A stretch of DNA of 64,000 nt from Enteractinococcus fodinae (GCF_031458395.1 NZ_JAVDYJ010000001.1:372001-436000); one strand, 5' to 3'; counted from the first letter of the stretch, positions 1-64,000 are shown. Numbers and translations are program-made. Notes: generated by a model not told the origin, from the sequence alone.

Positions 1-186
1 CGCGCCCAGGCGTTCCAGCTCCTCGGCGAGAATATCGCTGGCACTCAACTGGTGTCGAGAGGTGCCGTTATGGGCGAACCAATCATGCAACGGTTCGCCG
101 CCGTGGCCTAAGGGATGTAAGGAGCTGGGACTGGGGCCGGTGTAGTACCCGTCCAGTGAGATGCTCAGGTTCGCGGTGACCGCCAT
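1..186 (-). CDS. DHFR/RibD C-terminal-fold reductase family protein, N-terminal part (runs off the window)
   Basis: The reverse strand opens with ATG at 186 and stays open to the window edge, giving 62 residues that begin MAVTANLSISLDGYY. The motif SxSLDGYYTGP near the N-terminus is typical of the bacterial RibD C-terminal / dihydrofolate-reductase-fold family, small NADPH-binding proteins mostly of unknown substrate. An AAGGAG ribosome site sits 5 bases before the ATG and overlaps the stop of the upstream monooxygenase gene, so the two are translationally close and probably co-transcribed. Only the N-terminal third is present, so cofactor residues further on cannot be checked. Confidence 0.8.
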   Translation of the reverse strand, partial: MAVTANLSISLDGYYTGPSPSSLHPLGHGGEPLHDWFAHNGTSRHQLSASDILAEELERLGA

Positions 187-188
187 GG

Positions 189-497
189 CTACTCCTTCTT
201 GGTGTGAGGATCGAAAGGATTCCGGACAGACTCGATCAGAAATTCCTGCAGCGTCCCGCCATGGATCTCGACCCCGGAATTGGGCACCACGGTTTGCACC
301 CGGTACCTTTCCATCTGGCCTTTTGAATCCCACAGTTCAAATATATTGACTCGTGTGGGATCAACTGGATCTGGACTGATCGCCACATCGCGGCAACCGG
401 GGGCCTGGCGCGTGCGCTTCGTGTAGTGCATGAACGCAGTGATGTATCGGTCTCGTTCGGAAGAATTGACGTATACATACCCCGCGAGGATGATCAT
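189..497 (-). CDS. Antibiotic-biosynthesis-monooxygenase (ABM) fold protein
   Basis: A 102-residue protein of the dimeric alpha+beta-barrel ABM/YgiN class. It has the usual pattern: a short beta strand start (IILAGYVYV), a helix containing RDRYITAFMHYTKRTR, then PGCRDVAISPDP and the FELWDSKGQMERY strand/helix typical of the family. Members are heme-degrading, quinol-oxidising or of unknown activity; no cofactor residue here decides between these. Its ATG overlaps the TGA of the upstream DHFR-fold gene (ATGA), and the next DHFR-fold gene starts 2 bases after its stop. A three-gene operon of reductase, monooxygenase and reductase is therefore likely. Confidence 0.8.
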   Translation of the reverse strand: MIILAGYVYVNSSERDRYITAFMHYTKRTRQAPGCRDVAISPDPVDPTRVNIFELWDSKGQMERYRVQTVVPNSGVEIHGGTLQEFLIESVRNPFDPHTKKE

Positions 498-1162
498 GCC
501 TCGGGGTCTTTCCGCTCCGCATCAATCACGACTTCTTTGCCATCTTCAAGGCTGACCGTTTTGCGGCTTTCGAAATCTGCTGGCGTCATTTCAACGTCGA
601 AGACTCCGTTGCTGGTCACCGCACCGTGGACCACGTGCATGTTGTAGGAGGGGCCGCCTTCGTTGAAAATCCCCAAACCTGGCCCGACAGTCACCGGCGC
701 GATCAAAAAGCGGTATACATCCACCAGTCCCGCTTGGTGCAATATTTGCGCCAGTTGAATGCTGCCGTGGACTTGCAGCTCTTTATCGTGGGTCACGCCC
801 TTGAACCGAGCGATCTCGTCGAGAAAGTCTTCACCGAGCACCGTGGTGGTATCAGACCACACCTCACCTACCGGAGAGGACGTCACCACGTATTTTGTGC
901 TGTTATTGATCAGCCCGGCGACCGGATCGTCCGGGTCTGTCACCTGAGGCCAGTGCGAAGCAAACGAATCATAGGTTTTGCGCCCTAATAAGAGCGCGCC
1001 GCATTGTTCGAACCAGCGGGAGACTGCTTGCCCGCATCCCTCATCGAACACAGACATCAGCCAGCCGCCGTTGGTGAACCCGCCGCGCGTGTCTTCGTCT
1101 GGGCCGCCGGGTGCTTGATTCACCCCGTCAAGGGTCATGAAGAGATTGACGCTCAAGAGCAT
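494..1162 (-). CDS. DHFR/RibD C-terminal-fold reductase family protein
   Basis: About 222 residues starting MLLSVNLFMTLDGVNQAPGG. The motif (M/S)TLDG, the segment ALLLGRKTYDSFASHWP, and LQVHGSIQLAQILHQAGLVD followed by the P-V-G-x-G-x-x-x-F region are characteristic of this NADPH-binding family (YyaP/YwjB-like dihydrofolate reductase family). I chose the ATG at 1162 rather than one 12 codons upstream because GGAAGGAG lies 8 bases before it. It is the first gene of a tight three-gene operon, and its stop overlaps the start of the ABM gene by 4 bases. The substrate is unknown. Confidence 0.82.
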   Translation of the reverse strand: MLLSVNLFMTLDGVNQAPGGPDEDTRGGFTNGGWLMSVFDEGCGQAVSRWFEQCGALLLGRKTYDSFASHWPQVTDPDDPVAGLINNSTKYVVTSSPVGEVWSDTTTVLGEDFLDEIARFKGVTHDKELQVHGSIQLAQILHQAGLVDVYRFLIAPVTVGPGLGIFNEGGPSYNMHVVHGAVTSNGVFDVEMTPADFESRKTVSLEDGKEVVIDAERKDPEA

Positions 1163-1500
1163 GTTGGATGCTCCTTCCAGATCGGAACGGAAAGCCATCC
1201 GTGTCCCCCATCATAGGAAACTCACAACGACCTTGAACATAGCGGCATTCGGTGCTGGCGTGACACCCATCCACCCGAGGGGAGTAGGACAGTTTGAGTG
1301 AACAATCTCTGGACTCGTGACCAGGGCGTATGGTCGACTCTGCGCTATTGCTTGTCGTATTCTTCGAGGGTCGGTAAGGCTCAGCTGACCGCACGGATTG
1401 TTTACGTATTTATCGTGAAAGCTGTCTCACTCAGGGCGCGCCCTTGTGCTTGCCAACTGATGAGCGGAACTTCCGTGGCGGTAGGGCATAATATAAAACG
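1163..1500. promoter_or_regulatory. Divergent intergenic region with a leaderless promoter for the DedA gene
   Basis: 338 bases with no gene, between two divergent transcription units. At its right end TAATAT (1489-1494) lies exactly 6 bases before the ATG at 1501, with no Shine-Dalgarno sequence between. This matches the leaderless layout of actinobacteria, in which transcription starts at the A of the ATG. I saw no clear -35 box and no operator-like dyad in the rest. Confidence 0.5.
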
Positions 1501-2271
1501 ATGATTGAGCTTGTCGTAGTTACCCAGAGCGATGCCGGGGCTGCGCCCCAGGATGTCTCCTACGGCTGGCTCGGTGACATCGTGGTGGCCATCATGGAGG
1601 CCCTGGGCCCGATCGGCGTTGCGATAGCAGTGCTGGTAGAAAATATCTTCCCACCGATCCCCTCAGAGATTATGCTCGCCCTGGCAGGGTTCACCGCGGC
1701 CGATGGCGCCTTCACCCCCGCTGAGGCCATTTTCTGGGCGACAGTCGGTTCGGTCACGGGTGCGCTCGTGCTCTACGGCCTCGGCGCCTGGTTTGGTCGA
1801 CGGCGGCTCTATCGGGCGGCCTATGTCATGCCCCTGGTGGATATTGATGATGTAGCACGCACCGAACGCTGGTTTCTCAGATACGGGTATTGGACTGTCT
1901 TTTTCGGCAGAATGATCCCGATCTTTCGGTCGTTGATCTCCATTCCCGCTGGTCTTGAGCGGATGAATCTCTGGCTCTTTGCGCTCTTCACCACGCTTGG
2001 TTCGTTGATCTGGAACACCGTGCTCATCATGGGCGGATATTTACTGGGCGAGAACTTCCACTTGATAGCCGACTATGCCGATGCATTCTCAAATGTCGTG
2101 CTAGGTATCGTCGTTGCAGTCATCGCGATATGGGTGACGCTGCGGGTAGTGCGCAATCGACGCCGTGCCCGCGACCCCGAGTATCGCCCCGAAACCCCCG
2201 AAGAGGCAGCAGCCCGCATCGAGCGGCTCGTCGCACAGCAGCACGCCGACGACACCTCAAGCTCCGAATAG
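1501..2271 (+). CDS. DedA family membrane protein
   Basis: A 256-residue protein with about five membrane segments. Diagnostic DedA features are ENIFPPIPSEIMLALAG (residues ~50-66), the G-x-x-x-G-x-x-x-Y-x-x-G run (SVTGALVLYGLGAWFGRR, ~80-97), and FFGRMIPIFRSLISIPAG (~140-157). This includes the F-x-G-R-x-x-P-x-x-R signature linked to lipid transport in this family; DedA proteins act as undecaprenyl-phosphate or phospholipid translocases, or maintain proton motive force. The last ~45 residues are charged and cytoplasmic. There is no ribosome site before the ATG; a TAATAT box 6 bases upstream suggests a leaderless message. The gene is monocistronic. Confidence 0.9.
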   Translation: MIELVVVTQSDAGAAPQDVSYGWLGDIVVAIMEALGPIGVAIAVLVENIFPPIPSEIMLALAGFTAADGAFTPAEAIFWATVGSVTGALVLYGLGAWFGRRRLYRAAYVMPLVDIDDVARTERWFLRYGYWTVFFGRMIPIFRSLISIPAGLERMNLWLFALFTTLGSLIWNTVLIMGGYLLGENFHLIADYADAFSNVVLGIVVAVIAIWVTLRVVRNRRRARDPEYRPETPEEAAARIERLVAQQHADDTSSSE

Positions 2272-2352
2272 TGTTCACCGCCCGACATCCCGATGATCAG
2301 AGCGTTCCCGCCTACCTCGCTAACCTGATTGCGATGCTTGGCAGCCATGGGT

Positions 2353-2364
2353 TAGCGTCAGCGC
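2353..2364 (+). promoter_or_regulatory. Leaderless -10 box for the DHFR-fold gene at 2365
   Basis: TAGCGT at 2353-2358 fits TANNNT and is followed by exactly 6 bases before the ATG at 2365. There is no Shine-Dalgarno sequence. Inference: transcription starts at the start codon. Confidence 0.5.
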
Positions 2365-2922
2365 ATGGGACGGATTATTTATGAAACCGCCACGAGTTTT
2401 GATGGTTACCTCGCTGACGAGCAACATTCATTGGACTGGTTATTCGTCGTGCCAGGCGGCGACAATCCAGACCTAGCACCGCCACGAGCTGCCGTGCAGG
2501 TCATGGGCTCGACCACATACGAGTGGGTGTTAGATGAGCTCGGCGCACTTGAGAACATGAATGTCTGGCATGAGACCATGCCTTCAACCACCGTCGTCTT
2601 TACAACCAGGCAGCTCCCTGCGCCAGATGATGCTGATGTGAAGTTCATGTCCGGTGATGTGGCAGATGCAGTGCCAGAGCTCCAACGCCTCGCAGGTGAG
2701 GGGAATATTTGGGTGGTCGGCGGAGGAGGCTTAGCGTCACAGTTCATTGCGGCACAAGCACTCGATGAGATGGTTTTCTCGGTAGCTCCGGTCGCGCTCG
2801 GGGCCGGAGCGCCGCTGCTGAGCCAGCGCATCGAATCTGACCAAGCCACGCTGATCAGTGTGGAGCAGGTGGGCCAGTTTGCTCGGCTGACCTACCGGCT
2901 GTCGTATCCTAACAAAGACTAA
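2365..2922 (+). CDS. DHFR/RibD C-terminal-fold reductase family protein
   Basis: A 185-residue protein of the same fold as the products at 1-186 and 494-1162. It begins MGRIIYETATSFDGYLAD (SxDG motif). It also has LDWLF, MGSTTYEWVL and NIWVVGGGGLASQFI, the glycine-rich NADPH loop, followed by LDEMVFSVAPVALGAGAPLL. It is complete and of normal length. It stands alone between DedA and the Smr gene. Substrate unknown; some relatives reduce pteridines or give weak antifolate resistance, but nothing here decides that. Confidence 0.85.
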   Translation: MGRIIYETATSFDGYLADEQHSLDWLFVVPGGDNPDLAPPRAAVQVMGSTTYEWVLDELGALENMNVWHETMPSTTVVFTTRQLPAPDDADVKFMSGDVADAVPELQRLAGEGNIWVVGGGGLASQFIAAQALDEMVFSVAPVALGAGAPLLSQRIESDQATLISVEQVGQFARLTYRLSYPNKD

Positions 2923-2977
2923 CGTCTCGCTTCGAGTAGCGTGTTTATAGGTATGTGTGCGAGCGATGGAGGCCTAG

Positions 2978-3229
2978 ATGCGTCTGAAATTAGACCTGCA
3001 CGATATTTATAACAAGAGCCGCGACCTCGACCGAGCGCTGCATGACATCATCAATGAAGCGGAAGCAACCCGAGCCAAAACGGTGGAGATCATTCCCGGG
3101 AAGGGGAGTGGGGCACTCAAGAAACGCGTCCTACGCTTCTTGCAGCGCAAAGATATCAAAGCCCGCTACCACCGGGTCGAAAAGGACAGCAAGAACCACG
3201 GGCGAGTGTTCGTCCACTTCAAGCATTGA
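2978..3229 (+). CDS. Stand-alone Smr domain protein
   Basis: 83 residues that consist almost entirely of one Smr (small MutS-related) domain. The N-terminal LDLHDIYNKSRDLDRALHDII and the central IIPGKGSGALKKRVLRFL match the family's LDLHG and H/P-G-K-G-x-G-x-L motifs. Smr domains are nucleic-acid-binding or nicking modules, including in ribosome rescue, and single-domain forms are common in actinobacteria. GGAGG lies 5 bases before the ATG. It is convergent with the small membrane protein gene, with a gap of 1 base. Confidence 0.88.
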   Translation: MRLKLDLHDIYNKSRDLDRALHDIINEAEATRAKTVEIIPGKGSGALKKRVLRFLQRKDIKARYHRVEKDSKNHGRVFVHFKH

Positions 3230-3230
3230 C

Positions 3231-3494
3231 TCAAGAACGACGTGGATAGCGTCGCAAGAGGAACCATCCCAGTGCGCCTGGCGCTCCCAGGATGGGAGTG
3301 AGCACAAGGATTGAAACGAGCCAGGTGCCGAGGGTGAAATCCGGGTCGTCGGACAACGCTGCTCCGGTTGCCCCGATGAACAACAGCAAGACCAACACGG
3401 CGGCTACGCCGACCAATGACCACGCTACTGGTCGAACGATCGGAGCAGGAACCCCAGCACGCCGCTTGCTGCTGGTACGTGTGCCAACTGGCAT
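3231..3494 (-). CDS. Small two-segment membrane protein
   Basis: 87 residues: a basic N-terminus (MPVGTRTSSKRRAGVP), two hydrophobic segments (about residues 23-47 and 60-80) and a basic C-terminus RRYPRRS, so both ends probably face the cytoplasm. I do not recognise a family. Its start lies about 70 bases inside the 3' end of the exonuclease gene on the same strand in another frame, which suggests translational coupling. No clear ribosome site precedes the ATG, so the start is uncertain. Confidence 0.5.
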   Translation of the reverse strand: MPVGTRTSSKRRAGVPAPIVRPVAWSLVGVAAVLVLLLFIGATGAALSDDPDFTLGTWLVSILVLTPILGAPGALGWFLLRRYPRRS

Positions 3495-4516
3495 TGGTGC
3501 CTGATGAGAGGGGGTGTGGGCAGGATGACCTCAGAGGGTTTCAGAGCGGGTGATTCAACCACCGGCTCCGGCACGTCTGCAACCACGTCTTCGGGTTCTT
3601 CGACGTTCGTCGCCAGCATTGCCAAGGCTTGCTGTGCTGGGACAAAATCGATCTGCTGACCGGCCAAACGGTATTCGTGGGCCTTCTTTTCCTTCGCCGA
3701 ACCCGCAGCAGGGTCATAATGCGTTGGGAAGTGCTCTTGGTTGGCAACCACAAGCATGGTGGTTTTCTTCGTGACATTCAATTGAGGTTGCGCACCGAGC
3801 TCAGCAATTTTGACGATGAAATCATCGCGATTCACACCATGGAGGTCACCGGTGATCACCACATGGTGACCGTACAAGGGATGCTCGGGATGTGCCTCAC
3901 TGTTGGGTGCGGGGAGATCGCCGACCCGAACGAAGCGTCGAGCAGGAACTGGTGAACGGCGTCGCGCGGTGGGCTTTTGCCACAGTTCTGAGACGCTCGT
4001 GAGTTGATGGCGCTGACTCAGCACGATGGCGATTCGGGCACATGTAATCGCATCAGCTTCGGCTTGATGGTGCTGAAAAGCGGGCAAATCTAATGCTTTC
4101 GCCACGGTTGGCAGGCGATGGTTTGGGGCCTTGACGAAGCGTCGAGCGATAGACAGAGTATCGAACCATTGTGTTGATGGAACTGAGACTCCCACCCGTT
4201 CACTGGCTCGTCGAAACACAGTCCGATCAAATGAGATGTTGTGAGCCACCACTGGTAAGCCATCAGCCAGGCGTAGGAGCCGGTCCAAGGACGCTTGCCA
4301 GGAGATCCCTGATCGCCGCACCTGCTTTGGAATGATGCCATGAATTCGAATGAATCTGGGTTCAAACGACTCGATACCGGTGGGAGGCGTGACCAGCCAG
4401 CTGTCTGATTCAACGATGGCTCCGTTGACCACTTTGGCGACGCCGACTTGGCAGACTGAAGCTTGGTCGGGGTTAGCTGTTTCAAAATCGAGGGCAAGAA
4501 AACTAAGCTGACTCAT
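3425..4516 (-). CDS. DEDDh 3'-5' exonuclease with C-terminal BRCT domain
   Basis: A 363-residue protein. Residues ~1-170 form a DnaQ/epsilon-type exonuclease: FLALDFETA supplies the first Asp and Glu, HNISFDRTVF the second Asp, and HHQAEADA the His/Asp pair, so all DEDDh ligands are visible. Residues ~225-305 look like a BRCT domain (GHHVVITGDL, then AELGAQPQLNVTKKTTMLVV). This architecture is common in actinobacteria as an accessory repair or proofreading nuclease separate from the PolC/DnaE subunit. I chose the ATG at 4516, where the conserved SFLALDFETA begins, instead of an upstream in-frame codon at 4699. The last ~50 residues are Pro/Glu rich and overlap the next gene. Confidence 0.88.
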   Translation of the reverse strand: MSQLSFLALDFETANPDQASVCQVGVAKVVNGAIVESDSWLVTPPTGIESFEPRFIRIHGIIPKQVRRSGISWQASLDRLLRLADGLPVVAHNISFDRTVFRRASERVGVSVPSTQWFDTLSIARRFVKAPNHRLPTVAKALDLPAFQHHQAEADAITCARIAIVLSQRHQLTSVSELWQKPTARRRSPVPARRFVRVGDLPAPNSEAHPEHPLYGHHVVITGDLHGVNRDDFIVKIAELGAQPQLNVTKKTTMLVVANQEHFPTHYDPAAGSAKEKKAHEYRLAGQQIDFVPAQQALAMLATNVEEPEDVVADVPEPVVESPALKPSEVILPTPPLIRHQCQLAHVPAASGVLGFLLRSFDQ

Positions 4517-4801
4517 TGTTAATGAGCGGACCTTTCGGTACGTGAGATGAGAAGTACCACTCAATGTATTAGGTGGGAGGGACAGGCTAAGACGCTCCCA
4601 GTAGTGTGACCCACCAACATCGCACTGTGCCCCCGACCCAAAGCCTAGGCCGACCTCACCAGGGCACGGCTGGATAAATCTTGGCCTAGTCACGACCAAA
4701 CGATAAATGTTGCAGTCGGACGATCATGGGCAGATGTGGAGTGTTCCGTCCTCACCTTCAGTCGCCATATGTGATCTAGATATCTTTTTCACCGCTCAAA
4801 T

Positions 4802-4828
4802 ATAACAGACTTATAACGAATCCATAAC
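4802..4828. promoter_or_regulatory. Three 11-bp direct repeats upstream of ectABC (candidate response-regulator site)
   Basis: ATAAC occurs at 4802, 4813 and 4824, that is ATAAC-N6 three times with a strict 11-base period, inside an AT-rich stretch 170-190 bases before ectA. Direct repeats of 11 bases are the typical target of OmpR-family regulators such as MtrA, GlnR and PhoP. MtrA is an osmotic-stress regulator in related bacteria, which would suit ectoine synthesis. Identity of the regulator is inference. Confidence 0.45.
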
Positions 4829-4845
4829 GAAATTATTTCGCTGAA

Positions 4846-4864
4846 CTGATCAGGAGCTGATCAG
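4846..4864. promoter_or_regulatory. Tandem palindromes between the exonuclease gene and ectA
   Basis: The 8-base palindrome CTGATCAG occurs twice, at 4846-4853 and 4857-4864, separated by GAG. The spacing is again 11 bases, one helical turn. It lies about 100 bases before the ectA promoter and could be an operator. Confidence 0.35.
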
Positions 4865-4959
4865 CTGGCGTGGCTAAAACCCGCTCCATCATGCGGATGC
4901 GGGGAGGTTGGGGTGTCGCTTTTCCGCGCACTGAGCGCGAAGTGGCCGAGTTGGGCAGG

Positions 4960-4987
4960 TTGATATGGCCGGCCAGTTCGCTAATGT
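4960..4987 (+). promoter_or_regulatory. ectA promoter, leaderless type
   Basis: TTGATA (4960-4965) and TAATGT (4982-4987) are separated by 16 bases, giving a near-consensus housekeeping promoter. The -10 box ends 7 bases before the ATG at 4995, so the message is probably leaderless. The alternative upstream ATG at 4965 falls inside the -35 box, which argues against it as a start. Confidence 0.65.
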
Positions 4988-4994
4988 AGAGCGC

Positions 4995-5555
4995 ATGCAT
5001 CGTTCCACCAATGAGAACAATCATTCTGACTTCGTTATCGATCTGCGGCCGCCGAAGCTGGCCGATGGCGCCGACCTGTGGCGCTTGACCCGAGATACCG
5101 GGGTACTAGATCTCAACTCTTCCTACCAGTACCTGCTGTGGTGCCGCGATTTCGCTGACACCAGCGTCGTAGGAGTTTCCGACGATGGGCGTTTGATGGG
5201 ATTCATCACCGGCTTCTTGCGCCCAGATGAGCCCACCACGCTGATGGTGTGGCAGGTTGCTGTCGACTCTGCAGCACGCGGCCGCGGACTGGCCAGCCGA
5301 ATGCTGGACTACTTGGTCGAAACCACCGGTGTCGAACACCTCGAGACCACCGTAACCGATGACAATGCCGCATCCAAGGCTATGTTTGCTTCACTGGCCC
5401 AACGCCACGAAGCCAGCCACACCGTGACCCCGCTCTTCACTCCGGAGCTGTACCCTGACGGTCACGACACCGAATACTTACACCGGATCGGCCCGTTAGT
5501 GCCTGAATTGCTGCGCCAACGCCAGGCCCAAGCACAACTGGCCGTCGTCGAATAA
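4995..5555 (+). CDS. ectA: L-2,4-diaminobutyric acid N-gamma-acetyltransferase
   Basis: EctA makes N-gamma-acetyl-2,4-diaminobutyrate from diaminobutyrate and acetyl-CoA, the second step from aspartate semialdehyde to ectoine. The protein is 186 residues and shows the GNAT fold: [16 protein letters not shown] near the N-terminus, [16 protein letters not shown], then the acetyl-CoA loop [17 protein letters not shown] (~residues 88-104) and [11 protein letters not shown]. It is followed by ectB and ectC in the standard order. The start was chosen from the promoter position and from homology; the message is probably leaderless. The C-terminal ~20 residues are Gln/Ala rich and not conserved. Confidence 0.95.
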
Positions 5556-5632
5556 CTTCCTCTACTTTTCACACTTTGACGCGTAGCTTCGCTGCGCCCA
5601 AAAACCTGAGCAAACCCCTGAAAGGAATCCTC

Positions 5633-6925
5633 ATGGATACCACTATTTTCGAGACCACCGAATCCGAAGTACGCAGCTACTGCCGCAGCTGGCCCACCGT
5701 ATTCTCCCAAGCCTCCGGTTCGATCCTGACCGATGAACAAGGCCGCGAATATATCGACTTCTTCGCCGGTGCTGGCGCCCTGAACTACGGGCACAACAAC
5801 CCAGAACTACGCACCGAACTGCTGGAATACCTCAGCTCGGATGCCTTGGTCCACTCGATGGATAAGATGACCCCGGCCAAGCGGGAATTCCTGCAGACCT
5901 TCAAAGACATCATCCTGGAACCACGTGGACTGGACTACAAAGTCATGTTCCCCGGACCCACGGGCACCAACACGGTCGAAGCCGCACTAAAACTGGCCCG
6001 CAAGGTCACCGGTCGTCAGCACATCCTGTCATTCACCAACGCGTTCCACGGCATGACCCTGGGTTCGCTGTCGGTCACCGGTAACTCCATGAAGCGCAAG
6101 GGTGCCGGCATGACCCTGACCAACAGCTCCAAGATCCCATACGACGACTACCTCGATGGTGAAACCCCAGACTTCCTGTGGCTCAAGCGCGTCCTAGAAG
6201 ACTCCGGCTCCGGTGTCGATAAACCAGCCGCGATCATCGTCGAAACCGTCCAGGGTGAAGGTGGACTCAACGCCGCACGCCACGAATGGCTACGCGGCCT
6301 GCGCGAGCTCACCAAGGAACACGATATTCTGCTGATCGTTGACGATGTCCAGGCCGGCTGCGGTCGGACCGGTTCGTTCTTCAGCTTCGAAGAAGCCGGC
6401 ATCACCCCGGATATCGTCTGCCTGTCCAAATCGATCTCCGGTTACGGCCTACCAATGGCGCTGACCCTGTTCAGCCCAGAACTCGATGTGTGGGCACCGG
6501 GCGAGCACAACGGTACCTTCCGTGGCCACAACCCAGCCTTTGTCACCGCAACTGCCGCACTGCGCCGCTACTGGGCCGATGACTCCTTCCAGAACGGTCA
6601 CCTGGTCAAAGTCATTGAAATGGTCCAAGATGCGCTGACCAAGATCGCCATCGAAGTTGAAGGTACCTCCGTCAAAGGCCGCGGCCTGCTGACCGGACTG
6701 CGCTTCAGCGACACCGACGTTGCCGGCAAGATTTCGGCCAAGGCCTTCGAAAAGGGTCTGCTGATGGAAACCTCCGGCCCAGAAGATGAAGTCATCAAGC
6801 TGATGCCAGCACTGAACATCGACCTGGTTGTCCTGGAACGCGGCCTGAATATCCTGGCCGACTGCGTCAGCGAGGTCACCGGACAAGAGATCACCCTGGT
6901 ACTGGGCGACACCGCCAAGGCCTAA
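5633..6925 (+). CDS. ectB: L-2,4-diaminobutyrate aminotransferase (2-oxoglutarate-linked)
   Basis: EctB transaminates L-aspartate-beta-semialdehyde with glutamate to give 2,4-diaminobutyrate, the first step of ectoine synthesis. The protein is about 430 residues, a class III PLP aminotransferase of normal length. Visible landmarks are [33 protein letters not shown], the [15 protein letters not shown] segment, the PLP-contacting [11 protein letters not shown], and the Schiff-base lysine in [21 protein letters not shown] lies 6 bases before the ATG at 5633; an in-frame codon at 5576 lacks a site. It lies 77 bases after ectA and 17 before ectC. Confidence 0.96.
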
Positions 6926-6942
6926 GAGAGGAACACTTTTTC

Positions 6943-7419
6943 ATGATCGTAACTCAGCTAGAAGACCTCAACGGCACCGAGCGTGACGTCACGGCCGAAA
7001 CCTGGCGCTCCCGCCGCATCGTCCTAGCCCGTGAAGGCGTTGGCTTTTCGATGCACGACACCGTCATCTATGCGGGCACCACCTCAACGTTCCACTACGA
7101 GAACCACATCGAGGCCGTGTACTGCGTCCAAGGTGAAGGCACCCTGACCAACGAAGAAACCGGGGAAGTCCACCCGTTGCGGGACGGCACCCTGTACCTG
7201 TTGGATGGCCACGAGAAACACACCGTGCGCGCCGAAACCGAACTGCGCATGGCCTGTGTCTTCAACCCACCGGTTACCGGTCGTGAAACCCACGACGAAT
7301 CGGGTGTCTACCCGCTGGTGACCGAAGAAGGCGCGGACCGCAAGGTCCCGACCGGCGCTCGGGTTGGCGAAGAATCCAAGATCGCCAGCCAGGCTACAGA
7401 ACCAGCAACGACTGCCTAA
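6943..7419 (+). CDS. ectC: L-ectoine synthase
   Basis: EctC closes the ring of N-gamma-acetyl-diaminobutyrate to ectoine. It is a cupin metalloenzyme. The sequence has the conserved [21 protein letters not shown] and the cupin strands [17 protein letters not shown] and [15 protein letters not shown], with the expected Glu, Tyr and His metal ligands. The protein is 158 residues, about 20-25 longer than usual because of a tail rich in Ala/Thr/Glu. GAGAGGAA precedes the ATG. No hydroxylase gene (ectD) or dedicated aspartokinase follows: the operon ends in a terminator at 7445. The expected product is therefore ectoine, unless ectD lies elsewhere. Confidence 0.95.
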
Positions 7420-7444
7420 GGTTCAATAGACCACACCTTGAATA

Positions 7445-7480
7445 GCGGGTGTCGCACTGTCTCACAGTGCGGCACCCGTT
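7445..7480 (+). terminator. Rho-independent-like terminator of ectABC
   Basis: A strong hairpin 25 bases after ectC: CGGGTG-T-CGCACTGT pairs with ACAGTGCG-G-CACCCG around a short CT loop, followed by TTGT. The U-tract is short, as is common in actinobacteria. Confidence 0.7.
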
Positions 7481-7634
7481 GTCATGTGTAACCACCTGGA
7501 CGCCGCGGCGGTCTATGGTTGAAAGTTGCTGTAAGAAGTAGAGGATTCACGGCCGCGCTCCCGAGCCAAGGCCCAACGATTCCCGCTATGTAGCTTCTCT
7601 GATCACGACACCCTGAAGAAAGAGCAGATCGACT

Positions 7635-8471
7635 ATGCCACGATCCATTAAAGCTGGAGTCGCCGCGGCTGCGATTGCCGGATTGGTTCTTACCGGCTGT
7701 GCCCGAGATTCCGATGTCCCAGCGTTTGACGACGTTGAGCCAGACATGTGGGAATCCATGGCCAATGCGGATGCCATGGCGATGACCGGTGTGCTCCCCG
7801 AAGCTATGGCCAGCGATGCCGCGATCATTGAAGACATGATCGGCGGGAACATCTCAGATCTGCAAATCTATGGATCGCTCAACGAATCGGCCACCGCAAT
7901 CCGGCTGGGCGATGAGGACCCCATCATGTCGTTCTTTGACGATGAAGTCTATGTCTCCATGGACATGGTCTGGGAAACCATGGGCGACTTCCTGATGAGT
8001 AACGCGTCAGCAGAGGAGCGTGACCTCTTCGACCGCTTGGCTACGGATTTTGAGGGCGAATACCTCGATGTCAGCGACGATTACAACACCACCACCGATA
8101 GCGTAGATGTTGCTGACCTCCTCGAGGAAATGCGTTCAGCAGCTGAAGAAGGTCGTGCAGATGACGTCACGGGCTTCAATTTTGATGACCTGCATCCCGA
8201 GGGGGAGTACGCGCAGCTCGATAGGGAAACCGACGATACCGGCTGGTACTACGCAACGCAGGAAATGGCTGAAGGCGACATCATGAATGGTGTGGTTGAC
8301 GAGTTCATTGTCCTTCCAACGGATCGTGAGAACCCTCGGTTGGACCGGATTCGTGACGGCGATACCCAGATGGAATTTTTCTGGGATGAAGAAGTTGAGA
8401 TCCCAGAGAAACCAAGCGACGATCAGCTCGTTACTGAGCAGGACTTCATGGAAGCAGCCTTGGGCCAGTAA
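7635..8471 (+). CDS. Acidic secreted lipoprotein of unknown function
   Basis: A 278-residue protein. It opens with the lipoprotein signal MPRSIKAGVAAAAIAGLVLTGC, with lipobox LTGC and the lipidated Cys at residue 22. The mature part is strongly acidic (many Asp/Glu) and lacks cysteines. It contains repeated stretches that alternate predicted helices and strands, such as LQIYGSLNESATAIRLGDEDP and MVWETMGDFLM. The layout (lipobox, then a beta-rich module that reads like X-GSLNESATAIRLGD) is reminiscent of LppX/LprG-like actinobacterial lipoproteins, but I cannot confirm homology. The gene is monocistronic, with a terminator at 8494. Confidence 0.8.
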   Translation: MPRSIKAGVAAAAIAGLVLTGCARDSDVPAFDDVEPDMWESMANADAMAMTGVLPEAMASDAAIIEDMIGGNISDLQIYGSLNESATAIRLGDEDPIMSFFDDEVYVSMDMVWETMGDFLMSNASAEERDLFDRLATDFEGEYLDVSDDYNTTTDSVDVADLLEEMRSAAEEGRADDVTGFNFDDLHPEGEYAQLDRETDDTGWYYATQEMAEGDIMNGVVDEFIVLPTDRENPRLDRIRDGDTQMEFFWDEEVEIPEKPSDDQLVTEQDFMEAALGQ

Positions 8472-8493
8472 AGTTTAGACGTTAAAGATTTGA

Positions 8494-8526
8494 TGGCGGG
8501 TGCTGCATAGCAGCACCCGCCATTAT
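8494..8526 (+). terminator. Terminator after the acidic lipoprotein gene
   Basis: A perfect 13-bp stem: TGGCGGGTGCTGC, loop ATA, then GCAGCACCCGCCA, followed by TTAT. Confidence 0.75.
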
Positions 8527-8685
8527 CTCAATTGGGAGAGAACCTCAGCTGCAGGGGTCCACTCGTGCGTACAGGATTATTGCTTCTGACGCCGTGCCGC
8601 TAACTCAGCATGCAACTGTCGGTGCGAGTCTTCTAAGCCGAGCAGCTCTACCGTATTGGTTCTCACTTGCTCGACATCACGACGG

Positions 8686-9828
8686 TTACACATTGGCGAG
8701 AATATCCTTGACCGCGCGGAAGTCCCGGTTTTTCTCTAGCTGCAGGCTTTCGACCATGGCTTCGAAGACACCGTGGTGGGTGAGCTGGCCGTTATAGGCG
8801 TTCAGTCCGGCAGCGAGTCCTTCATCAGCGGCGAGTGCTTTGGCCCAACCCTGGGAGGCGACTCGCTGGATGTATGGCAGCGTGGCGTTGGTCAGCGCAG
8901 CCGTCGAAGTTTGTGGCACACCACCCGGCATATTGGAAACACAGTAGTAGATCTTGTCGCCAACCTTGTAGGTCGGGTTCTCATGAGAGGTTGGTCGAGA
9001 GTTCTCGAAACAGCCACCCTGGTCGATGGCAATGTCTACCAGGACGGAGCCGGGGCGCATGCGTTCGACCATTTCGGCGGTCACCAGTTTTGGCGCAGCG
9101 GCACCGGGGATCAGCACAGACCCGATGACAAGATCCGCCTCGGCAACGGCTTCGGCAATATTCATGGCATTGGAGGCGAGGGTATCCAGGCTGCTGCCGT
9201 GGACCTGTTCGAGCTCGGATAGGCGTTCAAGGTTCAGATCGATGACTTTCACGCTGGCACCCATGCCCGCGGCAATGACACCGGCTGCTTCACCTGCGAC
9301 ACCGCCACCGATGACCACCACATTGGCGCGACGGGTACCGGGTACTCCACCCATCAGCACACCGGATCCACCCTGGGCTTGGGTGAGGTGATAGGCGCCA
9401 GCAACCGGGGCGAGTCGACCAGCCACCTGGCTCATCGGTGCCAGCAATGGCAGGGCACGGCCGCGAGTGACGGTTTCATAGGCCAGCGCAGTGACTTTGG
9501 AATCCAGAATAGCTTTGGTGCATTCTGCTGAGGCCGCGAGGTGGAGGTAAGCAAACAGGATTTGGCCTTGACGCATGCGGGCCAGTTCTTCACCGATGGG
9601 TTCTTTGACCTTCAGGATCATTTCGGCGCGTTCCCACACCTGTGCCACGTCGTCTACGATTTCTGCACCGACGGACCGGTAGTCCTCATCGCTGATACCG
9701 GAGCCCACGCCGGCGCCCGCTTGGACCAGTAACGTATGGCCGGCTTTGACCAGTTCGTGCACACCACCTTGGGTGAGCCCGACACGGTTTTCGTTATTCA
9801 TGATTTCTTTGGGAACGCCAATTAACAT
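8686..9828 (-). CDS. ald: Alanine dehydrogenase
   Basis: A 380-residue enzyme that interconverts L-alanine and pyruvate plus ammonia with NAD. It begins with the diagnostic MLIGVPKEIMNNENRVGLT. It contains the substrate-binding KVKEP and LFAYLHLAA, the catalytic-region MSQVAGRLAPVAGAYHL, the Rossmann loop VVIGGGVAGEAAGVIAAGMGA (~residues 170-190) and the C-terminal NMPGGVPQTSTAALTNATLPYI. Length is normal. TAACCT lies exactly 6 bases before the ATG (leaderless layout). An AAGGAG also lies 12 bases upstream, too far for a good ribosome site, so the initiation mode is ambiguous. The gene is monocistronic and can release or fix ammonia. Confidence 0.95.
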   Translation of the reverse strand: MLIGVPKEIMNNENRVGLTQGGVHELVKAGHTLLVQAGAGVGSGISDEDYRSVGAEIVDDVAQVWERAEMILKVKEPIGEELARMRQGQILFAYLHLAASAECTKAILDSKVTALAYETVTRGRALPLLAPMSQVAGRLAPVAGAYHLTQAQGGSGVLMGGVPGTRRANVVVIGGGVAGEAAGVIAAGMGASVKVIDLNLERLSELEQVHGSSLDTLASNAMNIAEAVAEADLVIGSVLIPGAAAPKLVTAEMVERMRPGSVLVDIAIDQGGCFENSRPTSHENPTYKVGDKIYYCVSNMPGGVPQTSTAALTNATLPYIQRVASQGWAKALAADEGLAAGLNAYNGQLTHHGVFEAMVESLQLEKNRDFRAVKDILANV

Positions 9829-9916
9829 AAGCCCAGGTTACTCCTTTTTCTCGTGCTCTGGCAGTACATCCCTCATGAATGAGATACAAGTGTTCTGAGC
9901 GCTTTTGAGTTCAGTT

Positions 9917-10441
9917 TTATGAGTACGCATTTGGATTCATGCAATTCAACTTAGGCTCCCCGTTGCTGATCGGGCCCTTGACATAGAACTTGACCGGCTC
10001 GCTCAGCTGGTCACTGCCTTCGATTCTGGCTTGGACGGTAAATTCGAGTTCGGCCATTTTGTCGAGTACTTCAGTGTCTGGTAAGAACGGGCCAAACTCA
10101 CGGTCACGCGTCGTATGAGCACCTTTGTAGTCGGCTACTACGAGATCCCGCCAGGACACCTCGTAGACCACATTTTGTCCGTCGAGGTTCGCCGGTTGTT
10201 CCCATGTGAGTTTTACCGGATGCGGCGGAGGCCCCGATTCTTTCTCGCATTGGTAATTTTGTACCGGGCCGGGGACGATGACTTCTGGCAGCTTGGCTTC
10301 AAAGGTAGCGCTCAAAGTTCTGGAATCAGACCATGCGGCATCGGTGAGAACGACCCGGCTAAAGCCTGCGACCATGATCGCTAGGAGCAGCACCCTTGCC
10401 ACGATGAGACCGGCAAGTCGTCGGGGTGAGATGTTACCCAT
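9917..10441 (-). CDS. Membrane-anchored protein with a SipW-type N-terminus, third gene product class of the SipW operon
   Basis: About 174 residues. The N-terminus has a basic patch, a hydrophobic stretch and then SRVVLTDAAWSDSRTLSATF. The last part resembles the alternative signal of SipW substrates ((A/F)-(A/S)-W-(T/S)-D plus a later -G/A-x-F), also seen in the two genes upstream. The remainder has a fibronectin-like feel (VKLTWEQPANLDGQNVVYEVSWRD) and two late cysteines. The start at 10441 overlaps the stop of the signal peptidase gene by 8 bases; a codon at 10453 is also possible. The family is unknown; a surface role is inferred from the operon. Confidence 0.65.
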   Translation of the reverse strand: MGNISPRRLAGLIVARVLLLAIMVAGFSRVVLTDAAWSDSRTLSATFEAKLPEVIVPGPVQNYQCEKESGPPPHPVKLTWEQPANLDGQNVVYEVSWRDLVVADYKGAHTTRDREFGPFLPDTEVLDKMAELEFTVQARIEGSDQLSEPVKFYVKGPISNGEPKLNCMNPNAYS

Positions 10442-11135
10442 GCTTGACACCATGCTTGGCGCGGCGGCCATCTGCACGGTGTGCCGCGTTGTGTTGCACG
10501 AGGACCGAGGCCAATGGGCCTACCCGAGTTGCGGGGTGTTTACGGGAGACCGGAGCGCCCAGCTCAATCAACGTTGTTGGTGTTTCATCCGTAGAATTTG
10601 TGTCTTCGGCATCGGGTTGGGACCCTCCATTGCGCGGCCAGAAGGCCCAGATGACCAGTGCCGATGCACCGAGAGTGAGACCACCTAGGACGAGTGGGTT
10701 TTGCAGCTGCTGAATAACAGGTGCGACTCCAGGAATTGAAAAGAAGGTGCGTTGCACGGTCGTTGCCGTATATGGGTCTTGGTCGTCGAAGTCGTTGGCA
10801 TCACCTCGCATCACAAAAGTGACCGCTCCAGAACCTTCGTCGACCTCGCTAATCTCGGTCACACGGTGAGTGACAGGGAGTAGCCCGGCGCCTCGATCGA
10901 CGGTGATGATGTCACCCTCTTGCATCTCAGTGGCAGGGATTTCTTTGACCAGGGCAATATCGCCGGCCGAGATTGTGGGGTGCATGGAACCGGTGCGGAA
11001 CATCATGATGGAGATGTTCATGCTAAAGCCCAAAATGACCAAAATGATGGAGATCGCGCCGCCTACTGAAAGGAGCCCCAGGAGGATATCCCCAAGGCGA
11101 GTTGCGAAGCGTTTATGGTGTGACTGATTGCGCAT
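10434..11135 (-). CDS. SipW-type (archaeal/ER-type) signal peptidase I
   Basis: A 233-residue S26B-family peptidase. A membrane segment (~residues 18-45) precedes RTGSMHPTISAGD, whose Ser is the nucleophile, and the later VTHRVTEI places His where classical bacterial enzymes have Lys: the Ser/His form typical of SipW. FVMRGDAND supplies the conserved GD-N region. A second membrane segment (~145-167) is followed by a long basic/acidic cytoplasmic tail. SipW enzymes process camelysin/TasA-like surface proteins. The gene overlaps its neighbours on both sides (22 bases upstream, 8 downstream) and is flanked by three likely substrates. Confidence 0.88.
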   Translation of the reverse strand: MRNQSHHKRFATRLGDILLGLLSVGGAISIILVILGFSMNISIMMFRTGSMHPTISAGDIALVKEIPATEMQEGDIITVDRGAGLLPVTHRVTEISEVDEGSGAVTFVMRGDANDFDDQDPYTATTVQRTFFSIPGVAPVIQQLQNPLVLGGLTLGASALVIWAFWPRNGGSQPDAEDTNSTDETPTTLIELGAPVSRKHPATRVGPLASVLVQHNAAHRADGRRAKHGVKHG

Positions 11136-11790
11136 GGAACGTCCAAGAGTAGTCTGCCGTCAAATTTTGTGTCTCGTTGGTGGCTTCTGGATCGAGCTGA
11201 ACTTCAAAACAGTAGGCGACCGTTTCACCCTCGCCAACTTGTAAGTGTTGTGTCGTGGAAGCATCGGCCGCCCCACTCATCGAGACATACTCGCCGTTTT
11301 CTCCGAACACATAGGTATCGTATGAATCGAAGGTACCCTCCGTGCAGGTCATGTCGGTCGCGTCTGTAACCGGGTCCACCGTGACGGCTCGGAACCGGAG
11401 TGCAGTGTTCAAACCTTCCGTATCGCCAAGCCCAGACACTGTAATGTCCCCGTCAACAGTGGTATCAGGGCTAAGGCGTAGAACAACCGGCGCATAGACA
11501 CTGTGACCCGGAGCAAGAGCAGTATTTTCGAAGTGGATGGTTTCCGTAGATTCCCAATCTTTGCCTAAGGTGTTGGCTTCGAGTGCAAATTCTCCGGTCG
11601 TAAATTGGCCTGTGGTCATTTCTTCATCGGTCCAGGCAGCCAGCGTCGCGGAGGCGCCGACGCCTAGCACCAGCCCACCTGCTGCTAATGCTTGAATTTT
11701 CCGACGTCGTTGCCCCTGTCCATCACGGCGGCGCTGTCTTAGCGTGCGCCGTGACGAACGATGCTGAGACGGAGTCTCGTCACGGGACAT
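11113..11790 (-). CDS. SipW-dependent secreted surface protein
   Basis: About 225 residues. A long Arg-rich leader (RRTLRQRRRDGQGQRRRK) precedes the hydrophobic ALAAGGLVLGVGASATLAAW and TDEEMTTGQFTTGEF, which is the alternative signal cleaved by SipW-like peptidases in actinobacteria. The mature region is beta-rich (LAPGHSVYAPVVLRLSPDT) and contains a cysteine pair. The same module FALRLSADT / APGQELIAPF occurs in the gene upstream, so the two are paralogues. I chose the ATG at 11790, with GAGGA upstream. Its end overlaps the peptidase gene. Likely a fibre or matrix component, by analogy to TasA/camelysin. Confidence 0.8.
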   Translation of the reverse strand: MSRDETPSQHRSSRRTLRQRRRDGQGQRRRKIQALAAGGLVLGVGASATLAAWTDEEMTTGQFTTGEFALEANTLGKDWESTETIHFENTALAPGHSVYAPVVLRLSPDTTVDGDITVSGLGDTEGLNTALRFRAVTVDPVTDATDMTCTEGTFDSYDTYVFGENGEYVSMSGAADASTTQHLQVGEGETVAYCFEVQLDPEATNETQNLTADYSWTFHAQSVTP

Positions 11791-11807
11791 GTCTGAGTCA
11801 TCCTCGA

Positions 11808-12392
11808 TTAGTTGGTTGATTCGTCTAATTGGGCGGTGAAGGTCCATGTTGGGTTGACGGTTTTGCCCTTTTCTAGGGTCTCCGACGCACTAACGTGGAA
11901 GCACAAGACTTCCGCATCGCCAGCTGCGTTGCCGTCTCCGGCGTGAAGTTTGAAACCTGCTGCAGATGCAGGTTTGAACTCTAAGCCTGGATCGCATTGG
12001 CCGTCAGCGCCGGCTTTAGCGAGGCGATAATCAAGGCCCTTGATGTAGTCATCGTCTGATGGCGCGCCCATCGTGACTACTGCGTCGTGGCCTGTGTCTG
12101 CACTGAGTCGCAAAGCAAATGGTGCGATAAGTTCTTGACCCGGTGCAAGGTTCTTGGCGATGTCGAGGTCAAAGTCTAGGATTGCGTCGTTTCCGGGATG
12201 TGATTTGAAATCTTCACCGTTGGTGCTGGATTCTAGGACGAAATCACTCGACGAAAAACTGGCATTTGCCCATTCCTGATCGGTCCACGACGCAAACGTG
12301 ACGACGGCGCCGACACCTAGCACAAGTCCACCGGCCAACAGGGCTTTGGCTTTTTTAGAGGTGTTCTTCTGAGTGGTAACGGTGTTGGACAT
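11808..12392 (-). CDS. SipW-dependent secreted surface protein, first gene of the operon
   Basis: A 194-residue protein. The N-terminus MSNTVTTQKNTSKKAKALLA is followed by GGLVLGVGAVVTFASWTDQE and a WANASFSSSDFVLES motif, the alternative signal of SipW substrates. The segment AGGLVLGVGA is identical in the next gene. The rest is beta-rich and contains LAPGQELIAPFALRLSADT and a Cys pair (GQCDPG, EVLCFHV). CCAGGAG lies 5 bases before the ATG. It starts a four-gene operon with the signal peptidase. Confidence 0.82.
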   Translation of the reverse strand: MSNTVTTQKNTSKKAKALLAGGLVLGVGAVVTFASWTDQEWANASFSSSDFVLESSTNGEDFKSHPGNDAILDFDLDIAKNLAPGQELIAPFALRLSADTGHDAVVTMGAPSDDDYIKGLDYRLAKAGADGQCDPGLEFKPASAAGFKLHAGDGNAAGDAEVLCFHVSASETLEKGKTVNPTWTFTAQLDESTN

Positions 12393-12438
12393 AAAATCTC
12401 CTGGAATTCGAAGTGATGAAATGCCCTGGTCGGGCCGC

Positions 12439-12470
12439 GTTACTCGCTGGTAACATTACTCAATAGTAAT
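12439..12470. promoter_or_regulatory. Two adjacent dyads upstream of the SipW operon
   Basis: GTTAC-TCGCTG-GTAAC (12439-12454) is directly followed by ATTACT-CAAT-AGTAAT (12455-12470), both perfect inverted repeats. The second contains TACTAT on the minus strand, a good -10 box for the operon that starts at 12392. A regulator bound here would cover the promoter. Confidence 0.45.
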
Positions 12471-12530
12471 TAAACTTTGAAGGAAATTCCAGTTATCTCA
12501 TTGTCTTGTGGTATGAAGTTGATCACGCAA

Positions 12531-12564
12531 AAGCGGTCTAGCACAGATTCGTGCTAGACCGCTT
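12531..12564 (-). terminator. Terminator of the DUF4097/two-component operon
   Basis: A perfect 14-bp stem, AAGCGGTCTAGCAC with loop AGATTC. On the minus strand it runs into TTTTGCG, 18 bases past the stop of the DUF4097 gene. Confidence 0.7.
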
Positions 12565-12581
12565 GATCAGTGGAGACTCTC

Positions 12582-13442
12582 TTAGTTATTAGATAGTGGC
12601 CGTAGCCTGACGTTGCCTGCGGCAAGTTCGACCGCGATCTGATGCTGGCTTTCGTTGGCTGTGTTCAGCCGGTTATCCAAGTTCCCGGCTGCTACCTCTG
12701 AGGTGATCGCATAGGTCTCGTCGGGCAGAGTCAGATCCAATCGTCCGGCGCTGACTTCAATTTCCGTTGCAGTTGGTGCGGCTCCGGTGAGCTCGGCATT
12801 GATGCGTCCGGCCGCGACTTCAAAACTCGAGGATTCGACGTCGGCAAGGTTCAGGTTCATGCTGCCGGCGTTTGTTTGCGCATCCAGTCCACGGGCGCTG
12901 CCCTCTACGCGTGCTTCACCCGCGTTGAGCTCTACGACAAGTTGATCAAAATCCCCGGTAGCGATCAGGCGACCGGCGCCCAAATCCAGTTCGGCGTTGA
13001 GGCTGCCGTCATTGAGTTCTTCCGGCAGCGTGAGGGTTACACGGTTATCGCCGCTATTGGCACCGAACCAGTCCCAGCTGAACCAGCGGCTGGGTGTATC
13101 CACCACCAGGGTGGTGTCGTGTCTGGTCAGTTCCCAACGATCTGCGCTGACGCCGGATGTTTCCAAGGTGGCTTCGTTGACCTCAGCGAACTCCAGGGTG
13201 AATTGGCCCGCACTGGCGTTGACATCGAGGGCGGTGACCCCTGCGGTGTCGGCGGCCAGGGTTGCGGAACCACGTGACAGACCGAGCACGGAAGAGAAGA
13301 TGGTGGTGGTTAACATGACCACCAGGGTGATGCCTCCGATGACCGCCAATAAGATCATCAGCGGTTTTGTGGCATTCGATCGCCTGGGTGCCGGGTCGGG
13401 CAGTGGTGGTTGGGTTTCATAGGGAGTGTATTGGGTGGTCAT
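12582..13442 (-). CDS. DUF4097-type membrane-anchored beta-repeat protein
   Basis: 286 residues. A Pro-rich cytoplasmic start, one membrane segment (~residues 26-52), then an external beta-helix-like region built of repeats. The phrase (A/S)AGxxx recurs: ASAGQFTLEF, LGAGRLIATG, LNAGEARVEG, TNAGSMNLNL, VAAGRINAEL, VSAGRLDLTL, VAAGNLDNRL, LAAGNVRLR. This is the pattern of DUF4097 (LiaG-like, putative adhesin fold). Its ATG overlaps the stop of the response regulator gene (ATGA). The trio kinase-regulator-DUF4097 suggests a cell-envelope stress sensor, by analogy to Lia-type systems. Confidence 0.8.
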   Translation of the reverse strand: MTTQYTPYETQPPLPDPAPRRSNATKPLMILLAVIGGITLVVMLTTTIFSSVLGLSRGSATLAADTAGVTALDVNASAGQFTLEFAEVNEATLETSGVSADRWELTRHDTTLVVDTPSRWFSWDWFGANSGDNRVTLTLPEELNDGSLNAELDLGAGRLIATGDFDQLVVELNAGEARVEGSARGLDAQTNAGSMNLNLADVESSSFEVAAGRINAELTGAAPTATEIEVSAGRLDLTLPDETYAITSEVAAGNLDNRLNTANESQHQIAVELAAGNVRLRPLSNN

Positions 13443-14119
13443 GGCGTGTCCTGTCGTGACTGCGGGCTGGTCGCCTGGTTTTCGATGTGTGCCAGGGCGG
13501 CCAGTACGCGTCGGTTGCCGGTGCCGTCTGCTTCGAGTTCAAGTTTTTGGAAGATCGCGGTGATGTGTTTTTCCACGCTGGCTTCAGACAGATGCAGGAG
13601 CGCGGCGATGGCGTGGTTCGATTTGCCTTCGGCCACTGCCGCCAACACGGTGCGTTCGCGGTCGGTGAGCCGTTGCATGCGATTGTCGTGATGCGTTCTG
13701 GTCAACAGTTGTGCCACCACTTCCGGGTCGAGGATGGTGCCGCCGGAGCGGATCTGCTCTAGAGATTCGACGAATTCGGCCACGTCCGCGACTCGGTCTT
13801 TGAGTAGGTAGCCCAGCGCCGCGGTGTGAGTCGAGATCAGCTCGGATGCATAGCGTTCTTCAACGTACTGGGATAACACCAGCAGCGGCAGTTTCGGGTA
13901 GCGCTCGCGAATCGTGATGGCCGCCCGAATGCCTTCATCGGAGTAGGTGGGTGGCAGCCGCACATCCAGGATCGCAAGATCCGGCATATCAGTCTCCAGC
14001 GTGGTGAACAGTTCGGTGGTGTCCGGCAGCGCAGCCGAGACTTCGTGGCCTGAGTGTTCTAATAGCCGCACCAGCCCTTCGCGTAGCAGGACCGAATCTT
14101 CACAAATTAGGATGCGCAT
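13439..14119 (-). CDS. LuxR/NarL-family response regulator
   Basis: 226 residues. The receiver domain starts MRILICEDSVLLREGL with the acidic pocket ED and the phosphorylated Asp in DLAILDVRLPP (~residue 53). The usual Lys (LLKDR, ~105) is present. The C-terminal helix-turn-helix reads LTDRERTVLAAVAEGKSNHAIAALLHLSEASVEKHITAIFQKL. I set the start at 14119, where the receiver begins; upstream codons only encode Arg-rich frame shadow of the kinase gene. It overlaps the kinase by 13 bases and the DUF4097 gene by 4. Confidence 0.93.
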   Translation of the reverse strand: MRILICEDSVLLREGLVRLLEHSGHEVSAALPDTTELFTTLETDMPDLAILDVRLPPTYSDEGIRAAITIRERYPKLPLLVLSQYVEERYASELISTHTAALGYLLKDRVADVAEFVESLEQIRSGGTILDPEVVAQLLTRTHHDNRMQRLTDRERTVLAAVAEGKSNHAIAALLHLSEASVEKHITAIFQKLELEADGTGNRRVLAALAHIENQATSPQSRQDTP

Positions 14120-15390
14120 GGCACGCTCACTTCCAGTGCTGTTGGACCGCCGGCGGGACTGTCGACGGTGATGGTGCCGCCGGCTGCAACCGTACGATTG
14201 GTGATTCCATCTAGTCCGCCGCCGGGCAGGACTTTGGCGCCACCGGTGCCGTTGTCTTCGACTCGAGCCCACATGTAGGCCCGACCGCTGTCATCTTCGC
14301 GCATCCGCACAGTGACGCGGGCTTCGGAAGCTCGGGAATGTTTGGCCGCATTGGTCAGGCCTTCGGCGATGGCGAAGTACACGGCGGCTTCAGCTGCGCG
14401 ACCGCATCGGTGGGGGAGACGCACATCCAAGTTCACCGGAATATGCGACCGGCCCGCCACCGCTGACAGGGCGGCATCCAAACCACGGTCGTCCAGCACC
14501 GAGGCATAAATACCTCGGGTCAGTTGCCGCAGCTCAGTGATAGCCGCCTTGGTCGAGGTATGTGCTTCGTCGACGAGTTCCTTGGCGTGGGCAGGATTGT
14601 TGTCAATCTCTTGTTTGGCCAGCCCCAACGTCATGCCCACCGAGACGAGTCGGGGTTGGACACCGTCGTGCAGGTCGCGTTCGATACGAGTGCGTTCGAC
14701 TTCAGCCGCTCGCATGGCACCTTCACGTTGCACGGTGGTGGTACGAACCTGTTCGGTCAGTTTCGATTCACGGGCGGTCGCACCGATGATTGCGGTGGCA
14801 AGGGTGCGGTGTAAGAACAGCACCCCGACGACCACGCCGGCACACAACAGCGCGAGAAGTATCAGCCAGGGCGCGTAGCTAGCCTGGATCTCGATCCCGA
14901 AGGCCGTAGTCACGGTCTCGGCCTCGGTCAGTGGTGCGAACGCGCTGATGAGTAGTCGCACCATGGCCTGAATCGCGGCCATCATGAGTGAACCCAGTAG
15001 ACAGGCGAGTAAGAAGTTACCAAGGGCTGCCCACATGCGTCCGTGTGCGATGTTTCGTCCTAGTGATTTGAGGTATCCGACGAAGCCGCGTTGTGGATGC
15101 GAGCGCCAGGTCAGTCGCTGGGCCGGGATGTCATAGAGGCTTGCGACGCGTTCGATTTCGAACCAGGCGATCCCAAAGAGTGCGTAGAACACCCCGAGCA
15201 GAACGATCAAGCCCAGGCCGAGCACGATGATCAGCCCGGCTCCTAACCCGATGGCTCCGAATAATAAGCCGATGATGGCCCAACCGATCGTACCGAGGAC
15301 GGCTAGGTGCAGCAGTGTCATACCCAGCCGGAGGGGTGGGCGAGCGGGCTTTGTTTCGGCTACCCGCTGGGTTTGTGTTGTTGAACTCAT
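14107..15390 (-). CDS. Sensor histidine kinase (HisKA_3, LuxR-pair type)
   Basis: 427 residues. About six hydrophobic segments lie in the first 250 residues: a pair at ~25-72, and further ones at ~120-150 and ~172-195. The dimerisation box ERTRIERDLHDGVQPRLVSVG carries the phospho-His (~residue 266). The ATPase has EGLTNAAKHSRASE (N box) and VEDNGTGG / GGGLDGITNR. Many small membrane segments and no large external domain suggest intramembrane sensing. TACTGT ends 6 bases before the ATG with no ribosome site, so translation is probably leaderless. Confidence 0.92.
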   Translation of the reverse strand: MSSTTQTQRVAETKPARPPLRLGMTLLHLAVLGTIGWAIIGLLFGAIGLGAGLIIVLGLGLIVLLGVFYALFGIAWFEIERVASLYDIPAQRLTWRSHPQRGFVGYLKSLGRNIAHGRMWAALGNFLLACLLGSLMMAAIQAMVRLLISAFAPLTEAETVTTAFGIEIQASYAPWLILLALLCAGVVVGVLFLHRTLATAIIGATARESKLTEQVRTTTVQREGAMRAAEVERTRIERDLHDGVQPRLVSVGMTLGLAKQEIDNNPAHAKELVDEAHTSTKAAITELRQLTRGIYASVLDDRGLDAALSAVAGRSHIPVNLDVRLPHRCGRAAEAAVYFAIAEGLTNAAKHSRASEARVTVRMREDDSGRAYMWARVEDNGTGGAKVLPGGGLDGITNRTVAAGGTITVDSPAGGPTALEVSVPCAS

Positions 15391-15402
15391 GCTTTAACAG
15401 TA
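15391..15402 (-). promoter_or_regulatory. Leaderless -10 box for the kinase operon
   Basis: On the minus strand TACTGT (15402-15397) is followed by 6 bases and then the ATG at 15390. No convincing -35 box is visible. Confidence 0.45.
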
Positions 15403-15582
15403 TGGCGCGGCGGTATAAAGCGATACAGAGAAATCCGGACACTTTAGTTATGGAAAACCCGAAAGGAAAGCTGCAGAGACTCCAGGCTTCTACCACTATC
15501 TGTGACGGGGACTACAGGAGTCTGAGCAAGATCCCTAGACTGTCAGTACTCCCCAGTCAGCCGAGCTTGAAAGGTCACAGCT

Positions 15583-18558
15583 ATGACCATCAGCCGCACC
15601 GGAACACAGGTTTCCGCTCACGTTCGTGAACTCCACGGCGAACTCCGGCAGGAGTTATCGCGTCGCGGCGTATCGCAGGTGGCCGATTCGACGCTGGTCA
15701 AAGGTATGTATTCTTCTGATGCCAGTTTGTACCGGGTCATCCCGCAGGCTGTGGCTCGGCCGCAGCACGTTGATGAATTGCATGCCGTTCACGAGGTGGC
15801 TCACGCGCTGGGAGTGCCGGTGACCATGCGGGGCGCCGGCACCTCGATCGCTGGTAATGCGGTTGGTGAGGGGATCGTGGTGGACACTCGGGATCTGAAC
15901 CAGATTATCGCCATTGATCCAGACTCCCGGACAGCTCGCGTGCAACCAGGCGTGGTGCATGCTGATCTGCAGCGCGCGGCCGCCCCGTACGGGCTGCGCT
16001 TCGGACCCGATCCTTCCACCCACCCGCGATGCACCATCGGTGGCATGATCGGCAATAATGCCTGTGGTTCGCGTGCACTGGGCTACGGCCGGACCGTCGA
16101 TAATGTCGAAGCCTTATCGGTGTTATTCGGCAATGGTGAGCAAGGAGTATTTGACTCTCGGGTTGGCACCGCGCAAGGGGCCACGGCGCGGCAGTTGCTG
16201 CAGCTTGCTCGAAGCAATCTGGCCCATATTCGCACGAACTTCGGGCAATTTTCACGACAGGTTTCGGGGTATAGCCTGGAGCATCTCCTGCCGGAGCAAC
16301 GCGGGCGGGTCGAGCGTTTTCTGGTTGGCAGTGAGGGCACATTGGCCACGGTGCTGGAAGCCGAAGTGCGCTTGGTTCCAGAAGACCCTCACCGACTCTT
16401 GCTCGTACTGGGCTATCCCACCGTTGGCGATGCCGCCGATGCAGTGCCCGAGATCCTGCGGGCCGCCCACCAAGAATTCGGCGAAGGCAGTCTCATCGCG
16501 TGCGAAGGCATGGATTCACGTCTTGTGGCGCTGGTGCGTTCGGCTGGCAAAGCAGTCCCGGACTTGCCACGGGGTGAGAGCTGGTTGTTCGTCGAAGCCG
16601 GCGGAGCGCACTCCCGGGCAGTGCTGGAAAGGGTGGCCGCTGCCTCCAATGCGATCGGTACCCGGGTTGTGGAGCGCCAAGACGAAGCTGCGGCGCTATG
16701 GAAGATCCGCGGCGACGGGGCGGGCATCGCCGCGATCAGCTTGCCCACCCAGGCGCATCCCGGATGGGAGGATGCAGCTGTCCCGCCAGAGCACCTGGGC
16801 GCGTGGATGCGAGAATTCGAATCCCTCTTGAAAGACTTCGGTCTCCAGGGTTACCCGTACGGACACTTCGGGGACGGCTGCATCCACTGCCGGATTGATT
16901 TTCCCCTCCGTCACGGCCACCCGGAGGGGACTGAAGTGTTTCGCGAGTTCATGTTGGCCTGCGCCGAGCGGTTAGCGGTCTATGGTGGCTCGCTTTCCGG
17001 TGAGCACGGGGATGGTCGCACCCGCTCAGAGCTGCTGCCCTACATGTACGATCAGACCTCCCTGGACCTGTTCGCCCAGGCCAAAGCGATCTGCGACCCG
17101 GATGATCTCCTCAACCCGGGCATCATCACCCGGCCGCAATCGGCCGAAGCCACCGCGGGACAGTCACCCGGCACGCACAGCATGACCGAGAACCTGCGCG
17201 CCGTTCAGCCCAAGCGGTCCCTACCCTGGCCCGGCCTGGGGCTGCCCCACGATGATGGGGATTTTGCGAGTGCAGTTCATCGGTGCACCGGGGTCGGGTC
17301 GTGTGTGGCCCCACAGACCACCGGCGTCATGTGCCCGTCGTATCTGGCAACCCGCCAGGAAAAAGATTCGACCCGCGGGCGGGCCCGCATTCTGCAAGAA
17401 GCCATGGACGGGACCCTGGTCCGTGGCCTACAAGACGCCGCGGTGCACGAAGCCCTAGACCTGTGCCTGTCGTGCAAAGGATGTGTCTCGGACTGTCCCA
17501 CCGGCGTCGACATGGCGGCATATAAGGCTGAAGCCCTGTATCAAACCTACGACCGTGATGCTCACGGCCAGCCGCGACGCAAGCTGAGACCTCGTAGTCA
17601 TTACCTGCTGGGGCGGATCCCGTTCTGGGCTGCGCTCGCCGCACCCATCGCGCCGGTGCTCAATACGGTGCTCCGACTGCCTCCATTAGCGGCTGCGGCC
17701 AAATGGGTGGCCGGGATGGATCAGCGCCGTTCGCTCCCCAAATTCGCTTCCCGAACCTTGCGACGGGCAGCAACCAACCTGACGCCCCGCGCGCAAGCCG
17801 ATACCAAACAGCCCGATGTTTGGGTGTGGGCGGACTCCTTCACGAACCACTTCTTCCCGCAATCCGGGCTCGCGGCCATCCAATACCTGCAAGATCACGG
17901 GCTGCGGGTACAGGTCATCTCGCAGAAGGGATGCTGTGGTCTGCCCTGGATTTCTACCGGACAACTCGACCAAGCGCGCGAGCGCATCCATGGTGCTATT
18001 CAGATGCTCGAGCCCTATGTGAACTCTGGGGTGCCGGTCATCGCGCTGGAACCCAGCTGTTTAGCCACGCTGCGCAGTGACGCCGCCGAGCTGACCGACA
18101 CCACCCAGGCTAAAACCGTAGCCGACGGGGTTCTGACGTTTGCCGAACTGCTGACGGCCCTTGTCGACGAGGGCCGAGTCGAACTGCCAGATCTGACTGG
18201 GGTGGATGTCGTCGCGCAGCCCCACTGTCATCAGTCTTCGGTCATTGGCTGGCAGGCAGATAGAGCACTATTAGAAATGGCTGGAGCCCAGGTCACCAGG
18301 GTGGCCGGTTGCTGTGGATTGGCCGGAAACTTCGGCGTCGAACAAGGCCACTACGAAACCTCGGTCGCGGTGGCAGAAACTTACCTGCTCCCCGCTATTC
18401 GGGACCAGCAACATCGTGCGGACACCGGAACCTCTGCTGACACAGTCGTCCTTGCCGATGGGATGTCGTGTCGGATTCAGCTCGATGACCTTGCCGATGT
18501 GCCAGCGCTTCATCTAGCCGAACTGTTGGCCGCACGCACGCGTGAGTCCAGAAGTTAG
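15583..18558 (+). CDS. FAD-binding and Fe-S-binding D-lactate/2-hydroxyacid dehydrogenase (GlcD-GlcF fusion type)
   Basis: A 991-residue protein. Residues ~45-220 are an FAD_binding_4 domain (VARPQHVDELHAVHEVAHAL, VTMRGAGTSIAGNAVGEGI, GGMIGNNACGSRALGYGRT). Residues ~240-520 are the FAD-oxidase C-terminal domain (GHFGDGCIHCRIDFP, SGEHGDGRTRSELL). Residues ~560-650 hold two 4Fe-4S Cys sets (CTGVGSCVAPQTTGVMCPS and CLSCKGCVSDCPTGVDM). A CCG domain follows (GCCGLPW, PHCHQSS, GCCGLAGNFG). This matches bacterial membrane-associated D-lactate dehydrogenases that pass electrons to quinone; close relatives use D-2-hydroxyglutarate or glycolate, so the substrate is not certain. AAAGG precedes the ATG at 15583. 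Its stop overlaps the convergent gene by 4 bases. Confidence 0.9.
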   Translation: MTISRTGTQVSAHVRELHGELRQELSRRGVSQVADSTLVKGMYSSDASLYRVIPQAVARPQHVDELHAVHEVAHALGVPVTMRGAGTSIAGNAVGEGIVVDTRDLNQIIAIDPDSRTARVQPGVVHADLQRAAAPYGLRFGPDPSTHPRCTIGGMIGNNACGSRALGYGRTVDNVEALSVLFGNGEQGVFDSRVGTAQGATARQLLQLARSNLAHIRTNFGQFSRQVSGYSLEHLLPEQRGRVERFLVGSEGTLATVLEAEVRLVPEDPHRLLLVLGYPTVGDAADAVPEILRAAHQEFGEGSLIACEGMDSRLVALVRSAGKAVPDLPRGESWLFVEAGGAHSRAVLERVAAASNAIGTRVVERQDEAAALWKIRGDGAGIAAISLPTQAHPGWEDAAVPPEHLGAWMREFESLLKDFGLQGYPYGHFGDGCIHCRIDFPLRHGHPEGTEVFREFMLACAERLAVYGGSLSGEHGDGRTRSELLPYMYDQTSLDLFAQAKAICDPDDLLNPGIITRPQSAEATAGQSPGTHSMTENLRAVQPKRSLPWPGLGLPHDDGDFASAVHRCTGVGSCVAPQTTGVMCPSYLATRQEKDSTRGRARILQEAMDGTLVRGLQDAAVHEALDLCLSCKGCVSDCPTGVDMAAYKAEALYQTYDRDAHGQPRRKLRPRSHYLLGRIPFWAALAAPIAPVLNTVLRLPPLAAAAKWVAGMDQRRSLPKFASRTLRRAATNLTPRAQADTKQPDVWVWADSFTNHFFPQSGLAAIQYLQDHGLRVQVISQKGCCGLPWISTGQLDQARERIHGAIQMLEPYVNSGVPVIALEPSCLATLRSDAAELTDTTQAKTVADGVLTFAELLTALVDEGRVELPDLTGVDVVAQPHCHQSSVIGWQADRALLEMAGAQVTRVAGCCGLAGNFGVEQGHYETSVAVAETYLLPAIRDQQHRADTGTSADTVVLADGMSCRIQLDDLADVPALHLAELLAARTRESRS

Positions 18559-19682
18559 CGGGTCAGCTTCGGTGGCCAGTTGAGCAGTCGTTCTAACGGG
18601 CCCGGCCCCAACTTCGTCCACCACAAGTGCGCTAAAACGATGAAGGCCGCCGACATGACGGTGCTGATGAGGAATCCTTCAAGCAGGCTATCCGGCCCCG
18701 GGCGGACGAGCCATGCCAACACGAAGAGATGGGCCACATAAATCGTCAACGAGAGCCTGCCGGCAGAGATCAGCCACGTGAGACGGCGCGTCACCCACGG
18801 TTCGGCGCGTAAGAAAAGGCCAATGATCACCAGCGCGCTACCGCAGCTGGAGATCATCCATAATGGCATTTGCGAATGGCCTTCGGCTGACATCAGATGG
18901 TCCCAGCCATAGGCCGACGCGGGGAGACCATTGCTGGCGATGAGTGCGCCCGAGATGCCCAGAGGAATCAGTGTGGCCGCGGCGCCGTAGCCGATGAGCT
19001 GGTGTTGGAATCGGCGTTGACCGAGTTGGCACCGGCCGATGACCAGCCCGAGAAGAAATGGTGCCAACCAAATGAGCACGGGATAAGCCCCGGTGAGCAA
19101 CGTGGCATGCGTGGCGGTCCACAGTGGGTCCGTGAATGACGGTGCCACGAAATTGAACGTGGTGGCGGTGACTTGTTGCAGATATAACCACAACAGTGGT
19201 CCTGCAACCAGACTGATACCGGCCAACGTCGACACCAGCCACGTGGGCGCTTTGAGCAGGGGAAAACCACATAAAAATAGCACCCCGTAGTAGGTCAGAA
19301 TGACGCTGATGTCATGTTCCAACAGTTGGAGTGCTAAACCGCTGCCGATCAGCAGGATTGCCCGCCATAAGATGGTCTGCCACGGTAAGGGTGCGTTCTC
19401 GGTGCGTGCACGGCGCGTCATCAACGACATGCCGATGCCCGCTAGGAGCATGAACAGTAGCGATGCTCGACCGTGTGGAATATCGTAGAGCAACACGGCC
19501 ACGTCAACATCGTCGGGTTCTTTCCGAGGCCCAACATTGACGGCCAGCATCCCGATGATGGCAAGAGCGCGCGCAGCATCGAGCCCGTGAAATCTTCGAG
19601 ATTTACCGGTGCTGCTGCGATTGGGCGAGTTCAGGCCCGGAGCGTGGCTCATATCCGTGTTCGTATTCCGTACAGAGGTCAT
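18555..19682 (-). CDS. DUF418/heparan-alpha-glucosaminide acyltransferase-like membrane protein
   Basis: 375 residues with about ten membrane segments. The opening RFHGLDAARALAIIGMLAVNVGP and the following HGRASLLFMLLAGIGMSLM match the DUF418/DUF1624 family (R-x-x-x-L-D-x-x-R-G-x-A-x-x-G-M-x-x-x-N), whose eukaryotic relatives transfer acetyl groups across membranes. The C-terminal half has SAGRLSLTIYVAHL and FIVLAHLWWTKLGPGPLERLL, typical of DUF418. Substrate unknown. It is convergent with the dehydrogenase gene and divergent from ggt. Confidence 0.82.
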   Translation of the reverse strand: MTSVRNTNTDMSHAPGLNSPNRSSTGKSRRFHGLDAARALAIIGMLAVNVGPRKEPDDVDVAVLLYDIPHGRASLLFMLLAGIGMSLMTRRARTENAPLPWQTILWRAILLIGSGLALQLLEHDISVILTYYGVLFLCGFPLLKAPTWLVSTLAGISLVAGPLLWLYLQQVTATTFNFVAPSFTDPLWTATHATLLTGAYPVLIWLAPFLLGLVIGRCQLGQRRFQHQLIGYGAAATLIPLGISGALIASNGLPASAYGWDHLMSAEGHSQMPLWMISSCGSALVIIGLFLRAEPWVTRRLTWLISAGRLSLTIYVAHLFVLAWLVRPGPDSLLEGFLISTVMSAAFIVLAHLWWTKLGPGPLERLLNWPPKLTR

Positions 19683-19843
19683 CAGAGTGGCAGTCTATGG
19701 TCTATAGCTGCATACTAACTGGACGACGCACCGAAAATCGTGTGATCAGGCCAAACACGCCGACATCAATAAAATACGCCAAATTGGTGCGTGTTACTGT
19801 GGCACAGTCGTTGCTCTGACCGGAAGGACACAGGTATCCCCGT

Positions 19844-21565
19844 ATGTCGAGAACCAGACCGATGAAGCGGTCCCGTTTTCACGCCCTCGCATCCATGAGT
19901 CTGCTGACCGCACTGGTCGCAGTCGTCGGTTGCGCAGCCGAGCCGGAAGAACCAGAGCCCGCGCCGGCGAGCCCAGCGCCGCCGACACCAGAAGAGTCTC
20001 CCTCACCGACTGAAACCGAAACATCGGAACCGGCATCTGATGCGGCAGTCGAGCTGGAACAGTATGGTGTGGCGGCAGCGCATCCCGATGCCGTAGCAGC
20101 AGGAATTGAGATTCTGGATGCAGGCGGCAATGCGGTGGACGCAGCCATTGCGACCTCTTTTGCCATTAGTGTGGTCGAGCCCTACGCTTCGGGCATCGGT
20201 GGTGGTGGCGCAACACTGCTGTCCGGCCCCTCCGTGGGACCGGTCGGGTACGACTACCGAGAAAAGGTGGCCGTTGACGGGAACATCCCGGATTCCGGTA
20301 CCGGCGTGCCGGGAATGGTTCACGGGATGGCCACGCTGCACGATGACCACGGCAGTATGGCATGGGACGACCTGCTTGAGCCTGCCATCGAGTTAGCCTC
20401 AGATGGTTTTGAAGTCACCGAATTGCTGGCCCAACGCTTCCGAAGCGACTGGGGTCCCGCCTCCATCGAAGGTCTGGACCACTTTCATGACGGCGGTGAG
20501 CCGTTAAATGCTGGCGATACGCTGGTTCAGACTGAGTTGGCAGCTACCTTAACCACGCTGGCCCAAGATGGTCCCGAAGCGTTCTACACCGGCTCGATCG
20601 CCGATCAGCTGACCCAGGTGGACGGGCTGGATGCCGAAACGCTCGCGAATTACGAAACTGAGGATGCCCCACCGGTTTCCGGCGAGTTCGGCGACTATGA
20701 GTTCGTCTCGGCGGGACCACCGCTACCCGGGGCTGCGGTGGTCCAGCAGTTACAGATCGCAGAAGCACTGGGCGCCGGAGACGCGGCACCGGGGTCTGCC
20801 GCATATATTGACCGCACCTCGCGGGCTTGGGAAACCGCAGACCAGAGCGTCAGCGACTACTTCGGAGATCCCGATTTCGTAGACGTCCCGACCGATCAAC
20901 TCACAGACCCGGATGCCAATGCTGCTCTTGCTGAACCGGCAGCGGCGCAGTCACCTGTTCCTGAGGACGGCGAACGCGAAGAGATCACGGCGGGCAATAC
21001 CACCCACATCACCGTGGTCGATGAGGACGGCTTGGTGGTCTCGATGACCAATACGCTGACCAGTTTCTGGGGTGGTTTGGAATCTGAGTATGTTGGGGGC
21101 TTTTTCCTCAATGACCAACTGACGCGGTTCGACGCGATCGATACTCGTGCGAACCAGCCCGAACCCGGTCGCAAATCGGTGAGCTGGTCGGCACCCGCAC
21201 TGGTCCTAGACGATCAGGGGCGCGTGGTGCTGGGCATCGGAACCCCCGGCGGGCACACGATCCCGAATATTTTGACCTCGGTCATGGTGCCTTGGGCGCT
21301 CCAGGATGCTCCACTGCAAGAAGCCATTGATGCCCCGCGGCACAGCTTGCAAAACGGTGTGCTTGCACTCGAGGGGAATCCGAGCCCGGAGGTCAATGAA
21401 CTGATTGATCAGCGCGGCTGGGATGTGCAGGTGACCACACGAGCTGACGCAGTCTTTGGTTCGGTCCAGGCCCTAGAGGTCGATTACGACAACGCGGCCG
21501 TCATCGGTGCCAGAGATACTCGTCGAGATGCCGATTATGAAGTCGTAGACGTCACCGACGAATAA
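19844..21565 (+). CDS. ggt: Gamma-glutamyltransferase, lipoprotein form
   Basis: A 573-residue Ntn hydrolase precursor that hydrolyses or transfers gamma-glutamyl groups (glutathione-like thiols, gamma-glutamyl amides) outside the cell. The signal ends LLTALVAVVGC (lipobox) and is followed by a Pro/Glu/Thr linker. The large subunit has AAAHPDAVAAGIEILDAGGNAVDAA and VVEPYASGIGGGG. The autocleavage site is at GNTTHITVVDEDG, whose Thr is the expected nucleophile, and the small subunit has GGFFLNDQLTRFD and GIGTPGGHTIPN. It is complete and of normal length. It ends at a bidirectional hairpin shared with the sox operon. Location next to a glutamylamide/N-methylglutamate-type system 26 kb away may or may not matter. 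Confidence 0.93.
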   Translation: MSRTRPMKRSRFHALASMSLLTALVAVVGCAAEPEEPEPAPASPAPPTPEESPSPTETETSEPASDAAVELEQYGVAAAHPDAVAAGIEILDAGGNAVDAAIATSFAISVVEPYASGIGGGGATLLSGPSVGPVGYDYREKVAVDGNIPDSGTGVPGMVHGMATLHDDHGSMAWDDLLEPAIELASDGFEVTELLAQRFRSDWGPASIEGLDHFHDGGEPLNAGDTLVQTELAATLTTLAQDGPEAFYTGSIADQLTQVDGLDAETLANYETEDAPPVSGEFGDYEFVSAGPPLPGAAVVQQLQIAEALGAGDAAPGSAAYIDRTSRAWETADQSVSDYFGDPDFVDVPTDQLTDPDANAALAEPAAAQSPVPEDGEREEITAGNTTHITVVDEDGLVVSMTNTLTSFWGGLESEYVGGFFLNDQLTRFDAIDTRANQPEPGRKSVSWSAPALVLDDQGRVVLGIGTPGGHTIPNILTSVMVPWALQDAPLQEAIDAPRHSLQNGVLALEGNPSPEVNELIDQRGWDVQVTTRADAVFGSVQALEVDYDNAAVIGARDTRRDADYEVVDVTDE

Positions 21566-21588
21566 CTCCTGATTTTTCCAACACATAA

Positions 21589-21626
21589 CCAGAGGGGCCG
21601 ATCCAAATGCGGATCGGCCCCTCTGG
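21589..21626. terminator. Bidirectional terminator between ggt and the sox operon
   Basis: A perfect 16-bp stem: CCAGAGGGGCCGATCC, loop AAATGC, then its complement. It lies 24 bases after ggt and 26 after the end of soxA-soxG, between convergent genes. Confidence 0.75.
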
Positions 21627-21651
21627 CGTTGTCGGAGGATACGGTGTTGGG

Positions 21652-24600
21652 TTAGCGTGCGCCGCTCACGGCTTCCTGGAAGGTATGGGTCATACCGAAA
21701 CCTGCCTCTTCGATGCGGTATTCAGCACCAGCATCGAACAAGGTGTCCCACAGGTACTGACCCGAAGAGCGCTCGCAGTGGATCAGGTAGCTGCGGGTGC
21801 CATCGCTGTCGTCACGAACGATATCGGTGACCACACCGGCGACCGAACCGCGCAATGCTGAACCATCAGGGACGATGTCATCGGACAGCTCCAGCGAGCA
21901 CAGCTTGTTCAGGAGCTCAGCTGATTCTGGACCGGTGATCCGGAACAGTGCCCGCCCGTGGGTCAGGTCGACCACGGTGGTCAGCTCATCGGCGCTGTCT
22001 GCCATCTGTTGCAGCTCATCGACCATCGACTGCTCAGTGCCGGGCTCACCCAACACGTGCCACTGGCCGGGACCTGAACCGATGACCAGGGTGCCCTGCT
22101 CGCTGCGATGGGTCCGTCCGAAGCTGGCTTGCAGCTTCTGGGCGGTCGATCCGTTGAACGCACTGCGGATCTCGACCTTGGCCATCGCCGATTGATCCTG
22201 GACCGTCAGTGGTGCAGCACTTGGCTGTGCCGAGACTTCCCAGTCACCCACCGTGGTCGTGGCGTTGCCCAAACGAACTGGCCCGCGAGCGACCGGTTCA
22301 GCGAAGCTGACGGTGTCTTGCGGCACGGTGTCGTTATCCAACCGCACGCCTTCTGGATCCACCGCGGTCATGTCGGGCATGACCTTGGCTTGGACCATCG
22401 ACCCGTCAACCTGGCGGATATCCAGGATCGTGCCGGGTGAGGACAGCGAATGGTCCACTTGGGCCAACCCGATGGACCGGTTGAGTGTTGGGGAGAACCG
22501 TGACGAGGTGATGCGTCCGGCAATCGTGCCGTCGGGGTAGAGCACCTGGCTGGCCTCGTATGGCACCACGTTGGGGTCGGTCGGCTGGACAGCAACCAGA
22601 CGCGGACCGTCCTGTTTTTGTTGCTGCCACAACAGCTCGGGTTTACCAACGAAATCGTCCTTGTCGAGCTTGACCGCCCAGTCCAGGCCAGCACTATAGG
22701 CCTGCGTCAGGCCGTCGGTATCCTGCCCGACAATCAGGTGGCCGGTTTCCAGACGCAAGACGCGCTGGGCTTCGATCCCGAACGGTCCGACACCCAGGTC
22801 CTTGCCGGCTTCCAGCAGGGCTTCCCACACGTGCAGGCCGTAGGCTGCTGGCACGTGAATCTCGTAGGAGAGTTCACCGGTGAACCCAATGCGCCACAGG
22901 ATTGTATTGGCAACCCCGGCCACGGTTCCGGTGCGGACTTCCATGTACTTGAACGCATCCGCGGACAGGTCGACGTCTTCGGTCAGCCGTGACAGTAGGG
23001 TCCGGGAATGTGGCCCGGCAATGTTGATACTGGTGTAGGCGGTGGAGACCGGGGTCGCATGGACCTGCCATTCTGGGTGGAAGGTCTGCAACCATTCTTC
23101 GATCCAGTCCCAAACGCGGCCGGCACCCGAGGTCGTGGTCGTCATCAGGTAGTGGTCTTCACCCAGGTGGGCGGTCACTCCGTCATCCATAACCACGCCG
23201 TCTTCAGAGACCATGGCACCGTACCGGACCTTGCCGATCGGGAGTTTCATCCACTTATTGGTGTAGAGGTGGTTGAGCAGCTTGGGGACGTCTGGTCCGC
23301 GTAGATCGATCTTGCCCAGCGGAGTGACATCGATGATGCCGACCTTATCGCGCACCCGACGGACTTCGGCTGCCGGATCACCATAGTGTTCGGGCCGCAT
23401 CCAAGCGCCAGCGACCATTTGCTTGGCACCGTGAGCCTCATGCCAGGGCTGGATCGACGAGTACCGGACCGGGTCGTAGTTCCTACCGGCCAACGCGCCC
23501 AGGGTGACCGGGGCATACATTGGACGCCAGGTGGTTGTGCCCGTTTCGGCAATGGTTCTACCGGTGGCTTCAGCGACGATGGCGATGAAGTTCACCAGTT
23601 CGATCTTGCCCTGCAACGGGCCCATGGTTACGGTGGTGAACCGCTTGACCAGCTCTGCCGAGTCGAAGCCTTCTTTGACCGCCTCGATGAGGTCCTCGGA
23701 GGTGATGTCCTCCGAGTAGTCAACGAAACCGTGGGTCGAAGATCGGAACAGTTCGGGGTGCTCTGGAGTCTCCAGCGGCGTGATCTCGGGAAGTGCTGGC
23801 TCAGTCGCCTCGCCTGCGTCGGTCACGGTTGGAGCTGAGGCAATCTTCTGCTGTCGTGCTGCCAGCGCATGAGCCGCTGCACGGGCGCCCACTGATCCGC
23901 CGTTCTCGCGCAGTTGCTGGACGCTGCCGTCACCGGCAATCCCGCCGGCAGCGTAGACACCCTCGTCGGTGCCTCCGGGCAAGAAGCGGGCTGCACGCGG
24001 TTCGTAGTATGGCACATCGCCGGACATGTTCAGCAGTGAGGTTGGTGCGGTCCAGCCGGTGGCTGTGACGAGCAGATCAGCCTCAATGGTTTGGCCGGTT
24101 GAGGTATGCACGCGGGCGAGTTTGCCGCGGCGGCCTTCGGCCTTGACCACGGTTTCGCCACGACGTGCATCCAACACCGCGGCGACATCCACACCGGCGC
24201 GGCGTAGATCTTCGACGGCCGCATCACCTTCGGGGTTGGCGGTCAGCACCACGGCACGCTCACCGGGGCGAACCGAGTACAGGTTAATCAGGCGACGTGC
24301 CGCAGTCGACAGCATGACACCGGGCAGATCGTTGCCTTCAAAGACATATGGACGTTCCAACAGACCGGCTGCGACCACCAGGCTGCGAGCGCGGGTTTTG
24401 AGGATGCGTTCTGCCATGCCCGGCCGCGGGTTGCGCTGGACGACGGGGAACCAGTTGTCGTCGTAGCGGGCGGCAACCGTGGCGTTGGTGTAGACGGTGA
24501 TCTGCGGGTGGGATTCGACTTGTGAGCGCAGCTGTCGTGCCAGTTCGCCGTCAGACCAGCGCAGGTGTCCACCCAACTGGTGGTCTTCTTCGACCAACAT

Positions 24601-25194
24601 CACGGAGGCACCGGCTTCGGCGGCTGCCAGGGCGGCTTCCATACCGGCGGGGCCACCACCGGCAACTAGCACGTCGGTGTGGGCGTACCGTTTTTCGTAG
24701 GTTTCTTCTGGGGTTTCTTCGGAGACTTCACCGCCGTGTACGAACCCGCGCAGGACTTTCTGGTACATCGGCACCAGGAAGTTTGGCTTCATGAAAGTCT
24801 TGTAGTAGAAGCCTGGGCCAAGGAAGCGTGCACCGAGTTGGTTGACCGACCGCACATCGTATTTCAGCGAGGGCCAGGTGTTCTGGGAATTGACGTTCAT
24901 GGCTTCCCGGATGAGCCGGTGTGCGCCGCGCACGTTGGGTTCGTCATCGACCTGCATGATCGTGCCCGGATCGTGCAAAGTGCCGGTCAGCACACTGCGT
25001 GGGCTGTGGTATTTCATCGACCGGGAGAAAACCCGCTCACCTGCGGCGTACAGCGCCGAGACGATGGTGTCACCCTTGAAGCCGGTGTAGGTTTTGCCGT
25101 TCCAGTTGAAGCTGACGCGCTGAGAGCGGTCAATTTCTTCGTTTGCTTGTGTTGGTAGACGCAGTGGTTGATTGGTGGCATCAGACGGTGTCAT
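21652..25194 (-). CDS. soxA: Sarcosine oxidase alpha subunit fused to gamma subunit (SoxA-SoxG)
   Basis: A 1180-residue protein. The first ~980 residues are a normal alpha subunit: an N-terminal ferredoxin-like segment without its cysteines (RVSFNWNGKTYTGFKGDT), a dinucleotide-binding domain (DVLVAGGGPAGMEAALAAAEAGA, ~170-195), and a GcvT-like folate domain (from ~580; RVRDKVGIIDVTPLGKIDLRG, then FGIEAQRVLRLETGHLIVG). The final ~198 residues (from GDWEVSAQPS) match a separate SoxG protein (VVDLTHGRALFRITGPESAELLNK, YLIHCERSSGQYLWD). In most bacteria soxG is its own gene. The complex demethylates sarcosine to glycine with transfer of the methyl group to tetrahydrofolate; N-methylglutamate dehydrogenase is a close relative. 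The start overlaps soxD by 4 bases. Confidence 0.93.
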   Translation of the reverse strand: MTPSDATNQPLRLPTQANEEIDRSQRVSFNWNGKTYTGFKGDTIVSALYAAGERVFSRSMKYHSPRSVLTGTLHDPGTIMQVDDEPNVRGAHRLIREAMNVNSQNTWPSLKYDVRSVNQLGARFLGPGFYYKTFMKPNFLVPMYQKVLRGFVHGGEVSEETPEETYEKRYAHTDVLVAGGGPAGMEAALAAAEAGASVMLVEEDHQLGGHLRWSDGELARQLRSQVESHPQITVYTNATVAARYDDNWFPVVQRNPRPGMAERILKTRARSLVVAAGLLERPYVFEGNDLPGVMLSTAARRLINLYSVRPGERAVVLTANPEGDAAVEDLRRAGVDVAAVLDARRGETVVKAEGRRGKLARVHTSTGQTIEADLLVTATGWTAPTSLLNMSGDVPYYEPRAARFLPGGTDEGVYAAGGIAGDGSVQQLRENGGSVGARAAAHALAARQQKIASAPTVTDAGEATEPALPEITPLETPEHPELFRSSTHGFVDYSEDITSEDLIEAVKEGFDSAELVKRFTTVTMGPLQGKIELVNFIAIVAEATGRTIAETGTTTWRPMYAPVTLGALAGRNYDPVRYSSIQPWHEAHGAKQMVAGAWMRPEHYGDPAAEVRRVRDKVGIIDVTPLGKIDLRGPDVPKLLNHLYTNKWMKLPIGKVRYGAMVSEDGVVMDDGVTAHLGEDHYLMTTTTSGAGRVWDWIEEWLQTFHPEWQVHATPVSTAYTSINIAGPHSRTLLSRLTEDVDLSADAFKYMEVRTGTVAGVANTILWRIGFTGELSYEIHVPAAYGLHVWEALLEAGKDLGVGPFGIEAQRVLRLETGHLIVGQDTDGLTQAYSAGLDWAVKLDKDDFVGKPELLWQQQKQDGPRLVAVQPTDPNVVPYEASQVLYPDGTIAGRITSSRFSPTLNRSIGLAQVDHSLSSPGTILDIRQVDGSMVQAKVMPDMTAVDPEGVRLDNDTVPQDTVSFAEPVARGPVRLGNATTTVGDWEVSAQPSAAPLTVQDQSAMAKVEIRSAFNGSTAQKLQASFGRTHRSEQGTLVIGSGPGQWHVLGEPGTEQSMVDELQQMADSADELTTVVDLTHGRALFRITGPESAELLNKLCSLELSDDIVPDGSALRGSVAGVVTDIVRDDSDGTRSYLIHCERSSGQYLWDTLFDAGAEYRIEEAGFGMTHTFQEAVSGAR

Positions 25195-25460
25195 CGAACG
25201 TCTCCTTCGGAACGGATAGCTTCAGAGCGAATCGCTTTATTCGCATACGTGTCACGGTGCAGAGTGAAAAACTGGCGGCACCCGGCAGAGTGGAACCACA
25301 TTTCTTTGGCCACACCCCAGGTGTTGCTGCGGTAGTAGAGATACTCGTGCCATTGCTGCATGTTGGTATCCGTGACCGCTGGACGAGGTGGTTTTTCACC
25401 GTGCTGACGGAATTCGGTGGCATTGCGTAGCCCGCACCACGGGCAGGTAATTTGCATCAT
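25191..25460 (-). CDS. soxD: Sarcosine oxidase delta subunit
   Basis: 89 residues with the delta-subunit zinc pattern: CPWCGLRNATEFRQHG (C-x2-C and His) and a later Cys in FHSAGCRQFF. Also present are YLYYRSNTWGVAKEMWFH and TLHRDTY, all typical. AAGGAG lies 7 bases before the ATG. It lies between soxB (27-base gap) and the soxA-soxG fusion (4-base overlap), in the standard B-D-A order. Confidence 0.93.
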   Translation of the reverse strand: MMQITCPWCGLRNATEFRQHGEKPPRPAVTDTNMQQWHEYLYYRSNTWGVAKEMWFHSAGCRQFFTLHRDTYANKAIRSEAIRSEGDVR

Positions 25461-25487
25461 GATTATGCTCCTTGTCGTGATATCGGG

Positions 25488-26765
25488 TTAGTGGCCAACC
25501 GCGGCTGCACCCTTCTCACCGACGAGTCTGCCGGATGAGAAGCGATCTAAGCCGAAGCCTTGGATGATTTCTGGCCGTTTGCCGGTGGCAATGGTTTCTG
25601 CCATTGCTTCACCCGAGACCGGGCCGGCTTTGAACCCGTAGGTGCCCCAGCCGACATCGACGTAGAAGCCGTCGACTTCGGTTTCACCCATGATCGGGGA
25701 GTAGTCCGGTGTCATATCGCACAGCCCGCCCCACTGGCGCAGCAGTCGCATCTTCGACAGGGATGGCATCAGGCTGAGTACGTTAGTGGCCAGGCCTTCA
25801 ACGAACTCCAGCGTGCCGCGCATTGAATACGAGGTGAACGGATCCACACTGGCGCCGAAGACGAGCTCGCCTCGGTCGGTCTGGCTGACATAGACGTGTA
25901 GGGTTCCCGAGACTACGACGGTGCCCAGGAATGGTTTGACCGGTTCGGTCACAGCTGCCTGCAGCGGGGAGGTGGTAACCGGCATACGAACACCAGCCAT
26001 ATCGGAAATCAAAGAAGCCCAACCGGCGGTGCAGTTAACTGCGGTACCGGTGGCGATATTGCCCTGGGACGTTTGGACGCCGGTGACTTTGCTGTTGTCC
26101 ACGTCAATACCGGTGACTTCGGTGTGCTGAATGATGTGCACACCCATTTCGTGGGCGGCACGGGCATAAGCCCAGACCACGGCGTCGTGCCGAATCGTAC
26201 CGCCCGGTGGGTGATAGAGCGCACCGAGAATCGGATACCGGGTGTTTTCAGAAACATCCAGGTATGGCACCAGCTCTTTGATTTCATCGGGCCCGATGAC
26301 TTCGGAATCCACGCCCTGAGCCTTATTGACTTCAGCACGCCAGCGCATCGTGCGCACCCCGCCGTCGTCGTGGGCCAGTGACATGTGGCCCATCTGGACG
26401 AACATCAGGTTGAAGTTCAGTTCGTTGGAGAGGTCTTCGTACAGTTTCAACGACCGGTCGTAGAAGCGGACGCCTTCTGGGGTGAGGTAGTTGGAGCGCA
26501 GAATTGAGGTGTTTCGTCCGGAGCCGCCCCCGCCGATGTACCCCTTGTCGATCACGGCGATGTCGGTGATGCCGTGATTTTTCGCCAGATAGTAGGCGGT
26601 AGCTAGCCCGTGGAGGCCGCCCCCGATGATCACGACCTCGTAGCTACTTTTCATATCGGGTTGGGACCAGAGTTCAGGCCAGCTTTCTTGGGTGAGGCCC
26701 TTGGAGAAGAGCTGAAATGCGGAATAGCGCGAGCGGTTGTTGCCGTTATTTGTAGTAGTCACCAC
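25488..26765 (-). CDS. soxB: Sarcosine oxidase beta subunit
   Basis: About 425 residues. The FAD-binding motif reads YEVVIIGGGLHGLATAYYLAKNHGI (~residues 42-66), followed by GGGGSGRNTSILRSNYLTPEG. GGTIRHDAVVWAYARAA holds the His that in characterised enzymes carries covalent FMN. The C-terminus has WGGLCDMTPDYSPIMG and VDVGWGTYGFKAGPVSGEA. The beta subunit oxidises the N-methyl amine. No ATG fits; AAGGA lies 10 bases before GTG at 26765 (a second GTG follows directly), so the start is a GTG. It is the first gene of the sox operon. Confidence 0.92.
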   Translation of the reverse strand: MVTTTNNGNNRSRYSAFQLFSKGLTQESWPELWSQPDMKSSYEVVIIGGGLHGLATAYYLAKNHGITDIAVIDKGYIGGGGSGRNTSILRSNYLTPEGVRFYDRSLKLYEDLSNELNFNLMFVQMGHMSLAHDDGGVRTMRWRAEVNKAQGVDSEVIGPDEIKELVPYLDVSENTRYPILGALYHPPGGTIRHDAVVWAYARAAHEMGVHIIQHTEVTGIDVDNSKVTGVQTSQGNIATGTAVNCTAGWASLISDMAGVRMPVTTSPLQAAVTEPVKPFLGTVVVSGTLHVYVSQTDRGELVFGASVDPFTSYSMRGTLEFVEGLATNVLSLMPSLSKMRLLRQWGGLCDMTPDYSPIMGETEVDGFYVDVGWGTYGFKAGPVSGEAMAETIATGKRPEIIQGFGLDRFSSGRLVGEKGAAAVGH

Positions 26766-27125
26766 GCGTATCAAGTCCTTAAAAATACGAGAATGCTCGT
26801 TGTTGTCTACGGTGTCGTATCGGGTATTGGCGCATGCGGGCGCACCAATGCTCCGTACTATTTTGATGGGCAGTGTGGGTTGTGTTCTGGGTTACTTTTC
26901 CCCAGGTTGCCACCGCGCGATAGGCCTAGTCAAGGATGGGGGACCGGCGCGGAACTGCGCGCTCAACAAGGGGCAAAGACCGCACAAAACCCACCGTGAG
27001 CGCCACAAAATCACGGAGAAAATTTGTGTGACGTAGGCAACAAAATGGGATCGTTCCTCAATCCAGAACGATTGTGTGCAAAAGAAAAAGGGGAATTGTT
27101 CGACCCGTGGGGTCAGGGCGCGGTA
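26766..27125. promoter_or_regulatory. sox upstream region with two dyads
   Basis: 360 gene-free bases. A near-perfect dyad ATTGGCGC-N8-GCACCAAT spans 26826-26849 (one mismatch), about 60 bases before soxB. A second dyad ATCGTTC-N9-GAACGAT spans 27050-27072. The right arm of the second is part of CCAGAACGATTGT (27063-27075), which recurs exactly at 47509-47521 before the synthetase/Rh/Glx operon. Confidence 0.45.
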
Positions 27126-28247
27126 TCAGGAACCGAGTGCTGGGACGATCTCTTCGGCAACCAACTTCAACAGTGACAGTGTGGTTTGCAGGTCCGAATA
27201 GAACGGCGCCAACACCAGTAGGGTATCGGCGGCGGCTAGGGCGACGTCGTGGCGCAGGAAATCGATGGTGTTATCGACCGAGCCGGTGGCCGGATGCGAG
27301 AAACGGCCACCCACCGGGAACTCCGGACGCCCGGTTCCGTTGGGATAGATATTGTCCGTATAGAACCGCACAAGCCAGTCGAACTCGTCATCCGAGGCGG
27401 CACCCGTCATCGGCAGGATGTTTCTGCTGACCGCCACCTCCGGGGTGCGCTGGGGGTGGAGTTGTGCCATGAGTTCGCGGTACCGCGCGATCTGTTGGTA
27501 CTGCCGTGGTTCGAAACGGACGCCGGCTTCGTCAGTGACCGACGATAACTGGAGTTTGAGGCCCCGCTCGGCGGCCTGTTGGACACTATTCATGCTTCCT
27601 GCGCCATACCAAATACGTTCGCGCAAGGTCGGGCTGGGAGGCCATGTGATGGCGTCGGACCCTTCGGGCAGACCCCACAGGAACGTCCCGGGGCCGGTGG
27701 GGACCGGCACGCCCGATACCCGATCGAGAAAGCTGTCGAATTTCTCCCAGGAGTCTTGTTTAGTTTGCACCTGGTCGACCCAGTGGGAATGTACGCCTTG
27801 TTCGGGCATGCTCGTGGCAAAACCGGCCTCGACCCGTCCGTTGCTGAGCAGGTCCAAGGTCTGGAGTTCTTCAGCCAACCGAATCGGATCTTCGGCGTGC
27901 ATGGGGATAACACCGGTACCCAATCGCATAGTACTCGTATGCTGCGAGGCCGCGGAAAGGAACGCTAGAGGGCCGGACAGATAGGGCTGAAAATGGCGCA
28001 CCCGGACCAGGCCCAACTCATAGCCCAGCTGTTCCGCCTCATGAAAAAGCTTCAGACCTTCCTGCAACACCGTGGTCGGGTCTCGGTGCTCTTGGGTCAA
28101 GAAGGTCAGAAACCCGAGCTTCAAGGGACCCTTGCGACGGTGAGCTTGGTGCTCCTCTGCATGCCAATCTGCGCGACGAAGTTCAGGGTCTCGAGCGTCG
28201 AGGGATAGTTCATCTGACTGTGCCGGAGATTTAGAATTGGCGCGCAT
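27126..28247 (-). CDS. LLM-class flavin-dependent oxidoreductase (luciferase-like)
   Basis: About 373 residues. The TIM-barrel pattern is clear: LKLGFLTFLTQEH near residue 45, LFHEAEQLGYELGLVRVRHFQPYLSGP, MRLGTGVIPMHAEDPIRLAEELQTLDLLSNGRVEAGFA, and TLVLAPFYSDL near the end. These enzymes use FMNH2 or F420 to oxidise small molecules; neither cofactor nor substrate is evident. I start at 28247 because TAGCTT ends 7 bases upstream (leaderless layout). The first ~40 residues are polar and not conserved. Confidence 0.85.
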   Translation of the reverse strand: MRANSKSPAQSDELSLDARDPELRRADWHAEEHQAHRRKGPLKLGFLTFLTQEHRDPTTVLQEGLKLFHEAEQLGYELGLVRVRHFQPYLSGPLAFLSAASQHTSTMRLGTGVIPMHAEDPIRLAEELQTLDLLSNGRVEAGFATSMPEQGVHSHWVDQVQTKQDSWEKFDSFLDRVSGVPVPTGPGTFLWGLPEGSDAITWPPSPTLRERIWYGAGSMNSVQQAAERGLKLQLSSVTDEAGVRFEPRQYQQIARYRELMAQLHPQRTPEVAVSRNILPMTGAASDDEFDWLVRFYTDNIYPNGTGRPEFPVGGRFSHPATGSVDNTIDFLRHDVALAAADTLLVLAPFYSDLQTTLSLLKLVAEEIVPALGS

Positions 28248-28351
28248 GACCACCAAGCTAACACGCGGCCGTTGACCTTGCTGAGCTGGTGACGGTCACC
28301 CGTCGGGCGGTAACTGATCGTCATTGAGCTCGTGGCATGCTTGCGGGAAAC

Positions 28352-28723
28352 TTATTGAGCCCAGAAGGTCTTAGACCCTCTTTTGAACTGAATGCTGCGG
28401 TTGATGATGTCTTCTAGCAGCGTGTAGTTCACGTCCTCGGTCCACATGATGCGAAATAGCGCCTTGGAGTGCGAGTACCCAGCTTCGGTGATGCGATCTC
28501 GGAATTCATCCAGGATTTGGCGTTCAGGTGAGATCGAAAAATGCCGGCTCGATGCACTAAAGCCGAGAATGAAGGTCCCGTTGTGGGTAAACATCGGCTG
28601 ATTCCACTTGATCTCTAGTTTCAGCTCCGGGAAGGTTTCCTCCACCCATTCCAGGACATGTTTGAGCCGGTCTTGGTGGTCTTCGTTGGGAATCTTGTCC
28701 AGCACATCCTGCAGAGTTTTCAT
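28352..28723 (-). CDS. DUF1801 (YdhG/YjdI-like) protein
   Basis: 123 residues of the DUF1801 fold: LKHVLEWVEETFPELKLEIKWNQPMFTHNGTFILGFSASSRHFSISPE, a frataxin-like alpha/beta domain. A relative in Bacillus was proposed as an intracellular iron chaperone; the function here is unknown. TAAGAT ends 6 bases before the ATG (leaderless layout). It stands alone. Confidence 0.82.
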   Translation of the reverse strand: MKTLQDVLDKIPNEDHQDRLKHVLEWVEETFPELKLEIKWNQPMFTHNGTFILGFSASSRHFSISPERQILDEFRDRITEAGYSHSKALFRIMWTEDVNYTLLEDIINRSIQFKRGSKTFWAQ

Positions 28724-28811
28724 GAAATTATCTTAGCTCTCGACTGTCCCGATAGATAGGCGAACCGAGCGTTCCAACCCTGCTCGCTGGTGTCTCACCC
28801 ACGTAGAGACA

Positions 28812-28849
28812 AAACTGCGGCCACTTCGGGGTGGAAGCGACCGCAGTTT
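28812..28849 (-). terminator. Terminator of the M20 hydrolase/MFS operon
   Basis: Stem AAACTGCGG / CCGCAGTTT with a structured internal loop. On the minus strand it ends in TTTTG, 20 bases past the MFS stop codon. Confidence 0.6.
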
Positions 28850-28869
28850 GGTGCCGGGACATTTTGGTA

Positions 28870-30411
28870 CTAGTTGCCGATAGGTGGCGGGGGAACGTCT
28901 TTTCGTTCCGGGCGACCGTCTTCGGCGAGTTCGACTTTCTTATCTTTTGGAACTGTCAGGATGATCGAAGCGATAGCCAGCCCGACCATGAGCACATTGA
29001 ATAACAGGCCGATCGCACCACCGAAGCGCAGCGCGATATTATCCTGCCGGCCGATGAAGATATCGAGTTGCTCCAGCAGTTCGGGATTGACGTTTTGGGC
29101 TGCCACATAAATTGCTGCAGAAACGGCCACCCCGATAGCGTTCCCCAGCGAGGAAGCCATCTTGTAGATGCCGGATGCTGCACCGATTTGGTCTTCCGGC
29201 ACGTTGGTTAGTGCTGCGTCGGTGGACGGGGTGGCGTAGAAGCCAAGTCCGATACCAAAGAGCGTGAATCCGATGACCGTGGTGACAATGTACTGCTCGA
29301 TGAGTAAGAACGTCGGGGAACAGAGCAGAATTCCGATACCGGTGATGGTCGAGCCCCAGAGCATCGGACGTCGTGGCCCGAATTTCTGCAGCAGCTTCTC
29401 GCCCACCCGGATCGTACTGATGATGGCGACCAAGTACCCGATGGTGAGCAGGCCAGATTGTAGTGACGACATTCCGGCTGCGACTTGCACGAGACCAAGA
29501 GCGACGATAAGCGTTCCGGCCGCACCGTTGAGCATGAAGTTTGACAGTGTGGCCCCGGTGAAGGTCCCGTTGCGGAATACGTTGAGATCCAAGAATGGGG
29601 TCTTGTGGTGCGTTTCGATCTGCAGGAAGATCAAACCGCCGATGGCAGTCACAGCGATGAGCCCAATCCCGGGCAGGCTCAGCCAGCCGATGTTGGGGCC
29701 CTGGGAAATGTAGACGTTCAACGCCAGCAGGGCGATGACGAACGCGATGACACCGCCCCAGTCGAAGCGATAGGCCGGAGCATCTGCGCTGCGGGTGGCT
29801 TTTCGCTCAGGAGTGCCCCGAATCAGATACAGCGATAAGACGCCCAGCACCGCTGAGATCCAGAAGATTGAGCGCCAGCCCAGCGGTGAGGTGGCCATAA
29901 ACCCGCCAAACAGTGCGGTCAGTCCCGAACCACCCCAGGACCCAATGGACCAAAAGGAAATGGCGCGCTGCCGTGCTTTGCCCTCGTAGAAGTCTTTGAG
30001 CAGAGCCATCGAGGAGGGCATGATCGCTGCGGCAGAAAGCCCTTGGACAATCCGGCCAGCCAAGAGCATGATGGTGGTCAGCGCGCCCATATTTTCTGGG
30101 GTCAACGCAATGAGCAGCGACCCCAGGATGGATAGGACAATTCCGATCCGAAGAATTCTCACGCGCCCGATACGGTCGGCCAGACCTCCGGCGATCACAA
30201 TGAATAAGCCAGAAAACAGTGAGGTAATTGAGACCGCCAGGTTTGCGGTCGTCAGCTCGATGCCCAGTTCCACCTGGATACCGGGGATCACATTGAGCAG
30301 GGTTTGGGCAAAGAGCCAGAACGTAATGACGGCAATAACAACGCCGGCTAACCACTTATCGTCGGCTTTCCAAGTCGTGTCAGCGGTAGTCGCTGAAGAG
30401 GTGGTACTCAT
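28870..30411 (-). CDS. MFS transporter, 14-segment DHA2-type
   Basis: 513 residues with about 14 membrane segments. Family motifs are visible: GGLADRIGRVRILRIGIVLSI (motif A), AGRIVQGLSAAAIMPSSMALL (motif of drug/H+ antiporters), and ISFWSIGSWGGSGLTALFGG (antiporter motif C position). The tail is charged (KDKKVELAEDGRPERKD). DHA2 members export drugs or metabolites. AGGAG lies 6 bases before the ATG, and the gene follows the M20 amidohydrolase by only 9 bases, so the two may act on related N-acyl compounds. Direction of transport is inferred from the family. Confidence 0.88.
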   Translation of the reverse strand: MSTTSSATTADTTWKADDKWLAGVVIAVITFWLFAQTLLNVIPGIQVELGIELTTANLAVSITSLFSGLFIVIAGGLADRIGRVRILRIGIVLSILGSLLIALTPENMGALTTIMLLAGRIVQGLSAAAIMPSSMALLKDFYEGKARQRAISFWSIGSWGGSGLTALFGGFMATSPLGWRSIFWISAVLGVLSLYLIRGTPERKATRSADAPAYRFDWGGVIAFVIALLALNVYISQGPNIGWLSLPGIGLIAVTAIGGLIFLQIETHHKTPFLDLNVFRNGTFTGATLSNFMLNGAAGTLIVALGLVQVAAGMSSLQSGLLTIGYLVAIISTIRVGEKLLQKFGPRRPMLWGSTITGIGILLCSPTFLLIEQYIVTTVIGFTLFGIGLGFYATPSTDAALTNVPEDQIGAASGIYKMASSLGNAIGVAVSAAIYVAAQNVNPELLEQLDIFIGRQDNIALRFGGAIGLLFNVLMVGLAIASIILTVPKDKKVELAEDGRPERKDVPPPPIGN

Positions 30412-30420
30412 GAAGCACTC

Positions 30421-31644
30421 CTAGTCTTGAGCAAGGTAGGCCAGGGCGGCTACTACTTGCGTGCGGATACCGTTTTCTAGCGTGGGATCAATTTCAGGGG
30501 CAAAAAATGGGGAGTGGTTGGCGGGAATGTCTTGGGCAACGGTGCCTTGTTCGACGGCGCGTTGATATTTTTCTGGCGCGACCGAACCGATGAACCAGTA
30601 GGTGTAGGGGATGTCGAAGGCGTTGGGGATACGACTGAAGTCCTCAGAAGCGGTATAGGGTTTCGTCTCATAGACCGCCTCGGAGCCGAAGTAGTCCGTA
30701 AATGCTTCGGTGATTTTGGTGTTGACGGTTGGGTCGTTATCGGTCAGTGGAAACTGGTCGTAGTATTCGAAGTCGGGTTCTTGTGGGGAACCTGCTGCCT
30801 GGCATTCGGCGCGCACGATGCGCTCGATGGCAGCCATGATGTCTTCGCGCACTTGCGTATCGTAGGTTCGTAGGTTCAATAGCAGTTCGGCGCGATCCGC
30901 GATGATATTGGATTTCGATCCCGCATTGAGTGCGCCGACCGTGACTACGGCGAATTCTCCGGGCTTGGTTTCACGCGAAACAATGGTCTGTAAGCGCATC
31001 ACAATCGAGGATGCCAGCACCACCGGGTCAACCGAGTTGTGTGGCATGGAGCCGTGTGCGCCTCGCCCATGGACCGTGATTTTCAGCGAGTCGCCGGCTG
31101 ACAGGACTGGCCCTGCACTGGTGCCGATGGTACCGACTTCGGTGGGCATCACGTGTTGAGATAATGCGACTTCTGGGGTTGGGATTTTGTCGACCAAGCC
31201 ATCGTCCAGCATGGCCTGTGCGCCCTGGGCGGTTTCCTCAGCGGGTTGGAAGAGACCGATGTAGGTCCCGGCCCATGCGTCCTTGTTGGTTGTCAGCAAT
31301 TCCACGGCTCCCAGCAAGGTCGTCACGTGCATGTCGTGCCCACAGGCGTGCATCGCACCGTCAACCTTGGAAGCGTAGTCGAGTCCGGTTTGTTCTGTTA
31401 CTGGCAGCGCATCGGTATCTGCCCGAGCTAAAACAGTTGGACCGTCGCCATTGCGGATAATCGCAACCACACCGGTCCCACCGATTCGTTGCACCTCGAC
31501 GTCTAGGTCACTGAGTTCGGATTCAATGCGCTCAGCAGTCTGATGTTCTTCGAGGCTGAGTTCTGGGTGTTGATGAAGTTCTCGATAGAGGTCGCGTAAA
31601 CGCGAAAGTAAGTCATCGAGATCTGTCAGGAATTGTATTGTCAT
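30421..31644 (-). CDS. M20-family amidohydrolase (hippurate/N-acyl-amino-acid hydrolase type)
   Basis: 407 residues. Metal-site motifs: AMHACGHDMHVTTLLGA (~residues 98-114), FQPAEETAQGAQAML (~129-143, catalytic Glu), SQHVMPTEVGTIG, and the C-terminal ASEDFSRIPNAF. The dimerisation domain has ITVHGRGAHGSMPHNSVDPV. Such enzymes cleave N-acyl amino acids, hippurate or auxin conjugates; substrate not determinable. GAGAGG lies 6 bases before the ATG. It is the first gene of a two-gene unit with the MFS transporter. Confidence 0.9.
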   Translation of the reverse strand: MTIQFLTDLDDLLSRLRDLYRELHQHPELSLEEHQTAERIESELSDLDVEVQRIGGTGVVAIIRNGDGPTVLARADTDALPVTEQTGLDYASKVDGAMHACGHDMHVTTLLGAVELLTTNKDAWAGTYIGLFQPAEETAQGAQAMLDDGLVDKIPTPEVALSQHVMPTEVGTIGTSAGPVLSAGDSLKITVHGRGAHGSMPHNSVDPVVLASSIVMRLQTIVSRETKPGEFAVVTVGALNAGSKSNIIADRAELLLNLRTYDTQVREDIMAAIERIVRAECQAAGSPQEPDFEYYDQFPLTDNDPTVNTKITEAFTDYFGSEAVYETKPYTASEDFSRIPNAFDIPYTYWFIGSVAPEKYQRAVEQGTVAQDIPANHSPFFAPEIDPTLENGIRTQVVAALAYLAQD

Positions 31645-31946
31645 GGCAAACCTCTCGGTAAAACGGAATATCGGAACGTGCTGGATTCAGGGCAGCCCGT
31701 TCGTGTCGTCACCGGTGTATGTCGTGATCATACGAACCTGGTTTCAGTATAAGAACGGGCAGCGCATTAAGCATGCCTTGGCGTGCGCAGCTCCTCGCTC
31801 CGGTGCCGCGCTCTCACCTTACGAGCGCATGATGGGGCCGAAGTTGAGCGAAAGACCAGTTCAGATCTGTACCGAAGTACAATGCCGAACTGCACCACCC
31901 TCCGTAATGTCAGAAATGATAAAACTCGAGACCTGGGGGAGGGGAC
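31645..31946. promoter_or_regulatory. Divergent region between the M20 gene and the ABC/M16 operon
   Basis: 302 gene-free bases. A perfect dyad TGTAC-CGAA-GTACA lies at 31868-31881, about 65 bases before the ABC gene. TAATGT at 31905-31910 is a possible -10 box for it. Nothing else stands out. Confidence 0.35.
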
Positions 31947-32927
31947 ATGCTTGGTCTAGAACTGCACGATATCGGCCGCAGTTTCGGAGACCGCCAGGTC
32001 CTCCACAGCGTCGACCTAGCTGTGGCCCCCGGCGAGATCGTAGGCATCATCGGTGGCAACGGCGCCGGGAAAACGACCACCATGCGCCTCATTCTGGGGC
32101 TGATCGAAGCCTCGGAAGGTACCATCACCTGGGACGGTGAACCGATCACCGCGCGAGACCGTCGAGCCATCGGCTATATGCCAGATGAGCGCGGACTTTA
32201 CCCACAGATGTCCGTCGTCGAACAACTGGTGCATTTCGCGCTGCTCGAAGGTGAAACGATCACCCAAGCCCGGCGCACCGTCTCCGAGCTCATCGACACC
32301 CTAGGACTGACCAGCCGTGAACGCTCCCGAGTCCAAGACCTCTCGCTGGGTGATCAACAGCGCGTCCAACTAGCAGTCGCCCTGGTCGGCCACCCCTCGC
32401 TGTTGGTCTTAGACGAACCGTTTGCCGGCCTGGACCCATTGGCCGTAGAAACCCTGGCGGCACTGATTCGACAACAAGCCGAAAGCGATGTCGGCGTCCT
32501 GTTTTCTTCCCAGCAACTCGAATTCGTCGAACGGTTGTGCGACCGGGTCTGTGTCTTAGACAAGGGCCGGATCGCTGCGAGCGGCCGGGTCACTGAGCTC
32601 CAAGCCGACTCGTACTCGCGCTGGGCCCTAAGTTTTAGCGAAGACCTCCCGGACCTGCTCATCGCGGAACTTTCGATCATCCCCGGGCTGATTCCAACCG
32701 CGGTGGAAGACGACCCGAAATCGGTCATGATCACGCTGTCGGGTCGAAACCGAGAAATCCCGGAAGAGGTCCTGCACGTAGCCCTCCGTCATGGTGGGCT
32801 CAGAAGTATTCGGTGCATCCAACGCTCGCTGGCCGAAATACTTGCTGACCGGCTGAAAACCGGTCCGGTGCGGAAAGCATCGACCGTCATCGATACCGGG
32901 CTCAAAGTCTCAGGTGCAATATCATGA
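31947..32927 (+). CDS. ABC transporter ATP-binding protein (NatA-like)
   Basis: 326 residues. The ATPase domain (~1-220) has Walker A GGNGAGKTTT, signature LSLGDQQRVQLAVAL (with LSLGD in place of LSGGQ), Walker B LLVLDEPFAGLDP, and a switch motif in which the usual His is Gln (FSSQQLEFVERL). The C-terminal ~100 residues (DUF4162-like) are typical of NatA/drug or peptide exporter ATPases. GGGGGAGGGG lies before the ATG. It overlaps the permease gene by 4 bases and begins a four-gene operon with two M16-like proteins. Confidence 0.9.
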   Translation: MLGLELHDIGRSFGDRQVLHSVDLAVAPGEIVGIIGGNGAGKTTTMRLILGLIEASEGTITWDGEPITARDRRAIGYMPDERGLYPQMSVVEQLVHFALLEGETITQARRTVSELIDTLGLTSRERSRVQDLSLGDQQRVQLAVALVGHPSLLVLDEPFAGLDPLAVETLAALIRQQAESDVGVLFSSQQLEFVERLCDRVCVLDKGRIAASGRVTELQADSYSRWALSFSEDLPDLLIAELSIIPGLIPTAVEDDPKSVMITLSGRNREIPEEVLHVALRHGGLRSIRCIQRSLAEILADRLKTGPVRKASTVIDTGLKVSGAIS

Positions 32928-33832
32928 CACCGACTGTCACTCGTATTGTTAGACGCTCCGCCACTGCGCCCACCGACTTCGACGCGGTGCGAACCGTGAT
33001 CCGACGGGAACTGGTGACGCGGTTTGTGAATCGCAGCATTGTTGTTTCGACCCTTATGCTGGGTGCACTTGCCGGTCTTGGCGCCGGGGTAGGCGGTTGG
33101 TTTCTGGTGGACCGCTTCGGAAGCACCGGCACGCTGGCCTTAGACACTCAGTTCCTCGTTGCCACCGCCATGATTAGCGCACTGCTGGCAGCCCTGATCT
33201 ACTCGTCCCAGAGTCTGGCCTCGGGAGTCGTCGAAGAAAAGTCATCCCGGCTTGTCGAGATCCTGTTGACCAAGATCGGTGTGACACCCCTGCTGGCCGG
33301 CAAACTCATCGGTGTCGGACTGGTCACCCTGGGCCAGTTGTTGGTGATCGGTGGGGCGGCGCTGACCAGCTTTACCGTCGTGGGTGGCTGGAGTGTTTTG
33401 GATATTGAACTTGGGGCCAACTTGTTGTGGTTCCTGGTTTGGTTCCTGCTGGGCTTTTGCAGCTTCGCGACGCTGAGCACCCTGCTGGCCTCCATGGTGT
33501 CCAGGCATGCAGACCTGGGCACCGCATTAACACCCCTGGTGGTCAGTCAACTGGTGCTGTGGGTTGTGGCGCTGTATTTGGTGCCACAGTATTTGGCGAG
33601 CACCTGGATCCAGGTGCTGTCCTTTGTGCCCCTGTTGTCTTCCTACCTGATGCCCATGCGGTTCGCCCTCGACGGGGTGCACACCGTGGAAATGGTGATC
33701 GCAGCGCTGATTGCTGCCGTCACGGTGCCGCTGCTCTTCCGCTTTACCACCACCATCTATCGCAAGAACGCGCTGCGAACCGGATCGCTGGTCGCCATGC
33801 GCGAGCCCAGCACTGCAGACGAAACCGCCTAA
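32924..33832 (+). CDS. ABC-2 type transporter permease (NatB-like)
   Basis: 302 residues. One membrane segment near residues 40-62 and five more from ~75 on. The segment SLASGVVEEKSSRLVEILLTKI is the NatB/ABC-2 signature after the second membrane helix, followed by PLLAGKLIGVGLVTLGQLL. It pairs with the overlapping ATPase. The substrate is unknown; the M16-like genes downstream and a small peptide gene nearby point to a peptide. Confidence 0.88.
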   Translation: MTPTVTRIVRRSATAPTDFDAVRTVIRRELVTRFVNRSIVVSTLMLGALAGLGAGVGGWFLVDRFGSTGTLALDTQFLVATAMISALLAALIYSSQSLASGVVEEKSSRLVEILLTKIGVTPLLAGKLIGVGLVTLGQLLVIGGAALTSFTVVGGWSVLDIELGANLLWFLVWFLLGFCSFATLSTLLASMVSRHADLGTALTPLVVSQLVLWVVALYLVPQYLASTWIQVLSFVPLLSSYLMPMRFALDGVHTVEMVIAALIAAVTVPLLFRFTTTIYRKNALRTGSLVAMREPSTADETA

Positions 33833-33883
33833 CCGACAGACCCCGCACAATCCGTTACCCTTTGATCCAGAAATGAGGTCGTG

Positions 33884-35146
33884 ATGCCCGCATCAGTCTC
33901 TCTGACCGGCCACGATATTCGTGGCTTGCACGCCGCTTCGACAACGTTGTCCAATGGCGCTCGCGTCTTGGCGATTCACGCTCCGCAGGCAAAAACCAGC
34001 ACCGTAGCGTTATCGCTGCGCGCTGGCATGCGTGATGAACGCCGAACAGAGCACAACGGCATCGTGCGCCTGATCGAACACATGGTGTACCAGGACAGCC
34101 AGACTATCCAGGGGCTGACACGGCAAGGCGACGTGGCTCGGGCGGGCTCCGTACTGGGTGGCAACACGCATATGGATTACACCGAATTTTTTGAAACCGG
34201 CTCGACACCAGATCTCGGGACCGTCGCTGCACGACTCGTTGACCAGGTGTTCTTCCCGGCATTTCGTGCCGAGCAACTTGCACAACAAATCGAAGCGGTT
34301 GCCATCGAACGACGTCAACGACTGGCTGCAGCACCGGGCAATGTTTTGCTGTGGCCGCATCTGACGGAGGCGTATTGGTATGATCACGCCAACGGTCATG
34401 ACGGTAGTGGCGACATCGACCTGACCGACCGGGTCACGCCCGAGCTGCTGGCCTCAATGCATCGCCAGCTGTATCACCCGGCGGGTGCGGTCATGGTCGC
34501 ACTGTCTCCGTTGCCGGCACCAGAAGCCCTCCACCAGCTGTCCGAAGCGTTCAGCAGCATTGCCCCGAGCGATGGACCATCCTCGCCCGCACCGGTGGGC
34601 CTGCCCATTACCCAGCACCTGGACGCAGGGCCCCTCGGTACCGGGTCTGCCAGCCGATGCTTGGCGGCTACACGTGCGGCCACGACGCGCGCCGTGACCC
34701 CACAGGTGTTGGGGGATCTCTTGGTTGCCGAAGCACTGGGGACCCTCGAAGGTCTGGATGCGAGTGCGGGAGTGTTCGGTCTCGGTGAGAGAACCCACGA
34801 TGACCTCTTTGTTCTCATTGATGACACGCCTTGTGCCGTGGACCCGGTAGATCGCATCCGGGCAGTCACGACGGCCAAGGACAGTCTGGTGCGTCATGCG
34901 ATCTGCCGGGCTGTGCACCGTGCTGAGCAACTGGTCGTGGATGATGCGCGCTTGGCTCGCACCGTCGCGCGCGATGTGCTGTTGCGTGATATTCCGGAGC
35001 ACAGCGCGCAGCTGGTGAGCGCCCTGGTTGAGCTCCTTGATCGTCCCGCCCTGGCCCGACATCTAATGGCGGAGGCGAGTCAACGCCTAACCAGCCAAGC
35101 ATTTGCTTCCATGACGGTCCGATATGAACCGGAAGGTGCTCGATGA
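33884..35146 (+). CDS. M16-family metallopeptidase-like protein with a degenerate zinc motif
   Basis: About 420 residues. The N-terminal half follows the M16 pattern: TTLSNGARVLAIHAPQAKTSTVALSLRAGMRDE, then GIVRLIEHMVYQD where peptidases have HxxEHM. The first His is Arg (RLIEH), so one zinc ligand is missing. The downstream GSVLGGNTHMDYTEF matches the A-x-x-x-G-G-x-x-N-A-x-T-x-x-D-x-T segment. An active zinc site is therefore doubtful; M16 pairs often include one inactive partner. GAGG lies 5 bases before the ATG at 33884. Its stop overlaps the start of the next gene (ATGA). Confidence 0.75.
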   Translation: MPASVSLTGHDIRGLHAASTTLSNGARVLAIHAPQAKTSTVALSLRAGMRDERRTEHNGIVRLIEHMVYQDSQTIQGLTRQGDVARAGSVLGGNTHMDYTEFFETGSTPDLGTVAARLVDQVFFPAFRAEQLAQQIEAVAIERRQRLAAAPGNVLLWPHLTEAYWYDHANGHDGSGDIDLTDRVTPELLASMHRQLYHPAGAVMVALSPLPAPEALHQLSEAFSSIAPSDGPSSPAPVGLPITQHLDAGPLGTGSASRCLAATRAATTRAVTPQVLGDLLVAEALGTLEGLDASAGVFGLGERTHDDLFVLIDDTPCAVDPVDRIRAVTTAKDSLVRHAICRAVHRAEQLVVDDARLARTVARDVLLRDIPEHSAQLVSALVELLDRPALARHLMAEASQRLTSQAFASMTVRYEPEGAR

Positions 35147-36081
35147 CAAGATCAATGCCACGACCTATTCGCACCGTGAGCGTCGTCGACACGCGCTCTG
35201 TGTTTACGACGATTGGGATCGCCTGGCGGACCACCCAGCCCACGGGTCAGCACCAGCCGAGCAGATCCCTGCGTCGGGCCCTGGAACACGGTGAACTCTC
35301 CCCGGCGGCAGCACGCCCGGTGCATAGCCAATGGCGCTCCGGTGACGGCGCGGAATCTGTGGTGGTGTCCCTACCCGAGGACAACGTGCTCGAATGGGTT
35401 CGGCATATCGAAGGCCTGTGGCTCGCGTTTCCAGTGGTCCACCCGGTGATCGCGATTGCGGGTTCCGAAGACATTGTCCAACAGCTCCACCAGGCGGTGG
35501 GGACACCAATCCCTTCCGCTGTGCCGTCCGCGACGATCCCCTGTGCGATGCGCCAAACACAACAACAGGGTTTTACTCATACTGCTCTGCGTGGGCCAGA
35601 CGCGTCGCATCAGGTTGGGCATGCGGCCACCTTAGTAGCTTTGAGCGCACTGCATGAGGGGCCAGCGCTGAGTTTACAAACCGCGTTGCAGCGCAGCGGG
35701 AATTACTCCAGGATCGACATCAGGCGCACCCTTGAGGCGGCCACTCCCGCCATTCAATGGGCTGTCACTTCGGAAGCGAAGCGCAGCATCGAGACGCTTG
35801 AAACCGTGGCGGGTCTCGCTGATGAGCTGGCACATATCACGAGCGCCGACCCCACCGAAGCCATCGCCTACGCTCAAGCCAATCTCGTTCGCGCCTGGAA
35901 TGCGCCGACCAGTCTGGTGCAGGCGATGGCACAATACGAAGTCATGGGATGGGGTGGGCAGCTGATTGCCAACCCCGACCGATCTTTCGATGGCGTCGAC
36001 GATTCCTTACCGGACGCATTTGCTGGACTGCTGCTGCCGTTGACCAACGTGGTGGATAGTCGACGGTCCGTGCTCGTCTAG
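35143..36081 (+). CDS. Second M16-like partner protein
   Basis: 312 residues, translationally coupled to the M16-like gene (4-base overlap). Sequence similarity to M16 is weak and I see no HxxEH. The later part (ALHEGPALSLQTALQRSGNYSRIDIRRTLEAATPAIQWAV, LANLVRAWN-type helices, and MAQYEVMGWGGQLI) resembles the C-terminal half of M16B subunits. Heterodimeric M16B pairs process leader peptides in some peptide natural-product clusters; this pair may do so or act as a non-catalytic chaperone. Its stop overlaps the convergent regulator gene. Confidence 0.6.
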   Translation: MTRSMPRPIRTVSVVDTRSVFTTIGIAWRTTQPTGQHQPSRSLRRALEHGELSPAAARPVHSQWRSGDGAESVVVSLPEDNVLEWVRHIEGLWLAFPVVHPVIAIAGSEDIVQQLHQAVGTPIPSAVPSATIPCAMRQTQQQGFTHTALRGPDASHQVGHAATLVALSALHEGPALSLQTALQRSGNYSRIDIRRTLEAATPAIQWAVTSEAKRSIETLETVAGLADELAHITSADPTEAIAYAQANLVRAWNAPTSLVQAMAQYEVMGWGGQLIANPDRSFDGVDDSLPDAFAGLLLPLTNVVDSRRSVLV

Positions 36082-36743
36082 GAACGCGGGGAGAGATCGA
36101 CCAGCCCGTGCTGTATGGCGGTGACTAAAATTTGGACGCGATCGCGCACGCCAAGCTTTTCCATAATCTTTACGAAGCGGGCTTTGATCGTGGATTCGGA
36201 GACAAAAAGTGCTTGTGCCATTTCGCGGTTGCTCATGCCCTGGGATAGCAGTTGGATGACTTCGAGTTCTTTATCGGTCAACCGATCTACGATCTCTGAG
36301 TCCGGGGTGACCTGGGCAGGTACGGATTCTTCCAGGCCCTTCACAACGTAACGCGTGACTTCAGGAGATAACACGGACTCGCCAGCAAGGACCGCATGAA
36401 TCGCAGCAACGATCTCGCGCGGTTTGGTGTCTTTGACCAGATATCCTGAGCCGCCGGCGCGCAGTAGGTCAACAACATAACGGTCCGTAGAGAACGTGGT
36501 CAGCCCAAGGATTTTGATCTCGGGATGTGCAGCATGGATCTGTGCTGTTGCCCCCACCCCGTCCAGGACCGGCATTTGCATATCCATCAGCACAATATCC
36601 GGTTGCAGGGCCGCTGCCTGACGCACTGCGACCTCACCATTATTGGCCTCACCGGCCACCTCGATCGAGGGATCAGTCGACAGGTAGTCCCGTAGAGTTT
36701 CCCGGATCATCGGTTCGTCATCGACGAGCAGCAGTCGAATCAT
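36078..36743 (-). CDS. LuxR/NarL-family response regulator
   Basis: 221 residues. Receiver: IRLLLVDDEPMIRETLRDYL, phospho-Asp in DIVLMDMQMPVLDG (~residue 54), Lys in YLVKDTKPREI. Output HTH: LTDKELEVIQLLSQGMSNREMAQALFVSESTIKARFVKIMEKLGVRDR. It overlaps its kinase gene by 26 bases, and its stop overlaps the stop of the convergent M16-like operon by 4 bases. A likely target is the dyad-rich promoter at 38068-38119 just beyond the kinase gene (inference from position). Confidence 0.93.
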   Translation of the reverse strand: MIRLLLVDDEPMIRETLRDYLSTDPSIEVAGEANNGEVAVRQAAALQPDIVLMDMQMPVLDGVGATAQIHAAHPEIKILGLTTFSTDRYVVDLLRAGGSGYLVKDTKPREIVAAIHAVLAGESVLSPEVTRYVVKGLEESVPAQVTPDSEIVDRLTDKELEVIQLLSQGMSNREMAQALFVSESTIKARFVKIMEKLGVRDRVQILVTAIQHGLVDLSPRS

Positions 36744-37977
36744 GTGAGGCTCCTTGCGATGTCTCAGATACTGGTTGTCTATCGAATGGGATCGTCATGG
36801 TCGTGGTCCAGACACCACGTTTTGATCCCGTGACCACTTCTCCGCCGAAGACTTCACAGCGGGCCCGCATCGCTTCCAGACCGGTTCTGGACGAAGAGAT
36901 AGGTCGCTCGGATGAAATTTCATTGGTGGAGCGCAGTGTCACCTGATCCTGGTCGATCAGCAACTGGATCTGCACGTCGGTGTCTGGCTTGCCGTGCTTC
37001 AAAATATTGGTGCCCAACTCTCGGACAGTTCGTCGCAGCGCCTGACGCAAACTTGCAGGTATGGAGGCCACCGGCCCTTCAATTTCTAATGCCGCACGAA
37101 ATCCGCCGCGCTCCACGGTGTCGACCACGTTGCGCATATCGTGGACTAAGCCAACGGACGTCGTGGTTTCCCCAGATAGTTTCGGATCATCGCTCTCGGT
37201 GTTCGTCGCATCGGCGTCACTCTGATCATCAGTCTGCGTCTTCAAGAGCATCACCAGACTGCGCAGGTCTTGCAGAGCTTGCGACGCAGAATCGCCGATC
37301 CCTTCAAGGATCTGGGCGGTCTTGACCGGGTCATCGGCCACGAACTCTGCCCGGCGTGCCTGCATCGCGATCACCGTGACGTCATGGGCCACGATGTCGT
37401 GTAGTTCATGCGCTAAGCGTTTGCGTTCTGAATTCCGAATTCTTGCCTGAGCTTCTTTGAGATCGCTGACTTCTTCGGCATATTTTAAGGATCGGCCATA
37501 CATCGCATTGGCCGCCAGCCCGGCACCGATGGCGCACACTGTCGAAATGCCTAAAAATATGAAACCTTGACCGATTTCAGGGTTGATGAGCCCGGAGAAG
37601 AGGACCAGGATCAATACTAGACCGGAAAAAACGCCGGCGGGGACCCTGGGAAGTGCGTAGGTGGCAAGTCCGACCGTGATGAGCATTGGGATCATGGATG
37701 CTGACAGCAACTCAGTGGGGATACCCATGCTCAGAAAGACTACAAACATGACGATCCAGGCGACGGCCCCCGAAACTACGCCGGCCAGCAGCGCAAGCAA
37801 CGGGATATAGGGCAGGATGAGTTCGACCCAGCCCTGCGGATCCGTGAGGATCACATCAGCGTTGAGTACATCGCTCACAACCAAAGCCACAAAGAGCGCG
37901 ACAAGCAGGGCCTTGCCAAGCCAGCCGCCCGGGACAGGGCGTACCTCGTCGATCCACCGTGCTTCTCGCTGTCGCAT
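36718..37977 (-). CDS. Sensor histidine kinase (HisKA_3) next to the small-peptide gene
   Basis: 419 residues. About six membrane segments fill residues ~20-170 with almost no external loop, then a coiled-coil stretch (YAEEVSDLKEAQARIRNSERKR). The dimerisation motif is RLAHELHDIVAHDVTVIAMQ with its phospho-His, and the ATPase has VRELGTNILKHG (N box) and TGLEAMRARCEVFGGEV. The membrane layout is like peptide-sensing or intramembrane-sensing kinases. TACCCT ends 6 bases before the ATG with no ribosome site (leaderless layout). It is divergent from the 63-residue peptide gene, with 175 bases between. Confidence 0.92.
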   Translation of the reverse strand: MRQREARWIDEVRPVPGGWLGKALLVALFVALVVSDVLNADVILTDPQGWVELILPYIPLLALLAGVVSGAVAWIVMFVVFLSMGIPTELLSASMIPMLITVGLATYALPRVPAGVFSGLVLILVLFSGLINPEIGQGFIFLGISTVCAIGAGLAANAMYGRSLKYAEEVSDLKEAQARIRNSERKRLAHELHDIVAHDVTVIAMQARRAEFVADDPVKTAQILEGIGDSASQALQDLRSLVMLLKTQTDDQSDADATNTESDDPKLSGETTTSVGLVHDMRNVVDTVERGGFRAALEIEGPVASIPASLRQALRRTVRELGTNILKHGKPDTDVQIQLLIDQDQVTLRSTNEISSERPISSSRTGLEAMRARCEVFGGEVVTGSKRGVWTTTMTIPFDRQPVSETSQGASHDSTAARR

Positions 37978-38067
37978 GAAACCAGGGTATCAGAGCATGA
38001 CAAAACGAGAATCTTCAACAAATACAGAGCAATGACACGTCCTGCTCCAAGAATTATCCTTTTGTAT

Positions 38068-38119
38068 ACCTGTTCTCACAGGTCCATAGGTCATTCTGGA
38101 ATTGTTGCTGTACGCAACA
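38068..38119. promoter_or_regulatory. Two perfect dyads in the kinase/peptide divergent promoter
   Basis: ACCTGT-TCTC-ACAGGT spans 38068-38083 and TGTTGC-TGTAC-GCAACA spans 38103-38119. A TTGTAT (38062-38067) could be a -35 box for the rightward peptide gene, which would place the first dyad in the promoter spacer and the second near the transcript start. These are the best candidates for the binding sites of the adjacent LuxR-type regulator. Confidence 0.5.
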
Positions 38120-38152
38120 GCACTCAAATCACACCACCGAAAGTAGAAGAAT

Positions 38153-38344
38153 ATGAAGAAACGCCTTGCCACCCTCGCAGTTGTTGCGGTAGCCAGTCTC
38201 GGCTTAGCGGCTCCGGGCAGCTCTGCTTCCGACATCGGCCCCACAGAACGACCATCTTCTCAGATGGTCGAAACCATGACTGACGTAGCGGGCACCTCCG
38301 CCTCACGCAGTTTTGCCTGCATCTTGATGCGCATGTGCAGATAA
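38153..38344 (+). CDS. Secreted small peptide precursor with a two-cysteine C-terminal tail
   Basis: 63 residues, family not recognised. MKKRLATL, then the hydrophobic AVVAVASLGLA and APGSSA-SD, look like a Sec signal peptide cut near residue 25. The middle (DIGPTERPSSQMVETMTDVAG) is polar. The end, SFACILMRMCR, has the only cysteines (56 and 62), so a 7-residue disulfide or thioether ring at the extreme C-terminus is possible. The ribosome site is weak (GAAAG / AGAAGA). It is divergent from a two-component kinase, close to an ABC transporter with M16-like partners, and followed by an MFS exporter. Candidate pheromone or antimicrobial; function is inference. Confidence 0.6.
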   Translation: MKKRLATLAVVAVASLGLAAPGSSASDIGPTERPSSQMVETMTDVAGTSASRSFACILMRMCR

Positions 38345-38482
38345 CCTGCTGCGCGCCTCACCGGTTGCCAACCACTCTAGGTTGTGAAGACCCGTGACGC
38401 GGGTGTAGATCAGCTGAACTCCCTACCGGTTTGCGGAGATCACTTCCTAGTAGGCAATGGCTAATTGAGTGCCGGTAGTCCA

Positions 38483-38547
38483 CACGTTGGTTGGTGCACT
38501 CCAACGTGACACTACGGTGCTGCCAAAATTGCCGGTAGGGTGACGTC
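38483..38547 (+). promoter_or_regulatory. Operator-like dyad and leaderless promoter of the MFS gene
   Basis: CACGTTGG-N10-CCAACGTG (38483-38508) is a perfect 8-bp dyad. It lies just before the expected -35 position of a promoter whose -10 is TAGGGT (38536-38541). The -10 ends 6 bases before the GTG start at 38548. A TetR- or MarR-type regulator could bind the dyad; no such gene is adjacent. Confidence 0.45.
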
Positions 38548-39717
38548 GTGACCTCTACAACTGCCGATACTGTTGTGCGGCGACCACCCGGTGCGATGGC
38601 ACTAGCCGCCTTCACCTCCAGTGTGGATCGCTTCGGCATCTCGCCGTTACTCGTGGTGATCGCCGTCGACTTTGGTGTGCCCCTAAGTGCCGCGGTGATG
38701 ACCGCCTCGGTGTATTTCTTGACTTACGGGCTCACCCAGCCGCTCTGGGGCATGCTGTCCGACCGGTTTGGTCGCCTACCGGTCATGCGGGTGGCACTTT
38801 CCGGTGCGATGCTGTTCGGACTAGCCTCAGCCTTTGCCCCCAACCTGGGCGTACTGACGGTCGCCAGAGCACTCACCGGAGGGTTTTTCGGCGCCATCAT
38901 CCCAGCCTCAATTACCTATGTTGGCGATACGACTTCGCAGGAGCACCGCCAATCAGCGTTATCCGACCTGATGGCCGCAGTGGCTGTGGGCACGGCCTCG
39001 GCCACAGCAGCAGCTGGCATCATCGGCCAAGTCCTGAACTGGCGGATTGTTTTCGCACTCGCCGCAGTGTTGGCACTGATCGCGTTGATCCCATTGCTGC
39101 GGATGGCAGAACCAGAGCGTGAACGTAACACCGGAGTGGTGGCCTCGCTGCGACTCTTCTTTGCAGAAAAGTGGTCCTGGGTCATCATTGTGCTCGCTTT
39201 TATCGAAGGTGCCCTCGTGCTGGGCATCCTGACGCTGCTTGCCCCGGCCTTGGAAGCCCAAGGGGTCGATACCAGCCTGGCCGGCCTAGCGGTCGCAGCA
39301 TACGGGGTAGCCACCCTGGTGTGCACTCGATTTGTTCGCCCGGTCACCGCCAGACTCTCAGCGTCCAGGGTCGTCGCGCTGGGCGGGATCTGCCTGGTGC
39401 TGGGCTTAGCCACGGTGGCAATCCAGCTGTCGATCGCCACCGTGGTGGTTGCCGCGGTCCTATTGGGTGGTGCCTGGGCGTTTATGCACACCGGACTGCA
39501 ATCCTGGGCCACTCAAGTGGTGCCAGCAGCCCGGGGGATCTCGGTGGCGTTCTTTGCCGGCGCCGTGTTTGCGGGCAGTGCCGTTAGCTCGGCCATTGCC
39601 GGAGCGCTCGCCGAAGCAGGATACTGGATGATCATTTTCGGCGCGAGCGCAGCGACAGCGGTGGTCCTAACCGTCGCCGCTGTCGCCGGATTGTCCCGGT
39701 ACTTGTCACACCGGTAA
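38548..39717 (+). CDS. MFS transporter, 12-segment DHA1-type
   Basis: 389 residues with 12 predicted membrane segments. Motif A appears as GMLSDRFGRLPVMRVALSGA. The N-terminus DRFGISPLLVVIAVDFGVPLSAAV and the later LTGGFFGAIIPASITYVGD fit DHA1 multidrug or metabolite exporters. It starts with GTG, 6 bases after TAGGGT, with no ribosome site (leaderless layout). It follows the small peptide gene by 203 bases in the same direction and may export or give resistance to the same peptide, but it has its own promoter. Confidence 0.88.
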   Translation: MTSTTADTVVRRPPGAMALAAFTSSVDRFGISPLLVVIAVDFGVPLSAAVMTASVYFLTYGLTQPLWGMLSDRFGRLPVMRVALSGAMLFGLASAFAPNLGVLTVARALTGGFFGAIIPASITYVGDTTSQEHRQSALSDLMAAVAVGTASATAAAGIIGQVLNWRIVFALAAVLALIALIPLLRMAEPERERNTGVVASLRLFFAEKWSWVIIVLAFIEGALVLGILTLLAPALEAQGVDTSLAGLAVAAYGVATLVCTRFVRPVTARLSASRVVALGGICLVLGLATVAIQLSIATVVVAAVLLGGAWAFMHTGLQSWATQVVPAARGISVAFFAGAVFAGSAVSSAIAGALAEAGYWMIIFGASAATAVVLTVAAVAGLSRYLSHR

Positions 39718-39857
39718 TACCAGAGTTGTCGCCCCAAGCTGCTCACAGCTGCGCTGAACAAAGATTTCACACCAGATGGTATAACGCGTAGCGTGGAAGG
39801 TGTCAGGCCTGTGTTGAACTGCAGGTGCGAAGAAGAACCAGTATTTGAGGTATGAAG

Positions 39858-40274
39858 ATGACACAGGACACCGGATTCCCCGAGCAGACCAATCTCATTG
39901 AGAAGCTCACCATCGCCACTGATGGGGAAACAAGTAACGACGAAGTGGTGGACGTCATCAATGCATTCTTGAACTCGCAGGTGGTCTTTCCATCTGTCGA
40001 GAAAGCCGGTGAAGATGGTTCCGTCAGCCCGCTGATGCTCCAGGACACCGAGGGCAACCCAGTCATGCCCCTGTTTACTTCACCCGAAGGCATTCCAGAA
40101 GATTTCTCTGAAGCCGCCCCACACGTCAGCGTGGTCCCCGGCTCAGCAATCATTCAGTCCATCACCGATGCAGGGATCGTCATCGATTTCGGCACGGACC
40201 GTCAATTTGGTTTGGCGAAAGAACAGGTCGAAGCCGTACGACAAGAAATTATCACCCAGCTTGGTGATAACTAA
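39858..40274 (+). CDS. SseB family protein
   Basis: About 138 residues matching the SseB N-terminal domain: INAFLNSQVVFPSVEK, then LMLQDTEGNPVMPLFTSPEGIP, and a C-terminal AIIQSITDAGIVIDFGTDRQFGLAKEQVEAVRQ. In actinobacteria these proteins are often near ribosomal or secretion genes and have no settled function. I prefer the ATG at 39858 because GAGG lies 7 bases upstream; the ATG at 39852 is too close to it. It ends at a strong terminator. Confidence 0.8.
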   Translation: MTQDTGFPEQTNLIEKLTIATDGETSNDEVVDVINAFLNSQVVFPSVEKAGEDGSVSPLMLQDTEGNPVMPLFTSPEGIPEDFSEAAPHVSVVPGSAIIQSITDAGIVIDFGTDRQFGLAKEQVEAVRQEIITQLGDN

Positions 40275-40301
40275 AACATCATACGTTTTGCCGTTAAACG
40301 T

Positions 40302-40347
40302 CTACGGGCTGGAGATCATTGGTTGATGTCTAGCCCGTAGCTTTTTT
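40302..40347 (+). terminator. Terminator after the SseB gene
   Basis: Stem CTACGGGCT / AGCCCGTAG with a 21-base loop, followed by CTTTTTT. It lies between convergent genes and may also stop the lipoprotein gene on the other strand. Confidence 0.75.
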
Positions 40348-40355
40348 GGCGGAGT

Positions 40356-41117
40356 TTAGAGCAGAATCTCGATGTCAGCGTCCTCGCGAAGGTCATCCAG
40401 CAGCGCGGCGATGGCTTCGTTTTCGTTTTGCTGCAGGACTTGCTCCTCGAGCTCAGGTTCTAACTCTTCGAACGGGGGCGCTTCTTGCGCTTGGTCTTCT
40501 TCAACCTGCGCATTCATCGCCTCAAGCTGTTCCACCTGAGCATCGTACATTTCCTGGAGGTCTTCCTCCGAAGGCTCCTCAACTTCCAAAGTCTCGACCA
40601 CCTGGTCGATCAGAACCTCTTTATGGAGATCTTCCCGGATCCGTTCCTCGGTGAGGCCCTGAGCTTCAAGCTCTTCCATGAGCACATCCGATGACTCTAT
40701 CCCGTTGGCCTCGGCCATGTCCGCAAGATATTCATCGACATCATCGTCTGAAGCGCTGAAGCCTTGGTCTTCAGCTTCCGCGACTAACAGTTCACTGTTG
40801 ATCATCATCTCCAGGGCTTGCTCTTTCAGCTGCTCCTGGTCAGGTTCTTGCCCGGCCATCGCCGCCTGCATGGTCAGCTGCTGGAACTGGGCTTCATAGT
40901 TCTCAGCGAAAGCATCCCCCGAGATTTCTTCGCCATCGACCTCTGCGACGACATCCGGAATGTTATCCAGTTCCGGTTCGGGCGCGGCTTGTTCGCCTTG
41001 TTCCTGACTCTGTGGTGCATCCTCGGTGGCTTGTTCGTCGTCACCGTCGGCGCCACACGCGGCGAGGCTAAACGCAGCAGCGACAGCAGCGATGCTCAGG
41101 AGAAACTTCTTGGGCAT
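40356..41117 (-). CDS. SurA/PrsA-like chaperone lipoprotein (SurA N-domain)
   Basis: 253 residues. Signal MPKKFLLSIAAVAAAFSLAAC with lipobox LAAC. After an acidic Gln/Glu linker, DVVAEVDGEEISGDAFAENYEAQ and KEQALEMMINSELLVAEAEDQGFSASDDDVDEYL follow the SurA_N pattern (V-A-x-V-D-G-x-x-I, L-x-x-M-I-x-x-x-L-x-x-x-A). No parvulin (PpiC) isomerase domain follows, so it is probably a foldase-like chaperone rather than an active isomerase. Highly acidic, consistent with a salt-tolerant host. AAAGGGG lies 5 bases before the ATG. Confidence 0.82.
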   Translation of the reverse strand: MPKKFLLSIAAVAAAFSLAACGADGDDEQATEDAPQSQEQGEQAAPEPELDNIPDVVAEVDGEEISGDAFAENYEAQFQQLTMQAAMAGQEPDQEQLKEQALEMMINSELLVAEAEDQGFSASDDDVDEYLADMAEANGIESSDVLMEELEAQGLTEERIREDLHKEVLIDQVVETLEVEEPSEEDLQEMYDAQVEQLEAMNAQVEEDQAQEAPPFEELEPELEEQVLQQNENEAIAALLDDLREDADIEILL

Positions 41118-41249
41118 GAAAGCCCCTTTCTGTACAACAAATATGTGAAGTCCCGGCGAGACTAACAGGAAAAACTGAGAAGTTTGTTCAGCCGGTGTTC
41201 AGCCTGCACTCAGCCCTGAGAGGGTCTCGGTGGGACATCGCGGGTGAGG

Positions 41250-42383
41250 CTAGGAGTAGCGCAGCGAGCTGATCATCGGGCACTCAAACGGGTCGCGGGC
41301 CGATAGGCCGACCTTATTGAGATAGCGGATGACCGAGCCATACGACTCACGGACCGTGGCGACCGTGTAGGGAATCTGATGCTCGGCACAGTATTTGCGC
41401 ACGATCTGTGAGACCGCGTGCAGGTTTGGTCGCGGCATGGAAGGGAACAGGTGGTGTTCGACCTGATAGTTGAGCCCGCCATAGACCACTGACAGCACGT
41501 GGTTGCCCCATCGGCTGCGCGCCATAACATTGCGACTGGTCATGACCTGTCGGGTGAAGAAATCAATGCGTGCAGTCTTGGGTACCATTGGCATGCCCTT
41601 GTGGTTGGGCGCAAAGGAGCCACCCATGTACACGCCAAACACCGCAAGCTGTACGCCGACAAATGCCAGGGCGATACCCCACGGCAGGAAGATAAACAGT
41701 ACGCCCAGGTAGAGCGCGATCCGCGCTGCGATGGTCGTGAGCTCACGCCAGCGACGCTTCACTCGGGGTGCCACGAACAGGTACTTGATCGATTGATAGT
41801 GCAGGTTGAGCCCTTCCAGCGTTAACAGCGGGAAGAAAAGGTAACCCTGGCGTTCGGTGATCCACCGCAGGAAACCGGTCTGGCGTTGCGCATCAACCGG
41901 TTGGAATGAAATTGTGTCCCATTCAATATCGGGGTCTTTACCGATCGTGTTCGGGGTGGCGTGGTGGCGGTTGTGCTTATTGAGCCACCACTGGTAACTG
42001 ATCCCCACTACCGCGTTGGCCAGGAATCGACCAAGTTTGTCGTTGGCTTTGCCCGAAGACAGAATCTGTCGGTGAGCAGCCTCGTGGGCCAGAAAAGCAA
42101 ATTGCGTCAAAACGACACCCAGCGCTGCGGCCATGAGGAGCTGAAGCCAGCTGTCGCCCAACAGGATAACCCCGGTGGTGATACCGCCCAGCGCGAGCGT
42201 GAGGACACCGATCGTGATCAGGTAGTAACCTCGCCGTCGACCGGTCAGCCCTGCCTCACGGACGAGATCTTTGATATGGAAAAAGGTTTTGGGATCACCC
42301 GGACGGATGGTGTCTTCCGTAGGGTCTGGGGAAGCTTGCCGAAGAGATCCGGCAGTAGAAGAGGTGCTGCTCAAATATGTCAT
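41250..42383 (-). CDS. Membrane fatty acid desaturase (acyl-CoA/front-end type)
   Basis: About 377 residues. The three His boxes are present: HEAAH (AFLAHEAAHRQIL), HNRHH (NKHNRHHATPN) and QVEHHLFP near the C-terminus. This Q-x-x-H-H form is typical of linoleoyl-CoA-type and delta-6-like desaturases with a di-iron centre. Four membrane segments are visible. I place the start at 42383; a codon at 42464 adds an unconserved Cys-rich stretch. Membrane lipid desaturation suits cold or salt adaptation. Monocistronic. Confidence 0.88.
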   Translation of the reverse strand: MTYLSSTSSTAGSLRQASPDPTEDTIRPGDPKTFFHIKDLVREAGLTGRRRGYYLITIGVLTLALGGITTGVILLGDSWLQLLMAAALGVVLTQFAFLAHEAAHRQILSSGKANDKLGRFLANAVVGISYQWWLNKHNRHHATPNTIGKDPDIEWDTISFQPVDAQRQTGFLRWITERQGYLFFPLLTLEGLNLHYQSIKYLFVAPRVKRRWRELTTIAARIALYLGVLFIFLPWGIALAFVGVQLAVFGVYMGGSFAPNHKGMPMVPKTARIDFFTRQVMTSRNVMARSRWGNHVLSVVYGGLNYQVEHHLFPSMPRPNLHAVSQIVRKYCAEHQIPYTVATVRESYGSVIRYLNKVGLSARDPFECPMISSLRYS

Positions 42384-42498
42384 CCTTGTAATGCAGCCGG
42401 CGACCCTTGAGTCGAAAGCTCCGAAAATCTCGGAGCCACTAATCATGCAGTCTACGTGGTTCACACCACACGCGCACGCGATGAGTCTGATATGGCCA

Positions 42499-43230
42499 TC
42501 AGTGAACCTGGAATCCCATGGCGTAGGGCACCTGCGAGACCCGGCCTTGTTCGGCCAGCATGCCTGGGATGAAATCTTGTGGCGCTGGATGCTCCGGTAG
42601 ATCTGCCAAGTAGTGTTCGTGAGCAGCCAGGGAAGCCACGGGCTTGTCCACCGCGGTTCGGCTGATCTCTAGGTAGTGACTCGGCTCGGTGCCGGTCAGT
42701 AAAAGGGTCGAGATCTCCCACGGGATGACCTGCTCATCGAGTTGTTCGGTGTAGAGCCACCGGTTACCGGCATCCCGAACCGCGTCGATCGTGGCGAGCC
42801 CAACGGCACGATGGTCGGCATGGTCCAAGCCCCAGGGCACAACCAGCTCGCCGGCGCCGCTGATGACGACGTCGGGCTGGAAGACTCGAATTTCCCCCGC
42901 AATTGCACGGCGTAACTCGATACCGTATTCCACTAGGCCGTCGGGGAAATCCAGGATGCGCAAATGCTCGACGCCGACAATCTCGCAGGCATTGCGCTGT
43001 TCTTGTGCCCGGATCCGCCGCGCTTCTTCGGGTGGCCGCTGCATGCCGGCCTCGCCGGCCGTCGCTAACACGTACCCCACCTCGACCCCGCGGTCGGTCC
43101 ACATAGAAACGGCCGCAGAGGTGCCATATTCTGCGTCATCGGGATGGGCTAGCACCACCAGGACGCGTTTGAAGTCTTGATCTTGCAGTGGGGTCAGTGG
43201 CGCAGTGGAAGCATCATCGTGAGTAGTCAT
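42499..43230 (-). CDS. PIG-L family deacetylase
   Basis: 243 residues with the LmbE/PIG-L zinc motifs: VLVVLAHPDDAEYG near residue 27 (H-P-D-D) and GLDHADHRAVG near 137. These enzymes remove N-acetyl groups from glucosamine conjugates; relatives include MshB and Mca of mycothiol metabolism, but a clear assignment to those is not possible from the sequence. TAGAGT ends 6 bases before the ATG (leaderless layout), although the intervening GGGGG could also act as a weak ribosome site. Confidence 0.85.
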   Translation of the reverse strand: MTTHDDASTAPLTPLQDQDFKRVLVVLAHPDDAEYGTSAAVSMWTDRGVEVGYVLATAGEAGMQRPPEEARRIRAQEQRNACEIVGVEHLRILDFPDGLVEYGIELRRAIAGEIRVFQPDVVISGAGELVVPWGLDHADHRAVGLATIDAVRDAGNRWLYTEQLDEQVIPWEISTLLLTGTEPSHYLEISRTAVDKPVASLAAHEHYLADLPEHPAPQDFIPGMLAEQGRVSQVPYAMGFQVH

Positions 43231-43282
43231 GCCCCCACTCTACGAGCCGGATCATGCAGCGACTAGAGACACCAGCGGGTGG

Positions 43283-43603
43283 TTAGGATACGGCCATTTC
43301 CCCAAGTTCGTGCCACTGATCGTCCTCGACCTGCATATTGCGTACCTTCGGGGTTTCCTGCAGCAACGGGGGTAGATCTTGCTGGGCTTTTTTGAAGTGG
43401 TCCGAGGTGACGTGGGCTTCTGCTGCGTCGTCTTTGAACGCTTCGAGCAGCACATATTCGTTGGGGTCGTCAATGCTGCGTGACCACTCAAACCACAGAC
43501 AGCCGGGTTCGCTGCGGCTGGCTTCAGTGAATTCCCGAGCGTGCTCGGGCCACTGGTCAGCATATTCTGGTTTGACCTTGAATTTCGCGGCGATAAAAAT
43601 CAT
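43283..43603 (-). CDS. Putative quinol monooxygenase, ABM fold
   Basis: 106 residues of the YgiN-like class: MIFIAAKFKVKPEYADQWPEHAREFTEASRSEPGCLWFEWSRSIDDPNEYVLLEAFKDDAAEAHVTSDHF matches strand order and the E-P-G-C-x-x-(F/Y)-x-x-x-x-x-x-x-(D/N)-P motif. GAGGAG lies 8 bases before the ATG. Solitary; a role in quinone or aromatic metabolism is plausible because catA is nearby, but this is inference. Confidence 0.85.
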   Translation of the reverse strand: MIFIAAKFKVKPEYADQWPEHAREFTEASRSEPGCLWFEWSRSIDDPNEYVLLEAFKDDAAEAHVTSDHFKKAQQDLPPLLQETPKVRNMQVEDDQWHELGEMAVS

Positions 43604-43844
43604 CGTGTTGTCTCCTCGTGAACAGTAGTGCGCGAGCTCTTCGCGTCGCTTTCTAGCATGACACTCTGACCTGGTGGTTTGAAGTTCAAGTGCGCCAGGC
43701 CTCCCAATCCCCCGGTATATATACGCCTGAGGTACTAATGGGTATGTCTCTAGTATTTAAAAGATCTGAAAAGAGCGGGTATGCTAACTCCAAACAGCGT
43801 GACGGTGATCACCGGTTCTTGAGGTTGCCGTCGAAGGAGTGAAA

Positions 43845-45437
43845 ATGTTTATTGTCCCCACCGAGATCGCAGCCGCCACCTCGACGCCCGACCTTGAAAA
43901 GGCGCGACGACAGGCCGCGAGCTGGCGTTCTAAAGATATGGGGATCGCGGAGAAGTACCTCACCGATGCGGCGTTAGCTGACTTGTTGAAGGTAGCAAAG
44001 GAACTCGACCACGATTCCTTCGGTCGCACCGTTGCCGCCGTCCAAGACGCCCGCAGCGGAAATTTCCAACCTATTCCGCACATCGACTCCGCTGCAGAGA
44101 TGTTCCGCGAGTTCTTAAAGGCCGATCTCATCGATGGCTGGCTTTATGTTCAAGAGCCCGACGGATACGTGCACCCATACTTAGTCATCAAGATTGAACA
44201 TGAACAAGCGGATCGCACCCGCGAAGCACGCATCAAAATTACGATGGAAGCCGACAATCCCACCGTCAAGCGTCCCTCCCGTGCTCCGCGCGTGCTGTAT
44301 TTTGAAGACTCCGAGCTGGTCGGCAAAACCCCGGTAGAGGTTCTGACACGCCACCGCGTCTATAAAGAAACCGAAAGCTTAAAAGCCGAATACCAGCAGC
44401 GCCGAGACGAGTTCCAAGAGCTTATTGATCACGGCTTTGGGAAGCAGTATGTCTTTACCGGTCGCGCTATCCGCACCGAAGACTTCCGCTCGGCCAAAGA
44501 GCGCACCGAACGCAAAGTTGTCCACGATGTTGCCCCCGGCGAGATCGCACCGTTGCGCATGGTCACCGCATCTACACTGTTTGATGAGGGCGAGCATGGC
44601 GCTGTACCAGTCGTGACAGCTGTCCGGGTCTTTGACCTGTCAGCCCAGGATTACCTGGACGTCAACACCGCCGATCTGACCGAATATGTCTACGACAAAG
44701 ATCTCAAAGACAAGCTCATCCTGCCCGCTGACCAGCGCGAGCTGCTCGATATCCTCACCACCGATATCAGCGTATTCACCGGTGACATCATCGAAGGCAA
44801 ATCCTCCGGCAACGTTATCTTGGCCCGTGGACGTCCCGGCGTCGGGAAGACCCTGACCGCGGAAGTCTATGCCGAAGTGGTCGGCAAACCGCTGTACTCT
44901 ATTCACACCGGTTCGCTGGGCATCACCGCTGAATATGTCCGGCAGAACCTCGAAGAGATTTTCGAGCGCGCTAAGCGTTGGGATGCGGTCCTGCTTCTGG
45001 ACGAAGCCGACGTGTTTGTTCTAGAGCGCGGATTCGATCTGGCGCAAAACGCGATTGTCGCCGAGTTCCTGCGCACGCTGGAGTACTACGACGGCCTGCT
45101 GTTTTTGACGACCAACCGAGTTCATGGAGTCGACGAAGCGATCCTGGCCCGGTGTGCCGCGGTCATTGATTACCAGCCGCCCAACCGAGACGACGCCCGT
45201 AAGATCTGGCAAACCCTGGCCGCCGAGCACGGTATTAGCCTGGACACTCAGCTGCTCGAGGACCTGCTGTATGCATATGACGGGATTACCCCGCGAGATA
45301 TTAAAATGGTGTTGCGCCTTGCCTTACGGATGGCCAAACATCGCGGCGTCGAGTTGTCCATGGAGGTGTTTGCTGCTGCGGCACGGTTCCGCGGTCTGAC
45401 ACCCCACACTGAGCTGGAACATTCTTCAACGAACTAA
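43845..45437 (+). CDS. AAA+ ATPase with a long N-terminal domain
   Basis: About 530 residues. The N-terminal ~300 residues are unrecognised, soluble and rich in charged residues. The ATPase core (~300-500) has Walker A ARGRPGVGKTLTAE, Walker B VLLLDEADVFV, sensor 1 LFLTTNR and the arginine-finger region LARCAAVIDYQPPNRDDARK. This is the remodelling/activase style of AAA+ protein. The start is ATG 43845, with AAGGAG 5 bases upstream; an in-frame GTG lies 2 codons earlier. It precedes catechol dioxygenase by 74 bases and may be co-transcribed, so it might activate or remodel that enzyme (inference). Confidence 0.8.
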   Translation: MFIVPTEIAAATSTPDLEKARRQAASWRSKDMGIAEKYLTDAALADLLKVAKELDHDSFGRTVAAVQDARSGNFQPIPHIDSAAEMFREFLKADLIDGWLYVQEPDGYVHPYLVIKIEHEQADRTREARIKITMEADNPTVKRPSRAPRVLYFEDSELVGKTPVEVLTRHRVYKETESLKAEYQQRRDEFQELIDHGFGKQYVFTGRAIRTEDFRSAKERTERKVVHDVAPGEIAPLRMVTASTLFDEGEHGAVPVVTAVRVFDLSAQDYLDVNTADLTEYVYDKDLKDKLILPADQRELLDILTTDISVFTGDIIEGKSSGNVILARGRPGVGKTLTAEVYAEVVGKPLYSIHTGSLGITAEYVRQNLEEIFERAKRWDAVLLLDEADVFVLERGFDLAQNAIVAEFLRTLEYYDGLLFLTTNRVHGVDEAILARCAAVIDYQPPNRDDARKIWQTLAAEHGISLDTQLLEDLLYAYDGITPRDIKMVLRLALRMAKHRGVELSMEVFAAAARFRGLTPHTELEHSSTN

Positions 45438-45487
45438 TTTTTGTCCATAGCCATTGCTTAGCCAGGTGGAGTCCGAGCCTGGCGTAG

Positions 45488-46381
<894 letters not shown>

Positions 46382-46423
46382 GCAATCAATGGTCGTAAGC
46401 TCTTATTAGAGTGAAGCCATAGC

Positions 46424-46459
46424 AAAAGGAGCGGAGTGATCCGCTCCTTTTGTGTTTTT
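46424..46459 (+). terminator. Terminator of catA
   Basis: Perfect 11-bp stem AAAAGGAGCGG, loop AGTGAT, then the complement, followed by GTGTTTTT. Confidence 0.85.
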
Positions 46460-46620
46460 AACATTGTTGCCCACGTGGGTAGCGCCCCCACCCACCAACC
46501 GGAGCCTTCGATCGTCCTGAACAAATTGTGTTGGGGCCTCGGGGTGCCAGCGCGATCGTGCCGGATGCGGACAAATCTCAGCTGAGCTCGGCACCATCGC
46601 TAAGCGTTGACCGCCCCCAT

Positions 46621-46647
46621 TTAACTGGTCTTTAACTGGTCGGTAAG
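46621..46647. promoter_or_regulatory. Three 11-bp spaced TTAAC/GTAAG repeats
   Basis: TTAAC at 46621, TTAAC at 46632 and GTAAG at 46643 have a strict 11-base period; the first two units are identical over 11 bases (TTTAACTGGTC). The pattern N-TAA(C/G)-N6 is the same as the ATAAC array before ectA at 4802. This suggests the same OmpR-family regulator, such as MtrA or GlnR. It is 240 bases after catA and 1.1 kb before the synthetase gene, so its target is unclear. Confidence 0.4.
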
Positions 46648-47508
46648 GAACGTACTACACACCGGATCGAATGTGGTCTTGGCTCTTAAAAGTAGTGGGC
46701 GGCCTGCTGAGGCGCGAGCTACTGATTAGGCACCCAGGTTTGTATCGCCATCGTTGTGGCGTCCCGCGCGCAAGACAGTGTGTTCGCCGGACGGTTTCCC
46801 CGAAGAAACAGGCCTTTGTCTGAATGACCTCCATACGGAGCTAGCCTGGAGCCGGGCCGTTATCGCGGGAGAAAAGCGAGAGTAGAACTCATATCTGCCA
46901 TGTGCACACGGCCTACGCTCGCATAATCCCGTCAGCACCGAAATTGCTCAACAGATTCTTCCGGCTGTGTTTACACCCGGTTGCCCTCGGACGGCAGCGA
47001 CTCAGAAGAGTGCTTTAGAAACCCGGCCGCAAATTGTTGAAAGTTTTCAACTCTCTTGCAAGATATCCGCCGCTACTCCAGCGAAGATCCGGCCTATTTG
47101 GTTTGCCCCAAGTATCCAATGGAAAAAGCATGCCCATGCGAGCAGTCGCTGTTCGCTCCTAGGGAATCTGCGCCTGGGTTCTCGAAACCAAATTGCGTGA
47201 TTTTCCATTTTCCACTCAAAACCCTTCGCAATTTTGTTCAAAAGTCCTGCGCTCATCCGGTTGTTGAATACAAAGCTTGGAGTGATGACCTACATCACAT
47301 TAATGGTCTCGCAGAGAGTTGCCAGGGTCCTGAGAGGGCGGGTGCGCTTGCCAGCTAGGCTGCGGTAGCTCTATTGCCCCTAATCAGCCTGGCATTGCAG
47401 GCTTAGTGCGGGGCGCGTGGGCTTCGAGGAGGCGGTGGCGGGCGCTGAGTTCCGACGCGCATCGAAGTTTCAATGCAAAGAATCTCTATATGTCAACTAT
47501 TTTCAAAA

Positions 47509-47526
47509 CCAGAACGATTGTTCCTG
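47509..47526. promoter_or_regulatory. Element shared with the sox upstream region
   Basis: CCAGAACGATTGT (47509-47521) is identical to 27063-27075 upstream of soxB. Here it extends into an imperfect dyad, AGAAC-GATT-GTTCCT. It lies 200 bases before the synthetase gene. A common regulator for both operons is inferred. Confidence 0.4.
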
Positions 47527-47726
47527 TATGCCTAACATGAGTTTCGAGGTCTGTCTAGCCCTAATTGACCCTGAACTTCCGCATGGTTATGCGGTTGACA
47601 GTGCTGAAAGCGGGTGGAAAAGTAGCCTTGCATCACTGAGTGGACCTCGGACATTTTTGTCTAAAAGCGCTCTGTGTTCACCCTGAACGAAGAGACCTTG
47701 AGTCGCACATCTTGGAGGAGCCATCC

Positions 47727-49121
47727 ATGGCACAGCCCGAAACCGTAGAAGACGTCAAAAGACTGATCGAAGAACACGAGATCGAATTTATTTTCGCCTC
47801 ATTCACTGAGGTGCAGGGGAAATCCAGCGCCAAGCTCGTTCCGGCCAACCAGGTCGATGCACTGTTTTCAGAGGGTGTTGGTTTTGCTGGCTTCGCCGCA
47901 GGACACATCGGCCAGGGACCACAGAGCCCCGACGTCGAGATCATTCCGGATCCAAAAACTTTCCGCATCGTGCCCTGGAAAAAGGGTCTCGCCCACGTCA
48001 TCGGTGACGTCACCGTCGAAGGCAAGCCATGGGAGTACTGCCCACGCACGATCTTGAAGAACCAGATGAAAAAAGCTGAAGAGCAGGGCTACGTCTTCAA
48101 GCTCGGCTTCGAAGCTGAATTCATGCTGGTCGACTACAACGAAGACGGCGAGCTGCGGGTGGCTGATAAATACGACAACTGGCCACGCCCGTGCTACGAC
48201 GTCAAAGCTCTAACCCGCCAGTATGAACTGATGACCCGCCTGTCCAAGTACGTTTCGGAACTCGGCTGGGAAAACTACGCCGTTGACCACGAAGATGGCA
48301 ACGGTCAGTTCGAAATCAACGTCACCTTCGCTGATGCTCTCGAGACCGCTGACCGCGCGATCTTCTTCCGCTACATGGTCGATTCCCTGGCCGAAGAATA
48401 CGGCATGATCGCCACCTTCATGCCCAAACCATTCACCGACAACACCGGTAATGGCTTCCACTACACCATGAGCCTGTGGGACGCAGAAACCGACGAAAAC
48501 CTGTTCTTGGACGAAAACGACCCACGCGGTCTGGATCTCTCTGAACTGGGCTACAACTTCGTGGCCGGTATTCTCGAGCACGCCCGCGGCTATACCGCCA
48601 TGGTCGCTCCGACGGTGAACTCGTATAAGCGACTCAAGGCCGGCACCGAAACCATCCGCACCTGGGTTCCCGTGGCCATCACCTATGGTGGCAACAACCG
48701 CACGCAAATGATGCGTATCGCACGGTCCGGCGCTATCGAAGACCGCACCCCAGACTTCTCCGGAAGCCCCTACCTGGGCTTCACCGCGGCCTTAGCCGCC
48801 GGCATGGACGGAGTGAATCGCAAGCTCGATCCGGGCGAACCCAACGACATGGACCTCTACATCGCACCGTGGCAAGAAATTAAGCGCCGCGGTATCCAAA
48901 TGTTGCCACACTCGCTGATGGAATCAGTGCACTACCTGGGCCAAGACCAGGTGCTGCGCGAAGCCTTTGGTCAGGTCCCGGTCGATGGCCCATACGGTGA
49001 GCCATCGGATGAGACCGAAGCCTTCGTCGACTACTACGCGCGCATCAAACGCGAAGAATACCACGACGTCACCGACGTGGTGACCTCCCATGAAATTAGC
49101 CGCTACCTGCGCTTCCCATAA
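47727..49121 (+). CDS. GlnT/GMAS-type glutamate-amine ligase (glutamine synthetase family)
   Basis: 464 residues of the glutamine-synthetase fold. Landmarks: FEAEFMLVD (first Glu pair of the metal site), DHEDGNGQFEINV (second), FMPKPFTDNTGNGFHYTMSLWD (NGSGxHxHxS-like), VAPTVNSYKRL (N-S-Y-K-R), and GGNNRTQMMRI (ATP/glutamate site). Sequence and context (Rh channel, Glx-type amidotransferase genes) place it with the GlnT/gamma-glutamylmethylamide synthetase group rather than housekeeping GlnA. It ligates ammonia or methylamine to glutamate; which one is not decidable here. The start is ATG 47727, with GGAGGAG 6 bases upstream. First gene of the operon. Confidence 0.85.
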   Translation: MAQPETVEDVKRLIEEHEIEFIFASFTEVQGKSSAKLVPANQVDALFSEGVGFAGFAAGHIGQGPQSPDVEIIPDPKTFRIVPWKKGLAHVIGDVTVEGKPWEYCPRTILKNQMKKAEEQGYVFKLGFEAEFMLVDYNEDGELRVADKYDNWPRPCYDVKALTRQYELMTRLSKYVSELGWENYAVDHEDGNGQFEINVTFADALETADRAIFFRYMVDSLAEEYGMIATFMPKPFTDNTGNGFHYTMSLWDAETDENLFLDENDPRGLDLSELGYNFVAGILEHARGYTAMVAPTVNSYKRLKAGTETIRTWVPVAITYGGNNRTQMMRIARSGAIEDRTPDFSGSPYLGFTAALAAGMDGVNRKLDPGEPNDMDLYIAPWQEIKRRGIQMLPHSLMESVHYLGQDQVLREAFGQVPVDGPYGEPSDETEAFVDYYARIKREEYHDVTDVVTSHEISRYLRFP

Positions 49122-49162
49122 CCTGTAGCAGCGCTACGGTCTGATCCTAGGGACGTGACCTT

Positions 49163-50278
49163 ATGAATCTCCTCTCATCACTCATGCCTACCCTCCACAC
49201 CATGACCAACGTCGTCAACGACCAAACGGCCGAACTGTTCCAGTTCCACCGGGGTCAAGACGTGTTCTTCATGCTGATGCTGGTGGCCTTCCTCATGATG
49301 TTCATCCGCCGCTACGAATGGGGCGTCGCACTGGCCACGCTGTTAGTGTTTGCCACCTCATTCCCGCTGTACATGCTGGCCAACGTCGGCATCTTCGGCG
49401 CGGCAATCGATGTTGAACTCATCATCGGGGCGGCCTTCTGCGCGATCACCCTGGTGATTGCGATCGGGGTGTTCCTCGGCCATATCTCCACGATCGCCTA
49501 CCTTGTGGTCGGCGTGCTGTTCGTGCCCGGCTACATGCTCATCGAGTGGTTCATGTTTAGTTTCCTAGACGGAGTACTGGACGCCGGCGGCTCGATCCTG
49601 GTGCATATGTTCGCTGCATACTGGGGCTGGGGCGTCATTCTCGGCTTACGGAATAAAGCCGTCAATAATGAACCCGCGGCTACTAGTGTGCATTCTGTAT
49701 CCTTTGTGTGGTTAGCCTCCATGCTGCTGATGGTGCTGTGGCCTTCGTTCGTCACCGCACTGTTGCCGCCCGAAGACGTCATCCCAGGTATGGCCAATAC
49801 CTACCTGGCGATGGTGGCTTCAATACTGGCGACCTACCTGATACTTTGGGCCTTGAAACGCACCATTGATCCGTTAGTCTTCACGTACGCCATCCTTGCC
49901 GGTGGCGTGGCAATTGGAGCCAGCGTAGACCTAGCTACCCCGTTGCAGTCGTGGATTATCGGATTAGTGGCGGGCGCGGTATCGACACTTTCGTTCCTGT
50001 TCCTCGACGAATGGTTGCGGGACAAGACCGGAGTGTGGGACACCATGGGTGTGCACAACCTGCATGGCGTGCCCGGCATCGTTGGGGGATTGGTTCCCAT
50101 CGTGTTGGGCTTTGCCGGTGGCTCCCAGGCGGTAGCCGTGGTAGGCACCTTGGTTATCGGGTTGGTACTGGGCGTGATCGTGGGCTTGATCCTGCGACTG
50201 TTCCCAAGACCAACCGTGATGCTCGACGACGCAGAGGCGTTCCCCGCCGAAGAGATGCGCGCAACAGACCCTGCCTAG
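49163..50278 (+). CDS. Rh-type ammonium/methylammonium channel
   Basis: 371 residues with 11-12 membrane segments. The pore His pair is present: LDAGGSILVHMFAAYWGWG (first His) and TMGVHNLHGVPGIVGGL (second). The wording D-x-x-G-V-H-N-L-H-G-x-P-G is that of Rh glycoproteins rather than bacterial AmtB (G-V-H-G-V-G-G), so this is an Rh-like member, uncommon in bacteria. It conducts NH3 or methylamine. It lies 41 bases after the synthetase gene and 46 before the amidotransferase gene, so it is part of the same operon. It has no GlnK gene beside it. Confidence 0.85.
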   Translation: MNLLSSLMPTLHTMTNVVNDQTAELFQFHRGQDVFFMLMLVAFLMMFIRRYEWGVALATLLVFATSFPLYMLANVGIFGAAIDVELIIGAAFCAITLVIAIGVFLGHISTIAYLVVGVLFVPGYMLIEWFMFSFLDGVLDAGGSILVHMFAAYWGWGVILGLRNKAVNNEPAATSVHSVSFVWLASMLLMVLWPSFVTALLPPEDVIPGMANTYLAMVASILATYLILWALKRTIDPLVFTYAILAGGVAIGASVDLATPLQSWIIGLVAGAVSTLSFLFLDEWLRDKTGVWDTMGVHNLHGVPGIVGGLVPIVLGFAGGSQAVAVVGTLVIGLVLGVIVGLILRLFPRPTVMLDDAEAFPAEEMRATDPA

Positions 50279-50324
50279 CGCAGTACAACTATTCACAGTA
50301 AAGAAGAACATAGGAGGTTCATCC

Positions 50325-51218
50325 ATGTGTGGAATCGCTGGAATCCACCTGCGAGACGAATCGCTCGCTCCGCAGCTCGGTTCCTTCCTGCATGAGATGG
50401 TCGAAGGTATCGTCGTACGCGGCCCGGACTCAGCCGGGGTTGCGCTCTATGGTGATCGCGAACGTCTGCCGGAAGATTACTCATCCGTGTCCCTACTGGC
50501 AGCGCCGGGCGATATCAAAGAACGCCTAGTCGAGAAACTTCCCAATGACGCTGATGTGTCGGTGGAAGATATGTCCGACACCACGTTTATTCGCGCCAAA
50601 ATGAAAGCCGACGAACTGTTGCGGATCGTACGCGACGTCGCCCCGGAAGCCAGTGTCATCGGTAGCGGCGAGGACAGCATCATTTACAAAGGCATCGGCA
50701 ACCCGATGGATTTGCGCGACACCTACCGCCTGTCCGAAACCACCGGCTGGCAGGGCGTCATCCACACCCGACTGGCCACCGAATCCGCCGTGAGTGCCGC
50801 CGGTGCTCACCCGTACTCGGTCAACGGTCTGTCCATCGTGCACAACGGTTCCTTCTCCAACCACAACACGATCCGTCGTCAGTTGATGGAGGAGGGCTTG
50901 GAATTCGACTCCGAGAACGACACCGAAGTCGCCGCCCGTTTCGTGTCGTGGCGGATGCAACAAAAAGGCGACGACCTCGACACCGCCATGCGTCACCTCT
51001 CCGATACCTTCGACGGTTTCTACACCCTGCTGGTCACCACCGAAGATAGCTTTGCGGTGGTCCGCGACGAGTACGCGTGCAAACCCGTCATCATCGCAGA
51101 GCACCCGCAGTGGGTCGCCATGGCCTCGGAATTCCAAGCCATTGCTCACCTGCCGGGCATTGAAGACGCTGACATTTTCGAACCAGGGCCGGGGAAGGTG
51201 TACACATGGAATCGCTAA
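50325..51218 (+). CDS. Class II glutamine amidotransferase subunit (GlxB/MgsA-like)
   Basis: 297 residues. It begins MCGIAGIHLRDE, so the processed N-terminal Cys is the nucleophile. Typical PurF/GltB-like segments follow: IVVRGPDSAGVALYG, GWQGVIHTRLATESAVSAAGAHPYS, LSIVHNGSFSNHNTIR, ENDTEVAARFV and FAVVRDEYACKPVIIAE. It is a free-standing glutaminase domain of glutamate-synthase type. In the N-methylglutamate pathway the homologous MgsA handles gamma-glutamylmethylamide. AGGAGG lies before the ATG. Its 3' end overlaps the next gene by 13 bases. Confidence 0.88.
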   Translation: MCGIAGIHLRDESLAPQLGSFLHEMVEGIVVRGPDSAGVALYGDRERLPEDYSSVSLLAAPGDIKERLVEKLPNDADVSVEDMSDTTFIRAKMKADELLRIVRDVAPEASVIGSGEDSIIYKGIGNPMDLRDTYRLSETTGWQGVIHTRLATESAVSAAGAHPYSVNGLSIVHNGSFSNHNTIRRQLMEEGLEFDSENDTEVAARFVSWRMQQKGDDLDTAMRHLSDTFDGFYTLLVTTEDSFAVVRDEYACKPVIIAEHPQWVAMASEFQAIAHLPGIEDADIFEPGPGKVYTWNR

Positions 51219-51892
51219 CGGAAACCGTTGTAGAAATTGACCTGAGTGAAAAGAGCCTGCGCGAGCTGAACTCCGAGCTGCACAACCCTACCGCCTCGAA
51301 CTATCGGGTGCTCAACCCGCGTGGCGGCCACTCGGTAGCAGCCGGTGTCAAAGACCCCATCAACGTCGAAATTGAAGGCGACGTCGGATACTTCTGCGCC
51401 GGGATGCACCAGCACGGCAACATCACTATTAACGGTATGGCCGGACCAGGCGTTGCCGAAAACATGATGTCGGGAGTCGTGCACATCAAAGGCCACGCCT
51501 CGCAGTCAGCTGCTGCAACCGCGCACGGTGGTCTGCTCATCGTCGAAGGCAACGCCTCAACCCGCTGTGGCATCTCGCTCAAAGGCGGGGACATCGTTAT
51601 CAAAGGCAACATGGGCTCCAAGGCGGCGTTCATGGCACAGGCCGGACGCATCGTCGTGTGCGGCGATGCCGGCGAGGACCTCGGCGACTCAATTTTCGAA
51701 GCGCGCTTGTACGTACGCGGCGAAGTCGCTTCCCTGGGCGCGGACTGCATCGAAAAAGAAATGCGTCCCGAGCACCGTGAGGAGCTCGTGCAACTACTCA
51801 AAGATGCCGGCATGGAAGAAGAGGCCAACGACGACGCCTACGTTGATTCCTTCACCCGCTACGGTTCAGCTCGCACCCTGTACAACTTCTGA
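51206..51892 (+). CDS. GXGXG-motif subunit (GlxC/MgsB-like)
   Basis: 228 residues that form a right-handed beta-helix of the glutamate synthase C-terminal type. Gly-rich turns repeat: INGMAGPGVAENMMSG, GGLLIVEGNASTRCGISLKGGDIVIKGNMGSKAAFMAQAGRIVVCGDAGEDLGDSI. In glutamate synthase this domain is structural and helps to channel ammonia. It overlaps GlxB and lies 12 bases before GlxD, so the three form one enzyme. Confidence 0.9.
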   Translation: MESLTETVVEIDLSEKSLRELNSELHNPTASNYRVLNPRGGHSVAAGVKDPINVEIEGDVGYFCAGMHQHGNITINGMAGPGVAENMMSGVVHIKGHASQSAAATAHGGLLIVEGNASTRCGISLKGGDIVIKGNMGSKAAFMAQAGRIVVCGDAGEDLGDSIFEARLYVRGEVASLGADCIEKEMRPEHREELVQLLKDAGMEEEANDDAYVDSFTRYGSARTLYNF

Positions 51893-51904
51893 TCTGGAGA
51901 GTAA

Positions 51905-53233
51905 ATGAGAAGTCCTGAGGATCGTGGACTCCGCGAGTCCGCAATTTTTGACAAGGCTGCCATCGCAGCCATCCAGCGCGCCGCCGACACGGGCGTCTAC
52001 CACATCCGGGGTTGGGGAGCCAAGCGCGATGTCCCACACTTTGACGACTTAGTCTTCCTGGGGTCAGCCATTTCGCGCTACCCACTGGAAGGGTATCGCG
52101 AAGCCTGTGGCACCGACGTCACGATGGGTGCCGAGAACGCTTCGAAACCCATGACGATTGACATCCCCATCACGATTGCCGGGATGAGCTTCGGTGCACT
52201 GTCGGCCCAGGCGAAAGAAGCCTTGGGACGCGGGGCCTCCGCGATGGGCACTTCCACCACGACCGGTGACGGCGGAATGACCGATGAAGAACGCGGCCAC
52301 TCTTCCAAACTGGTCTACCAGTTGCTGCCATCCCGGTACGGCATGAACCCCGACCACCTGCGCAAAGCCGACGCTATTGAAGTAGTCGTCAGCCAGGGCG
52401 CAAAACCAGGTGGCGCCGGCATGCTACTGGGCCAGAAGATTTCCGAACGTGTCGCTGCAATGCGAACCCTGCCACAGGGCATTGACCAGCGCTCGGCCTG
52501 CCGTCACCCAGACTGGACCGGCCCGGACGACCTGACCCTGAAAATTCAGGAACTGCGCGAAATCACCGACTGGGAAAAACCCATTCACGTGAAAGTCGCA
52601 GCCTCCCGTCCGTACTACGACACCAAACTGGCCGTCGCCGCCGGTGCCGATGTCGTTGTGGTTGACGGGATGCAGGGTGGCACCGCAGCCACTCAGGAAG
52701 TCTTCATTGAAGACGTCGGCATTCCAACCCTGGCCGCCGTCGGGCAGGCAGTCAAAGCGCTGAAGGAAATGAATGTCCACCGCAAGGTGAAACTCATCAT
52801 TTCCGGTGGTATTCGCACGGGTGCTGATGTCGCGAAAGCCATCGCCCTTGGCGCCGATGCCGTGGCCGTTGGCACCGCAGCGCTGATTGCCCTGGGCGAC
52901 AACGACCCTGCTTTGGCCGAAGAATACGAAAAGATCGGTTCGGCTGCCGGATACTACGACGACTTCCAGCTGGGCAATGACCCGGCTGGGATCACCACGC
53001 AGGATCCAGAGCTGTCATCGCGTCTGGACCCCATCGAGGGTGGAAAACGTGTGGCGAACTACCTGCAGGTACTAGCCATGGAAGCCCAGACCCTGGCGCG
53101 GGCCTGCGGTAAATCCCACGTCACCCACCTGGAACCAGAAGACCTGGTCGCACTGACCATTGAATCTGCTGCCATGACGGGACTCCCACTGGCCGGCACC
53201 GACTGGGTTCCTGGCCGCAACGGCGGGTTCTAA
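51905..53233 (+). CDS. FMN-binding glutamate synthase-like catalytic subunit (GlxD/MgsC-like)
   Basis: 442 residues. The FMN/TIM-barrel core has PITIAGMSFGALSAQAKEALGRGA, the KPGGAGMLLGQKI loop, HVKVAASRPYYDTKLAVAAGADVVVVDGMQGGTAATQ and IISGGIRTGADVAKAIALGADAVAVGTAAL. Where related enzymes carry the Cys-rich Fe-S region C-x5-C-x4-C before P-x-G-I-x-T-Q-D-P, this protein reads YYDDFQLGNDPAGITTQDPEL, with no Cys, so a 3Fe-4S cluster is not expected there. With GlxB/GlxC it would transfer an amino or methylamino group from a glutamyl amide to 2-oxoglutarate. Confidence 0.9.
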   Translation: MRSPEDRGLRESAIFDKAAIAAIQRAADTGVYHIRGWGAKRDVPHFDDLVFLGSAISRYPLEGYREACGTDVTMGAENASKPMTIDIPITIAGMSFGALSAQAKEALGRGASAMGTSTTTGDGGMTDEERGHSSKLVYQLLPSRYGMNPDHLRKADAIEVVVSQGAKPGGAGMLLGQKISERVAAMRTLPQGIDQRSACRHPDWTGPDDLTLKIQELREITDWEKPIHVKVAASRPYYDTKLAVAAGADVVVVDGMQGGTAATQEVFIEDVGIPTLAAVGQAVKALKEMNVHRKVKLIISGGIRTGADVAKAIALGADAVAVGTAALIALGDNDPALAEEYEKIGSAAGYYDDFQLGNDPAGITTQDPELSSRLDPIEGGKRVANYLQVLAMEAQTLARACGKSHVTHLEPEDLVALTIESAAMTGLPLAGTDWVPGRNGGF

Positions 53234-53278
53234 CCACTTACACGCGCTGCGTGTGAGACGAAATTAATGCAACACGGG

Positions 53279-53310
53279 ACTGCCGTCCGGGTCACAACTC
53301 GGGCGGCAGT
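53279..53310 (+). terminator. Hairpin after glxD-like gene
   Basis: ACTGCCG-T-CCGGG and its near-complement CTCGGGCGGCAGT around a short loop. The U-tract is weak, so it may attenuate rather than stop transcription into the second synthetase gene. Confidence 0.5.
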
Positions 53311-53469
53311 GTCGTATCCACCAAAAGATTTCTGAACAGCACCCACACAGCTGGAGGGCTATACGGTCCGTTTGCACAACGTTTAATCGTCACTTATAAA
53401 AAGTCACCCACAGGTGCATGGAACAGTCACCAACTAGCTGGTGCCCATGCATTGCAGAGAGGAAATAGC

Positions 53470-54837
53470 ATGACTGACGCACGCGAAAAGATGAAGGAAC
53501 AGGCCAAAAAAGACGGCATTGAGTTCTTTATGGCCATGGGCACCGAAGTCAACGGTAAGCCCAATGCATCGGTAGCACCCGCCGAATACATCGACGATCT
53601 CCTGGACAACGGGGCGGCGTTTGCCGGCTTCGCTGCCGGTGGCCTCTGGCAGGAACCCTCCGACGGCGACATTGCCTACATTCCAGACCCAAGCACCTAT
53701 ACGCGGATGCCGTGGCGCCACGAAATGGGCTTGATGATGGCTTTCCCACATGTTAACGGGGAACCATGGCCATACGCTCCCCAAAACATTCTGCAACGAC
53801 TGATGAACGAAGTCGAAGAAGAGTTTGGCTGGACCTACAAGACGGGCATGGAACCAGAATTCTTCCTGGTTCGCAAAAATGCCGATGGCAGCATCCGCAT
53901 CGCCGATGAGCTCGATACCGCCGTGAAACCCTGTTACCACCCCTATGGTATTGAACGCTCCTGGCCGTACCTGTCCAAACTGTCCCGCGGTATTACCGAA
54001 ATGGGCTGGGGCAACCCTGCGATTGACTCGGAGGACGGTAACGGGCAGTACGAAATCAACATCGACTACTCTGATGCGATGACCACCTCCAACCGCATTA
54101 TTACCCTGCACTACATGGCGCATGCGCTGGCTTATCAGGATGGTGACGGTATTATCCCGACCTTTATGGGTAAACCGTTCAACGGGAACACCGGTACCGG
54201 CCTGAATACCCACTTCAGCCTGTGGGACCAAGACGGCAACAACATCTTCGACGATAAAAACGACCGCTTCGGGCTGTCCAAGACCGCCTACCACTTCATT
54301 GCCGGCGTGCTCGAAAACACCCGGGGTATGCAGGCACTGATCGGCTCCAACGTCAACGCGTATAAGCGTATCGGCGTGCCACACCCGACCTCCGGCTCAA
54401 CTTGGGCACCGACCCACGCCATGTACGGTGGCAATAACCGCACCACCATGCTGCGGATTCCAGACGGTGGACGCGTTGAACACCGCGGTGTTGACGGTGG
54501 CGCCAGCCCACACTTGGCCTCGGCCGCTATCCTGGCCGCTGGCATCGACGGCATCCGCCGCGAACTGGATCCAGGAGAATGCATGGAACAACGCAACACC
54601 TACACCATGACCCGCAAGGAACTGGCAGGCTACGACCCGTTGCCAGCAACCCTGTGGGAGGCAGCCAACGAGCTCGAACAAAACGACGTCATGCGCAAGG
54701 CCATGGGTTCCGGCCCGCACGGTGATTTCGTAGACTTCTTTGCCGAAGAAAAGCGCAAAGAATTCGCCCTGTACCACAACCAGGTCACCCAGTGGGAGAT
54801 CGACCAGTACCTCCAGGGCCCAATGCCCATGTGGTAA
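53470..54837 (+). CDS. Second GlnT/GMAS-type glutamate-amine ligase
   Basis: 455 residues, a paralogue of the product at 47727 by its whole motif order: GMEPEFFLV, DSEDGNGQYEINI, FMGKPFNGNTGTGLNTHFSLWD, IGSNVNAYKRIG and GGNNRTTMLRI. The metal and ATP residues are intact. The pair suggests division of labour, for example ammonia versus methylamine, or glutamine versus gamma-glutamylmethylamide. The start is ATG 53470, with GAGAGGAA upstream; an in-frame codon at 53452 is less likely. A 236-base gap with a hairpin separates it from the GlxBCD genes, so it may have its own promoter. A terminator follows. Confidence 0.85.
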   Translation: MTDAREKMKEQAKKDGIEFFMAMGTEVNGKPNASVAPAEYIDDLLDNGAAFAGFAAGGLWQEPSDGDIAYIPDPSTYTRMPWRHEMGLMMAFPHVNGEPWPYAPQNILQRLMNEVEEEFGWTYKTGMEPEFFLVRKNADGSIRIADELDTAVKPCYHPYGIERSWPYLSKLSRGITEMGWGNPAIDSEDGNGQYEINIDYSDAMTTSNRIITLHYMAHALAYQDGDGIIPTFMGKPFNGNTGTGLNTHFSLWDQDGNNIFDDKNDRFGLSKTAYHFIAGVLENTRGMQALIGSNVNAYKRIGVPHPTSGSTWAPTHAMYGGNNRTTMLRIPDGGRVEHRGVDGGASPHLASAAILAAGIDGIRRELDPGECMEQRNTYTMTRKELAGYDPLPATLWEAANELEQNDVMRKAMGSGPHGDFVDFFAEEKRKEFALYHNQVTQWEIDQYLQGPMPMW

Positions 54838-54868
54838 ACCACTAACCTTCTAACGAAGACCTTCCAGC

Positions 54869-54905
54869 GAGACTGGGCCGGTTCATCCGGCCCAGTTTCG
54901 TGTTT
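54869..54905 (+). terminator. Terminator after the second synthetase gene
   Basis: Stem GAGACTGGGCCGG / CCGGCCCAGTTTC (one G:U pair), loop TTCAT, then GTGTTT. Confidence 0.75.
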
Positions 54906-54979
54906 AAACATGTATGAGCTTCTTCGAGAGAGAAGGTGATTTCAGAGCCCTCTCCACTAGTAAGGGATGCGACCGCGAG

Positions 54980-55555
54980 CTAGTTTCGTTGCAGTGTGTA
55001 TTCTGTTGGCATGCCTGAGCTAGGTAGCAGGACTTCTGCTTCGTCTGGTGCGGTGTCAGGTTCGGTAACCACAATGACATTTCGTCGGGCATGGGACCAA
55101 CCCTCGGGCAACTCCTCGACGTGTGTGTCGTCTGGGATGAGAAATGCTTCCACAGGAGTCTCTAGGTGGATCACCATCGGATCTAAATCCTCAGGACCGC
55201 GGCAAGTCGAGGTCGCATCATTGGTCTCCGTCTCTACGGCAATAAAACATAACCCTTGTGTCACGGTGTCTTCATGGTCGGTGCGGGCCATATAGAACTT
55301 GGTGGCATCGCGAAGCCCGAGATATCGGAAGTAATGGTCCTCGTTATCTTCCAAGACGGGCTCGTTGAGCTCCACGTCGGGAATATCGTTGTTGTTGGGT
55401 GAATTGGCAAAGGCCCGGTACTCTGTTGTCACCGTTCGTTCTGGACCGGATTCAGTTGGTGACTGACACGCGGTCAATACCACAGCGCTGACGCAAAGCC
55501 CCGTGATGAATTTGCTTCGAGAATGTGTGAATGCCGGTCGGCTGATGAGTGACAT
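54980..55555 (-). CDS. Secreted lipoprotein of unknown function
   Basis: About 191 residues. MSLISRPAFTHSRSKF is followed by ITGLCVSAVVLTAC, with lipobox LTAC, then the acidic mature region. GLCFIAVETETNDATSTCRGP holds two Cys. The last part reads EVLLPSSGMPTEYTLQRN. No family recognised. I place the start at 55555 because GAGG lies just upstream; longer in-frame starts up to 55708 have no site. Confidence 0.7.
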   Translation of the reverse strand: MSLISRPAFTHSRSKFITGLCVSAVVLTACQSPTESGPERTVTTEYRAFANSPNNNDIPDVELNEPVLEDNEDHYFRYLGLRDATKFYMARTDHEDTVTQGLCFIAVETETNDATSTCRGPEDLDPMVIHLETPVEAFLIPDDTHVEELPEGWSHARRNVIVVTEPDTAPDEAEVLLPSSGMPTEYTLQRN

Positions 55556-56139
55556 ACCCCTCACCTTAGCCGTCATAGTGAGGCCAGTTCTGAGTGCTTC
55601 AGTACGAGATTTCGCAGCGTCCTTTGTCGGACTTCGTTTGATCAGCGACGATGTCATCGACCCCAGCAAACACGGGCATACGAAACGCCATGGTCCTTGA
55701 CGCTCCACGGCAGTTAGAGCTTAATGCCCTCCGTGGACTCGCGAAGACCTATCCTTCGTGTTGAACCGCAGGGGGGCACATGTTACCAGTCTGGCTATCG
55801 CACCCCAGCGTGCAGCTCCCGAGACGGTCGAACCGAAAGATAAAACGCCGTTGAATCGTTGTGACTCTATCAGTCGTGACTTGCAACTCCATCTGGCGTC
55901 GCGTCTCGTTGCAGCGTGCAATTATCGTGTTGGGTTGGGGCAGTAATTTGCTCCTCGACTTGCTGAGGCGCGCTCTCCGTGTCAATGACGACGACCCCCA
56001 GCGAGGCACCCAGGGATGTTGCCTTGGGAGTCCGCGGTAACCACACCCACTTCGTTATCAATTAGGCCGAAAGTAGAGGCATTTACGTCCGTGGAGTTAT
56101 GGCCTGGTCGTGTGCAGTCATGTGTGCAAGGCTAGAGAT
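55556..56139. other. Intergenic region of about 580 bases, no gene seen
   Basis: Divergent spacing between the lipoprotein gene and a small membrane protein gene. Short frames on both strands lack codon bias. No clear repeats, hairpins or promoter boxes beyond chance were seen. Confidence 0.4.
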
Positions 56140-56412
56140 ATGCTCGCCTCGCAAATACATGCAGTATTCGACATAGAAGACGCTGACTATTTAGTCAGAG
56201 AAACGACTTGGAACTGGACAACGATTCAACTTATGATTGTACCTTTTTTAACTGTCATTGCCCTTCTCGTGTTCATTTTTGCGGCGCTCTCCATAGCAAG
56301 ATCAATGAGGAAAATCGCGGTGAACTCAGAAAGACTCTTGCCTAACGCTACGACCGCAGAGCATCGTGCAGATTTTGCCCAAGAAACGGACGACCCACGT
56401 TTAGGCAATTAG
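56140..56412 (+). CDS. Small single-pass membrane protein
   Basis: About 90 residues starting MLASQIHAVFDIEDAD, with one strong hydrophobic stretch (IQLMIVPFLTVIALLVFIFAAL, ~residues 29-50) and a basic then acidic tail (SIARSMRKIAVNSERLL, AQETDDPRLGN). No family recognised. AAGG lies 8 bases before ATG 56140; a GTG at 56110 would add a Cys-rich stretch without a site. Confidence 0.55.
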   Translation: MLASQIHAVFDIEDADYLVRETTWNWTTIQLMIVPFLTVIALLVFIFAALSIARSMRKIAVNSERLLPNATTAEHRADFAQETDDPRLGN

Positions 56413-56585
56413 CGTTACTTAGCAAAACAGTCAGCAAGCGAAAATAAAACAACACTTCCAAAACCTATACACGACCCCTAGCAGACGGCGAGTTTTTCTA
56501 TGACCTCCACGAACATCGTGCGTCACGGGTGACCTTAGGGGAGATATTTATTATTCAGCTGACCACAGGTTCACCTAATATTCTG

Positions 56586-56846
56586 ATGGCTTCCCCGCTC
56601 TTACCATCCACCATGGAATGGATCGTCATCCTTTTCGGCGCTGTTCATCTTTTGATGTTTCTGTTCTTATTATTTTGGCTACCTAAACAGAAGATGGTGA
56701 ATCCTGCTGTACGCCTAGTAGGTATCATCGTGGCGCTCCTTGTTCCTGTCATCGGACCACTGGCAGTGTGGTTCGGTGCGCGACGGAACACCGCGACAGG
56801 AAAAGAACATGAAGCACACCATCACGCCTCCCGGATAGAGCGTTGA
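56586..56846 (+). CDS. Small membrane protein, PLDc_N-like
   Basis: About 86 residues from ATG 56586 (an in-frame GTG at 56529 is possible). Two hydrophobic segments, EWIVILFGAVHLLMFLFLLFWLP and LVGIIVALLVPVIGPLAVWFGAR, with P-x-x-G-P-x-x-x-W between, match the short phospholipase-D-nuclease N-terminal membrane module (PLDc_N). The tail is His-rich (EHEAHHHASRIER). Function unknown; start uncertain. Confidence 0.55.
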   Translation: MASPLLPSTMEWIVILFGAVHLLMFLFLLFWLPKQKMVNPAVRLVGIIVALLVPVIGPLAVWFGARRNTATGKEHEAHHHASRIER

Positions 56847-57047
56847 CGGCCCAACCATTATTCGCAGGTGACTTCTGAAAATGAGACCCTAACCGTGAAG
56901 CGTGACATTCCTTGATCTACGAGCGCCAATACGGAAGCTCAAAAAGGTTGTAATAACGCACGAGGATGAACCACGCAGAGGGCTAGACCAAAACCGTGGC
57001 TTCTTCTGTAGAAGAGCTGGGCCCGGATGGTTCTGAACGGAGAGTGT
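56847..57047. other. Short AT-rich gap with an IS-like direct repeat
   Basis: GACTTCTGAAAATGA at 56870-56884 recurs with one change at 57814-57828. Such GACTTTTGAAAATGA-like words are typical of the ends of some actinobacterial insertion sequences. No transposase gene is left here. Confidence 0.3.
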
Positions 57048-57386
57048 ATGCGCAACAGACCACCCGAACGCCGCGTAATCCGCCTCTTTCCCGAGTACGG
57101 ACGAGACTGGCCGCTGTGGGAGTCTTCAACACCGACCTGGGACGTCGGCTACACCACTACTCCTGAGATGTACGGCTTATCCGAGCAGTTGAGCCAAGAC
57201 ATGGCCCGCTGGAACGCCTTCTGGGAACGACATTTCGACCCCTTCGAGGGGTGGGACAACCACGAGAGTCGTGAACGATGGCGCAGAGACGGTGAACGGA
57301 TTGCGGCATGCCTCCGCCGTGAAGTCGCGTCGTTCGCCGATGTGTCCTATGAGCCGTGGCCGCTCGAAGATGAGACCTCGGAGTAG
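57048..57386 (+). CDS. Hypothetical soluble protein, Trp/Arg-rich
   Basis: 112 residues beginning MRNRPPERRVIRLFPEYGRDWPLWESS. It has many Trp and charged residues, no membrane segment and no signal. GGAGAG lies 3 bases before ATG 57048, so I prefer it to the codon at 57027. Polypeptides of the form xxRVIRLFPEYGRDWPLWE occur in actinobacteria as uncharacterised small proteins; no function can be given. Confidence 0.6.
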   Translation: MRNRPPERRVIRLFPEYGRDWPLWESSTPTWDVGYTTTPEMYGLSEQLSQDMARWNAFWERHFDPFEGWDNHESRERWRRDGERIAACLRREVASFADVSYEPWPLEDETSE

Positions 57387-57867
57387 ACACCGCCACCCGC
57401 GCTGCAAAAAGACGCCATTCGAAGTTAACCGTCACAAGTGGGTGGAAATGACATGTTTGAAAAAGCAGAAACATACTGGATAGAAGGTATACGACTACGA
57501 ATCCAACGCAGGGCTGTGGGCGTGGTGGATATTGAATTTATTGATGCGCCCCAGGGTTCCCTGGGGGCTTCACCGTGGCCCAGACCCCGCCAGCGTCAGA
57601 ACCATCACCAGATAAGTTACTACAGGAAATACGGCGAACGATATTGTCATATCTCAATGACTCAGCCAAAGATTCTCCCTAGTCGCATTTCAAGCGGCCT
57701 GGTAAACGCGCTCTGAACCAGCGATACCGACAAACAAAGCTGCGAGTCACAGCATAACGCCCCTTCAGAAGCCGCTTGCAGAACCGCAGAAATGCGCACT
57801 CGAGTTTGCAGACGACTTCCGAAAATGACACTGTGAGCCTCCACGATCTGGTGGTGGATGTGTTTGC
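57387..57867. other. Gap of about 480 bases with a hairpin and decayed sequence
   Basis: A frame at 57438-57716 is open but looks like chance. A hairpin GCCCCAGGG-TT-CCCTGGGGGC (57548-57568) lies within it and may terminate the gene before. The 15-base IS-like repeat copy is at 57814-57828. Confidence 0.35.
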
Positions 57868-58155
57868 CTATGGTCCATGAATGAGTGTGCCAAAAAACAT
57901 GAGCAAGGGAAACGACAGCATCACTACAGCATTGAGGACCACCCAGAGATAGCGTTTGGAGATCGCCCCAAACACGATGCCGGTGACGCCAAGAACAATC
58001 GGGAAAATAATTAATAGCAAGGATGTCCGCCACCCAGTCGGGGTGGGCTCTTGGAACACGAAGAATAGCGTCACACTCAGCACACCAAGGACGAAGGTTA
58101 TAACTGACCACCGTCTTGCGCGCTGTTGCCCGGGAGTAATAGGCGGCCAAGTCAT
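57868..58155 (-). CDS. Small three-segment membrane protein
   Basis: About 95 residues: MTWPPITPGQQRARRW, then hydrophobic segments SVITFVLGVLSVTLFFVF, SLLLIIFPIVLGVTGIVFGAI and VLNAVVMLSFPLLMFFGTLI. The form is that of DUF4190-like small membrane proteins. GAAGGAG lies 7 bases before ATG 58155. Confidence 0.6.
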   Translation of the reverse strand: MTWPPITPGQQRARRWSVITFVLGVLSVTLFFVFQEPTPTGWRTSLLLIIFPIVLGVTGIVFGAISKRYLWVVLNAVVMLSFPLLMFFGTLIHGP

Positions 58156-58451
58156 GTCTGGCTCCTTCCTCGTGAAGCGCCTCATGAACCAGTGTGGCGC
58201 TGACCTTATTTACTGAAAGTCAGCCCGAACTATGTAGGCTCAGCGACCGAGGTTCCGCAAACGATTGACGCTCACCAGTCCAGCTGATCACCACAATCAC
58301 TAACAAGTCTTCAGCACACGATGATGCTACGAGCTGTCTGTTAAAGAACGCATACCCCTTTGTCTACTTATGTCAGAACGCCCAGCTTTGGCGCGATTTC
58401 GCCCTTGTACACGTATTGTAGTGCATGTCACGATGCGCTACGGTGGCGTGT
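58156..58451. promoter_or_regulatory. Divergent gap with a leaderless promoter for the SdpI-like gene
   Basis: TACGGT at 58439-58444 ends 7 bases before ATG 58452, with no ribosome site between. No other structure noticed in the 296 bases. Confidence 0.45.
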
Positions 58452-58889
58452 ATGGACCCTATGCTGCTGATTCTGCCGGGTGGACTTATTCAAGGTGCGT
58501 TGATTGTCGTGGCCACCTGCTATTCGGGCAGCGGCAAAAAGGCTGCACGCAACGATTTGCTTGGCATCAGGTTGTGGTCCACGCTCTTTTCTGATGAAGC
58601 ATGGCGTGCTGGGCACCGGGCCGGCATCTTCTACAGCTGGCTCTTAGCGAGCGTCGCCGTTGTCTCGCTTGCAGTGGGTATCTGGCTGGTCCAATGGGAT
58701 CCACCACCCAGTGACCTCATCGTCTCCTTCTACACACTCGGCACGCTCGTCACCACCCTAGTGGTGACGGGACTGATGATTCTCCGAGCACACCAGGCTG
58801 CAAAGAAAGTGGCTATTGAACAGGTGCTAGTCGAAGAAGGCGAGGAGATCGACGCGCTGCTCGAGCAAGAATACGAAAAGGACCCCTAA
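58452..58889 (+). CDS. SdpI-family membrane protein
   Basis: 145 residues with three to four membrane segments. The stretch NDLLGIRLWSTLFSDEAWRAGHRAG (~residues 35-59) matches the SdpI signature (G-I-R-x-x-x-T-x-x-S-(D/E)-x-A-W-x-x-G-H-(R/K)-x-A). SdpI gives Bacillus immunity to the SdpC toxin and also acts in signalling; actinobacterial members are uncharacterised. The last ~30 residues form an acidic helix (EQVLVEEGEEIDALLEQEYE). Probably leaderless. Confidence 0.75.
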   Translation: MDPMLLILPGGLIQGALIVVATCYSGSGKKAARNDLLGIRLWSTLFSDEAWRAGHRAGIFYSWLLASVAVVSLAVGIWLVQWDPPPSDLIVSFYTLGTLVTTLVVTGLMILRAHQAAKKVAIEQVLVEEGEEIDALLEQEYEKDP

Positions 58890-58933
58890 CAGCGAAGTCG
58901 CACCACCCAATCTATGGAGGGAAGCATAAGGAC

Positions 58934-59137
58934 ATGGCGAGGAAGTCAGTCAGGCCGAACCCCTTGTTACTCGGGATCGCTTTGGCCCTGTTTGCAGTCT
59001 CAACCGTCAGTAGCGTCCTAACCTTCGCAGAGGCCCCGGTAGCGGGCGTACTCTCGGCTCTTGGTGCGATCATTTGGCTCGTTCTAGCGGTGCTCGAGCT
59101 TGGGAAAATTCACGCGAACGACTCCAGCCGTTCCTAG
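58934..59137 (+). CDS. Small two-segment membrane protein
   Basis: 67 residues: MARKSVRPNP, two hydrophobic segments (~residues 11-31 and 35-56) and a polar tail. No family recognised. It lies 44 bases after the SdpI-like gene and 10 before the next small membrane protein, so the three may form one transcript. Confidence 0.55.
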   Translation: MARKSVRPNPLLLGIALALFAVSTVSSVLTFAEAPVAGVLSALGAIIWLVLAVLELGKIHANDSSRS

Positions 59138-59147
59138 GGAGGGCAGT

Positions 59148-59354
59148 ATGAAAAGTCGTAGAACAAGGCTGATCGGATTTCTTCTGGGACTATTCGCTGT
59201 CCTAGTCAGTGTATTTGGGAGTATCGCCTGGTTTCTTACCGAAGCATCGTCTACCAACACACTCACCATGATGATCGTCATCGCGTCTTTTGGCGCAATC
59301 ACCTGTGGTTTTCATATATGGAACAGCATTAGCTCTAACCAAAAAGCCCATTAG
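59148..59354 (+). CDS. Small two-segment membrane protein
   Basis: 68 residues: MKSRRTRLIGFLLGLFAVL and a second segment TMMIVIASFGAITCGFHIW. GGAGG lies 6 bases before the ATG at 59148; the longer in-frame start at 59100 overlaps the previous gene. No family recognised. Confidence 0.55.
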   Translation: MKSRRTRLIGFLLGLFAVLVSVFGSIAWFLTEASSTNTLTMMIVIASFGAITCGFHIWNSISSNQKAH

Positions 59355-59466
59355 CTTGGCTCGTGGGGGTGAGGTGTTGGCTTCGTTCCGCAGCATTTCG
59401 CAGCTTCATTTGACGGTTCACAGGTGGTAACCAGCTACCGCGATCTTTGCTTCTAACCTGTGAATG

Positions 59467-59799
59467 ATGTGGACTGGAGGCATGGATCTTTTTCTAGGGA
59501 CTGTAGCTTGGCTGGCTGGTACCGTGCAGTTTGCCCTCTCGTTTCAGCAGGTGCGCAGGGCGAACCCCGATGAGAAAATCCCGCTTTTCTTCGGACGGCC
59601 CAGAAATCATCCAGGAGAGATCTACGTCTACCGGACGATCGCGATCGTTCTGCTGATAATATCTGTTATCGCCTGGGCCGAGCTGCTCGGTTTATGGGCG
59701 GTTCTGCTTATTTTGCTCGCGGCCATTCCGACGGTCATCCTTAATGTGCAGCACAATCGTCGCATACAAACGGGGCCATCAGAGCTAGGCAGCGGATAA
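59467..59799 (+). CDS. Small membrane protein
   Basis: 110 residues: one membrane segment near residues 6-25, a polar loop (VRRANPDEKIPLFFGRPRNHPGE), two more segments (~residues 58-95) and a polar tail. No family recognised. TAACCT ends 7 bases before ATG 59467 (a neighbouring ATG at 59464 would be 4 bases away), so the message is probably leaderless. Confidence 0.6.
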   Translation: MWTGGMDLFLGTVAWLAGTVQFALSFQQVRRANPDEKIPLFFGRPRNHPGEIYVYRTIAIVLLIISVIAWAELLGLWAVLLILLAAIPTVILNVQHNRRIQTGPSELGSG

Positions 59800-60050
59800 G
59801 AGTAGGAATCTAGAGACTTTGCGCGGCGAGTTCAAGAACATCAACCGCAGTTGGTCAAATTGGCTGTGGAACCGGATCATTTCGTGACCTCTAGGGAAGA
59901 GAACCAGAGGTGCCCAAGAAGACTCACTGGCCACATACTAATCTTCGATTCTGCTTGCTCCAGTGGTAGTAATAGGGCCTTTGGCGGGTGCTCGGAGACG
60001 GTAGGCTCGTATAACCAGAGGCTTATATCACACTGTCGGAGGAGTGTATC

Positions 60051-61442
60051 GTGTCATTTGATGGACGTCGTATGAGGGCAGGGATCACTAGTCTCTTACT
60101 CGTCAGCGCCGGTTTTGCTTTCGCCTCTTGTGCATCAGAAGAAACCCCCGATGATTCAGCGAATGTCACCCAGGAGTCTCCCGACCAGGCCGTTGATATT
60201 CCGGGCGATACCCTTGCAGGCGAGCAATCTCAACGTATCGTAGACCTGCTCAATTCAGATGAAGAGACTACCGCTGAGGACTTCGAAGGACACCTGCACT
60301 CCAGTTTCACAGCTGAAGTGTCCGAAGACGAACTCGTCGAGTTATTCAATCAGAATCTTCGCCCTGCTCAGCCCTTTACCGTTACGGACTACGAAGGCGG
60401 CGAACGCCAAGCTGTATCCGTCCTGACCAGCCCGGTTTCAGATCCGATGGATATGACAGTCCACGTTGATAACGACGGTCTGATCACAGGGCTACTCTTT
60501 ACTCCCAGTGAATCCGACGATTGAAGAGCACCGGAGTCGCTGGAAGAACTCACAGAGCGCTTCGAGGATTTCCCTGCCACAGTTCATGCCCTGATCACAC
60601 CAGCGGACAGCGTAGCACCGTTGAGCGAGCCGTTACTCGACCGTGCCGCTGATGAGCCGGCCCCGCTGGGCTCGATGTTCAAACTCTATGTCCTCTACGC
60701 GGTAGCCCAAGCCATCGAGGCCGGGGAGTTGAGCTGGGACACCGTTCTGACCGTGTCAGAGCATAACCGCAGCCTGCCCTCCGGGGAGCTCCAAGACGAA
60801 CCAGCAGGGACCACAGTGACGGTGCACGATGCCGCAACGAAGATGATTCAGATCAGCGATAACACCGCAACAGATATGTTAATTCAACAGCTTGGTCGAG
60901 AGGCTATCGAAGCAGCGGTGCGAGATGCTGGACACCATGACCCAGAGCTGATGGCACCCTTTCCGTCGACACGAGAATTCTTTCAAATCGGCTGGAGCGA
61001 TCCGGCCTACCTAGAAACGTGGAGCGACGGGACGAAGGAAGAACAGCGTGACTTGCTTGATGAACTGGAGCAGCAACCTATAGATGAGTATGACGTTGCT
61101 GTTGGCGGTGACCCGGTTTGGCCCCAGGGTGTCGAATGGTTCGCTTCAGCCGAGGATGTCGCTGCGGTGCACCGGGCCCTGCACGAGCATCCAGACCCGA
61201 CCATTCGCACAATCCTCGGCGGTCAGTCTGGAGCCGAACAAGAGAAGTGGGATTACGTCGCGTTCAAAGGTGGCTCATCACCGGGCGTGCTAACCGGCAG
61301 TTGGTTCATCGAAAACGGTCCTGGCGAACAGTATGTTGTGGTCCTTCAAGCAGCCACAGACGACCCAGCAGGCATTAGCGCGACAACACAAAGAGAATTC
61401 TTCGACCTTGCCGACGCTACGTTAGAGCTTGCCACCAACTAG
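60051..61442 (+). pseudogene. LpqF/ORF12-like serine hydrolase lipoprotein interrupted by an in-frame TGA
   Basis: One frame of 463 sense codons broken by a single TGA at 60522-60524. Part 1 (157 residues, GTG start after GGAGGAG) is a lipoprotein with lipobox FASC at ~26 and a DUF3887/NTF2-like domain (FTAEVSEDELVELFNQNL). Part 2, in the same frame without a gap, starts RAPESLEELTERFEDFP and is a class-A-beta-lactamase-like hydrolase: SMFK (S-x-x-K), SDN in MIQISDNTATD, and KGGSSPG (KTG-like). Homologues (LpqF, ORF12) carry both domains in one chain. All active-site motifs are intact, so the stop is recent, a sequencing error or read through. No start with a ribosome site precedes part 2. 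Confidence 0.78.
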
Positions 61443-61960
61443 TGCTTGCTCTCTGCCGCTGCATCCTGATCACGTTTCAATGACCACCAAGTGACCCCTC
61501 CAGCAGCAAGACCCATGACAGCGCGTGGGAACGGGACGTTGATGCGCCGTAGCCCTTGATCGATTTTCTCATCAGCCCAGAAACTGGCCGCCGTCGCCAA
61601 TGAGAAAACGCCACCCACGGCGGTGCCCGCGGCAATCAGCGCAGCGGTGCGGCTGGGGCCCTTCGTGCGGAACGCGGCAGGCGGTTCTGGCGGGCGCAAG
61701 CTGTCAGGAGTGGACGGCGAGTACTGAGCGACCGCGACTTTCGCAGCGATTTTGCGGCGCATTTTAGGATTCATCACCAGATATGCCGCGCCAGCACCGC
61801 CGGCTATTGGCGGGGCCCAGATGAGCCCGCGACGTAACCACGTCGGATAGTTTCGTGCTGGGATAAGCGTCAGCGCTCCGGTCAACAGCCCTTGGGACAG
61901 TGGATCATTCAGGAAGTCTGTCAGACGCTGACGAGTGGCTGATGTGGAGCTTTGGCGCAT
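61439..61960 (-). CDS. Hypothetical membrane-associated protein
   Basis: 173 residues with three weak hydrophobic segments (~residues 45-64, 105-125 and 145-158), an Arg/Lys-rich stretch between them and a charged tail. No family recognised. TAAGCT ends 6 bases before the ATG (leaderless layout). Its stop overlaps the convergent hydrolase gene by 4 bases. Confidence 0.65.
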   Translation of the reverse strand: MRQSSTSATRQRLTDFLNDPLSQGLLTGALTLIPARNYPTWLRRGLIWAPPIAGGAGAAYLVMNPKMRRKIAAKVAVAQYSPSTPDSLRPPEPPAAFRTKGPSRTAALIAAGTAVGGVFSLATAASFWADEKIDQGLRRINVPFPRAVMGLAAGGVTWWSLKRDQDAAAESKH

Positions 61961-62053
61961 ACGGTCAGCTTAGCGATGTGACCGGTCCCGAACAAGGCAC
62001 GAGCCCGCTCGGTCCTGCGGTTGCGCTGATGTGCAACTCTCCCTGACGGGGAT

Positions 62054-63505
62054 TTAGGTGCCGCAGAACGTCTGGTAGTTCATTGCAAAGGCCACCGGGG
62101 CCGGCTGTTCTAGGTGTTCGAAACCTTGTTGACGCTCATAGGGGTTTGTTACCGCAGCGAGCAGCGTATGGAAGGTTTCGAGGTTTTGGTCGGTGACTGC
62201 GTCCTGAATCGCATCTTCGACCAGGTGATTTCGGGGAATATAGATCGGATTATGTTGCGCAAGCTTCTCAGCACTGGGGCTGAGATCCAGCCAGTGCCGA
62301 TACCAGGACATGAGTTCGGGTTCTACATCCGCCGGGATGAGGCCTGACTTAGCGATATCAGCCAGACCAGCAAAGAACCCGGTGAAATCTGTCCCGCTGG
62401 ATTGCAACTGCTCAAACAGCTGGGTGCTCAAAGATTGCGCATCCTCGTCGGAAGTCAGCCCGAGGCGTTGGGTGAAGCGTTTCGCCCAGGCGCCAGAGTA
62501 GACTCTCCGGAAATTCACGACCGCTTCGGTTGCAGCAGTCACTGCGTCATCCTGGGACATGACAAGTTCCTCAGCGGGGTGCATGATGGCTGGCAGCAGC
62601 GATTCGGCGAAACGTGCCAGATTCCATTCGGCGATGGCCGGTTGGTTCCCGTAGGCGTACCGACCGGCGAAATCAATTGAAGAAAACACCGCATTGGGAT
62701 CGAACTTGTCCAGGAACGCGACCGGACCGAAATCGATCGAGTGCCCCGCGATGGTCATGTTGTCAGTATTCATCACCCCGTGGATCAGGCCCACGTGCAT
62801 CCACTGGGCCAACAATTCGGCTTGGTTCGTGACCACTTGCTCTAGGAGCGCCAGCGCGGGGTTTTCGGCCTCGACGGTGGGGTAGTGGCGAGTCAGGCTG
62901 TAGTTGGTGAAACGCTGGAGTAGTTCAAGATCCTGGTGCGCCCTGACGTATTGGAAGGTCCCGACTCGGATGTGCGAGGGACCGGTGCGAACCAGAACGG
63001 CCGCAGGTTGTTCGACTTCGCGCAGAATGTTTCGGCCGGTGGTGATGACCGCCAGCGACCGTGACGTTGGGATGCCCAGCGCGTGGACGGCTTCGGAGAC
63101 GAGGTATTCGCGCAACATCGGCCCCAGGGCGGCATAACCGTCGGAGCCCGGGCGGGAATACGGGGTGGGTCCGGTGCCTTTGAGGTGAATATCTACCAGC
63201 GTGTCATTGACGGGTAGTTCACCGGTGAGGATCGCGCGGCCGTCCCCCAGCGATGGCACGTAGTTGCCGAACTGGTGACCGGCATATCCTTGGGCCACCG
63301 GCTTGGCCGAATCGGGGAGGTTGTGGCCCAGCAAAAAGTTGATGCCCTCCTCGGTGGCTAACCACTCGGCGTCGAGTCCGAGTTCAGCTGCCAGGCCTCG
63401 GTTGAGCAGGACCAGCTGAGGGTCCGGGGAGGGAGCAGGGGTCGCATCTCGAACAAGTTCTGGAAACGCCTCGGCATACTGTGAAGTAAGGTTCGGCAAG
63501 CTCAT
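62054..63505 (-). CDS. selO: SelO (YdiU) pseudokinase-fold AMP transferase
   Basis: 483 residues of the UPF0061/SelO family, which attaches AMP to protein Ser/Thr/Tyr with an inverted ATP. Signature segments: QGYAGHQFGNYVPSLGDGRAILTGE, DIHLKGTGPTPYSRPGSDGYAALGPMLREYL, HGVMNTDNMTIAGHSIDFGPVAFLD (catalytic N and D). The C-terminus ends QTFCGT, keeping the Cys that is selenocysteine in some relatives. I start at 63505 because AGGAG lies 7 bases upstream; TACGCT at 63536-63541 would be the -10 box of a leadered message, which rules out the codon at 63535. Confidence 0.93.
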   Translation of the reverse strand: MSLPNLTSQYAEAFPELVRDATPAPSPDPQLVLLNRGLAAELGLDAEWLATEEGINFLLGHNLPDSAKPVAQGYAGHQFGNYVPSLGDGRAILTGELPVNDTLVDIHLKGTGPTPYSRPGSDGYAALGPMLREYLVSEAVHALGIPTSRSLAVITTGRNILREVEQPAAVLVRTGPSHIRVGTFQYVRAHQDLELLQRFTNYSLTRHYPTVEAENPALALLEQVVTNQAELLAQWMHVGLIHGVMNTDNMTIAGHSIDFGPVAFLDKFDPNAVFSSIDFAGRYAYGNQPAIAEWNLARFAESLLPAIMHPAEELVMSQDDAVTAATEAVVNFRRVYSGAWAKRFTQRLGLTSDEDAQSLSTQLFEQLQSSGTDFTGFFAGLADIAKSGLIPADVEPELMSWYRHWLDLSPSAEKLAQHNPIYIPRNHLVEDAIQDAVTDQNLETFHTLLAAVTNPYERQQGFEHLEQPAPVAFAMNYQTFCGT

Positions 63506-63607
63506 GTATCCGCTCCTAAAAGACTGGGTGCTCATAGCGTAGCTGGCGACCGCCCCTTGCTGATAGGGAATGTGTTCAAGGTGAACACATTGACCTGAAG
63601 CACCGAT

Positions 63608-64000
63608 TTAGTTTGGCAACAGTCCGAAGATATCGGCGAACTGGTATCCGGCGAGGAAGACCACGACCGCGACGATCAGCCAACCCAGGATATTGGCCAC
63701 GGGCCCGTTGGTGTATTTGCCCATGATCCGTTTATTGTTCATGACGATCATCAACAAGATGGCCACGATCGGCAGGAGCAGACCGTTGGCGGCCTGGGCA
63801 ATCACGATGATCTGGATCGGGTTGAAGCCTGTTAGTGCGATGATTCCACCGACGGCAAGGGTGGACATCCACACGATACGAGACGGTGTGGACCGCAGAT
63901 CGTTGCTGACGCCCAGCACGCCCGTGATCGCGTAGGCGGCACCGAGTGGGCCGGCCAGGGCTGAGGTGAATCCGGCGGCAAACAGTCCGAGCGCGAACAC
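63608..64000 (-). CDS. Nramp-family divalent metal transporter, C-terminal part (runs off the window)
   Basis: The last ~130 residues of a membrane protein with about five segments. FAAGFTSALAGPLGAAYAITG, the INPIQ-like GFNPIQIIVIAQAANGLLLPIVAILLMIVMNNKRIMG and the terminal VVVFLAGYQ are the final helices of Nramp/MntH proteins, including the A-Q-x-x-N-x-x-x-x-P segment. The metal-binding DPG motif lies beyond the window. The gene is convergent with nothing here; it is followed by selO in the opposite sense of neither. Confidence 0.8.
   Translation of the reverse strand: MFALGLFAAGFTSALAGPLGAAYAITGVLGVSNDLRSTPSRIVWMSTLAVGGIIALTGFNPIQIIVIAQAANGLLLPIVAILLMIVMNNKRIMGKYTNGPVANILGWLIVAVVVFLAGYQFADIFGLLPN

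What the first reader, a model, noticed from the sequence alone, without database searches (positions are those of the whole stretch)
31947..39717. Possible undescribed peptide system: ABC-2 transporter, M16-like pair, two-component pair, secreted two-Cys peptide, MFS exporter
The sequence shows four overlapping or closely spaced genes (ABC ATPase, permease, two M16-like proteins), a convergent LuxR two-component pair whose regulator stop overlaps the operon's stop, and, divergent from the kinase, a 63-residue peptide with a signal-like start and a SFACILMRMCR end, then an exporter. M16 pairs with ABC exporters occur in known peptide natural-product clusters (for example AlbE/AlbF of subtilosin, M16B pairs of class III lanthipeptides), but no modification enzyme is seen here. 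Inference: peptide production, sensing and resistance in one locus, as pheromone or bacteriocin.
Basis: partly seen in the sequence, partly recalled or inferred. Interest (0 to 1): 0.75.

Follow-up and report, generated by a model that had tools for sequence, protein, structure and literature searches.

The report
Gutted lanthipeptide cluster with signal peptide
This stretch is what remains of a gene cluster for a ring-containing antibiotic-like peptide (class Va lanthipeptide): the genes that made the peptide are gone, while a transporter, a two-part sensor and a small secreted peptide that is probably the sensor's signal remain, a pattern that recurs in related bacteria and points to which genes protect and which sense.

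Summary
Relatives in Arthrobacter, Glutamicibacter and Rothia carry the same ABC-ABC-M16-M16 <RR <HK genes with a class Va lanthipeptide cassette (LanK, HopA1/LanY, precursors, LanD, LanX) between permease and M16A. In the window that interval is 48 bp; the genome has no HopA1 or precursor gene. Its M16A alone of 14 has a broken zinc motif (RLIEH for HLxEH). Three Rothia species and one Arthrobacter are gutted too, with M16B scars, keeping ABC and TCS under purifying selection. The two-Cys peptide link is not accidental: peptides ending C-x4-6-C lie beside HK or ABC in six other lineages (about 1% expected per edge), with the ABC operon's operator, TGTAC-N4-GTACA, in their promoters (weak in the window, p=0.045). 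Best reading: immunity transporter plus peptide-pheromone/TCS circuit left after loss of production. Shown: homology, losses, linkage. Inferred: immunity, pheromone role. Arthrobacter lacks the peptide.

The parts
31868..31881 (+). Putative response-regulator operator TGTACCGAAGTACA (TGTAC-N4-GTACA) 80 bp before the ABC ATPase
   Evidence: Perfect inverted repeat; same site at -80 to -86 in Arthrobacter, Glutamicibacter PS and L123, one mismatch in Rothia; only two perfect sites in the genome
31947..32927 (+). ABC transporter ATPase; candidate immunity component
   Evidence: PF00005; 61-64% identical to the ATPase of class Va lanthipeptide clusters; kept in all gutted loci
32924..33832 (+). 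ABC-2 permease; candidate immunity component
   Evidence: PF12698; 66% identical to Glutamicibacter PS; kept in all gutted loci
33833..33880 (.). 48-bp junction where relatives carry LanK, HopA1, precursors, LanD and LanX
   Evidence: no deletion scar could be proven
33881..35146 (+). M16 peptidase-like protein A (leader peptidase of the lost cluster), zinc motif HxxEH changed to RLIEH
   Evidence: PF00675; HLxEH in all 13 other loci; motif position confirmed against solved M16 proteases
35143..36081 (+). M16-like protein B (partner without zinc motif)
   Evidence: 37-40% identical to the G140 homologue
36078..36743 (-). NarL/LuxR-type response regulator
   Evidence: PF00072 + PF00196; 75% identical to Glutamicibacter PS
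36718..37977 (-). Membrane histidine kinase (HisKA_3)
   Evidence: PF07730; sensor 17-33%, kinase 47-58% identical to relatives
38055..38068 (+). Weak operator-like site TATCCTTTTGTATA 98 bp before the peptide gene
   Evidence: Profile built from ABC-promoter sites only, p = 0.045; position agrees with -87 to -129 in relatives
38153..38344 (+). 63-aa secreted peptide ending CILMRMCR; candidate pheromone
   Evidence: Signal-like N-terminus; counterpart in Glutamicibacter PS aligns at z 4.7 and lies at the same distance from HK; two-Cys peptides in Rothia, G. uratoxydans and g23

Best explanation
The segment about 31668-38577 is a horizontally acquired class Va lanthipeptide locus that has lost its precursor peptides and modification enzymes. 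What remains is (1) an ABC-2 transporter that most likely removes the lanthipeptide from the membrane (immunity), (2) a leader-peptidase pair whose catalytic subunit has lost a zinc ligand, and (3) a regulatory circuit. In the circuit a small secreted peptide with a C-terminal pair of cysteines activates the membrane histidine kinase; the response regulator then binds TGTAC-N4-GTACA operators before the ABC operon and before the peptide gene, giving positive feedback. The strain would be a resistant non-producer that still makes and senses the signal. Shown by sequence: homology to class Va clusters, absence of cassette and precursors, recurrent loss with ABC+TCS kept, peptide linkage, shared operator. 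Inferred: horizontal acquisition, immunity role of the ABC pair, the peptide as ligand of the kinase, operator binding, ring chemistry. My estimates: class Va remnant 0.93; ABC = immunity 0.7; peptide belongs to the TCS regulon 0.85; peptide = pheromone 0.5-0.55.
For: 12 complete class Va loci share the ABC-ABC-...-M16A-M16B <RR <HK frame, with LanK (PF01636), HopA1 (PF17914), LanD (PF02441), LanX and precursors in the middle. The window lacks these but groups inside the complete clusters with bootstrap 100. The window's M16A is the only one of 14 with a broken zinc motif. Gutted Rothia and Arthrobacter loci carry M16B scars and keep ABC, TCS and a small membrane protein with dN/dS far below 1. 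Two-Cys peptides lie beside HK or ABC in 13 of 39 edges against about 1% expected. A profile made only from ABC-promoter operators finds sites in the peptide promoters. The window peptide is homologous to that of Glutamicibacter PS, its sister in the tree. Peptides and sensor domains are much more divergent than kinase domains and lanthipeptide cores.
Against: Arthrobacter loci and G878 have the TCS (and Arthrobacter the operator) but no linked two-Cys peptide. The operator before the window peptide is weak (p = 0.045). No deletion scar is seen in the window itself. Full-length M16 genes with unaccelerated branches are unexpected if they have had no function for long. The peptide pattern was widened after the first examples were seen. 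No experiment shows sensing or immunity.
Confidence: 0.55

Rival explanations
1. Eavesdropping: the kinase senses the lanthipeptide itself (as NisK senses nisin), and the small two-Cys peptide is an induced secreted immunity or decoy peptide. The gutted loci are resistance modules that respond to producers nearby.
For: Arthrobacter keeps TCS and operator without a linked peptide. Gutted loci keep TCS and ABC together. Product-sensing TCSs are well known for lantibiotics (own knowledge).
Against: Lanthipeptide cores are almost identical across genera, whereas sensor domains (17-37%) and peptides are very divergent, which suggests that the sensor follows the peptide.
Confidence: 0.27
2. The small two-Cys peptide is itself a bacteriocin (unmodified, disulfide-bonded) regulated together with the lanthipeptide; the ABC transporter is its immunity or exporter.
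Against: Very short and variable ends, 37 aa in all in g23. The ABC pair is conserved also in Arthrobacter without the peptide. The peptides carry a Sec-like signal, so they would not need the ABC pair for export.
Confidence: 0.1
3. The window shows the ancestral small unit (ABC + M16 + TCS + peptide) to which relatives added the lanthipeptide cassette.
For: No deletion scar in the window; G878, a long branch, also lacks the cassette.
Against: The window nests with a complete cluster at bootstrap 100. A leader-peptidase pair without a precursor is an unlikely ancestral unit. Other gutted loci carry clear M16B scars.
Confidence: 0.06

Closest known systems
Class Va lanthipeptide clusters (lexapeptide, cacaoidin, pristinin A3, rosins)
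   Same: M16 pair (RosP1/P2, LxmP1/P2) or one M16 protein, ABC-2 permease plus ATPase (Cao18/19, SprT2/T3), and in the relatives of the window LanK, LanY (HopA1), LanD, LanX and precursors (PMC12291118, PMC8068269, PMC7794033).
   Different: The window has no precursor or modification enzyme. The Micrococcaceae clusters add a convergent TCS, a two-Cys secreted peptide, a TGTAC-N4-GTACA operator and a tiny membrane protein.
Non-producers with uncoupled lantibiotic immunity transporters (LanFEG-type, CprABC)
   Same: Transporter and TCS kept without biosynthesis genes (PMC4239024).
   Different: Those are Firmicutes LanFEG systems; here it is the ABC-2 pair of class Va clusters, with a linked candidate pheromone and recurrent, datable deletions.
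Peptide-pheromone/TCS circuits that control bacteriocins (agr, blp, pln type; own knowledge)
   Same: Small secreted variable peptide, membrane kinase with diverged sensor, regulator, shared operator before signal gene and effector operon.
   Different: Sec-like or hydrophobic precursor with a C-terminal C-x4-6-C; no AgrB-like enzyme and no double-glycine leader seen; NarL-type regulator; actinobacterial.
   Same: Paired M16 proteins next to an ABC transporter.
   Different: The nearest homologues lie in class Va lanthipeptide clusters; no radical SAM or LanKC gene was seen in them.

Membership tests
Class Va lanthipeptide cluster (window locus) | LanY lyase with HopA1 domain (PF17914) | tested here: not met
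   Absent from the whole genome; present in all complete relatives tested
Class Va lanthipeptide cluster (window locus) | Precursor peptides | tested here: not met
   No match in the genome
Class Va lanthipeptide cluster (window locus) | M16 leader-peptidase pair and ABC-2 transporter, homologous to those of complete clusters | tested here: met
Class Va lanthipeptide cluster (relatives) | LanK PF01636, LanY PF17914, LanD PF02441, LanX, precursors with Ser/Thr and terminal Cys | tested here: met
   LanX assigned by position and blastp between relatives only
Active M16 peptidase | HxxEH zinc motif | tested here: not met
   RLIEH in the window, HLxEH in the 13 others
Peptide pheromone-TCS quorum-sensing system | Secreted peptide gene linked to the kinase and in the same regulon | tested here: met
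   operator weak in the window; not met in Arthrobacter
Peptide pheromone-TCS quorum-sensing system | Mature peptide binds and activates the kinase | not testable with these tools
   Needs a reporter assay with synthetic peptide
Lantibiotic immunity transporter | Confers resistance to the cognate lanthipeptide | not testable with these tools
   Only indirect: kept after loss of production in several lineages

The most novel reading that the evidence does not exclude
A family of secreted peptides with a C-terminal two-cysteine end acts as autoinducers for class Va lanthipeptide production in Micrococcaceae, each with its own diverged kinase. Strains that dropped the lanthipeptide genes keep signal, receptor and immunity pump, so they take part in or listen to the signalling while not producing.
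Probability: 0.42. Interest if true: 0.8.

Novelty: new variant of a known kind. Interest (0 to 1): 0.6.

Why it matters
No dedicated self-protection or signalling genes for class V lanthipeptides turned up in the descriptions I could read; the ABC pair has only been suggested for export or resistance in cacaoidin (PMC8068269). The recurrent gutted loci act as natural deletion experiments: they separate what is needed to make the compound from what is worth keeping without it, and they single out one ABC pair, in two lineages one tiny membrane protein, and one TCS circuit. If the two-Cys peptide is the inducer, adding the synthetic peptide could switch on silent class Va clusters in Glutamicibacter and Rothia and would reveal a peptide signalling family in actinobacteria.

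Tried and rejected
(1) LanX scar: the window reads PEMRS* just before M16A and LanX of G140 ends PEMR*, but the other LanX ends differ, so I do not count it as a scar. (2) Direct search for the 63-aa peptide in 99 related genomes gave only signal-peptide-like noise; the counterparts were found by position instead. (3) M16A search in relatives returned generic M16 proteases; plasmids likewise. (4) A class-wide sample searched with M16B found only the window itself. (5) Outside the family the permease has only distant ABC-2 homologues at 39-41%, without TCS, M16 or lanthipeptide genes near the four inspected. (6) Extra perfect operator sites in the own and Arthrobacter genomes are not next to two-Cys peptides. 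(7) The MFS exporter was removed from the system because of sister-species synteny. (9) Paper searches for quorum sensing or orphan immunity of class V lanthipeptides found nothing direct; the library lacks most subscription papers. (10) Structure prediction was not used: it would not have decided between pheromone and immunity.

Full report
What is there. M16B has no Pfam or NCBIfam hit of its own.

Extent of the unit. In sister species G007 and G006 the M20 peptidase, the MFS exporter and the SseB gene are directly adjacent. Alignment with G007 puts the inserted segment at about 31668-38577 of the window. The MFS exporter therefore belongs to the core genome, and the 63-aa peptide belongs to the inserted segment. 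None of 8 other genomes of the genus has M16A or this permease.

What the ABC/M16/TCS genes are. A search of 396 genomes of the order with M16B gave one relative, G140. Its locus has the same genes in the same order, but between permease and M16A it carries an APH-type kinase (PF01636), a HopA1 protein (PF17914), two small precursors, a flavoprotein (PF02441) and a further 292-aa protein. This is the published enzyme set of class Va lanthipeptides: LanK, LanY, LanD, LanX (PMC12291118). Rosin and lexapeptide clusters also have an M16 pair, and cacaoidin and pristinin clusters an ABC-2 transporter with an ATPase (PMC8068269, PMC12291118, PMC7794033). A scan of named genomes gave Glutamicibacter sp. 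PS, G. uratoxydans, two Arthrobacter and three Rothia genomes, and a permease search in 395 genomes of the family added five complete loci in genus g23. In all, 12 loci are complete and 3 are cut by contig ends.

Loss in the window. In the window the cassette interval is 48 bp. The genome has no HopA1 and no precursor. In a tree of ABCa, ABCp, RR and HK the window pairs with the complete cluster of Glutamicibacter PS with bootstrap 100, inside the complete clusters (midpoint rooting). M16A reads RLIEH where all 13 other loci read HLxEH, and the changed column aligns with the first zinc-binding His of solved M16 proteases. The M16 genes are otherwise full-length and their branches are about as long as those of Glutamicibacter PS, so the loss may be recent or the pair may have kept a non-catalytic role.

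The loss recurs. Three Rothia species (L118, L119, L132) have the ABC pair, a small membrane protein and the TCS, but lack everything from the start of LanK to the middle of M16B. All three share one exact junction (L068 5145|11841) and keep the 3' end of M16B. Arthrobacter G1076 (L120) lacks the same block by a different, complex deletion that leaves a 170-aa ORF with the last 137 residues of M16B. G878 has only ABC and TCS, but it is a long branch and could be ancestral. HopA1 is present in all seven complete genomes tested and absent from all six gutted ones; precursors likewise in the subset tested. Counting the window, Rothia and Arthrobacter there are at least three independent losses, each keeping ABC and TCS. 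In gutted Arthrobacter against its complete relatives dN/dS is 0.07-0.09 for ABCa, 0.03-0.08 for ABCp, 0.02-0.04 for RR and 0.04-0.07 for HK, as between complete relatives, and 0.25-0.37 for the M16B fragment. Known non-producers with uncoupled lantibiotic immunity transporters (PMC4239024) make an immunity role for the ABC pair the natural reading. It is an inference.

The small peptide. A direct sequence search for the 63-aa peptide finds nothing convincing. By position it has counterparts. In Glutamicibacter PS a peptide divergent from HK at the same distance ends YCFFNPGC and aligns with the window peptide at z 4.7 (4.6 for the mature part alone). In G. uratoxydans a 37-aa peptide at the same place ends FWCAQLGWWC. 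In Rothia a 60-aa peptide just upstream of HK on the same strand ends WLCKSGICD. In g23, 37-aa peptides divergent from the ABC operon end VCGTFPLFC, LCQYFGFSC and FCSNFGAMC. Thirteen of 39 cluster edges carry such an ORF, against about 0.8% of shuffled edges and 1.2-1.5% per 600 nt of other real sequence (one of its five control hits is the window peptide itself). Counting clades strictly and leaving out the window, 4 hits in 11 edges has p about 1.5e-5. Arthrobacter and G878 have none. The exact pattern was widened after the first examples, so these figures are somewhat optimistic.

Shared operator. The ABC operon is preceded by TGTAC-N4-GTACA in the window (31868-31881), Arthrobacter, Glutamicibacter PS and L123, with one mismatch in Rothia, mostly 80-86 bp before the start and sometimes in tandem. 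Further perfect copies in other g23 loci lie just inside the longest ABCa ORF, probably because its start is placed too early. A profile built only from these ABC sites finds sites 87-129 bp before the peptide genes: p < 0.001 in Glutamicibacter PS, G. uratoxydans, Rothia and L124, 0.005-0.008 in three g23 loci, 0.06 in L123, and 0.045 in the window. Perfect sites are rare: one or two positions in each of the four genomes searched. The peptide gene and the ABC/lanthipeptide operon therefore appear to belong to one regulon, and the adjacent TCS is the obvious regulator.

Mechanism. The most likely reading is that the secreted two-Cys peptide is the ligand of the histidine kinase and the regulator activates both its own signal and the ABC/lanthipeptide operon. 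The peptides and the sensor domains (17-37% identity between most lineages) are far more divergent than the kinase domains (40-64%) and the lanthipeptide cores, as expected for co-diverging signal and receptor. The main rival is that the kinase senses the lanthipeptide and the small peptide is an induced protective peptide; Arthrobacter, without a linked peptide, favours that rival. In either case the window strain reads as a resistant non-producer that keeps sensing and protection.

Verdict. Recurrent gutting is a known kind of event. The linked two-Cys peptide family with a shared operator appears undescribed in the papers I could search, and it is the part worth testing.

Noticed in passing
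L064:5314-5379 and 5580-5645; also L066, L067, L068, L069, L070, L072, L121-L124: Almost every complete cluster encodes two kinds of precursor, one ending ..SPLCxGIIVGATLGAGC and one ..[ST]PFCAGVxIGATLT[MVA]GC, conserved across genera: possibly a two-component class Va lanthipeptide.
   Followed up: partly
L064 (62 bp after the permease), L118 (67 bp after), L120 (60 bp after) and the other complete loci: A 37-48 aa membrane protein (..KKLLRNxALLLxGxxAAYxVTTFL) follows the permease in all complete loci with that region and in gutted Rothia and Arthrobacter loci, but not in the window or G878: a possible third immunity component.
   Followed up: partly
L118:7823-8005 (reversed locus): In gutted Rothia G973 the second cysteine of the peptide is replaced by tyrosine (..LCRTGIYD), as if the signal were decaying.
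   Followed up: no
L068:9083-9947 and about 14854-15003: In Rothia S13M the LanX gene is split into two ORFs and the two-Cys peptide is degenerate although the rest of the cluster is complete.
   Followed up: no
RR genes of L118, L119, L132 and L068: Synonymous divergence in RR (0.50-0.68 between some Rothia pairs) is many times that of the neighbouring ABC genes, pointing to a recombined patch.
   Followed up: no
window 31668-38577: The inserted segment has the same G+C content as its flanks (0.588 against 0.589 and 0.569), so composition gives no hint of foreign origin.
   Followed up: yes
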